DNA from: Nitrososphaerota archaeon
GTDB lineage: Archaea > Thermoproteota > Nitrososphaeria > Nitrososphaerales > Nitrosopumilaceae
Assembly (NCBI GenBank): GCA_028820595.1
Contig: JAPPIP010000084.1
Coordinates: 1 to 33,036 of the forward strand
Direction: 5' to 3'
Length of the DNA: 33,036 nucleotides
The notes beneath the pieces were generated by a model, which was not told the DNA's origin, made no database searches, and saw nothing but the letters and a program-made list of their open reading frames with translations. Positions 1 to 33,036 of this stretch are shown here, piece by piece. Position 1 is the stretch's first letter. The number at the start of each line of letters is the position of its first letter. A program made the translations under genes and the position numbers.

Positions 1-497
1 GCTCATAGTGTTCACATTATTTGGGCGAAATCATGTTGAATTGGACAGCGCCGACGACTGTTCATTCGGCACGGAGCATCTCTCAGTGGCCATAGTCATG
101 GTGTGCCGCCTTGCGTGCCAGACACCTATCCGGCCCAAACGTCCGTCTGCTGGCTCGGGGGCAGTTCCGGCGGGGGTTTGGAAGCGGCAGTGACGTTGTG
201 CTACGGCGTATGCCTGCAGCAGACACGCGTGCGAACCTCCGGGTCTGACTGGCTTCGCCGTTTGAACCTGCAGCGGGTATCTGGTATCCCTCGCGTATGC
301 TTGGACCGGCTGCGCCGCCCGTCGTCGGATCCGCCGCTGCTGTCGGCAAACCCTTGGCTGCAGTCACCCCTCCACCACACCCAACGTACTGGATGCGTTC
401 ACCCCGACTAGCGTGCCGCGTACGCCCCGGCAGGATTCACGGCGCGGTTCAGACTGCCCCGGGCCCATGCCTGAAAGCGGAGCGCCTGCTGTGTCCA
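1..497. other. Non-coding/unassigned left edge
   Basis: No convincing gene is visible. Short open frames exist on both strands, but they overlap one another, have no recognisable protein features and show no promoter. The stretch is GC-rich up to about position 490 and then turns sharply AT-rich, marking the start of the amoC upstream regulatory region. The end of a gene lying outside the window cannot be excluded. Confidence 0.4.
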
Positions 498-637
498 ATG
501 ATTAACATTGATGATTAACATCAAACTTGGTGGTTGTTTGTAATGTTGCATTACACATTTTATGGTATAAAGTACAAAAAATTTCATATTCTGCTTGCAA
601 TAATGCAAGTATTACACTATTCCTCATGCAATTGCAT
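498..637. promoter_or_regulatory. Palindrome-rich AT region upstream of amoC
   Basis: A 13-bp unit is tandemly repeated at 498-510 and 511-523. Four inverted repeats follow: TTGATG-ATTAA-CATCAA at 508-524, TGTAATG-TTG-CATTACA at 539-555, CTTGCA-ATAA-TGCAAG at 594-609, and the perfect 12-bp palindrome ATGCAATTGCAT at 626-637. The last three share a TGCA core. The block is much more AT-rich than its surroundings and lies directly before the amoC TATA box, so operator sites for a dimeric regulator are a reasonable inference. No regulator is identified. Confidence 0.5.
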
Positions 638-644
638 TCTTGTA

Positions 645-653
645 CTTTATATG
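645..653 (+). promoter_or_regulatory. TATA box of amoC
   Basis: The sequence ctttatatg is centred about 27 nt before the amoC ATG at 676. This is the spacing expected for an archaeal TATA box driving a leaderless or very short-leader transcript. A GGTGAT element at 663-668 could serve as a ribosome binding site if a short leader exists. Confidence 0.6.
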
Positions 654-675
654 TAAGATACAGGTGATAACACAC

Positions 676-1239
676 ATGGCACAAATGCCAGCACTAATCC
701 CAAAGGAAGTCGAGATCCAGAGACTCAAGAAGATCTGGCTGATCGTCATTGCGATGGGATCAACTGCAGCATCCGTCGAGGTGGACAACTTTGTTGATGG
801 TTCACTCCACCAGACATCCATCAGGGACAGCGCGTTTACGCCTGCGCACTGGTGGCTGTATTCGCACTTTGTTGCACTCCCACTAGGCTGGGGTGCGGCC
901 GCGATATATGACCGAAAGGTTCCGGTTCTCAGAGGCCCCAACAACTCTATGAACACGGGTCTGAAGATGACCATTCTTGGCTATCTGGCGACCATGTTCA
1001 CGATTGGAGTCAACGAGATGTGGCACTTTTGGTTTGTAGAGGAGATCTTTGCCGTGCCGAACCACTGGATGTTCAATATGGGCGTCGTAGTGGCGTTCAT
1101 GGGCGCACTGGCCTATGTGGTCAGGGTGTACGCTCGGTTGGTAGAACTGGGCGCCGAGACTCCTGGAGAGAACCCGTATGTTGCAGAGATGTACAAGATG
1201 GCCCTAGAGGGCAAGCTGTACAGCAGATCAATCCCGTAG
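676..1239 (+). CDS. amoC: Ammonia monooxygenase subunit C
   Basis: This is an integral membrane subunit of the copper-dependent ammonia monooxygenase, which oxidises ammonia to hydroxylamine. The 187-residue product matches the compact archaeal AmoC. It has several hydrophobic helices (about 20-33, 59-77, 96-112, 127-147). An Asp-His-His set (D41, H45, H58) has the same D-x3-H-x12-H spacing as the copper site of PmoC in methane monooxygenase. I chose the ATG at 676 over the frame's earlier start at 640 because a TATA box sits about 27 nt upstream and the protein then begins MAQMPALIP, as I recall for thaumarchaeal homologues. amoX and amoA follow on the same strand but are separated by long spacers; amoB is absent from the window. 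A T-rich tract after the stop suggests independent termination. Confidence 0.95.
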   Translation: MAQMPALIPKEVEIQRLKKIWLIVIAMGSTAASVEVDNFVDGSLHQTSIRDSAFTPAHWWLYSHFVALPLGWGAAAIYDRKVPVLRGPNNSMNTGLKMTILGYLATMFTIGVNEMWHFWFVEEIFAVPNHWMFNMGVVVAFMGALAYVVRVYARLVELGAETPGENPYVAEMYKMALEGKLYSRSIP

Positions 1240-1582
1240 GGTGTGGGTCTTTTTCACACTCTTCTTTTCGACTCGTACGTGGGGGGCCCTGCGCGGCACC
1301 GGTACGCCGGCATGGGCAGGGATTGCTGCTGCCGCTGGGCCGGACGCGTACCCCCCTGACTACCGTTCTCCCTGACGCGATCGCCGCATGTCCGACTCCT
1401 GCCTGTTGCGATCAGAGGCGCGTGTTCGGCACCGCGGTTTGCCGGCTGCGTGCTTGGAGATATCACTTCCAGTGCCTGTCTGACGCCCGGTACGCTTGGC
1501 CCGCCGGCTGCGTGCTTGGAGATGGTAGCCAGTTGACGCTGCTTATATGCCCCCGCTGCCGCCTTGGCAGCCCCTAAGAAAG
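1240..1582. other. amoC-amoX spacer with T-rich terminator and direct repeat
   Basis: This 374-base gap has no supported gene. It begins with a GTGTG...CACAC hairpin-like and T-rich stretch (about 1240-1267) that probably terminates amoC transcription. A perfect 21-bp direct repeat occurs at 1441-1461 and 1503-1523. The last 40 bases carry the amoX promoter. Confidence 0.5.
1441..1523. repeat. 21-bp perfect direct repeat, two copies
   Basis: The unit beginning gccggctgcgtgcttgg occurs identically at 1441-1461 and 1503-1523, 62 bp apart, inside the amoC-amoX spacer. The role is unknown. Local duplication is the simplest explanation. Confidence 0.7.
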
Positions 1583-1590
1583 ATTTAAAA
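1583..1590 (+). promoter_or_regulatory. TATA box of amoX
   Basis: The motif atttaaaa lies about 27 nt before the amoX ATG at 1614. This implies that amoX has its own promoter and a leaderless start. Confidence 0.6.
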
Positions 1591-1613
1591 CTATTACAGC
1601 ATACACACCTACA

Positions 1614-1979
1614 ATGACTCTTCCAAAAGGGTTTGGTTCTGGCGGTGCCGGAGGTTCCTCTAGCGCCGACGTAGAACGTATGATTGGAAAGCGCGTTGAG
1701 AACATGACCGGTCTGATTACCATATCGTTCTGGGCAGCATGGTTGGCAACATTTGGAGGTACGGCAGCAGGATACTATTACTATCCGTGGGCATACCCGA
1801 CCCCGAGTGGACACTTTGCATTCATCGTACTTACCATCATTGAAGCAATAGGCTACATCTTCTGCGTAAAGGTCATGGAAGAAGGCTCAAACAAGAACAG
1901 CAACGGCATTGTGGCCGGCAGCGTCGCCGCTGTAGCGGCAGGCACAATCGCAATCTCGCTGTTCGTTGAGGGCGCTTGA
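1614..1979 (+). CDS. amoX: AmoX, archaeal AMO-associated membrane protein
   Basis: This small membrane protein is found with amoA and amoC in ammonia-oxidising archaea and has been proposed as an additional subunit of the archaeal ammonia monooxygenase. The 121 residues match the usual size of about 120. A Gly/Ser-rich N-terminus (residues 1-17) is followed by three hydrophobic segments at about 33-57, 68-89 and 100-118, with a Tyr/Pro/Trp-rich loop after the first. No metal-binding motif is obvious. It lies between amoC and amoA on the same strand, which supports the assignment. A TATA box about 27 nt upstream fixes the ATG start. A T-rich tract at about 2002-2030 is a likely terminator. Confidence 0.9.
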   Translation: MTLPKGFGSGGAGGSSSADVERMIGKRVENMTGLITISFWAAWLATFGGTAAGYYYYPWAYPTPSGHFAFIVLTIIEAIGYIFCVKVMEEGSNKNSNGIVAGSVAAVAAGTIAISLFVEGA

Positions 1980-2203
1980 TTGCAAGAAGGGCTAACCTTC
2001 AATCTTTTTCATTTTCTCTTGTTTTGGGTGCTGCGTCACCCTGTTCCTCCCCCCCTCCCCTCCCCTCTGGACACGGGCAGGCCATGCTCATGACGCTGCC
2101 ATTGCGCTCTGGTGCGAGGCATGCCTGGAGCCACGTGGCAAGCAGAGGTGTTGTGCAAAAAGTAGGTTTCTGTAGGATCGGGCGGACGACAGTCAACTAC
2201 TAA

Positions 2204-2376
2204 CGGACTGATTATGAGGACCGTGCCAAAGAGACTGACAGGGAAGTCACGCTGGCACTTGGACTGGGCGGGAAGCGGATCCCTGCCTCCGGGGCAGCAA
2301 AGGATCTTGGAGTTTCTACCAGGCGCGTGCAGGGACTGGACAATGCCCCGTACGACTCGGACCATGCGCGCCGATG
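2204..2376 (+). pseudogene. Possible relic of an HTH (transposase-like) coding region
   Basis: One plus-strand frame is open from just after a TAA at 2201 to a TGA near 2374 and reads about 57 residues. It includes RIPASGAAKDLGVSTRRVQGL-like content: a GAAKDLGVSTRRVQ core that resembles the helix-turn-helix of transposases and small regulators. There is no ATG in this frame, no promoter and an abrupt stop. I therefore read it as a degraded remnant, possibly of an insertion sequence. The match is by eye and may be chance. Confidence 0.25.
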
Positions 2377-2847
2377 ATCAGTTCGCGCTCCCGTATGCGA
2401 GGACAGGATAGGCGATAACCGCACCTGCCAAAGACGGCCGGCCTTGGGCCGTACGTACGTGCCGCAAGAGGGTTGAGAAGAAGAAGAAGGAATCACGATA
2501 CTAGTTACGCCGCGGCATATTGTATTGAAGAAGGGCGAGCCGCGGAGTCCCTAGCGGCAGGGTCGCGGAGGTGCGGGTGGGCGCGTCGCGGGCACGCACC
2601 TCGGCGCCATGTAGCACACGGACTGGCACGCCACGAAGGATCCGCGCTTTTCAAGCAGAGCCCCGTTACATGCGTGGACGATGCCCCTGTGCGTGCCACG
2701 GATGTGACGCTTCTGGAATCCCGTGATGGCTCTCAGGCCTGTAGCTAAGAGGCTTGGCGCACCTTCGTCCATGCTGTCTGACGACGGGCCCTGCCTTGTG
2801 GAACAGAATAGCAGAAGAGGGGAAAGGGGGAGAGAGAGGCAGGCCCG

Positions 2848-2954
2848 CCGTCCTTGAGGGCCGCCTAGAGGCGGCATCGCGCCTGGGGGCGGCCCTGGGA
2901 GGGACGCGAGGTGCGGCACCGTCCTTGAGGGCCGCTTGGGGGCGGCATCGCGCC
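2848..2954. repeat. 36-bp imperfect direct repeat containing hairpins
   Basis: Two copies lie at 2848-2883 and 2919-2954, 71 bp apart, and share ccgtccttgagggccgc at one end and ggcggcatcgcgcc at the other. They differ only in the middle. The middle of each copy forms an inverted repeat (CCGCC-TAGA-GGCGG in the first, CCGC...GCGG in the second). The layout resembles REP-type intergenic repeats, but only these two copies are seen here. Confidence 0.6.
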
Positions 2955-3277
2955 GGCAACTGCCGGCTGTGCAGCCGCAGACGAGCGGCAAGCCGGTGCG
3001 GTTCCATCGCAGCCCAGAGGCGGGGATCCTCTGATGGCTCGGGGGTACATGGATCTACTACGAGTCGGGGCTACGCTTCGCTGGATGTCGACGACTACGG
3101 GACGCCGCCGGTGCCATTCGGGCACAAGGAATGATCGGAGCGATCAGGAGCATCGATCCCAAATGGACGAAGGACGCCTATGATCCTGGGGAAAAGAGGG
3201 CCCATTTTTCATATAATGCCCACGATCCTAGGCGGGCCGACTTTCTGTACGGCAGGAGTGCGTTCCTGATTCTAAAA

Positions 3278-3286
3278 TTTTATATA
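3278..3286 (+). promoter_or_regulatory. TATA box of amoA
   Basis: The motif ttttatata lies about 28 nt upstream of the amoA ATG at 3310, within an AT-rich island that ends the GC-rich spacer. It indicates separate transcription of amoA with a leaderless start. Confidence 0.65.
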
Positions 3287-3309
3287 CCTATCCTTAATTC
3301 AATAAACTA

Positions 3310-3960
3310 ATGGTCTGGTTAAGACGATGTACACACTACTTGTTCATAGTAGTGGTTGCAGTTAACTCTACGCTGCTGACGATTAATGCGGGAGATTACA
3401 TCTTCTATACTGACTGGGCTTGGACATCGTATACGGTATTCTCAATATCGCAGACGCTGATGCTTGTAGTTGGTGCTACCTACTATCTTACCTTTACAGG
3501 CGTTCCAGGTACGGCCACGTATTACGCGTTAATCATGACCGTGTATACATGGGTCGCCAAGGGGGCATGGTTTGCGCTCGGCTACCCATACGACTTCATA
3601 GTGACTCCAGTCTGGTTGCCGTCGGCAATGTTGCTTGACTTGGTATACTGGGCGACAAAGAAGAACAAGCACTCGCTGATACTGTTTGGCGGCGTACTGG
3701 TTGGAATGTCGTTACCGCTGTTTAACATGGTGAACCTGATAACGGTAGCCGATCCGTTGGAAACAGCATTCAAGTATCCGAGACCGACATTACCGCCATA
3801 CATGACGCCGATAGAACCGCAGGTAGGCAAGTTCTACAATAGTCCGGTCGCCTTGGGCGCCGGTGCTGGTGCGGTGTTGGCATGTACGTTTGCCGCGTTG
3901 GGCTGCAAGCTCAACACGTGGACGTACAGGTGGATGGCCGCTTGGTCAAAGTGGGACTAG
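3310..3960 (+). CDS. amoA: Ammonia monooxygenase subunit A
   Basis: This is a membrane subunit of ammonia monooxygenase and the standard marker gene of ammonia-oxidising archaea. The 216-residue length equals that of archaeal AmoA. The sequence shows the typical archaeal features: an N-terminal helix after MVWLRRCTHYLF, the NAGDYIFYTDWAW block, YALIMTVYTWVAKGAWFALG, and a C-terminal helix ending in TYRWMAAWSKWD. About five to six membrane spans are visible. Codon composition is slightly more AT-rich than in the flanking genes, as in amoX and amoC. A TATA box upstream and a T-rich tract just after the stop suggest a monocistronic unit. Confidence 0.97.
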   Translation: MVWLRRCTHYLFIVVVAVNSTLLTINAGDYIFYTDWAWTSYTVFSISQTLMLVVGATYYLTFTGVPGTATYYALIMTVYTWVAKGAWFALGYPYDFIVTPVWLPSAMLLDLVYWATKKNKHSLILFGGVLVGMSLPLFNMVNLITVADPLETAFKYPRPTLPPYMTPIEPQVGKFYNSPVALGAGAGAVLACTFAALGCKLNTWTYRWMAAWSKWD

Positions 3961-3964
3961 GAGA

Positions 3965-4000
3965 AATCCCACCCCATTTTCATTTTCTTATTTTTCTTGC
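3965..4000 (+). terminator. T-rich terminator after amoA
   Basis: Runs of T (ttttcattttcttatttttc) begin about 15 bases after the amoA stop. Archaeal termination typically occurs at such U-rich tracts without a stable hairpin. Confidence 0.5.
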
Positions 4001-4157
4001 ACCGTCGCGCCGTACGTGCTCGGGCCGGTTGAAGCCGCGCGTGCAAAGCCCGGGATCCGGAGTTATTATGGCCGTGAGCCTGCTGTCGACTCGGATATGA
4101 GGTCGCGCCGCACATGATTCGTTTTTTTTTACCAATAACTCAACCGTTTTATTTTCA

Positions 4158-5087
4158 ATGTGTAATTACCAGTGTCCTGATGGCCCGTTGATGCGCAGAC
4201 AGATTGCGTCGTCGGGATACCGTCCGAGGCCGTTTGTAAAGTGGGCCGGCGGCAAGCGCCAGATACTGCCCGCGGTGAGCGGCGGCATGCCGGAGTCGTT
4301 TGGCAGGTACTTTGAGCCCTTTCTGGGAGGAGGCGCCCTGTTCTTTCATGTCGCGCCGGCAGGCTCCAAGGGCGGCAAGAACGGCCGCGACGATACGCAC
4401 CCATTTCACATATCCGACCTGAACCGGGAGCTTGTCTTGGCATATCAGACGATCCGCGACCGTCCTGAGGATCTCCTGCGCGCGCTCCGCGACCACGAGG
4501 CCGGCTACGGGGCGGACCCTGAGTCGTACTATTACAGCGTACGTGACGGCTACGACCCTGGCAGCGCCGGCGACGTCGACACTGCGTCTAGGCTGATATT
4601 CCTGAACAAGACGTGCTTTAACGGACTGTACCGCGTCAACAGCCGCGGAAAATTCAACGTGCCGCTTGGCCGGTATGCAAACCCGACCATAGCCGACGAG
4701 CAGAACATACTTGCCGTAAGCGAGATACTGAACCTGAGCAACATCCATGTATCGTGCGAGGACTTTGGGGCCGTGGCGCGCAAGGCGCGCAGGGGGGACT
4801 TTGTGTACTTTGATCCGCCGTACATGCCGGTCAGCAAGACTGCCAGCTTTACCAAGTACACGTGCGGTGACTTTGGGATTGAGGACCAACGGAGGCTGGC
4901 CGATCTGTGCGTCACGCTTGACGAGATGGGATGCCACGTGCTGCTGTCAAACTCGGACTCTGGCGTCATAAGCGAGATGTTTGCAAGGGACGAGTGGACC
5001 GTCGAGCGCGTCCGTGCAAGCCGCTGCATCAACTCGGATTCTGGTAGGCGCCTCGGGCATACCGAGCTGCTGATTAGAAACTATTGA
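4158..5087 (+). CDS. Dam-family DNA adenine-N6 methyltransferase
   Basis: This enzyme transfers a methyl group from S-adenosylmethionine to adenine in DNA (D12 class, Dam/DpnM-like). In the 309-residue form the order is motif X/I (FVKWAGGK at about 26-33, EPFLGGGALFFH at about 53-64), the conserved LNKTCFNGLYRVNSRGKFN region (about 149-167) and the catalytic DPPY at 219-222. This is a full set for the class and the length is normal. The start could be the ATG at 4158 or the one at 4191. The conserved domain begins after both, and a poly-T/TATA-like stretch precedes 4158. No restriction endonuclease lies next to it, so it looks like an orphan methylase. The recognition site cannot be deduced here; GATC is a guess from family. 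Confidence 0.92.
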   Translation: MCNYQCPDGPLMRRQIASSGYRPRPFVKWAGGKRQILPAVSGGMPESFGRYFEPFLGGGALFFHVAPAGSKGGKNGRDDTHPFHISDLNRELVLAYQTIRDRPEDLLRALRDHEAGYGADPESYYYSVRDGYDPGSAGDVDTASRLIFLNKTCFNGLYRVNSRGKFNVPLGRYANPTIADEQNILAVSEILNLSNIHVSCEDFGAVARKARRGDFVYFDPPYMPVSKTASFTKYTCGDFGIEDQRRLADLCVTLDEMGCHVLLSNSDSGVISEMFARDEWTVERVRASRCINSDSGRRLGHTELLIRNY

Positions 5088-5211
5088 CACCTTGGCGGGC
5101 CGATCGCCTTGCCGTCCGGCTGCCGCATGCGGTTTTCCAGATGGCGGCCGCTGCAGTCTGCCGCGGCCGGGGCATGGCGCGGCGCTGTGATTGCGGTAAT
5201 GGTAATGATAA

Positions 5212-5288
5212 TGGAGCTTCGAACGGGATCCGGACCCGCGACCTTTACCTTACCAAGGTAACGCTCTACCAGGCTGAGCTATCGAAGC
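5212..5288 (-). tRNA. tRNA-Thr (anticodon GGT), CCA encoded
   Basis: The minus strand folds into a complete cloverleaf. The acceptor stem is GCTTCGA/TCGAAGC, and the D arm contains GCTC-AGCCTGGTA-GAGC. The anticodon stem is TTACC/GGTAA with loop TTGGTAA (anticodon GGT, reading ACC/ACU), and the T arm is GCGGG/CCCGT with loop TCCGGAT. The discriminator is U, typical of archaeal tRNA-Thr. The next three bases are CCA, so the 3' end is gene-encoded. No intron is present. A TATA-like ggatttatacc lies just upstream at 5302-5312 on the same strand. Confidence 0.95.
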
Positions 5289-5459
5289 ACGTCTCACGCG
5301 CGGTATAAATCCTTATAATTCTATTCTGATGCCCGCGGCTCCCTCTGGAGTCTGGCCGCCTCGTTCTTCTGGCCGATCGCAGCAAACGCACGCAGTGTGG
5401 GAGTTCCGTGCTGCCTTCCATGAGCCAAGCTATTTAACGCAAAGGGGCAGAGTCGCCGT

Positions 5460-6125
5460 GTGAGCGTCGTAATAGGCCAGAGGGCCCCGAACTTCGAGGT
5501 CTCTGAATGGGTGCAGGGCATGCCCACCAACTTCGACCAAGAAAATGACCACATCGTACTGCTCGAGGTCTTCCAGGTGAACTGTCCGGGGTGCTTTATG
5601 CACGCCATACCCGAGGCAATCCAGGCATATCACAAGTATGCCGACGAGGGGGTCAGGGTCGTAGGGCTTGCAACGGCCTTTGAGGACTTTGAGCTGAACA
5701 CGGTGGAGAACCTGAGGATGCTTGCCGAGACAGGGGAGGTGGTGGGCGAGACCAAAAGGATGCTTGCAGCATATGGTCAGCTTGCAGAAGGCTCCCGGTA
5801 CAGGCACAAGATACCCTTCCCGCTTGCCATGGACAAGCTCACAAGGATGGAGGGCGAGGTGGGACAGGATCAGATCATGCAGATCATCCGCCCGCAGGTT
5901 CCAGACTTTGAGTCGCAGTCACCAGAGTACCAGCAGCAGATCATACAGAGGGTCAGGGACTATCTAAAGACAAAGGAGTATTCTGCAGAGACGTTTGAAA
6001 AGTTCGGACTGCGCGGGACGCCGTCGACCATACTGGTGGACCGGGAAGGAGTGCTCCGCCACGTCTCATTTGGGCAGTCAGGGCACCTCGACGGACTGAT
6101 CAGGGGACTGCTTGACAAGGACTAG
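5460..6125 (+). CDS. Thioredoxin-fold peroxiredoxin/TlpA-like protein
   Basis: This is a predicted thiol-disulfide or peroxide-handling protein of the AhpC/TSA-redoxin superfamily. The 221 residues contain a CxxC pair (NCPGC, C42 and C45) after the first beta-alpha unit and a cis-proline motif GTPST at about 186-190. Between them is a long helical insert (about 85-180) that makes it larger than a simple thioredoxin. There is no signal peptide, so it is probably cytoplasmic. The start is GTG at 5460, preceded by an A/G-rich aaaggggc element. The exact substrate is unknown. The stop codon overlaps that of a tiny gene on the other strand (CTAG at 6122-6125). Confidence 0.8.
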   Translation: MSVVIGQRAPNFEVSEWVQGMPTNFDQENDHIVLLEVFQVNCPGCFMHAIPEAIQAYHKYADEGVRVVGLATAFEDFELNTVENLRMLAETGEVVGETKRMLAAYGQLAEGSRYRHKIPFPLAMDKLTRMEGEVGQDQIMQIIRPQVPDFESQSPEYQQQIIQRVRDYLKTKEYSAETFEKFGLRGTPSTILVDREGVLRHVSFGQSGHLDGLIRGLLDKD

Positions 6126-6205
6126 GTCGCAGTTAGAAAGAGGAAGACGGACAGGGCCGCCACTATTGCAAACCCTCCGATCAGCGCAATCTTGGCAGGA
6201 TCCAT
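6122..6205 (-). CDS. 27-residue single-span membrane micro-protein (predicted)
   Basis: Translation of the minus strand from the ATG ending at 6205 gives 27 residues: MDPAKIAL followed by a continuous hydrophobic helix and the ending FLFLTAT. A good ribosome-binding sequence (GGTGAC) sits 7 nt before the ATG. The stop shares the CTAG tetranucleotide with the convergent redoxin gene. The composition is that of a single transmembrane segment with a short charged N-terminus. The function is unknown. Evidence is limited to the hydrophobic pattern, the start signal and the tidy stop overlap, so it could still be fortuitous. Confidence 0.45.
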   Translation of the reverse strand: MDPAKIALIGGFAIVAALSVFLFLTAT

Positions 6206-6247
6206 TGCCTGTCACCTGCGTGCGCGCAGCCCAATAAAACACCTCTA

Positions 6248-7330
6248 CTAGATTCCGCGTGTCCGGCGCGCGGCAGGGGCCGCCGCGTGCGAGGATGCAC
6301 GGGATGACAAGCAAGACTGCAGACGGGCGAGGACGACGGCAGGAGCGGCCGCATAGATGCCGATGTTGAGCAGTATCAGGAGAGAACCGTACGCCAGCAC
6401 CTGTACCTCGGAACCCGCCTCGGCATGACTCATGATCTCAAGTGAGAGTAGCATGGGGGTTAGAAGCACCCTGGCCGCACCCATAAAGGACGGGTTCTCG
6501 CGCATGTAGTCTGCGACGTGCGGGCTGAACGAATAGTACGCAGAGTTAAAGGCATCCATAAATGCGCGGCCGGATTCGGTGCTGGAGACCTTTGAATCCC
6601 TAACCTCCCGCAAAAGTTGCACCCGATGGTCAAGTTCGGAGCCAAAGGCCGCGGTTGCAACGAGGCAGCCTCCTCCATTGTCGTGGCTGACATCCCCGGT
6701 ACTGCCTCCACCGTCCACGCCTCCATCACCGTTCCCGACGCCCTGCCCGTCTGGCGGCAGAACGCCGGCAGTCTCTGACACCGATGTCTCGGTGCCCGTG
6801 ATCTCGATCGTGCGCCCCGCCCTGTCGGCGCCGTCCTTGACATCGGCGCCGCCCCCTTCAAACACCAATACCAAAAGCGAGATCGTATCAGTCGACCTGA
6901 CTTGAGTATCGACCGGCAGGCCATCTACGCTTGCCCCGAGGTGTCCGGACAAAAGCCCCGCTGGTATTACGATCTCCGCAATGCTTTCAGTGAGTACGGC
7001 CCCAGTCTGCAGCACCAGTTTCTTGTCGGCCGCGGCAAACTCGTAGCCTATAATGTCAAAGTTTGACGTTATGACGACCTCAAAGGTCTGGCCCCCCGCG
7101 GCGGCAATCTCGATGCGGTTCACCAGCCCCGTACTGTCCGAGAGCAGCTGCGCGTCAGACACGCCGGGGGCGCTCAGAACAAATGCAGCTGCAAGCAGCG
7201 CGGGCAGAATCATCCATGCAAACGTGCTGCAGGCATGCCGATGAGTCACGCCGGAAAGACGGGCCTTCGCGCACGCGGCGGTCGGTGGCAAGCTCAAAAA
7301 ACCCAGATTGGACGCCCGCATGCCAATCAT
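6248..7330 (-). CDS. Exported CFI-box surface protein with C-terminal membrane anchor
   Basis: This is a predicted exported, membrane-anchored protein of unknown function. In the 360-residue form a hydrophobic signal segment spans about 38-57 and ends near the SDAQ site. A beta-rich extracellular domain (about 65-180) follows, then a Gly/Asp-rich linker (about 195-221). Next is a CFI-box module at 222-280 (CLVATAAFGSELDHRVQLLR, then YYSFSPHVADYM), a C-terminal module common in thaumarchaeal surface proteins, and finally hydrophobic helices at about 284-300 and 310-335. The first ATG overlaps the stop of the L15e gene (ATGA), suggesting coupling. The true start may be internal (GTG at 7249), which would place the signal peptide closer to the N-terminus. 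Confidence 0.75.
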   Translation of the reverse strand: MIGMRASNLGFLSLPPTAACAKARLSGVTHRHACSTFAWMILPALLAAAFVLSAPGVSDAQLLSDSTGLVNRIEIAAAGGQTFEVVITSNFDIIGYEFAAADKKLVLQTGAVLTESIAEIVIPAGLLSGHLGASVDGLPVDTQVRSTDTISLLVLVFEGGGADVKDGADRAGRTIEITGTETSVSETAGVLPPDGQGVGNGDGGVDGGGSTGDVSHDNGGGCLVATAAFGSELDHRVQLLREVRDSKVSSTESGRAFMDAFNSAYYSFSPHVADYMRENPSFMGAARVLLTPMLLSLEIMSHAEAGSEVQVLAYGSLLILLNIGIYAAAPAVVLARLQSCLSSRASSHAAAPAARRTRGI

Positions 7331-7782
7331 GCGGCCGCCGGTACTCTCCGGTTTAACTCTTTGTCACCCATGATCCGCGGGTGCATGGGATCGGCCAAGA
7401 TCACCTCGAACCAATAGTGCATGCCGTCCTTGTAGATGAAGTACGAGCCGAGAAGACTCATGTTCGGATAACGCTCAAGTACCCTGCGCTCTGCTACGGT
7501 CTTCATGCTGTCGTCTGCCTTTATCCGGGTCACGCCAAGGTGCTTTGGCCTTCGGCCGCCCCTCGGCCTCTGCTTGCGCATGCCGCCCGTCCCGACCCTC
7601 ATGCGCACCGTAATAATGCCCTGTTTTGCCTTGTATCCGAGTCTCCGCGCCCTCTCGGGGCGGCTGGGTTTTTCAATGCGCGTGATTGCGTTCTGCTTGC
7701 GCCACAGCACGACGCGCTGGCGAAGTTCCGGCGCGTTCTCACGCCAGAGGCGTATCCACGTTCTATCCTGATATGAGGGCAT
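7327..7782 (-). CDS. rpl15e: Ribosomal protein L15e
   Basis: This is a 50S ribosomal subunit protein of the archaeal/eukaryal type. The 151 residues show the L15e pattern: a basic N-terminus, then RLWRENAP, VVLWRKQNAITRIEKPSRP, RRLGYKAKQG, RVGTGGMRKQRPRGGRRPKH, and a C-terminal region with LGSYFIYKDGMHYWFEVIL. It is shorter at the N-terminus than many archaeal homologues. I prefer the ATG at 7782 because a TATA-like ttaataatt at 7804-7812 lies about 26 nt upstream; an in-frame ATG at 7800 would extend it by six residues. The downstream exported-protein gene overlaps the stop codon. Confidence 0.93.
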   Translation of the reverse strand: MPSYQDRTWIRLWRENAPELRQRVVLWRKQNAITRIEKPSRPERARRLGYKAKQGIITVRMRVGTGGMRKQRPRGGRRPKHLGVTRIKADDSMKTVAERRVLERYPNMSLLGSYFIYKDGMHYWFEVILADPMHPRIMGDKELNRRVPAAA

Positions 7783-7800
7783 GTCGTGCGTGCCAGACAT

Positions 7801-8266
7801 CCCTTTAATAATTGATCTCAGAGGCGGACGTATGGACTCGGGCCTCCTGCCTGCAAAGTCTGAGATGCGGTGTGGCGGGCACGGTATTCAGTGGACAGAT
7901 CCGTGTACGGGTGCCGCTTCCAGGCAAGTCCGCCTTCCCTGATTGTGAGGCCGGAAGCAAAAGTTTGGGGACAAGCGTCCTGGGCGACCCTTGTCGATCG
8001 CGCCAGTTCGCACGCTGCTGTCTTGGTGCCCAAAGGAGAGTTCTAGCAGGGCCGGACTGGAAGGTGCTGCGGGCGCAGGCATGTGAGTGCTGCCGCCGTG
8101 TATGTGAAGCGCCTGTCTCCAACTTGCCCGCATTGGTCGGGGGAGGAGGAGGGGGGGGGGGGGAATTGGGTGGGTGGGCGGCCGGCCGGGACGACGGACG
8201 TGCGCGCCGCCCAGGTCATAGCCGGTCTCAATCAGATTTAATTGAGGTTTCGGGCGGGCCCACCAC
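7801..8266. other. Divergent intergenic region, L15e to exported protein
   Basis: Apart from the two promoters at its ends there is no supported gene. It contains the inverted pair aggcggac/gtccgcct about 100 bases apart (about 7822-7936), a poly-G run near 8148-8163, and ctcaatcagatttaattgag, an inverted repeat around the probable TATA box of the gene starting at 8267. Confidence 0.4.
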
Positions 8267-9070
8267 ATGAAACCGGGCGCAGAAACCCGCAATCCCAATT
8301 TTGCCCACGTACGTGCAGCGTCACATCCTGCACGCGTACGGGCCGCCGCCGTTATTGTAGTGGCAGTGGCTGCGGCAGTCGTGGTTGGGACCATGCCGGC
8401 CTCGTTTGCGCAGACGATCCCCGCAGAGGAGGGGCCCGACATCGCCATATCCATGGGAAAGCCGGCATACCAGTACTGTGACATGCTCTCGTACGTCATA
8501 TCGGTCTCAGAGGTCACTGGCCATGCGGCCACGTCGTACATAATCGACGAGGATGGGAAGAGCAGCCAGGCGATCCCGATCTCCATAAGCATGCAGGAAA
8601 CCGAGATAAGGGCGCCGTTCCCGTTTGAGAGGGCGATATTTCCGGCCGGCACGTACACCATAAGCATAGAGTACTCGGGCGCCCGCGCGTCCGCGGACTT
8701 TGAGCTGGTGGACTCGGAGATCACCTGCCTTCCAAGCCAGCTCCGGCAGATCACCGCCGCATGGCTGTCCGGAACGTTCCATGACGGATTTCTGATCGAC
8801 TCGATAAAAAAGTCCGTGGACCGAAGCGTAATCAACGTGCCGTTTGAGATCGGGCGCGACACCATATACAGCATCATGATACCCGAGTGGGTAAAGACGG
8901 CGGCGTACTGGTGGGTGACTGGCGAGATATCCGACGACACAATGGCGGGAATGCTGGACTATCTGCTAGAATCCGGTACGATATCCATGCAGGCAGAGTA
9001 TGATGATGATGATGATGGAAGAGGGGCGTCAGACGAAGGCCAGTCCGAGCACGGGGGCAGCGAGACCTGA
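8267..9070 (+). CDS. Exported protein with C-terminal WW-GxIS motif
   Basis: This is a predicted secreted protein of unknown function. In 267 residues, an n-region of about 25 precedes a hydrophobic signal core (26-43) and a likely cleavage after PASFAQ. A beta-rich domain follows (about 55-155, with two cysteines at 71 and 154 that could form a disulfide). A helical module IPEWVKTAAYWWVTGEIS then starts at 205, followed by a LDYLLESGTI tail. This module is frequent in thaumarchaeal exported proteins. The extreme C-terminus is acidic, including five Asp encoded by a GAT microsatellite at about 9001-9016. A TATA box about 27 nt upstream supports the ATG at 8267. The next gene begins 11 nt after the stop and is probably co-transcribed. 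Confidence 0.75.
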   Translation: MKPGAETRNPNFAHVRAASHPARVRAAAVIVVAVAAAVVVGTMPASFAQTIPAEEGPDIAISMGKPAYQYCDMLSYVISVSEVTGHAATSYIIDEDGKSSQAIPISISMQETEIRAPFPFERAIFPAGTYTISIEYSGARASADFELVDSEITCLPSQLRQITAAWLSGTFHDGFLIDSIKKSVDRSVINVPFEIGRDTIYSIMIPEWVKTAAYWWVTGEISDDTMAGMLDYLLESGTISMQAEYDDDDDGRGASDEGQSEHGGSET

Positions 9071-9081
9071 CGGTGGGCGCG

Positions 9082-9597
9082 ATGGACAAGCATGCCATAA
9101 TCACCGCGGTGGCGATCGCCGTCATTGCAGCTCCGTTTGCCGTGTCAGCTGCAAACATTGCTGGTGCAGAACAGATGCAGTACCGGTGGGACTCGCCAGG
9201 AATGTTCTCATTTTTCAAGATGGCTACTGGCGGGAGCCTGGAGTTCTGCAATACCTTGCCGTTCTGGACAAGCGTTGAAAGGCTCGAGGTTACGGCATAC
9301 TACCAGGGGAAGGACATCGGCACATACACCGTGGGGCCCATCAGTATGGATCCGCTTGCATCAGACGTGTACGAGGGCACGTTCAGATCAGAGCAAGTGG
9401 CCAGCTCGCATCAGATGTTCATGGCAGTCGACTTTGGGATCAGTAACGGGGAGTTCAGGGTCGACCCCGGGCAGATTGTACTCACAACCCAGACATATAC
9501 GCCCATACTGGGATTGCTTCCATACCACGCCACCTCGCAGATGTCGGCGCTCGAGTTTGACCGTGCCATGAGGGCGGCCGATCTGGCCTGCGACTAG
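9082..9597 (+). CDS. Small exported protein, unknown function
   Basis: About 171 residues with a clear signal peptide: MDKHAIIT, a hydrophobic core (about 5-20) and likely cleavage near SAANIAGA. The mature part is predicted mostly beta, with single cysteines in LEFCNTLPFW and in the final LACD. It follows the previous exported-protein gene by a short gap and shares its general plan: short beta domain, FxFF/GxIS-like phrases and a conserved hydrophobic SALEFDRAMRAADLACD end. A paired or co-secreted role is therefore possible. The ATG at 9082 is preferred over the GTG at 9073. Its stop overlaps that of the convergent gene through CTAG at 9594-9597. Confidence 0.7.
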   Translation: MDKHAIITAVAIAVIAAPFAVSAANIAGAEQMQYRWDSPGMFSFFKMATGGSLEFCNTLPFWTSVERLEVTAYYQGKDIGTYTVGPISMDPLASDVYEGTFRSEQVASSHQMFMAVDFGISNGEFRVDPGQIVLTTQTYTPILGLLPYHATSQMSALEFDRAMRAADLACD

Positions 9598-10799
9598 CGC
9601 TTGCGCCTGTTTGCCCGGTATATGAGGGCCAGTATCACTCCGATGATTCCTGCAGCCAGAAATCCGCCGGCCGTGCCGAATACCAAGTCTCTGTATGTCG
9701 GGCCGCTGACGTCTGCACGCGCGTCACTGCCGCCGTTCTGGGGCGCAGGTGTGGTGTCAGATTCCGCCCCCTGTCCCGCGTCTGACTCTGCCGTCCCCTC
9801 AAGCATGCACACGCCGTCCACCAACACGGTCCCAGGCCCGCACCCGGTGGAAGGCTCGCCGGATGCCGGCCCGTCCTCTGCCGTCCCCTCAAGCATGCAC
9901 ACGCCGTCCACCAACACGGTCCCAGGCCCGCACCCGGTGGAAGGCTCGCCGGATGCCGGCCCGTCCTCTGCCGGCTGCGGCGGCACCTCGCTTGGCGTAT
10001 CGGCCCCGTCCGGCGGTTCGCCTGCCTCAGACGGCATGCCGCCGGTCACGTCGCTGTCGTCGCTGCCATCATCCGCGGCAACGTCACCTGTGACATCCTC
10101 CGGTGTGGATTGTTCCTCCCCCGCCACATCCTCATCCGCGGCATCGTCGCCTGTAGTCTCGTCACCGGACGCGTCTGCATCGGCCACGCCCAGATTCGGA
10201 TCCTGGGCCGTCGACGAATCGCCGTCTGGAACTGCATCCTCTGCCACGTCGCGGGCAGAGAGGTAGATGTCAATAGACTCAATCCCGACAGGCAGGTTTG
10301 TTATTGTCATGTTTCTCCCCGATGTCTCAAAAGAGTCGTGCAGCCCTACGTCCGTGATTACGTCAAGCTGGTAGCCGTCAGGATCAAACACCGGATCAAA
10401 CAGTGGATCTGCAAAGAGTATGGTCAGCGCGCGATCCTCTGCGTCATCCGTAAACTCTATCGATATGGAGAGGAACGGGAAATCCAACAGCTCGGCGCCC
10501 GTGATGTTCAGTCCGGATGATTCGTACTCGAGCATCTCGGGGGCCCCGTCAGACATGTCAGAACGGCCATCGGCCAGGTCCACGGCCTGTGCGTATGCGA
10601 AAGGAGAGGCGGCCAGTACCAACACGACGGCAGCGCACGCTAGCATGACTGCAGGCAGCGCACGCACGTGAAGAGGTGACAGCCTGCAAGGAAGCGCACG
10701 TGCACGACAATCCGCATGGCCCAATAGCGGTGAGGTGGCAAAGTTATTGTTAAAAGTATTGATTGCATGAAGGCTAGTGCGCCGTGCCTCGAGTGGCAC
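9594..10799 (-). CDS. Exported, repeat-bearing surface protein with C-terminal TM anchor
   Basis: This is a predicted cell-surface protein. In the 401-residue reading a hydrophobic signal segment covers about 49-68 and ends at FAYAQA. A beta-rich domain follows (about 75-185), then a long Asp/Glu/Ser/Thr/Pro-rich stalk (about 186-285). Two identical 30-residue repeats (278-307 and 308-337) each contain CGPGTVLVDGVC. A second low-complexity segment leads to a transmembrane helix (about 373-394) and the basic tail RANRRKR. The order is that of a stalk-anchored surface protein facing outward. The first 45 residues form an unusually long n-region, and a TATA-like sequence lies inside the 5' end (about 10745-10757). 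Translation may therefore begin later, perhaps at a non-ATG codon near 10724. Confidence 0.75.
   Translation of the reverse strand: MPLEARRTSLHAINTFNNNFATSPLLGHADCRARALPCRLSPLHVRALPAVMLACAAVVLVLAASPFAYAQAVDLADGRSDMSDGAPEMLEYESSGLNITGAELLDFPFLSISIEFTDDAEDRALTILFADPLFDPVFDPDGYQLDVITDVGLHDSFETSGRNMTITNLPVGIESIDIYLSARDVAEDAVPDGDSSTAQDPNLGVADADASGDETTGDDAADEDVAGEEQSTPEDVTGDVAADDGSDDSDVTGGMPSEAGEPPDGADTPSEVPPQPAEDGPASGEPSTGCGPGTVLVDGVCMLEGTAEDGPASGEPSTGCGPGTVLVDGVCMLEGTAESDAGQGAESDTTPAPQNGGSDARADVSGPTYRDLVFGTAGGFLAAGIIGVILALIYRANRRKR
9786..9965. repeat. Perfect 90-bp tandem duplication inside a coding region
   Basis: Positions 9786-9875 and 9876-9965 are identical over 90 bp, with a short partial continuation after the second copy. 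The unit is exactly 30 codons, so the frame is kept and the protein gains a second CGPGTVLVDGVC module. Complete nucleotide identity implies a recent duplication or ongoing homogenisation. An assembly artefact is less likely but possible. Confidence 0.9.
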
Positions 10800-10850
10800 G
10801 ACGCGCGGGACTGCACCTGTATTGGAGTTGATGCGGTCACAACTGTGCCG

Positions 10851-11783
10851 TCATATGACGCCGCGCAATATCTGGACTATCTTCTCGCCCGTGACGTTGG
10901 CCGCGAGCGACTGGGCCTCTTTTGTCTGGGCTCCTATGTGCGGGGTCATGATCACGTTGTCAAGCTCGGCAAGGCGGCTTCCTACCGCGGGCTCCTCTTC
11001 AAAGACGTCCAGCCCGGCCCCGCCAAGCGTCCCGGATGACAGCGCCTCGTACAGCGCGTCCTCGTCTACCACGCCGCCCCTGGACGCGTTGATCAACACT
11101 GCGGTATTCTTCATAGCCGACATCTTTTGCGCGTCAATCATGTGGCGCGTAGAGTCGAGTAGCGGCACGTGCAGCGACACATAGTCGGAGCTCTTCAAGA
11201 GCGTGTCGAGATCGGCCTTTATCAGCCCGACCTCCTTTGCAAACTCCTCGTCTATCGGGACCACGTCGTACCCTATTATGTTCATGTTCAGGGCCCGGGC
11301 GAGCCTTCCCAACCTCTTTCCAATGTTGCCCAGCCCAACTATTCCAAGGTACTTGCCGCGCAGCTCGGTGCCCTTTAGCTCCTTTTTGAGCCACTTTCCG
11401 TCCCTGATGGCCCTGTCCGCACGGGCCGTATGGCGCGCGAGCGAGAGCATCATGCCCAGTACCAGTTCGGCGACTGCGTTCATGGCGCCCTCCACAGCGT
11501 TTATCACGCGTATGCCCTTCTCCCTTGCCGCGTCCTGATCTATGTTGTCCAGCCCGACCCCCACCCGTGCTATTATCTTGCATCGAGACGCCCGCTCTAT
11601 CATCTGCCGCGTTATCGTGGTGCGGCTCCTGACCACGACAATCTCAAAGTCCTGTATGCGCTCCAGAATCTGGTCCGGCTTTATCTCGGGCTCGTACGAG
11701 ACGCGCACGCCGTTGTCCCCGAGTATCTTCTGCAGTATGGGATCGACCTCGTCGCATATCAGCGCTCTTCCGTCAAGTCCCAT
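10851..11783 (-). CDS. serA: D-3-phosphoglycerate dehydrogenase (short form)
   Basis: This enzyme oxidises 3-phosphoglycerate with NAD to 3-phosphohydroxypyruvate, the first step of serine synthesis. The 310 residues contain the NAD-binding motif GLGNIGKRLG and the catalytic trio: Arg in NASRGGVVDE, Glu in DVFEEEPAV, His in TPHIGAQT. The protein ends after the second substrate-binding lobe and lacks the C-terminal regulatory ACT domain, so serine feedback through ACT is not expected. I start at 11783 because a TATA-like gttatatttt (about 11801-11812) is about 24 nt upstream. The open frame extends upstream to 11852 but would then contain the promoter. Another 2-hydroxyacid dehydrogenase specificity cannot be ruled out. 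Confidence 0.88.
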   Translation of the reverse strand: MGLDGRALICDEVDPILQKILGDNGVRVSYEPEIKPDQILERIQDFEIVVVRSRTTITRQMIERASRCKIIARVGVGLDNIDQDAAREKGIRVINAVEGAMNAVAELVLGMMLSLARHTARADRAIRDGKWLKKELKGTELRGKYLGIVGLGNIGKRLGRLARALNMNIIGYDVVPIDEEFAKEVGLIKADLDTLLKSSDYVSLHVPLLDSTRHMIDAQKMSAMKNTAVLINASRGGVVDEDALYEALSSGTLGGAGLDVFEEEPAVGSRLAELDNVIMTPHIGAQTKEAQSLAANVTGEKIVQILRGVI

Positions 11784-11906
11784 GCCGGCGCTGAGCATCT
11801 GCAAAATATAACTTGTATGCGTGCCGCGGGTCGGCGGCGCATGCAAGATCACGCCGCAAAGGGGGCGTGACCGACGGCCGCGGCTCCAAATGGCGCGCCG
11901 CCGCTG

Positions 11907-11935
11907 AAAAATAAAATAAAAATAAAATAAAGAGT
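11907..11935 (-). terminator. T-rich terminator of the nirK-like gene
   Basis: Reading the minus strand, the sequence just after the oxidase stop is tttattttatttttatttta, with more T following. It is a strong archaeal-type U-tract terminator and also a short A/T microsatellite. Confidence 0.6.
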
Positions 11936-11941
11936 GCTGTT

Positions 11942-13354
11942 TTAGGAAGTAAGTATCTCTGCCACTACCGGGATTACCTCCCAGAGTGCGACATAGTCAC
12001 CGGACTCCTGCATCTCTGCAGCTACTTCGTCGGTGTACAGACCGTGTATGTTGATGGCGGGGTGTGCAATGCTGTTCATTCCCATTGGGGGAACAGCGTC
12101 ACTCGGGTTGCCCAGCGCGTACGCATAGGATGGAACAGGCTCCGGTAGGACTCCCTTCTCAACCAGAACTGGGTTCAGGTTGAACGGGTCGCCGGCCACG
12201 AATACTGTGGCGGCTCCTGAAAAGATTGCCGCATAGTCGTGGTTGACTGCTGCATATACGCCCGGCTCGTCAAACACGAGGTCAACGATCATGCCCTGAG
12301 AACCGCCAAGCAGCCATGTCTCGGTTGCTGCGGACTGGACCCTGTTGCCCTGTGTCACCCTGTCGAGAATCTCTCCCACTATGTGGAAGAAGACCGGCTC
12401 GTTGCCCTGGTTCTCTATGAACAGCCTTACGTGCTGATCGTTCTCTACGAAGAGAAGCTGTGACTGGTGCTGCTTTAGCTCGATGCCGTTCCAAGGCTGT
12501 GCAACAAAGATGTTCTTGTTTGTGTCACCGTTGACGAGCAGGTTGTGGGCCATGTTCGGAACGTATCCAAACTGGTACCCGTTTACAACCGTTCCCGTGT
12601 TCTGGTGCTTGAACATTGCGGCCTGATCAAAGTTGCCTTCCGGGGTCAGGTAGAGCTGGTTGTACTGGAGCTGGAACTCTAGCGCGTCTGCGTCATAGAA
12701 CATGCGCTTGAGCTCGCCGCTGCCGCTGGTCTTCTCGACCATCAGCTTTTTGTAGCCGTTTGCAGGATCGACGATTGCAATCCCATACATGCCTGAGAGC
12801 ACGTGCTGGTCCATGGCCGCAAGCTTGACGCCAGAGCAGTGGTACTTGAACATACCTGCCGATTCTGCAATAAAGCAGTATTGGCTTGTCTCACCCGGGT
12901 TTACGGACTCAAAGGCTCCGGCGGTTATCTGGGACGCGTGCATGTCGTTGCCGTGTGCAACCGGTTCGTCGTCGGGAATGGTCAGAGTCATCTTGATCAC
13001 GTCGCCCTGCATGACCCTGATTGTGGGTCCAGGCACCATGCCGTTGAACGTCATGGCGTGGTACGTCTTGCCTCCCATTATGGGGAGCTCGACGCTCTCG
13101 GCGGTCAGATCAAAGTTGTGAACTGTCCTTCCTGATGTCTCCAATACCCCGCAGTCAGTCTCTGCAAAGGCCTCCGGCATCATCAGCTTCAGTCCGCCCA
13201 TCTGATGAATCTGTTCCATCACGTCGGCGTCCATCTGCGTGAGATCCAAAGACTGTCCAGAGATTTGGGTCTGCGTGTATGTACTTCCGAATAAGGTCGC
13301 GCCCATCACTGCCACTGCCGCGACAGTAAAGAGCATGCTGATACGCTTATTCAT
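11942..13354 (-). CDS. nirK: Copper-containing nitrite reductase-type multicopper oxidase
   Basis: This is a two-domain cupredoxin enzyme of the NirK type, expected to act outside the membrane on nitrite or nitric oxide. In 470 residues there is a signal segment (about 7-24) and the first copper domain with type 1 ligands H134, C173, H184 and M189 and type 2 ligands H139 and H172. The second domain holds H324 (VFFHIVGE), the partner type 2 ligand. All copper ligands of the family are therefore present. The loop between C173 and H184 is two residues longer than in bacterial NirK. The C-terminal extension ends DYVALWEVIPVVAE. In ammonia-oxidising archaea such genes are highly expressed; nitrite reduction to NO is the proposed role. 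The gene is monocistronic, with its own TATA box and terminator. Confidence 0.92.
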   Translation of the reverse strand: MNKRISMLFTVAAVAVMGATLFGSTYTQTQISGQSLDLTQMDADVMEQIHQMGGLKLMMPEAFAETDCGVLETSGRTVHNFDLTAESVELPIMGGKTYHAMTFNGMVPGPTIRVMQGDVIKMTLTIPDDEPVAHGNDMHASQITAGAFESVNPGETSQYCFIAESAGMFKYHCSGVKLAAMDQHVLSGMYGIAIVDPANGYKKLMVEKTSGSGELKRMFYDADALEFQLQYNQLYLTPEGNFDQAAMFKHQNTGTVVNGYQFGYVPNMAHNLLVNGDTNKNIFVAQPWNGIELKQHQSQLLFVENDQHVRLFIENQGNEPVFFHIVGEILDRVTQGNRVQSAATETWLLGGSQGMIVDLVFDEPGVYAAVNHDYAAIFSGAATVFVAGDPFNLNPVLVEKGVLPEPVPSYAYALGNPSDAVPPMGMNSIAHPAINIHGLYTDEVAAEMQESGDYVALWEVIPVVAEILTS

Positions 13355-13376
13355 TGCCGGTTGGCGTATTTGATAG

Positions 13377-13392
13377 AATATATATTAAACGT
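13377..13392 (-). promoter_or_regulatory. TATA box of the nirK-like gene
   Basis: On the minus strand, tttaatatatattc is centred about 29 nt before the ATG at 13354. This is one of the most consensus-like archaeal promoters in the window, fitting high expression. Confidence 0.65.
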
Positions 13393-13864
13393 AAACGGAC
13401 TCCTGCAAATTTGTGACTTTTCCAAAACCAAGACGTGCTCTCCCTCCCCTCCCATGATGTTGCAAAGTTGCATGCCAACCTGTTGGAACCGCCGGGTGAA
13501 ACGGAACCGCAACACCCCGGCGGGGAACCGGACGGATGCTGATCTCAAGCTCGGCCCCGCGCGTCAATACGATATATTGTGCAAAAAGTTAGTGGTACAA
13601 AAATCAAATCTCCTGGTCGGTTGCGATCAGGCACGGGCCTGAGTTCTGGATGATGGTTCTAGAACACTGATACGCAAAGCCTGTCTTGAAAATTGCAAAG
13701 TGGAGGATATGGGCGATCTATGGATGCGCCCTGACGCCTTCGAGCAGCAAGCCTGCAGACGGCTGGCTGCGGTATGCGAGGGTGCTAGTTCGGGCTGCAT
13801 GGCGCGCGGGCGGCCCGCCGCTTCCTGCGGGCCCCCTGCGGGGTTCTGGCGCGTAAAGAGAAGT
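13393..13864. other. Intergenic region between nirK and fumarase
   Basis: No supported gene is seen in about 470 bases. It holds short palindromes such as ttctagaa (about 13657) and scattered AT-rich islands (cgatatattg near 13570). It ends in the TATA-like gaatatag that precedes the fumarase-family gene. Confidence 0.4.
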
Positions 13865-13895
13865 GAATATAGCGGGGCCCGTCAGCAGGCCACGT

Positions 13896-15260
13896 GTGAA
13901 ATACAGGACCGACCGGGACTCCCTTGGCGGCGTGAAGGTGCCCGCCGACGCGTACTACGGGGCTTTTACGGGCAGGGCCCTCAAGCAGTATCACGTCACG
14001 GGCCGGACGGCGCACGAGCACCTGATCAGCTCCTTTGTCATGATAAAGCGCGCCGCCGCGGCCGCAAACAAAAAGGCGGGGGCCATTGACGCCCACAGGG
14101 CGGACGCGATAATCTCCGCGTGCGACCTCATACTGGCGGGAAGGCACAGGGATCAGTTTTCAGTTGACATGATAAACTCCGGCGCCGGCACCGCGTTCAA
14201 CATGAACGCCAACGAGGTGATTGCAAACGTGGCCCTGCACCGCATCCTCAAGAAGGGAAGGGGCCGGTACGAGCACCTGCACCCAAACGACCACGTCAAC
14301 ATGTCCCAGTCAAGCAACGACACGTACCCAACCGCGATGCACATGTCGATACTGATGAACCTGAACGAGGCCGTGCCCGCGCTCAGGACTCTGGTAGGGT
14401 CCCTGAGTGCAAAGGCGGCCGAGTTTGCGGGGTTCAGGAAGGTGGGAAGGACGCACCTTATGGACGCGCTGCCGGTCACGCTCGGCGGCGAGTTTGCGGC
14501 CCATGCGACTGCCCTGTCAAACGCGGTCGACGCGGTAGAGTCCACGAAGAAGGCCCTGCGCTTCGTGGCGCTCGGCGGCACCGCGGTGGGAACCGGCGCA
14601 AACACGCCGAGGGGGTACCGCTCGGCGGCAGTGGCGGAGCTTGCGAGGATATCCGGGCTCGGACTGAAGCCGGAGAGGGACATGCAGTACGGGCTTCAGA
14701 GCAGGGCGGCGGTGGCGGCAACGTCGGGGGCCCTGCGCAACCTGGCGCTCGAGATGGGGCGCCTTGCAAACGACATCAGGCTGATGGCGTCCGGCCCCGT
14801 GGCGGGCCTCGCCGAGATAGGGATACCCGCAGTCCACGCCGGCTCTTCTATAATGCCCGGCAAGGTGAACCCCTCGCTTGCAGAATGCATGAACATGGTG
14901 TGCTTTGAGATTATAGGAAACGACGCCACGGTCGCGTATGCCGCCCACGCGGGACAGTTTGAGCTGAACGTGATGCTGCCCGTAATGCTCAACTCCGTTC
15001 TGGAGTCGACAGACATGATAAAGAGATTCGTTCCGATATTTGCGGCGAATCTGATAGACGGACTGGTGGCAAACGGGGAAAAGCTGCAGCAGTACATAGA
15101 GGAGAGTCCCGTTATAGTGACGCTGCTTGCCCCAAAGATAGGGTACATACGCGCGGCCGATCTCTTCAAAAAGTCAATAAAGACCGGCAGGACCATAAGG
15201 GATCTCGCTGTGTCGGAGGACATTATAACAGAACGCGAGTTTGACGCGCTGCTCAAATAG
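13896..15260 (+). CDS. fumC: Class II fumarase / aspartase family lyase
   Basis: This enzyme probably interconverts fumarate and malate. The same superfamily includes aspartate ammonia-lyase, and the motifs here are mixed. The 454-residue protein begins MKYRTDRDSLGG. It has the active-site regions HPNDHVNMSQSSNDT (about 129-143), GRTHLMDALPVTLG (184-197, H187), GGTAVGTGANTP (about 228-238) and the signature loop GSSIMPGKVNP (316-326). The C-terminus resembles FumC (APKIGYIRAADLFKK). HPNDHVN is aspartase-like, while SQSSNDT and the PGKVNP loop are fumarase-like. I start at GTG 13896 because a TATA-like gaatatag lies about 27 nt upstream. An earlier GTG at 13863 would overlap that promoter. Thaumarchaea need a fumarase for the C4 arm of central metabolism. 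Confidence 0.85.
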   Translation: MKYRTDRDSLGGVKVPADAYYGAFTGRALKQYHVTGRTAHEHLISSFVMIKRAAAAANKKAGAIDAHRADAIISACDLILAGRHRDQFSVDMINSGAGTAFNMNANEVIANVALHRILKKGRGRYEHLHPNDHVNMSQSSNDTYPTAMHMSILMNLNEAVPALRTLVGSLSAKAAEFAGFRKVGRTHLMDALPVTLGGEFAAHATALSNAVDAVESTKKALRFVALGGTAVGTGANTPRGYRSAAVAELARISGLGLKPERDMQYGLQSRAAVAATSGALRNLALEMGRLANDIRLMASGPVAGLAEIGIPAVHAGSSIMPGKVNPSLAECMNMVCFEIIGNDATVAYAAHAGQFELNVMLPVMLNSVLESTDMIKRFVPIFAANLIDGLVANGEKLQQYIEESPVIVTLLAPKIGYIRAADLFKKSIKTGRTIRDLAVSEDIITEREFDALLK

Positions 15261-15435
15261 TGGCGGCGGCAAGAAGGGGACGATAACTGTTGGCCGCGGC
15301 ACCACTACTGGCACGCAAAACTGCGATTACGGCACCGTTGCCATTGCCGACTGCAACGGCGACAGCGACTGCGACGGCAGAGACGGGCGCCCGGTATCCT
15401 GGTCGTGCGGCGGCGCGGATCGTGGGGTGCCCGTA

Positions 15436-16737
15436 ATGGCGCGGATATTCGTAGAGGCGTACGGGTGCTCTGCAAGCTTCGCGGACTCTGAGATGATATC
15501 TGGAATCATACGCAACGGCGGGCACACCCTGGCCGAGGACCCGTCACAGTCTGACCTGAACCTCATAGTGACGTGCTCTGTAAAGGACGCCACCGCAAAG
15601 AGGATGCTCCACCGCATCAAGTCGCTTGGCGCTGCAGACGAGCCGCTGATAGTGGCAGGCTGCCTGCCAAAGGCCGAGCCGCGCACCGTGCAGAGGGCTG
15701 CAGGGGAGGCAAGCATGATGGGCCCCGGCGCCATAGGCCAGACGCTCCGCATAGTGCAGTCCGCGCTTGACGGGATCAAGACTGTCGACATGGCCGACAG
15801 GCAGGAGCCAAAGGTGGGTCTGCCAAAGGTCAGGCTCAACCCCGCCGTCGGCATAATAGAGATCGCAAGCGGGTGCATGAGCGAGTGCACGTTCTGCCAG
15901 ACAAAGCTTGCAAAGGGCGGGCTGACAAGCTACAGGCCGGGGCAGATAGTAAGGCAGGCCAGGAGCGAGGTCGCCGACGGCTGCAAGGAGATCTGGCTGA
16001 CGTCCACCGACAACGGATGCTACGGGCTTGACATTGGGACCGACCTGCCCGAGCTTGTCGATGCCGTATCGGGCGCCATACCGGACGGCTGCATGATAAG
16101 GGTCGGGATGATGAACCCAATGTACATGCCCCGAATCAGGGGCAGGCTGCTGGAGTCGCTCAAGTCAGACAAGGTCTTCAAGTTCCTGCACGTGCCGGTG
16201 CAGAGTGGGAGCGACCGCGTGCTTCACGAGATGGCGAGGGGGCACACCGCCGACACGTTCCGCAGGGTTGTAGACGAGGCCCGCCGCATATTTCCGGACA
16301 TTACGATATCGACTGACGTTATAGTGGGATTCCCGTCGGAGACCGAGTCGGAGTTTGAGGACACCGCAAGGCTGCTCTGGCAGACCATGCCCGATATCGT
16401 AAACCTCTCCAAGTACAGCGCCCGCCCCGGAACGGACGCGGCCGAGAGGCCCGACCGCGTCGACCCGTCGGAGATAAAGCGGCGCAGCCGCGTCATGACC
16501 GGGCACGTCGCGAGGATCTCCGAGGAGTCGAACCGCAGGTGGATCGGATGGAGGGGGCCCGTGCTGTTCGACGAGCTGACAGAGTCCGGCATCAGGGGCA
16601 GGAACCGCGCATACAAGCCCGTATATCTGGAGGATGGCGCCGGCGGTGGCGGACAGGAGCACCTGCTGGGACAGTGGCGGACGGTACGGATCACCGGCTC
16701 TGGCAGAAACTACCTGTCAGGACTGATCGCAGCCTGA
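15436..16737 (+). CDS. tRNA N6-threonylcarbamoyladenosine (t6A37) methylthiotransferase, MtaB/CDKAL1 type
   Basis: This radical-SAM enzyme adds a methylthio group to t6A at tRNA position 37, next to the anticodon. The 434 residues show the three-part layout. The N-terminal UPF0004 domain has cysteines C11, C47 and C76 for the auxiliary iron-sulfur cluster. The radical SAM domain carries C147-x3-C151-x2-C154 (SGCMSECTFC). The C-terminal TRAM RNA-binding domain spans about 370-434. Phrases such as FLHVPVQSGSDRVLHEM and DVIVGFPSETESEFE are characteristic. The open frame continues upstream to 15241, but that part is low-complexity and without a promoter, so the ATG at 15436 (MARIFVEAYGC) is the start. 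A T-run at about 16803-16811 is a likely terminator. Confidence 0.92.
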   Translation: MARIFVEAYGCSASFADSEMISGIIRNGGHTLAEDPSQSDLNLIVTCSVKDATAKRMLHRIKSLGAADEPLIVAGCLPKAEPRTVQRAAGEASMMGPGAIGQTLRIVQSALDGIKTVDMADRQEPKVGLPKVRLNPAVGIIEIASGCMSECTFCQTKLAKGGLTSYRPGQIVRQARSEVADGCKEIWLTSTDNGCYGLDIGTDLPELVDAVSGAIPDGCMIRVGMMNPMYMPRIRGRLLESLKSDKVFKFLHVPVQSGSDRVLHEMARGHTADTFRRVVDEARRIFPDITISTDVIVGFPSETESEFEDTARLLWQTMPDIVNLSKYSARPGTDAAERPDRVDPSEIKRRSRVMTGHVARISEESNRRWIGWRGPVLFDELTESGIRGRNRAYKPVYLEDGAGGGGQEHLLGQWRTVRITGSGRNYLSGLIAA

Positions 16738-16845
16738 CTGTGGCTGTGCCTGACCTCCGGCATGTCACGACTGTAACCTGTTGCATGCGGCGATCGCTTG
16801 TTAATTTTTTTCGATCAAAAGAACAGCTGGCGTCAAGTACTGCTC

Positions 16846-16854
16846 TTTTTTAAC
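16846..16854 (+). promoter_or_regulatory. TATA box of the FtsZ-like gene
   Basis: The motif tttttaaca is located about 29 nt before the ATG at 16879, giving a leaderless-type start. Confidence 0.5.
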
Positions 16855-16878
16855 AAAGCGTACAGAACCACTTGAGAG

Positions 16879-17901
16879 ATGTCTCTTCAGATGCAGGATC
16901 CCATGCTAGTCGTTGGGATAGGCGGAGCTGGTTCGAAACTGGCAAGAAGGGCATCGGGTATACTGGAATGCGACAGTCTTTTGATAAGCAACGACAAGGG
17001 CGATCTCGAACCGCCGGACGGCGGCGCGCCACAGAGCCGCTGCAGCACCCGTACGGTGGCAGTCGGCACCGGCGCCGTGATAAACCCGACAGTCGGTTTG
17101 GTACGGGCGGCCGCCTATGAGAAGCTCGACGCGATAAGGGATGCCATATCGGGCCACCCGACTGTCATACTGATGGGAAACCTGGCAGGAAAGTCGGGGT
17201 GCGCCATATGCCCGGCCGTATCAGAGGCGTGCGCCGCAGAGGGTGCGAAACTCGTATCGTTTGCAGTCATGCCGTTCGGGCACGAAAAGTCAAGGCTCTT
17301 TCATGCAGGCGTGGCGCTCAGGCGGCTCAGGGAGACGTCGGCGTGCGTTACCGTGGTGGACAATGATTCGATATCAGAGAGCAATCCCGACCTGTCGCCA
17401 AAGGAGTGCTACGACGTGGCAGGGGCGGCAGTCATGTATGCGGTGGACTTTGTAACCCGATCCGAACTTGAGGCGGGGACGGAGAGCCTGCTTGCGGCGG
17501 GCCGGAACCGTGACAGCCTGGAGGAGTCGCTCCGGGACGCGCTCAAGACCGTGTATGGCAGCACGAGTCCGGGCGCCATAAGGCACTCCGTGCTGTATGT
17601 GGCAGGAGGCGAAGACGTGCCTGCGGGGCTGCTGCGTTCTGTTGCGGCCCTTACAGAGGGCGTGCTTGGCGGTGGCGGCAATTCCGTCCCGGATGTGCAG
17701 GCCCCAACTGCCGAGACGGCGTCCGTACAGGCGGCCTCCTCTGACGAGTCAAGAGTAATTATGATGTCCACCGTACAGGGAATGGCAAAGTTTGAAAGGT
17801 ATGATCCGCTTGGGGCCATACCCGCCGACAAGACGCTTGACTGGTCCACCCCCGAATGCAGCATAGACTGCAAGATGCCCGGCCTGTACCAGCTGGAGTG
17901 A
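16879..17901 (+). CDS. Divergent FtsZ/tubulin-superfamily protein
   Basis: This appears to be a highly diverged FtsZ-like protein of the kind known in Thaumarchaeota, where cell division is thought to be run mainly by the Cdv/ESCRT system. In 340 residues the N-terminal Rossmann-like start VVGIGGAGSK (11-20) matches the FtsZ T1 loop. The tubulin signature GGGTGSG is replaced by MGNLAGKSG at 99-107. An FAVMPFGHEKSRLFHAGVAL block (128-147) resembles the FtsZ strand and helix after T4, and DND occurs at 161-163. The T7-like region reads AVDFVTR at 188-194 without the usual NxDxxD. GTP hydrolysis is therefore doubtful. The C-terminal 80 residues are Ala/Ser-rich and then end in a conserved-looking tail. 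Role and polymerisation are unknown. Confidence 0.65.
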   Translation: MSLQMQDPMLVVGIGGAGSKLARRASGILECDSLLISNDKGDLEPPDGGAPQSRCSTRTVAVGTGAVINPTVGLVRAAAYEKLDAIRDAISGHPTVILMGNLAGKSGCAICPAVSEACAAEGAKLVSFAVMPFGHEKSRLFHAGVALRRLRETSACVTVVDNDSISESNPDLSPKECYDVAGAAVMYAVDFVTRSELEAGTESLLAAGRNRDSLEESLRDALKTVYGSTSPGAIRHSVLYVAGGEDVPAGLLRSVAALTEGVLGGGGNSVPDVQAPTAETASVQAASSDESRVIMMSTVQGMAKFERYDPLGAIPADKTLDWSTPECSIDCKMPGLYQLE

Positions 17902-18204
17902 TCTTCTGCAAACGCGGGCATCCGCCGGCTTTGCTCAGGTTTGAAGAATGATGCCATTGGGGCATGCTGTGGTCCTGTCCGGCATGTTCGTGGGTTCTGA
18001 ATGTTCCTGCATCCTTGGGGCACGCGGCGCGTCTGTCTGCAAGCGCGTGGTGGCTGCCGCCGTCTGCAGCGGCAATGTGATTGCGGCCCCTGCCACCGCA
18101 TGGTATGCAGGATGCCGCGTTCATTGCATTTGGCAGGCGGGTGTAGTTGTAGCGGTGCCTATGATGCGTCTGTGGATACCGAAAGATTCCGATGCTGGCA
18201 GAGG
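17902..18204. other. Convergent intergenic region, FtsZ-like gene to L31e
   Basis: About 300 bases between two convergent stop codons. I see no gene, RNA or strong T-tract. The plus-strand open frame that starts here only runs across the antisense of the L31e tail. Confidence 0.4.
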
Positions 18205-19020
18205 CTACTTTGCGGCGTCGGGATCATCCTTGCCTGCAGGCGGCTGGGTCTCGTCGGATGCCGACTGCTCGGAGCCTGTGTCCGGAGCGTCCTGGTTCTC
18301 GCCTGCTTTTGCAACGCCGGAATCCGTATCTTTTTGCGCAGGCGGGGCGCTGCCGGCGTCACCAGAGCCGTCGCCGGGTTCGGCTTTGGCCTCGGTGCCC
18401 GTCGCGTCGTCGAGCTTGCCTGCCTCACCGTCATCATTTGCCGGATCCGCGGCTTTTGCCTGCGGTCCGTCACTTTTACCCTGCTCAGCTGCATCAACCT
18501 TCTCTGCGGCGGTAGCAGCGGGGGCGCTTGGTGGTTGCTCCTCCGCACCGTCCCGGATCTCCTCTCCTGCATCAGGTACTTTGGTATCGGATGCGGAGTC
18601 ACTGTCGCTGCGGCTGTCTCCTGCCACGTCCGTCCCGGGTTCTGGAAGCGGCGGCGCCTCTTTGGCAGGTCCCAGTGCGGCGGATCCTTCGAGGGCCGCC
18701 GTTGTCGCTGCGGCATCCTCCACTGCGGGCGCCCCTGATGCTGCCGGTTCCGGTTCTATAGGCCCGTCATATCTTGAGACTAGGATGTGCCCAATGTCCG
18801 TCCGGTGCATTCGCACCCTTATCCTTCTCGGCGGGCTCCTTGCGCCCCTTGACCACACTTGGCGGGCCAGATCCTCGTCAATCTTTACGTCCTGCGTCTT
18901 CATGTGGCGCCTGGCAAACTCCCGTATCATGTTGAGCGCACGCACTGACCTGTGCTGCGGCTGTGACAGTAATACCTTGCCCAAGTTTATCGTATGGACG
19001 CGCTCGAGTTCTTCGGACAT
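18205..19020 (-). CDS. rpl31e: Ribosomal protein L31e with long acidic C-terminal extension
   Basis: This is a large-subunit ribosomal protein located near the peptide exit tunnel. Residues 1-85 are a normal L31e: LERVHTINLGKVLLS, RALNMIREFARRHMK, VWSRGARSPPRRIRVRM, GHILVSRYD. The remaining 186 residues are an extension rich in Asp, Glu, Ala, Gly, Pro and Ser, with few hydrophobic residues, predicted disordered and strongly acidic. The family is normally about 85-120 residues. The frame is continuous to TAG and codon use looks like that of coding DNA, so the tail is probably translated. The gene starts 4 bases after the L39e stop and is clearly co-transcribed with it. Confidence 0.9.
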   Translation of the reverse strand: MSEELERVHTINLGKVLLSQPQHRSVRALNMIREFARRHMKTQDVKIDEDLARQVWSRGARSPPRRIRVRMHRTDIGHILVSRYDGPIEPEPAASGAPAVEDAAATTAALEGSAALGPAKEAPPLPEPGTDVAGDSRSDSDSASDTKVPDAGEEIRDGAEEQPPSAPAATAAEKVDAAEQGKSDGPQAKAADPANDDGEAGKLDDATGTEAKAEPGDGSGDAGSAPPAQKDTDSGVAKAGENQDAPDTGSEQSASDETQPPAGKDDPDAAK

Positions 19021-19024
19021 GCGC

Positions 19025-19183
19025 TCATCCCACCTCTACGTCAGTTGAGCGCCACTGTCTGCGCTTTGGATTGGTCCGGACGCCGCGCTTGGTCCTCAGT
19101 ATTACCCACGCCGGCACGGGCGAGGTCTGCTTTGTCTTTTTAATCAGACGGATTTTGCGCGGCGTGGACTTTCGGGCGGCCAT
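19025..19183 (-). CDS. rpl39e: Ribosomal protein L39e
   Basis: This tiny basic protein lines the ribosomal exit tunnel. Translation gives 52 residues starting MAARKSTPRKIRLIKKTKQ and continuing with SPVPAWVILRTKRGVRTNPK and RRQWRSTDVEVG, the hallmark L39e sequence. It is complete. A TATA box (atttaaaaa on the minus strand, 19207-19215) lies about 28 nt before the ATG, implying a leaderless mRNA. L31e follows after 4 bases, reproducing the common archaeal L39e-L31e order. It is short enough to be missed by length-filtered gene callers. Confidence 0.97.
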   Translation of the reverse strand: MAARKSTPRKIRLIKKTKQTSPVPAWVILRTKRGVRTNPKRRQWRSTDVEVG

Positions 19184-19206
19184 GAGTCAGCAGGCACGCC
19201 GAGCTC

Positions 19207-19215
19207 TTTTTAAAT
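19207..19215 (-). promoter_or_regulatory. TATA box of the L39e-L31e operon
   Basis: The minus-strand motif atttaaaaa is centred about 28 nt upstream of the L39e ATG. Confidence 0.6.
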
Positions 19216-19552
19216 GAATCTAAGACTGATGGCGCTTGGACGCGTGGCGATCGCAGTCACGCCGCAATGCTGGGGGGATACTCATGTTTTTACCAACCAA
19301 ATTTCAAACTCGCGGGTCACGCATCCCCGCCTCCCGACACCGTCCGGCGCGCGCCTCCTCCTGAGGCAGTACGCCGGCACGCCTCTCAGGCCGGACAGAG
19401 GTTATCGCCTGATGGCAGAGCGCACCCGCCCCACAATCCGCCCGCGCCAGCCTGTCTATGTTTCGTCACGTCTGAGACCCGCATGCGGTACGACGCCCTG
19501 CCCTTACTTCTCTGCCCAATCCAAATATTGGACGGCATGTGCGGAATTTGGG
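19216..19552. other. Upstream region of the methyltransferase gene
   Basis: The plus strand is open from 19214 into the methyltransferase frame, but the first 113 codons are low-complexity and Arg/Pro-rich with no recognisable domain. Just before 19553 the AT-rich caaatattgg (about 19522-19531) is well placed as the real promoter. I see nothing else in the stretch. Confidence 0.4.
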
Positions 19553-20083
19553 ATGTGGGAACGGGACACAGAGTTCATCAGGTGCCCGCGCTGCGGCGGA
19601 AGCCTGGAACTTGACATGTTCGTGGAGGGCGATGAGATCCGGGAGGGAGTCCTGTCCTGCATGGCGTGCCGGCTTGAGTTTCCAATCATCGATGGGATAC
19701 CAATAGTTTGGGATGATATCGCAGAATATTTTGCGCGCCGCGCCGCGCTCGGCGGCCGCCTGTACCGCATCGCGCAGTCCCCAAAGATGGGGATGTTTGT
19801 AAAGGAGGCATTGTCGTCTGCCGCGGCATCGGCGAGGACGTCGGCGGCAAAGGGGGCAGCTGCCGCATACGACAGGACCAATCTTGAGAACAGGTGGTCA
19901 CGGATTTATCGTAGAAGCGAGGGTTCTGAATTTTATCACGTCATAAAGGAGAGGCTGGCGCGGCTGCCTTCTGGAAGACGCGTGCTGGAGCACGGTTGCT
20001 CGGTTGGAAGTGTCCAACCACCTCGCGTCGCCAGACTCGGGCCCTGCATACGAGGCGGTTGTAGGAATCGACTCTTCGCATGA
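19553..20083 (+). pseudogene. Trm112-like zinc ribbon + SAM methyltransferase, 5' part of a frameshifted gene
   Basis: From MWERDTEFIRCPRCGG the product has a four-cysteine zinc ribbon (C11, C14, C36, C39) followed by FPIIDGIPIVWDD, a Trm112-type N-terminal module. A helical linker precedes the methyltransferase motif I RRVLEHGCSVG near 19978-20006. Immediately after motif I the frame runs into unrelated residues and stops at 20083. The continuation of the Rossmann fold is found one frame over. The real break is therefore at about 20004-20015, and one extra base relative to an intact gene would explain it. TATA-like caaatattgg is about 26 nt before the ATG at 19553. The substrate of the methyltransferase is unknown. 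Confidence 0.6.
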
Positions 20084-20474
20084 CGCAATCGCGCAGGCAA
20101 AGGGCGCCGGGGCAGACGCCTGCTATGCAGTAGGCGACTCCACATCCTGCATAACTGGCGGGCTTCGGTTTGATCTGGTGGTGGCCCTGAACATGCTTGA
20201 GCTGATCGAGCCGCTTGAACTCATAAGGCATATGTCAAGCCAGACGCTGCCGGGGGCGTACGTTGCAATGGCCGACCCGTATGACTTTGAGCGCGGTCCC
20301 GGTCCGGTGCCAAGGCGGATTGACGAGCACTCCCTGCGTGCAGCCCTGACAGAGCACGGATTCGAGATATCGGCGGACACCGCAGAACCCTCGTACATAC
20401 CGTGGAGGCTCGAGATCAACCCGCGCACGGTTCTAAACTACAAAGTCGATCTGGTGATCGGCGCAAGAACATAA
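20004..20474 (+). pseudogene. SAM-dependent methyltransferase, 3' part of the frameshifted gene
   Basis: This frame carries the rest of the class I methyltransferase fold: SNHLASPDSG, then VVGIDSSHDAIAQAK (motif II, acidic end of strand 2), LRFDLVVALNMLELIEP (motif IV region) and GAYVAMADPYDFERG. It ends NYKVDLVIGART. It has no good start of its own (TTG at 20004 falls inside motif I of the upstream frame). The residues on both sides look well conserved, so either the mutation is recent, there is a sequencing error, or ribosomal frameshifting restores a roughly 306-residue protein. Confidence 0.6.
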
Positions 20475-20481
20475 TGTGTAC

Positions 20482-20502
20482 TATTATTATTATTATTATT
20501 AT
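20482..20502. repeat. TAT trinucleotide microsatellite
   Basis: About seven TAT units lie between the methyltransferase stop and the convergent Nudix gene. On either strand this A/T run may also serve as a weak terminator. Confidence 0.7.
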
Positions 20503-20587
20503 AACGATGATGTGCGACGCATGCGCGTACTGCTGTCAGTTTCCCGACCGGCATGCCGCCTTGCGGGCATTCGGGCGGGCGTGCACG

Positions 20588-21229
20588 TCACGCGCGCGGC
20601 CCCGGTACTGCGAGCTCGTCGTGTATCTGCTTTAGGATTCGCGCGGACGCCCCCCACACTTTTCGCCCGCCCGTCACTGTGTGCTCAAACGTGTACATGT
20701 CGTGCATCGCGCCGTGCTCGGGATCGTCGTCGGACGCGACAGAGTCAAGCAGGGCCCCGAGCGGAATCCTTAGTATCTCGGCAACCTCGGAGTTTGGCTT
20801 TAGTGTGGGTGTGCCGTCCAGTACGGCCAGATACGGCGCGATTACAAACCCCGAGCTGAGCGTGGACACCGGACTGAGTCCCCCCATCACGTGCTTGGAG
20901 TCTATGCTCAGCCCCACCTCCTCGAAGGTCTCTCGCAGTGCCGTATGCAGCAGGCTCTCGTCCACCTCCTCCGCCTTGCCCCCCGGAAACGCAATCTCGC
21001 CGGCGTGCAGGGGGAGGTACGCGGACTTGACGGTCATTACGACTGTCGGCCTTTCCCGCGGACCGTGCACTATGACCATGACGGCGGCGCGCCGGCCCGC
21101 CCCGCCACCTGTGGCAGGGGCATCATAATCGCGAGGGCCGTTCGTGCCGGGGTCGCCCGGACGGGCGGAGCATCCGGACAGGGCCGAGCGCACCATGTCA
21201 AGTGTCAGCGTGTCGTCCAGCAATCCCAT
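20588..21229 (-). CDS. Nudix hydrolase, CoA pyrophosphatase (NudL-like) family
   Basis: This is predicted to cleave coenzyme A or a related nucleoside diphosphate derivative. About 213 residues. The CoA-type N-terminal signature is visible (VVMTVKSAYLPLHAGEIAFPGGK), followed by the Nudix box core in ALRETFEEVGL. The spacing between PGG and RE equals that of NudL-type enzymes. The first 45 residues form a Gly/Pro-rich extension. The ATG at 21229 is chosen; a TATA-like ttttatt lies about 24 nt upstream. The MetF-like gene starts divergently at 21271, so the two promoters overlap within about 40 bases. Confidence 0.87.
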   Translation of the reverse strand: MGLLDDTLTLDMVRSALSGCSARPGDPGTNGPRDYDAPATGGGAGRRAAVMVIVHGPRERPTVVMTVKSAYLPLHAGEIAFPGGKAEEVDESLLHTALRETFEEVGLSIDSKHVMGGLSPVSTLSSGFVIAPYLAVLDGTPTLKPNSEVAEILRIPLGALLDSVASDDDPEHGAMHDMYTFEHTVTGGRKVWGASARILKQIHDELAVPGPRA

Positions 21230-21270
21230 ATTCAAGGATATTAACGGGGAATAAAAGAGTCATACTGAAA

Positions 21271-22011
21271 ATGGGAACCATCAGATACGAGTTCAATCCG
21301 CCAAAGGTGTCGCCCGGCATGGATGAGACTGGCGCAATCGCAAGGAGCATGGAGCGCCTGCTTGCAATAGCGCCAAAGTGCAACTCGATACACGTCACAG
21401 AGAACGTGCTTGGAAACGAGCGCGTCTCGCCCATTGTAATCGGCAGGAACATCAAGCAGGTCCTGCCGGACATGCCCATAACAGTCAGTCTCAGGGTCAG
21501 GGACAAGACCGGATCCGATATTGACGCGTTCGTGTCCCGGTGCATTGACGCCGGATTCGAAGGAATACTGGTTCTGATGGGCGACCCGTCCCGCAACGGT
21601 CGTCCAGACACGGGCCAAAAGTCCAGCGCCGTCGCAAAAAGGCTCGGGGAGTCCGTGGCAAGCTCCAAGATCGACCTGTACATGTCAGTCTCAGACGGGC
21701 TGAGCGCGTCGCAGATGCAACAGAAGATGCTGGCGCGCCCCGTCGGCTTTTTCACGCAGGTGGTGCACAGCGTGCAGCAGGTAAGGAGCATGGCGTCGCG
21801 TCTTGACGGGTTCAGGGTCGTGCCGGTGCTGCTACACCCGTCGCCAAAGAACCAAAAGTCGGCCGAGTTCCTGAACCTGGACCTAGGTTCCTATTCTGAA
21901 AAGTTCGATGAGTTCGTAAGGGGCGTGCACCGCATAACTGGCGATCTGCTGATCACGTCGCCAAACGACTTTGCGGCCGCGTACGAGTTCCTTGGCGGGC
22001 TGGACATTTGA
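21271..22011 (+). CDS. Methylenetetrahydrofolate reductase-like (MetF family) protein
   Basis: This is predicted to form the methyl donor for methionine synthase by reducing methylene-tetrahydropterin. The 246-residue product has the TIM-barrel features of the MetF family: FNPPK near the N-terminus, NSIHVTENVLG, PITVSLRVRDK, GFEGILVLMGDPSRNG (the flavin/folate loop) and GFFTQVVHS. It is shorter than bacterial MetF (about 290). It lies convergent to the split methionine synthase genes, which supports this role. The ATG at 21271 is chosen over an upstream frame start because TATA-like ggatattaac precedes it by about 30 nt. Flavin binding is inferred, not seen. Confidence 0.8.
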   Translation: MGTIRYEFNPPKVSPGMDETGAIARSMERLLAIAPKCNSIHVTENVLGNERVSPIVIGRNIKQVLPDMPITVSLRVRDKTGSDIDAFVSRCIDAGFEGILVLMGDPSRNGRPDTGQKSSAVAKRLGESVASSKIDLYMSVSDGLSASQMQQKMLARPVGFFTQVVHSVQQVRSMASRLDGFRVVPVLLHPSPKNQKSAEFLNLDLGSYSEKFDEFVRGVHRITGDLLITSPNDFAAAYEFLGGLDI

Positions 22012-22302
22012 AGCCCCGCACATGCAGATGGCGACGATGGTTGCGGCGACGATGGTTGCGGCGACGATGGTTGCGGCGACGATGGTTGCGGCGACGATGG
22101 CTATGGCAATGATTGTGGTAATGAACCGTGTAATGCGTAATGCTTGTTTGGAATCTGCGGGCAGCGCCGTGGACACCTGGCATGGCACGGCCGTACCGAA
22201 CCGGCAGGATTGCGCGGGCCGTCCGTGAGACACGACATATCAGACGGCAAGACGGCGACGGCCTGCTGAAAGCGGCACGCGGCATGATGCCACGCGCTAG
22301 CG
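22012..22302. other. Convergent intergenic region with tandem repeat
   Basis: There is no supported gene. The only structure is the 15-bp tandem repeat at 22031-22105, described separately. The remaining bases show no RNA-like fold that I can recognise. Confidence 0.4.
22031..22105. repeat. 15-bp tandem repeat, four perfect units plus one diverged
   Basis: The unit gcgacgatggttgcg is repeated without change at 22031-22045, 22046-22060, 22061-22075 and 22076-22090, and then once in altered form (gcgacgatggctatg). It lies between the MetF-like and MetH convergent stops. A length that is a multiple of three allows open frames through it on both strands, but no start signal or domain supports translation. 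Confidence 0.9.
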
Positions 22303-24954
22303 CTACAGCACGAAGTACTTGGATCCGGGGTGGTGCACTACTATGGCCGCCGTGGAGTGCTCTGGCACGATCTGCCCTGACTCAGTCAGGGTCATGTCAG
22401 AGTGCTGCGGCTCCAGCAGGCGCCAGACCAGCGCATGCTGTGCCAGGTCCGGGCAGCTTGGATAACCCCAGCTGTACCGGAGGCATCCGCCGTCTAGGTT
22501 CAGCTCCGACCTTATGCGCCGGTTGGTCCACTCCGCCAGCGCCTCGGCCGCCTCGACTGCAAGCCCGTGTAGATAGTACGCGTCCGTGTACATGCCCTTC
22601 CTGTTCCATTCCTCTATCGTGTCGGTGACCCTTGAGCCTACCGTAACCGACTGGAACGCCACCACGTCGTCTTTGCCAAAGTAGTCGGCAAGGCACAGCC
22701 GCTCCGTCTTTTGCGAGCGCGGAAAGGCAAACGACACGACGTCGCCCTTTGCATCCTCCACGTCGAGTACGGAGCCACCCCTGTTGTGGCACCTAAAGTA
22801 CCCGTACACCACCTGGGGCTCGAACATGCGCTCAGATGCGATTCTCCGCTGCCACGACAGGAACAGCCTCTCGTGGTCCTCCTGCGACTCCCTGCCGGCC
22901 CCCCTGCCGCGCACGCCCCAGGACAGCCTGTAAAGCGACTTTGTGTCGACAAGGGGCCAGACATCCCCCATCGGAATGTCGCCGGGCTGCAGCCTTGCCG
23001 GAACGCCCGGCCTCATGGAGCGGGGCACTACAGGCGGCCGCACCGGCGCGACTGCGCTCCTTTCGGGCCTCCCCTCCTCCGCAGACGCGCTACCTGCCTT
23101 GCCGTCCGGCCCTGCCCCGGCCGCCCTGGCCTTGGAGAGCGACTCCTGTCTTGCCTGCCACCTTGAGAGGCCCTGCCTCCAGTCCGCGAGCATCTCCCCT
23201 CTCCGCGTGTCGTCCACGAGCGCGTCCATTATCCTTAGCCCGTCGAACATCGTGTTGCAGTAAAAGACTCCCGGCTCGTACAGCGCGTCCTTTATGTCCC
23301 CGTCAGTCGTTGCAATCCTGTTTATGTAGCTGCTGTTGATGGCGGCGCCCCCGCACATGACGGGTACGTCCATCTTGTTTTCGCGTGCATGCTCCACGAA
23401 CAGCTGCATCTGTCTCGAGGTGGACACGAGCAGGGCCGACAGACCGACTGCGTCCGGTTTCACCTCTGCAATCTTGTCGAGGAACTTCTGGAGCGGCACC
23501 TGCTTGCCCAGGTCGTATACGGCATACCCGTTGTTCTGGAATATGGTCTTTACCAAGTTCTTGCCGATGTCGTGCACGTCCCCGTATACTGTGCCGAGCA
23601 CTAGCTTGCCCTTGCTTGCGCCGCCCTCATCTTTCACCAGGTACCTCTCAAGCTCGCCGACGGCAGCCTTCATGCACTCTGCCGACTTTAGGACAAACGG
23701 CAGTATGAGCTCGCCGGCGCCGAACCGGTCGCCGACCTCCTTCATGGCTGGCAGCAGGCTCTCGTTGAGCACGTGTATGGCAGCGTCATGGGTCTTCGGC
23801 CGCGGCGCGTCGATCGTAATGGCGTCTGCATTCCCCTCCTTCTTGTCCGGAATTACGTTGGATTCGAGCCCCGCCTGTATGGCTATGGCGCGCACCACGT
23901 CTTGCGCGATGCCGTCGGCAAGCCGGTTTACAATCCTAAAGTTTGCCCGTTTTGCAGGCGACCACGACGCGTCGACCTCGGGGCCCCTTCGCTTTCTGGC
24001 GCCGCCGCCACTACTCCCTGCGCCGCCGCCGTCCTCAAAGTACGACACGAATTTTGAGAGTGCGTCCGGGCCGCGGTCAAATATGAGGTCCTCGGCAAGG
24101 CCGCTCTCCTTCTTGTCGATCTCTCCGTACGGTATTATCTCCCTGGCGTTTACGATGGCCGCGTCAAGCCCGGCCCGTATGGCATGATACAGAAACACGG
24201 AATTGAGAACGCGCCGCGCCGGGGGCGTGAGGCCAAAGCTGATGTTGCTCAGGCCCAGCGCGGTAAACGAGTCGGGAAACTCCTTTTTGACCAGTCTGAT
24301 GCCCTCCAGCGTCGCGACTCCCGCGCCGCGAAACTCGTCTTGGCCCGTCGCAAGCGTGAACGTCAGGACGTCGAATATGTACTGGTCCGGCGCCAGCCCG
24401 TACTTTTCCCCCTCCTCGAACAGGAGCCTTGCCGTCTCCAGCTTCTCCTCGGCCGTCTTTGCCATGCCGCCGGGGCCTATACACAGCGCGATTGCCGGGG
24501 TGCCGTACTCGGCCATTACGGGGGCTAGGCTTGCAAAGCGCGAGCCGTCCCCCTCCAGATTTATCGAGTTGATTATGGGCCTGCCCGGAATCTGCCGTAT
24601 TGCCGCCCGTATCACGTCGGGATCAGTCGAGTCTATTACGAGTGGGGCCTCTACCTCAAGGCTGAGCCTCTTTACCAGGTTTACCATGAACTCCCGCTCG
24701 TCGGACCTTTCCGTCGTGGCCACGCAGACGTCGATGCAATGGGCCCCCTCCTCGGCCTGCGAGCGGCCTAGGCTTACGAGCCCGTCATAGTCTCCATCAA
24801 GCACCATCTGCTTTGCCTTTTTGGAGCCCTGCGTGTTGAGCCGCTCTCCTATTATCATGGGGGGCGGCAGCTGCCTGAGGCCCACCGCAGCCAGCGCCGA
24901 GCTTACCCTTGGTATTACCATGTGGAAGTGGAAATCCACGATGTTTGTAAACAT
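22303..24954 (-). CDS. metH: Methionine synthase, pterin-binding + cobalamin-binding + activation domains (MetH C-terminal part)
   Basis: This is the large piece of a split B12-dependent methionine synthase. Domains in the 883 residues: pterin-binding barrel at about 33-300 (IGERLNTQGSKK, NSINLEGDGSRF, GLSNISFGL), a helical cap and the B12 domain at about 390-560 with DVHDIGKN (D459, H461; His is the lower cobalt ligand), SALLVST and CGGAAIN. A Gly/Pro/Ala-rich linker (about 600-655) leads to the reactivation domain at about 660-883 with RYSWGYPSCPDL and YLHGLAVEAAEALAEWTN. The homocysteine domain is missing here and is encoded by the preceding gene 52 bases upstream. The start could also be the ATG at 24921, where the distance to an AT-rich element is better. 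Confidence 0.92.
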   Translation of the reverse strand: MFTNIVDFHFHMVIPRVSSALAAVGLRQLPPPMIIGERLNTQGSKKAKQMVLDGDYDGLVSLGRSQAEEGAHCIDVCVATTERSDEREFMVNLVKRLSLEVEAPLVIDSTDPDVIRAAIRQIPGRPIINSINLEGDGSRFASLAPVMAEYGTPAIALCIGPGGMAKTAEEKLETARLLFEEGEKYGLAPDQYIFDVLTFTLATGQDEFRGAGVATLEGIRLVKKEFPDSFTALGLSNISFGLTPPARRVLNSVFLYHAIRAGLDAAIVNAREIIPYGEIDKKESGLAEDLIFDRGPDALSKFVSYFEDGGGAGSSGGGARKRRGPEVDASWSPAKRANFRIVNRLADGIAQDVVRAIAIQAGLESNVIPDKKEGNADAITIDAPRPKTHDAAIHVLNESLLPAMKEVGDRFGAGELILPFVLKSAECMKAAVGELERYLVKDEGGASKGKLVLGTVYGDVHDIGKNLVKTIFQNNGYAVYDLGKQVPLQKFLDKIAEVKPDAVGLSALLVSTSRQMQLFVEHARENKMDVPVMCGGAAINSSYINRIATTDGDIKDALYEPGVFYCNTMFDGLRIMDALVDDTRRGEMLADWRQGLSRWQARQESLSKARAAGAGPDGKAGSASAEEGRPERSAVAPVRPPVVPRSMRPGVPARLQPGDIPMGDVWPLVDTKSLYRLSWGVRGRGAGRESQEDHERLFLSWQRRIASERMFEPQVVYGYFRCHNRGGSVLDVEDAKGDVVSFAFPRSQKTERLCLADYFGKDDVVAFQSVTVGSRVTDTIEEWNRKGMYTDAYYLHGLAVEAAEALAEWTNRRIRSELNLDGGCLRYSWGYPSCPDLAQHALVWRLLEPQHSDMTLTESGQIVPEHSTAAIVVHHPGSKYFVL

Positions 24955-25006
24955 TTACGGACGTCCGCCGGGGCCCTCCTGCCCGTAGCGGCGGCATGCG
25001 TTGCAG

Positions 25007-25990
25007 TCAGCCACCGGCATCCGCCGAAGCCACCTTGTCCCCGTCTATTACCCCGCGCAGCACCGCAATGTGCTCCGGGGTGGTGCCGCAGCATCCCCCG
25101 ATTATGCGGATGCGGCGGTGTTTTGAGAGGAGCACGGACATTGCGTCGCCCATCTGCGCGGGTGTCATTTTGTACGCGGCCACACCGTCCACGTTCTCCG
25201 GCATTCCGGCGTTTGGCACCACCAGCATGTGGTGCGAGGACTCCTCGTCAAGCCATCTGACACTGGGTGCCATCTCGTGCGGGCCCGTCGAGCAGTTCAT
25301 CCCGAACACGTCCACGCCCATGCCCGATATCGTCGTGTACGCCGACTGTATACTGGTTCCAAGTAGCATCTTTCCGTGCTGGTCGAGAGTTGCGTTTGCA
25401 ATTATCGGGACTGCGGCGCCCGCGGCGCGCACCACCGCATGGCACGCCTCGACTGCAAGCTTTACCTCCAGGATGTCCTGGCTGGTCTCGATCAGAAGGG
25501 CGTCGACGCCCCCCTCGATCAGCCCCTCGGCCTGCAGCGCGAACGCGTCGCGTATGTCGTCAAGCGGCTTATGCCCTAGGTCGGGATCGTTTGAGCTTGG
25601 CAGGAACCCCGTGGGCCCCATCGAGCCGATCACGTACCGCGGCCTGCCCCCGCCGTACTTTGAGCACGCGCCGCGCGCAAGCTCGGCGATCTCCCTGTTG
25701 AGGCTCACGGTCCGCTCCCCGAACCCGTACTCGTCAAGCTTTATCCTGTTGGAGCCAAACGAGTTGGTCTCGATGCAGTCGGCTCCCGCCTCCAGGTACC
25801 TCTTGTGTATGGACTCGATCCACTCCGGGTGCGTCACCACGAGCCCGTCGTTGAACCCGTCCCTGCAGTCCGGAAAGTCCTCCGGCTGCGGATCGTATCT
25901 CTGAATCTCGGTTCCCATTGCGCCGTCAAACAGGAGCACGCGCTCCCTGAGCGCGTCAAGGAGTGGCAATTTCTGCGGATCGCCTGACAT
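25007..25990 (-). CDS. Homocysteine S-methyltransferase domain protein (MetH N-terminal part)
   Basis: This zinc enzyme domain binds homocysteine and receives the methyl group from methylcobalamin. The 327 residues begin MSGDPQKLPLLDALRERVL and contain LLFDGAMGTE, a core barrel, FGMNCSTGPHE and IIGGCCGTTPEHI; the single Cys and the Cys pair are the expected zinc ligands. In bacterial MetH this domain is fused to the part encoded just downstream, so the two proteins probably work together. Start chosen at 25990: the TATA-like agaattaaac (about 26011-26022) is 25 nt before it, whereas the open frame to 26161 would include the promoter. It is the first gene of the two-gene unit. Confidence 0.92.
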   Translation of the reverse strand: MSGDPQKLPLLDALRERVLLFDGAMGTEIQRYDPQPEDFPDCRDGFNDGLVVTHPEWIESIHKRYLEAGADCIETNSFGSNRIKLDEYGFGERTVSLNREIAELARGACSKYGGGRPRYVIGSMGPTGFLPSSNDPDLGHKPLDDIRDAFALQAEGLIEGGVDALLIETSQDILEVKLAVEACHAVVRAAGAAVPIIANATLDQHGKMLLGTSIQSAYTTISGMGVDVFGMNCSTGPHEMAPSVRWLDEESSHHMLVVPNAGMPENVDGVAAYKMTPAQMGDAMSVLLSKHRRIRIIGGCCGTTPEHIAVLRGVIDGDKVASADAGG

Positions 25991-26183
25991 GCATGACCGC
26001 GCGCCTCGCGCGGGTTTAATTCTTGGGATCGCGTGTTGTGCCACGGGCGGACGGGCGGACGGGGTGCCAATGGCCCGAACTTTCGGCCCGCATATCGCCA
26101 TGCGGCCGGCGCGTCCCGCGGTCACTGCAATCATCAACAGCGGAGGCCACGGCCACGGCAACGGTGGCGTGCCGAACCTGTGG

Positions 26184-26969
26184 TCATCTGAGCCCCCACC
26201 TGGACATCACCTTGAGTTCTAGCTTTTTGAACAGCACGGCGTCGACGGCCAGCCCCGTTGCCATGATCACCAGCATGACCGCTATTATCTGCGAGATGTC
26301 GTTGAGAGACCTGCCTACGTACAGCATGTACCCCAGTCCCAGGTACGAGAAGAGGAGCTCGGCGCCTATGACGCCCCTCCATGCAAACGCCCAGCCCTGC
26401 TTGAACCCCGATATCATGTACGGGAACGCGGCGGGTATGAGCACGTCGGTTATCAGCCTGCCACCCGTGGCCCCCATGTTGCGCGCGGCCTCGATATAGT
26501 GGGGCTGTATGTTCTTGACGCCGGTATACGTGTTTATCGTGACTGCAAAGACGGCTCCTATCGCAATCACGAATATTATCCCGGCGTCCGTCAGCCCGAA
26601 CCACAGTATCCCTAGTGGGACCCACGCGATGGACGGGATGGACTGCAGCCCGAGTACCAGGGAGCCCACCGTCTGGTTGAACGCCTCCCTGCGGGCCATG
26701 ACTATTCCCAGAGCGACGCCGCCTGCTATCGATATGGAGAGGCCCACCGCAAGCCTCCACATGCTCGTGGCAAACCCGTGCAGCAGGCTGCCGTCCAGGG
26801 CCCCGTACACCAGATCCTCGCCCACCTCGTAGGGGGACGGGAATATGTTGCTGGGCCACACGCCGGACATGGCCACAAGCTGCCAGACTGCCACCAGCCC
26901 TATGTAGAAGGCTATCTTGTGCGGCGCATAGCTGCGCTTTTTTGATGACGGCGATGCTGATAGCGACAT
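26184..26969 (-). CDS. ABC transporter permease, nitrate/sulfonate/taurine type
   Basis: This is a membrane component of an importer for small anions or alkyl-sulfonates. The 261 residues start MSLSASPSSKKR and have about six membrane spans. The EAA loop reads EAARNMGATGGRLITDVLIP, the contact site for the ATPase; VPLGILWFGLTDAGIIF is typical of the SsuC/TauC/NrtB group. The ATG lies one base after the stop of the ATPase gene, indicating tight coupling. The frame is open further upstream through the CTT/AAG tract (coding nine Arg), but this part overlaps the ATPase and is not expected to be translated. The substrate is not determined. Confidence 0.9.
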   Translation of the reverse strand: MSLSASPSSKKRSYAPHKIAFYIGLVAVWQLVAMSGVWPSNIFPSPYEVGEDLVYGALDGSLLHGFATSMWRLAVGLSISIAGGVALGIVMARREAFNQTVGSLVLGLQSIPSIAWVPLGILWFGLTDAGIIFVIAIGAVFAVTINTYTGVKNIQPHYIEAARNMGATGGRLITDVLIPAAFPYMISGFKQGWAFAWRGVIGAELLFSYLGLGYMLYVGRSLNDISQIIAVMLVIMATGLAVDAVLFKKLELKVMSRWGLR

Positions 26970-26970
26970 A

Positions 26971-27840
26971 CTATTGCGTTCCTCCTTTCTTCTTCTTCTT
27001 CTTCTTCTTCTTCTCTTCCTCTCCTGCCACCGTTCCTTCTGCGTCCGCGTCGTCTTTGCTCGCACCTGACGCGCCTGCACCGCCGCCCTTTCTTACCTCG
27101 GGCCTCAGCTCCTGCAGTATCTCGTGCTGAAAGTCGATCAGATCCTTGTCGTCCGGAACCCTGGGCCTCGGAAAGTCGTTTGGAATCTCCCGCTTGACCA
27201 CTGAGGGGCGGTTGCTAAAGACCGCCACCTTTGTGCCGAGCACCGCCGCCTCGGCTACGTTGTGCGTCACGAACATGATCGTCTTTTTGGTCCTGGCCCA
27301 TATCAGCTGGGTCTCCACTAGCAGCAGGTCCTTGGTCTGGGCGTCAAGCGCCGCAAACGGCTCGTCCATCAGCAGCACGTCGGGGTCCATCACGAGGGCC
27401 CTTGCAATTGCCACCCTCTGCTTCATGCCCGTGGAGAGCTGGTGCGTGTAGGAGCCGGCAAACTTCGTAAGCTGCATCATGTCCAGGTACCGTTCCGATA
27501 CCTCGGCCCTCTTTTCGCGCGGTATTCCGGATACCTTGAGTCCGAACTCGACGTTGTCGCGGACCGTAAGCCACGGGAACAGCGCGCCCTCCTGGAACAC
27601 CATGATTCGGGTGGGGCCCGTCTCCGTCACTGGGCGCCCGTCAAACAGTATCTGCCCGCCGTCGGGCTTTTCAAGCCCGGCCACTATGCGCAGAAAGGTG
27701 GACTTGCCGCATCCGGACGGCCCCACCAGGCACACAAAGTCGCCTGACTCTACCTTGAGGTTAACGCCCCCGAGCGCCTGCAGGCGGTGCGACTCGTGCT
27801 CAAAGTATTTTGTGATGCCCCTTGCCTCCAATTTTGCCAT
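26971..27840 (-). CDS. ABC transporter ATPase, nitrate/sulfonate/taurine type, with poly-Lys tail
   Basis: This subunit supplies energy to the importer. Of the 289 residues, Walker A is GPSGCGKST (40-48). The Q-loop reads FQEGALFPW, the signature is LSTGMKQR (a variant of LSGGQ), Walker B reads VLLMDEP with D-loop AALD, and the switch His lies in FVTHN. Residues after about 255 form a Gly/Ala/Asp-rich tail ending EEEK with ten consecutive lysines and GGTQ. The lysines are encoded by a nearly pure AAG repeat. The tail is not part of the family fold and may be flexible. The gene starts 6 bases after the binding-protein stop and precedes the permease. Confidence 0.93.
   Translation of the reverse strand: MAKLEARGITKYFEHESHRLQALGGVNLKVESGDFVCLVGPSGCGKSTFLRIVAGLEKPDGGQILFDGRPVTETGPTRIMVFQEGALFPWLTVRDNVEFGLKVSGIPREKRAEVSERYLDMMQLTKFAGSYTHQLSTGMKQRVAIARALVMDPDVLLMDEPFAALDAQTKDLLLVETQLIWARTKKTIMFVTHNVAEAAVLGTKVAVFSNRPSVVKREIPNDFPRPRVPDDKDLIDFQHEILQELRPEVRKGGGAGASGASKDDADAEGTVAGEEEKKKKKKKKKGGTQ
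26987..27014. repeat. CTT/AAG microsatellite coding poly-Lys
   Basis: About nine CTT units (AAG on the coding strand) encode the lysine tail of the ATPase. Replication slippage in multiples of three would change tail length but not frame. Confidence 0.8.
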
Positions 27841-27846
27841 TGTGGT

Positions 27847-28956
27847 TCACCCTGTACCTCTGTCGCCGCCGTCGCCGCCATTGGTGCCGTCACCAAGGCC
27901 GGGGCCTTCATGGTCCGCCCTGTCAAGCGAAAAGAACAGGCCCGAAAGGTCATAGCTGCCGCGCCCCATGTACCCCAGCCGATCGGCGCGCTCCGCGAAC
28001 TCGTACACGGTGCCGCCCAGGGGGTCTACAGTCACCTCCGTGTTGTGCACGGCCTCCCTGACCACGCCGGGGTCAAGCTGCTGCCCAAAGTGATCCAGCA
28101 AAAAGTCGTTGAACATCACACCCGCCGCGTCCCTGTCTGCGTTTATGACTTTTGCCGCCTCCTCGTGGGCCCCGAGCCACCCGTCCACAATGTCGCGGTT
28201 CTCCTGCACGTACGACTCGCCGGCAATCAGCAGGACGGTTGCAAACTTGCCGCCGGGCCACATCTCCTCCTCGTAGAACAGCCTGACGCCGCCGTGCTCC
28301 TCGGCAAGGATGGTGGCCCACGGCTCGGAGACCCACGCGCCGTCTATCTCGCCCTTTACAAACAGGGTCACTATGTCCGGGTTCGGTATGTTGTAGACGA
28401 CTACGTTCCCGCCGCGGTCGGAGGCCTGCAGTCCGCGCTGCTCCATGTAATGGCGCAGTGACACGTCCTGCGTGTTGCCAATCTGGGGGGCGGCAATCCT
28501 CTTGTGGGCAAAGTCAAACTCGGGCGACGCGGAGTCCGGATGCATCACAAAGCTCGTCCCGCCGCTTGCGGCGCCTGACAGTACGCGTATGGTGTCGGAT
28601 TCGCCCGAGTTCAGGAATGCGTTTATCGCGGGCCCCGGCCCCACGTACGCAACGTCGATCGAGCCGGCAAACATGGCCTCGACCACCTGCGGGCCGCTGT
28701 CAAATACCCTGGACTCTATGCGCACGTCCGGCAGGTGCCTTGAGAATATGCCCTGCTCGACCCCCACGATCGGAATTGCGTGCCCCACGACCGGAAAGTA
28801 CCCGAGCCGCAGGACCCGCTGGTCAGGCTGCACCGCCCCGCCGCCACCTGCGGTCGGCGCCGGCGCAGCGGCCACGACGACTACGACAGCAATGGCGATT
28901 ATTGCGACCGCGACGGCGGACGCTGCAGCGGCCGCAGGAATCCTGCTCATTTTCAT
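27847..28956 (-). CDS. ABC transporter substrate-binding protein (NMT1/SsuA-like)
   Basis: This is an extracellular receptor for the importer. In the 369-residue protein a strongly hydrophobic N-terminal segment (about 8-32) acts as signal or anchor; no lipobox Cys is seen. The two-lobe periplasmic-binding fold follows: VLRLGYFPVVGHAIPIVGVEQGIF, then AGSIDVAYVGPGPAINAF, GKRIAAPQIGNTQD-like text and DGAWVSEPWA, all as in aliphatic sulfonate, nitrate or taurine receptors. A Gly/Asp-rich C-terminal tail follows. It is first in the operon, with AT-rich TATA-like sequence at about 28978-28987, and divergent from argG. The ligand cannot be read from sequence alone. Confidence 0.9.
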   Translation of the reverse strand: MKMSRIPAAAAASAVAVAIIAIAVVVVVAAAPAPTAGGGGAVQPDQRVLRLGYFPVVGHAIPIVGVEQGIFSRHLPDVRIESRVFDSGPQVVEAMFAGSIDVAYVGPGPAINAFLNSGESDTIRVLSGAASGGTSFVMHPDSASPEFDFAHKRIAAPQIGNTQDVSLRHYMEQRGLQASDRGGNVVVYNIPNPDIVTLFVKGEIDGAWVSEPWATILAEEHGGVRLFYEEEMWPGGKFATVLLIAGESYVQENRDIVDGWLGAHEEAAKVINADRDAAGVMFNDFLLDHFGQQLDPGVVREAVHNTEVTVDPLGGTVYEFAERADRLGYMGRGSYDLSGLFFSLDRADHEGPGLGDGTNGGDGGDRGTG

Positions 28957-29047
28957 AAAACGGCGTTATAATAGATGGTTAAATAATGAGCGTATTTTAG
29001 CTCAAGCTCAGCGTCGTGTCGGGTTATCGCAAGCGGCGCGCGCGGGA

Positions 29048-29067
29048 CACCACCACCACCACCACCG
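29048..29067. repeat. CAC trinucleotide microsatellite
   Basis: Six CAC units lie in the argG/ABC-transporter divergent promoter region. No function is evident. Confidence 0.7.
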
Positions 29068-29122
29068 CGACAAGGCGGTTCACAAAAGATAAATTTCAAC
29101 CACCTATGGCAGGATCGGCATC

Positions 29123-30322
29123 ATGGCAGAAAAGGGAATACTGGCGTTCTCCGGGGGACTCGACACGTCGGTGGTGGTAAAGTACCTGCAGGAGGAGCAC
29201 GGCCTTGACGTCGTTACGGTGACCGTCGACGTGGGCCAGAACGACGACAAGCGGGCCATAGCTGCAAAGGCAAAGAGCCTGGGGGTCAGGAGGCACTACA
29301 GCATCGACGCTAGGTCGGAGTTTGTCACAGACTATGTGTTTCCCGCAATAAAGGCAAACGCCCTGTACCAGGGCAAGTACTGCCTTGCGACCGCGCTTGC
29401 GAGGCCGCTGATTGCGCAAAAGGTGCTGGAGGTTGCAAGAAAGGAGAACGTCTCGGCGCTCGCCCACGGGTGCACCGGCAAGGGAAACGACCAGGTCAGG
29501 TTTGACCTGGCGCTCCGATCGGGATCCGACCTGCCAATCATCGCCCCGATCAGGGAGAAGAACCTTGACAGGGCGGCCGAGCTGGAGTTTGCCCGCAAGC
29601 GCGGGATAAAGATAGAGACCGTCGCAAAGAGGTACAGCATAGACCAGAACCTGTGGGGGCGCGCAATAGAGGGCGGGGACATAGAGGATCCGTACGCGGA
29701 GCCGCCGGACAGCGCGTTTGCATGGGTCAGCACGCGGGACATGCCGGACAGCCCCACGTACGTCGAGATATCCTTTGAGCGCGGCGTCCCCGCCAAGATA
29801 GACGGAAGAAGGATGGGGCCGCGGAGGATTATAGAGCACCTCAACGAGAAGGCCGGCAGGGCGGGGGTCGGCATAGTGGACCACATAGAGGACCGCACGG
29901 TGGGCATAAAGTCCCGCGAGATATACGAGACCCCCGCGGCGGCATGCCTCGTAGAGGCGCACGCGGACCTCGAGAAGATGGTGCATACGGGCCGCACGGG
30001 CAGGTTCAAAAGGACGATCGACGCGGAGTGGGCGTATCTGGCGTATGCGGGCCTGTGGCAGGATCCCCTCAGGGAATGCCTGGACGCGTTCATCAATGCG
30101 TCGCAGGAGCCCGTGACGGGAACCGTCAGGCTCAGGCTCTACAAGGGCAGCCTCCGGGTGGTGGGACGCAAGTCCAAAAACTCGCTGTACGACCAGAGGA
30201 GGTCCACATACGGGACAGGCTCGACCTTTGACCAGAGGATGGCGGCGGGGTTCGTCGAGATATGGGGCATGCAGCTTACAGAAGCTAATAAATTACAAGA
30301 GGCAAGGGCAGAAAAATCATGA
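29123..30322 (+). CDS. argG: Argininosuccinate synthase
   Basis: This enzyme joins citrulline and aspartate with ATP to give argininosuccinate, the penultimate step of arginine synthesis. The 399 residues start MAEKGILAFSGGLDTSVVV, which includes the ATP-pyrophosphatase P-loop SGGLDTS. They continue with ALARPLIAQK, AHGCTGKGNDQVRF, KKIETVAKRYSIDQNLWG-like text and GRKSKNSLYDQ near the C-terminus. The length and all family signatures are complete. A TATA-like gataaattt lies about 30 nt upstream. The stop overlaps the lysW start as ATGA, so the genes are co-translated. Confidence 0.96.
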   Translation: MAEKGILAFSGGLDTSVVVKYLQEEHGLDVVTVTVDVGQNDDKRAIAAKAKSLGVRRHYSIDARSEFVTDYVFPAIKANALYQGKYCLATALARPLIAQKVLEVARKENVSALAHGCTGKGNDQVRFDLALRSGSDLPIIAPIREKNLDRAAELEFARKRGIKIETVAKRYSIDQNLWGRAIEGGDIEDPYAEPPDSAFAWVSTRDMPDSPTYVEISFERGVPAKIDGRRMGPRRIIEHLNEKAGRAGVGIVDHIEDRTVGIKSREIYETPAAACLVEAHADLEKMVHTGRTGRFKRTIDAEWAYLAYAGLWQDPLRECLDAFINASQEPVTGTVRLRLYKGSLRVVGRKSKNSLYDQRRSTYGTGSTFDQRMAAGFVEIWGMQLTEANKLQEARAEKS

Positions 30323-30486
30323 ACTGTCCGGAATGCGACGCAGAACTCGGCATACCAGATGATGCCGACACGGGCGAGATAATATCGTGCCCCGACTGCG
30401 GAGCCGATTATGAGATTGCAGGCAGGGACGGCTCGGACGTCAAGCTGAAGCAGGCAGAGACAGTGGGTGAAGACTGGGGAGAGTAG
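30319..30486 (+). CDS. lysW: LysW amino-group carrier protein
   Basis: This small acidic protein carries the growing lysine or arginine precursor on its C-terminal glutamate. The 55 residues have two zinc-binding pairs (CPEC at 3-6 and CPDC at 24-27) and end exactly in EDWGE, the conserved tail whose last Glu is the attachment point. It overlaps the argG stop (ATGA) and is followed after 6 bases by the ligase that loads it. The gene is short enough to be missed by many callers but is unmistakable. Confidence 0.97.
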   Translation: MNCPECDAELGIPDDADTGEIISCPDCGADYEIAGRDGSDVKLKQAETVGEDWGE

Positions 30487-30492
30487 CAGGCG

Positions 30493-31380
30493 ATGACGAG
30501 GCTCTGCATTGCCTTTGACCGCCTGAGGGCCGAGGAGAAGATGCTAAAGTCGGAGGCCGAGTCGCTCGGCTGCCAGGTCCTGATGCTGGATGCAAAGACC
30601 GCTGCATCTTCCACCGATTCTGCGCCGGGGGACGTCATACCCGGCGGCGGGTGCGACGTCGTACTTGAGCGGTGCGTCAGCTATTTCAGGGGGCTGCACA
30701 TGACGTCCGTGCTCGAGTCGCTGGACGTGCGCGTGATAAACGCGTACGAGGTGGCCGCCGCATGCGGAAACAAGATGATAATGACCCTCAGGCTCAAGAG
30801 GGCCGGCGTGTCCACCCCCAAGACGCACTTTGCGTTCTCGGCCGAGGCTGCGGAGAGCGTCATGAAGGATGCTGGGTACCCACTCGTGATAAAGCCGGTG
30901 GTGGGCAGCTGGGGGAGGGGCGTCATCCCGATAAGGGGCCCCGACACGCTTGCCGCCATACTGGAGGCAAGGTCGGTGACCGACGGCCCGTTTGACCGGA
31001 TATTCTACCTGCAGGAGGTGATACGGCGGTCCGAGGATGCGGAGGGCCGGACGCGCGACATACGGGTCATTACGGTGGGCGGCGAGCCGGTATCGGCCAT
31101 GTACAGGATGTCGGCAGGCGGGGGCTTTAGGGCCAACCTGGCCCTGGGCGGCGACCCGGTCGCTTGCAGCATGACGCCCGAGATGGCCGAGCTGGCATCG
31201 GCCGCGTCAGACGCGGTGGGCGGCGGCATACTGGGGGTCGACATGATGGAGAGGGAGGACGGCCGCCTGGTGGTCCACGAGGTGAACAATACCGTGGAGT
31301 TCAAGGGCCTTTCAAGGGTCTCCGAGCGAAACATCCCAAAGGCCATGGTGCAGTTTGCCGTAGACGCCGCAAGAAAATGA
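30493..31380 (+). CDS. argX: LysW-dependent ATP-grasp ligase (ArgX/LysX)
   Basis: This enzyme attaches glutamate (ArgX) or alpha-aminoadipate (LysX) to the C-terminus of LysW with ATP. The 295 residues have the ATP-grasp elements YPLVIKPVVGSWGRGV (about 129-144) and RDIRVITVGGEPVSAMYR, then GGGFRANLALGG and a metal site HEVNNTVEFKG near the end. The adjacency to lysW, argG and argC favours the arginine branch, so argX is more likely than lysX. Some thaumarchaea may use one enzyme for both. The stop overlaps an ATGA that would start a 24-residue open frame I do not call. Confidence 0.87.
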   Translation: MTRLCIAFDRLRAEEKMLKSEAESLGCQVLMLDAKTAASSTDSAPGDVIPGGGCDVVLERCVSYFRGLHMTSVLESLDVRVINAYEVAAACGNKMIMTLRLKRAGVSTPKTHFAFSAEAAESVMKDAGYPLVIKPVVGSWGRGVIPIRGPDTLAAILEARSVTDGPFDRIFYLQEVIRRSEDAEGRTRDIRVITVGGEPVSAMYRMSAGGGFRANLALGGDPVACSMTPEMAELASAASDAVGGGILGVDMMEREDGRLVVHEVNNTVEFKGLSRVSERNIPKAMVQFAVDAARK

Positions 31381-31446
31381 TTATATATATCGAGGGCGCG
31401 TGCGCCGGCGCACGGGAGCCGCGCGCAGAATGCCCGCGGTGCAGGA

Positions 31447-31458
31447 CATAAATTATCC
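31447..31458 (+). promoter_or_regulatory. TATA box of argC
   Basis: cataaattatcc lies about 25 nt before the argC ATG at 31477, in a 96-base gap. This suggests argC can be transcribed apart from the genes before it. Confidence 0.5.
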
Positions 31459-31476
31459 CGCGCGGAGCGCGCCTGC

Positions 31477-32526
31477 ATGGTAAAGGTCGGTGTCGTGGGC
31501 GCGTCAGGGTACGTCGGCGGCGAGACCCTCAGGCTGCTCGTCACGCACCCAAAGGCGGAGATCACGATGGTGACGTCCAGGCAGCACGTGGGCGAGTACC
31601 TGCACAGGGTGCAGCCGAGCCTCAAGGGGTTCACCGATCTGGTGTTCTCCGAGATGGACTATGACAGGGTGGCCGACAAGTGCAACCTGGTATTCACGGC
31701 GGTCCCGCACGGGACGGCCACTGAGATTGTAAAGGCGCTGTACGACCGCGGCGTCAAGATAATAGACCTGAGCGCGGACTATAGGCTGCACGACCAGGAG
31801 GGATACGACAAGTGGTACGGGTGGGAGCACCCGCATCCGGACTATCTCCCCAAGTCCGTATACGGCGTGCCGGAGCTCCACAGGGACGCCATAAGGGACG
31901 CGCAGCTGGTGTCCTGCCCCGGATGCATGGCGGTCACCTCGATGCTGGCGCTCGCGCCGCTGGTCAGGAACGACATTATAGACACCGACCACGTCGTGGT
32001 GGACTCCAAGATAGGCTCGTCGGGGGCCGGCTCGGGCTCGGGAACCGCCCATGCGATGAGGGCCGGCGTCATCAGGCCCTACAAGCCCGCAAAGCACAGG
32101 CATACCGGCGAGATCGAGCAGGAGCTCAGCGAGGTTGCGGGGCGCAAGATCAGGGTGTCGATGTCCCCGCATGCAGTCGACGTCGTCAGGGGCATACTGT
32201 GCACCAACCACACGTTCCTGACAAAGGACGTGAACGAAAGGGATCTGTGGAAGATATACCGCTCGGCATACGGCGACGAAAAGTTCGTGAGGCTCATACG
32301 CGACAAGAAGGGGCTCTACAAGTTCCCCGACCCAAAGTTTTTGGTGGGCTCGAACTTTTGCGACATCGGGTTTGACATAGACGAGGACAACGGCAGGCTG
32401 GTGTCCCTCTCGGCGTCCGACAACCTCATGAAGGGCGCTGCCGGCTCCGCCATACAGAACATGAACGTCATGTGCGGCTTTGACGAGTCTGAAGGGCTGC
32501 TCCACACGCCACTGACCCCGGTCTGA
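31477..32526 (+). CDS. argC: LysW-gamma-L-glutamyl/aminoadipyl-6-phosphate reductase (ArgC/LysY)
   Basis: This NADPH enzyme reduces the LysW-bound acyl phosphate to the semialdehyde. The 349 residues start MVKVGVVGASGYVGGETLRL with the nucleotide-binding motif. They have the catalytic Cys in SCPGCMA (C150) and KHRHTGEIEQEL with the conserved His region. The C-terminus ends MNVMCGFDESEGL as in the ArgC family. It completes the set argG-lysW-argX-argC; the matching kinase and the aminotransferase and deacylase are not in this window. The start is ATG 31477 with its own TATA box. Confidence 0.94.
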   Translation: MVKVGVVGASGYVGGETLRLLVTHPKAEITMVTSRQHVGEYLHRVQPSLKGFTDLVFSEMDYDRVADKCNLVFTAVPHGTATEIVKALYDRGVKIIDLSADYRLHDQEGYDKWYGWEHPHPDYLPKSVYGVPELHRDAIRDAQLVSCPGCMAVTSMLALAPLVRNDIIDTDHVVVDSKIGSSGAGSGSGTAHAMRAGVIRPYKPAKHRHTGEIEQELSEVAGRKIRVSMSPHAVDVVRGILCTNHTFLTKDVNERDLWKIYRSAYGDEKFVRLIRDKKGLYKFPDPKFLVGSNFCDIGFDIDEDNGRLVSLSASDNLMKGAAGSAIQNMNVMCGFDESEGLLHTPLTPV

Positions 32527-32720
32527 CCGCCCACAGGCCGGCTCCCGGCAGCGGGAACTTGGATGATGCGCTACGAGCAACCTCTGCTTCCCCCGCCTCC
32601 CGATAATGCGTCCAGGTTCGTTAGGCGTGCACGGGGAACGCACCGCGCCGGATGTCCGGACGGTTAGTGGTCACCGGCCGGTGGTAAGTGTTAACCTCGT
32701 GCCTAGATTTTTACCATTCA
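32527..32720. other. Intergenic region before the transposase
   Basis: No gene is supported. An AT-rich cctagatttttacc near 32702-32715 could be the promoter or left boundary of the insertion element that follows. Confidence 0.35.
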
Positions 32721-32721
32721 C

Positions 32722-33036
32722 GTGAAATTTTTTGTCCTGCCTGATCCAAATACTACGAGTCCGCATACGCGGTATTGAACAAACCGGCAAAACCCTACAA
32801 GAAACTCTACAGGGAGGCAAGGACAGAAATCATAAAACTCAGGCAGACCATCGAGATTCAGGAGTCCAGGATACAGGAGCAGGAGTCTCGGATACAGGTC
32901 CTGGAGCGCAGGCTCGAGTATTATGACAACGCGAACACCCCGCCGTCGCACAACGCGCTGAGCCGGCTGGGGAGGCGGCATAAAAAAATGCAGGAAAAGG
33001 GGGGCGCGGGCAAGGCCGGCAAACCGCGCGGGGCGC
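32722..33036 (+). mobile_element. Partial IS66-like insertion element
   Basis: The transposase N-terminus marks a mobile element that starts in or before the gene-poor spacer after argC. Its left boundary is not fixed, because an inverted repeat can only be recognised with the right end, which lies beyond the window. Confidence 0.4.
32775..33036 (+). CDS. IS66-like transposase, N-terminal part (cut by window end)
   Basis: In the frame with TTG at 32775 (no ATG; open from 32745) the translation is LNKPAKPYKKLYREA, then a heptad coiled coil built on repeated IQESRIQEQ units. YYDNANTPPSHNAL follows, then a basic Gly/Lys-rich stretch ending at the window edge. A coiled coil followed by N-x-N-T-PPS and a Lys/Gly-rich linker is the start of IS66-family transposases. 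A GTG at 32722 in another frame reads 18 residues to a stop, so the natural start is uncertain or the 5' end is frameshifted. Right end and terminal repeats are not in view. Confidence 0.6.
   Translation, partial: MNKPAKPYKKLYREARTEIIKLRQTIEIQESRIQEQESRIQVLERRLEYYDNANTPPSHNALSRLGRRHKKMQEKGGAGKAGKPRGA

Follow-up and report, generated by a model that had tools for sequence, protein, structure and literature searches.

In eukaryotes, the ribosomal protein eL31 contributes to an adapter site that exit factors use for docking (PMC10118133), and SEC61, SRP and the SRP receptor bind beside it (PMC10937380). The C-terminus of another protein, uL24 (RPL26), is the UFMylation site at the exit, where UFM1 has been placed, and one ligase complex engages both eL31 and uL24 (PMC10937380). 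In crenarchaea, aL45 and aL47 represent lineage-specific additions to the large subunit, for which contacts with SRP or the translocon have been proposed (PMC10516650). The archaeal eL31 chains in the PDB comprise 75-95 residues, and none of them has a C-terminal tail comparable to that of the 271-residue protein described here. Some protist eL31s are also long (up to 188 residues), but N-terminally, the match to the domain starting at residue 83-89. In the literature searched, with most subscription papers outside its reach, no published report of a C-terminal eL31 tail was found; nor was a thaumarchaeal ribosome structure found in that literature.

The window (i.e., the whole stretch of DNA analyzed, 33,036 nucleotides) belongs to a genome of the Nitrosopumilaceae, a family of ammonia-oxidising archaea. 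The features of the eL31 locus are as follows.

18205-19020, minus strand: eL31 (L31e) gene, 271 codons plus stop, assigned by its PF01198 match, single copy and intact relatives
18766-19020, minus strand: folded eL31 domain, residues 1-85, defined by pLDDT, matches to solved eL31 chains and a dN/dS of 0.03-0.22
18208-18765, minus strand: predicted disordered C-terminal tail, residues 86-271, net charge -30, defined by composition, pLDDT and the frame kept in relatives
19025-19183, minus strand: eL39 (L39e) gene, 52 codons, without a tail, directly upstream of eL31, named from sequence

The gene had originally been predicted to encode L31e with an acidic, disordered tail of 186 residues, twice as long as the folded part, and each of these points was borne out in this genome, disorder at the level of composition. 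The Ribosomal_L31e profile (PF01198) matched residues 6-73 with a score of 66 bits (cut-off 25; E 3.6e-18), and a genome-wide profile search gave no other match in the window's genome, such that eL31 is present there in single copy. A Foldseek search with the eL31 model retrieved, with probability 1.00, eL31 chains from ribosomes of known structure. The protein therefore has the folded domain and the fold of eL31 from other archaea and eukaryotes, and likewise eL39 as its gene neighbour; the two genes are separated by 4 bases, and the identity of eL39 was read from the translated reverse strand. The tail region (18205-18765, minus strand) accounts for 187 codons, of which the last is the stop and the other 186 encode the residues of the tail. 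Downstream of eL31 lies a convergent gene of the tubulin/FtsZ family (16879-17901).

Several other features of the window were recorded. A Trm112-like/methyltransferase gene (19214-20474, plus strand) is read in two overlapping frames near 20000, which suggests a frameshift, either real or of assembly origin. A 401-residue protein (9594-10799, minus strand) without a Pfam match has an acidic low-complexity region, a probable C-terminal membrane helix and a cysteine-containing repeat, EDGPASGEPSTGCGPGTVLVDGVCMLEGTA, in two copies. The cobalamin-dependent methionine synthase is encoded by two adjacent genes (22303-26161, minus strand), one for the homocysteine methyltransferase part and the other for the pterin/B12/activation part.

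In terms of composition, the eL31 tail contains 25 D and 18 E versus 11 K and 2 R, together with 42 A, 22 P and 21 G, and is devoid of F, W, Y and C. Its pI is 4.05, its net charge -30 and its GRAVY score -0.94. Low hydrophobicity, high charge and the lack of a predicted fold, the properties by which disorder was assessed, were all observed in the tail. In the AlphaFold2 model, the block-mean pLDDT was 70-94 across residues 1-90 (81-94 across residues 11-90) but dropped to values mostly under 50 beginning at residue 95, and no secondary structure was predicted past residue 83. Given the shallow alignment, the model is consistent with disorder of the tail but falls short of proof.

The tail is almost certainly a real, translated C-terminal extension of eL31. 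Its translation in vivo is inferred because the frame runs on from the eL31 domain into the tail without a single stop, and because relatives keep that frame. In a protein search, the eL31s of 277c_18 and p16x60bins.31 (277 and 267 residues, respectively) were found to carry the tail in the same frame, and all changes of tail length among the three close genomes are in-frame. The three genome pairs gave dN/dS values of 0.31, 0.41 and 0.33 for the tail (40-52 non-synonymous versus ∼37 synonymous changes), compared with 0.03-0.22 for the eL31 domain and 0.6-1.5 for the shifted frames across the tail. Nucleotide identity among these genomes was 83-86% in the tail; in the 3' flank it was 89% in one pair and 73-77% in the remaining pairs. 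The tail thus appears, from these substitution patterns, to be fast-evolving yet under moderate purifying selection, i.e., a loose constraint at the protein level.

The proposal that the open frame itself argues for translation held only in its conclusion, since openness alone is weak evidence in GC-rich DNA. A 183-codon open run would be expected from the flanking GC content with P ∼0.002, and 1.8% of base shuffles of the tail remained open. Other frames across the same DNA are open as well, including a 366-residue antisense ORF (17948-19048) that spans the tail, and openness by itself is therefore modest evidence. The antisense frame that has its wobble positions in common with eL31 gave a dN/dS of 0.36-0.44, which matches expectation; since eL31 is the certain gene at this site, an antisense gene was rejected. 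It is very improbable that the tail is an artefact of this genome, whether a chance open frame, a frameshift, an assembly error or an antisense gene. Long chance frames do occur in GC-rich DNA, and the nearby methyltransferase gene appears to be frameshifted. However, the separately assembled 277c_18 and p16x60bins.31 share both tail and frame, which largely refutes such an origin, and tails occur throughout the family, single-contig genomes included. A chance open frame as the sole explanation is excluded by the continuous frame and by the relatives.

The distribution of the tail was examined in an order-wide search of 400 genomes, in 346 of which eL31 was found; C-termini were read at ∼165 loci. 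All of the complete eL31 genes of the Nitrosopumilaceae (98 of 98) carry a C-terminal extension, of 11-428 residues (median 83.5). In four other families (f7, f10, f12 and f15), 0-2 residues follow the eL31 domain, while 8-69 residues follow it in family f8 (probably the Nitrososphaeraceae) and 6-33 in family f2; families f3, f4 and f9 contributed one or two eL31 genes each to the sample. The comparison of L31e lengths across thaumarchaea thus upheld the tail in this genome, but as a property of the whole family. Judged from these comparisons, the tail of this genome represents one version of a trait that is common to the Nitrosopumilaceae and shorter in some neighbouring families.

Within the Nitrosopumilaceae, extensions of 11 and 16 residues were observed in two genomes (G240 and G255) of one reduced-genome genus, and genus g15 is almost without tails, in eL31 and uL24 alike. 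A genome assembled as a single contig of 2,045,086 bases (G189) encodes an eL31 tail of 129 residues that is net positive. At one locus (L066, genome G120), the tail is cut by a single early frameshift, beyond which the intact repeat can be read in another frame, owing either to a recent mutation or to an assembly error. A stop near residue 90 followed by a decayed tail, which would speak against translation, was sought among the relatives. The cases encountered were the tail-less eL31s of other families, the nearly tail-less G240 and G255, and the L066 frameshift with its intact repeat; none of these cases gives reason to think that translation stops short of the tail in this genome.

The original prediction of strong acidity, which is valid for this genome, does not extend to the family. 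Among 107 tails, the net charge is positive in 48, negative in 29 and close to zero in 30, and acidity as the conserved property was accordingly rejected. It appears to be a lineage trait and, on the tails compared, the least conserved of their properties. GC-rich genomes tend to have acidic tails rich in A, D and P, and AT-rich genomes tend to have K/E/P repeats (e.g., KKEEPAKEAP). GC content was nevertheless discarded as the driver of tail charge (rho -0.08 across the family), though most GC-rich genomes have acidic tails. An 8-mer is present at least three times in 52 of the 110 tails of at least 40 residues, and hydrophobic residues make up 8% of the tails on average. By inspection, no motif common to the tails across the family was found, and the two eL31 proteins scanned contained no Pfam domain in their tails. 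In one genus (L007 and L070), a conserved segment of 45 residues, KLADFVDPKKGTQHYIDRYNKEKKYKAWFDKNFPNLTIEEAVGLK, without a Pfam match, lies inside the tail, and the tail of G247 (L073) has a basic/hydrophobic stretch at its end. What the tails appear to share, at the level of sequence, is a long, hydrophilic, charged and often repetitive chain.

Other ribosomal proteins were also inspected. Across 20 genomes, the proteins of the S10/spc cluster showed notable C-terminal extensions only in uL24 and uS3, and slightly in uL4 in the clade of the window; uL22 had no tail. In 21 genomes, no long tails were found on eL19, uL23 or uL29 (uL29, at most 22 residues). For uL23 and uL29, the long open frames seen in GC-rich genomes were rejected as tails, as they are located upstream of the start. 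A general trait of exit proteins is thus excluded by the tail-less uL23, uL29, uL22 and eL19. The uL24 of the window's genome (G000, contig C99, L248) has a very acidic C-terminal tail of 128 residues, and that of G247 a tail of ∼158 residues (the uL24 loci L247, L249 and L250 were also read); the dN/dS of the uL24 tail was 0.26-0.44 among three close genomes. The C-terminal extension of uS3 is variable, disordered and here shorter than that of uL24, the longest being in G247 (L247/L168; in G000, L248/L178). Because uS3 is a small-subunit protein, tails also occur away from the exit.

The lengths of the eL31 and uL24 tails were correlated over 55 genomes (rho 0.68) but not in the AT-rich genomes alone (rho -0.26). 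Their net charges were correlated within the family (rho 0.81, n=33) and in the AT-rich genomes only (rho 0.80). When phylogenetic contrasts were computed on a small tree of two proteins, the correlation of charge fell from the raw 0.81 to r 0.37 (p 0.025); for length, r was 0.46 (p 0.007) inside the family and 0.27 (p 0.05) in the full set. The two tails therefore co-vary, modestly so once phylogeny is corrected for. The charge of the uS3 tail does not track (rho 0.16, n=17). The core charge of the ribosomal proteins shows a weak relation to that of the tails (rho 0.64, the range being narrow), and a proteome-wide trend may thus account for part of the co-variation.

Extensions at the opposite terminus of eL31 were observed in several other Thermoproteota (L104-L113 and L115; e.g., G417, G448 and G511). 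These N-terminal extensions comprise 34-114 residues, 29-64% of them acidic, some being nearly pure glutamate, and the proteins that bear them lack a C-terminal tail. They resemble the tail described here in being charged, of low complexity and disordered-looking, and were probably gained independently.

The placement of L31e near the peptide exit, assumed at the outset, is supported by the position of eL31 in eukaryotes (PMC10118133, PMC10937380), and by homology eL31 would form part of the exit rim on the large subunit of the thaumarchaeal ribosome. The tail would then leave the ribosome at the rim of the polypeptide exit, where uL24 would add a second one, such that ∼310 residues of flexible, charged chain might surround the exit in this organism. 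Owing to their length, solubility, scarce hydrophobic residues and high charge density, such chains could form an entropic and electrostatic brush that would screen emerging chains and limit unspecific contacts of the exit surface. The eukaryotic uL24 C-terminus is likewise the C-terminal end of an exit-rim protein and an interaction site, but differs in its specific modification machinery; aL45 and aL47 are separate folded proteins, in contrast to the tails, which would be disordered parts of general ribosomal proteins.

The function that we tentatively favor from the sequences is that of a disordered brush, which would act at the exit rim via its bulk properties. It is preferred over tolerated growth and over docking because the presence of the tail is conserved while its sequence and sign of charge are free, which points to bulk properties. 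The extension in every complete eL31 gene of the family, the frame kept in relatives and the low hydrophobic content count in its favor, as do the uL24 tail in the same genomes, with its co-varying length and charge, and the acidic N-terminal extensions that eL31 carries elsewhere in the Thermoproteota. The tandem repeats and the huge variation in length would equally fit a tolerated expansion, and the uS3 tail on the small subunit, the trend in core charge and the viability of a genus almost without tails also count against a brush. Near-neutral growth, in which repeat slippage lengthens the solvent-pointing C-termini of eL31 and uL24 and selection removes only hydrophobic or aggregating residues, would account for the frequent 8-mer repeats, the variable length, the rapid sequence change, the frameshifted or shortened tails of single genomes and the almost tail-less g15. 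It is nonetheless a somewhat unlikely explanation, in view of an extension that no complete gene of the family lacks, the restriction of tails to a few ribosomal proteins and the cost of up to 428 added residues on an abundant protein; the dN/dS below 0.5 fits either view.

A docking tail, in line with the recruitment of factors proposed at the outset, would instead capture exit-site factors (SRP, the SRP receptor, SecY, NAC-like chaperones or an aminopeptidase) through short motifs or through its charge. The surroundings of eukaryotic eL31 are indeed a docking site for such factors (PMC10118133, PMC10937380), and the 45-residue segment of one genus and the basic/hydrophobic end in G247 could serve in this manner. 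Docking, like near-neutral growth a serious rival of the brush, is likewise considered somewhat unlikely, as neither motif nor charge sign is conserved across the family, the tails checked lack a Pfam domain, and SRP19 is found whether or not a genome has tails; for the same reason, loss of SRP19 was dismissed as a correlate of the tails. The brush reading can be extended to a two-protein structure formed by eL31 and uL24 (∼310 residues here and ∼590 in G247), whose length and charge co-evolve and which would shield or organize nascent chains independently of sequence, the acidic N-terminal eL31 extensions of other Thermoproteota having arisen separately for the same purpose. In this full form the proposal is speculative and probably incorrect in at least some part.

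What began as a single unusual protein is, on these observations, a trait of its whole family. Long eL31 tails, with their usual partner tail on uL24, apparently constitute a previously undescribed feature of the ribosome in this family, and it would be a mistake to shorten the long eL31 and uL24 proteins of these genomes on the assumption that their ends are misannotated. The ribosome exit of ammonia-oxidising archaea, a highly abundant group, apparently differs in its construction from that of the archaeal ribosomes with solved structures to date. Should the tails prove functional, fast-evolving disordered chains would set the exit environment of an entire lineage, and existing genomes whose tails are long, short or almost missing would offer ready controls.
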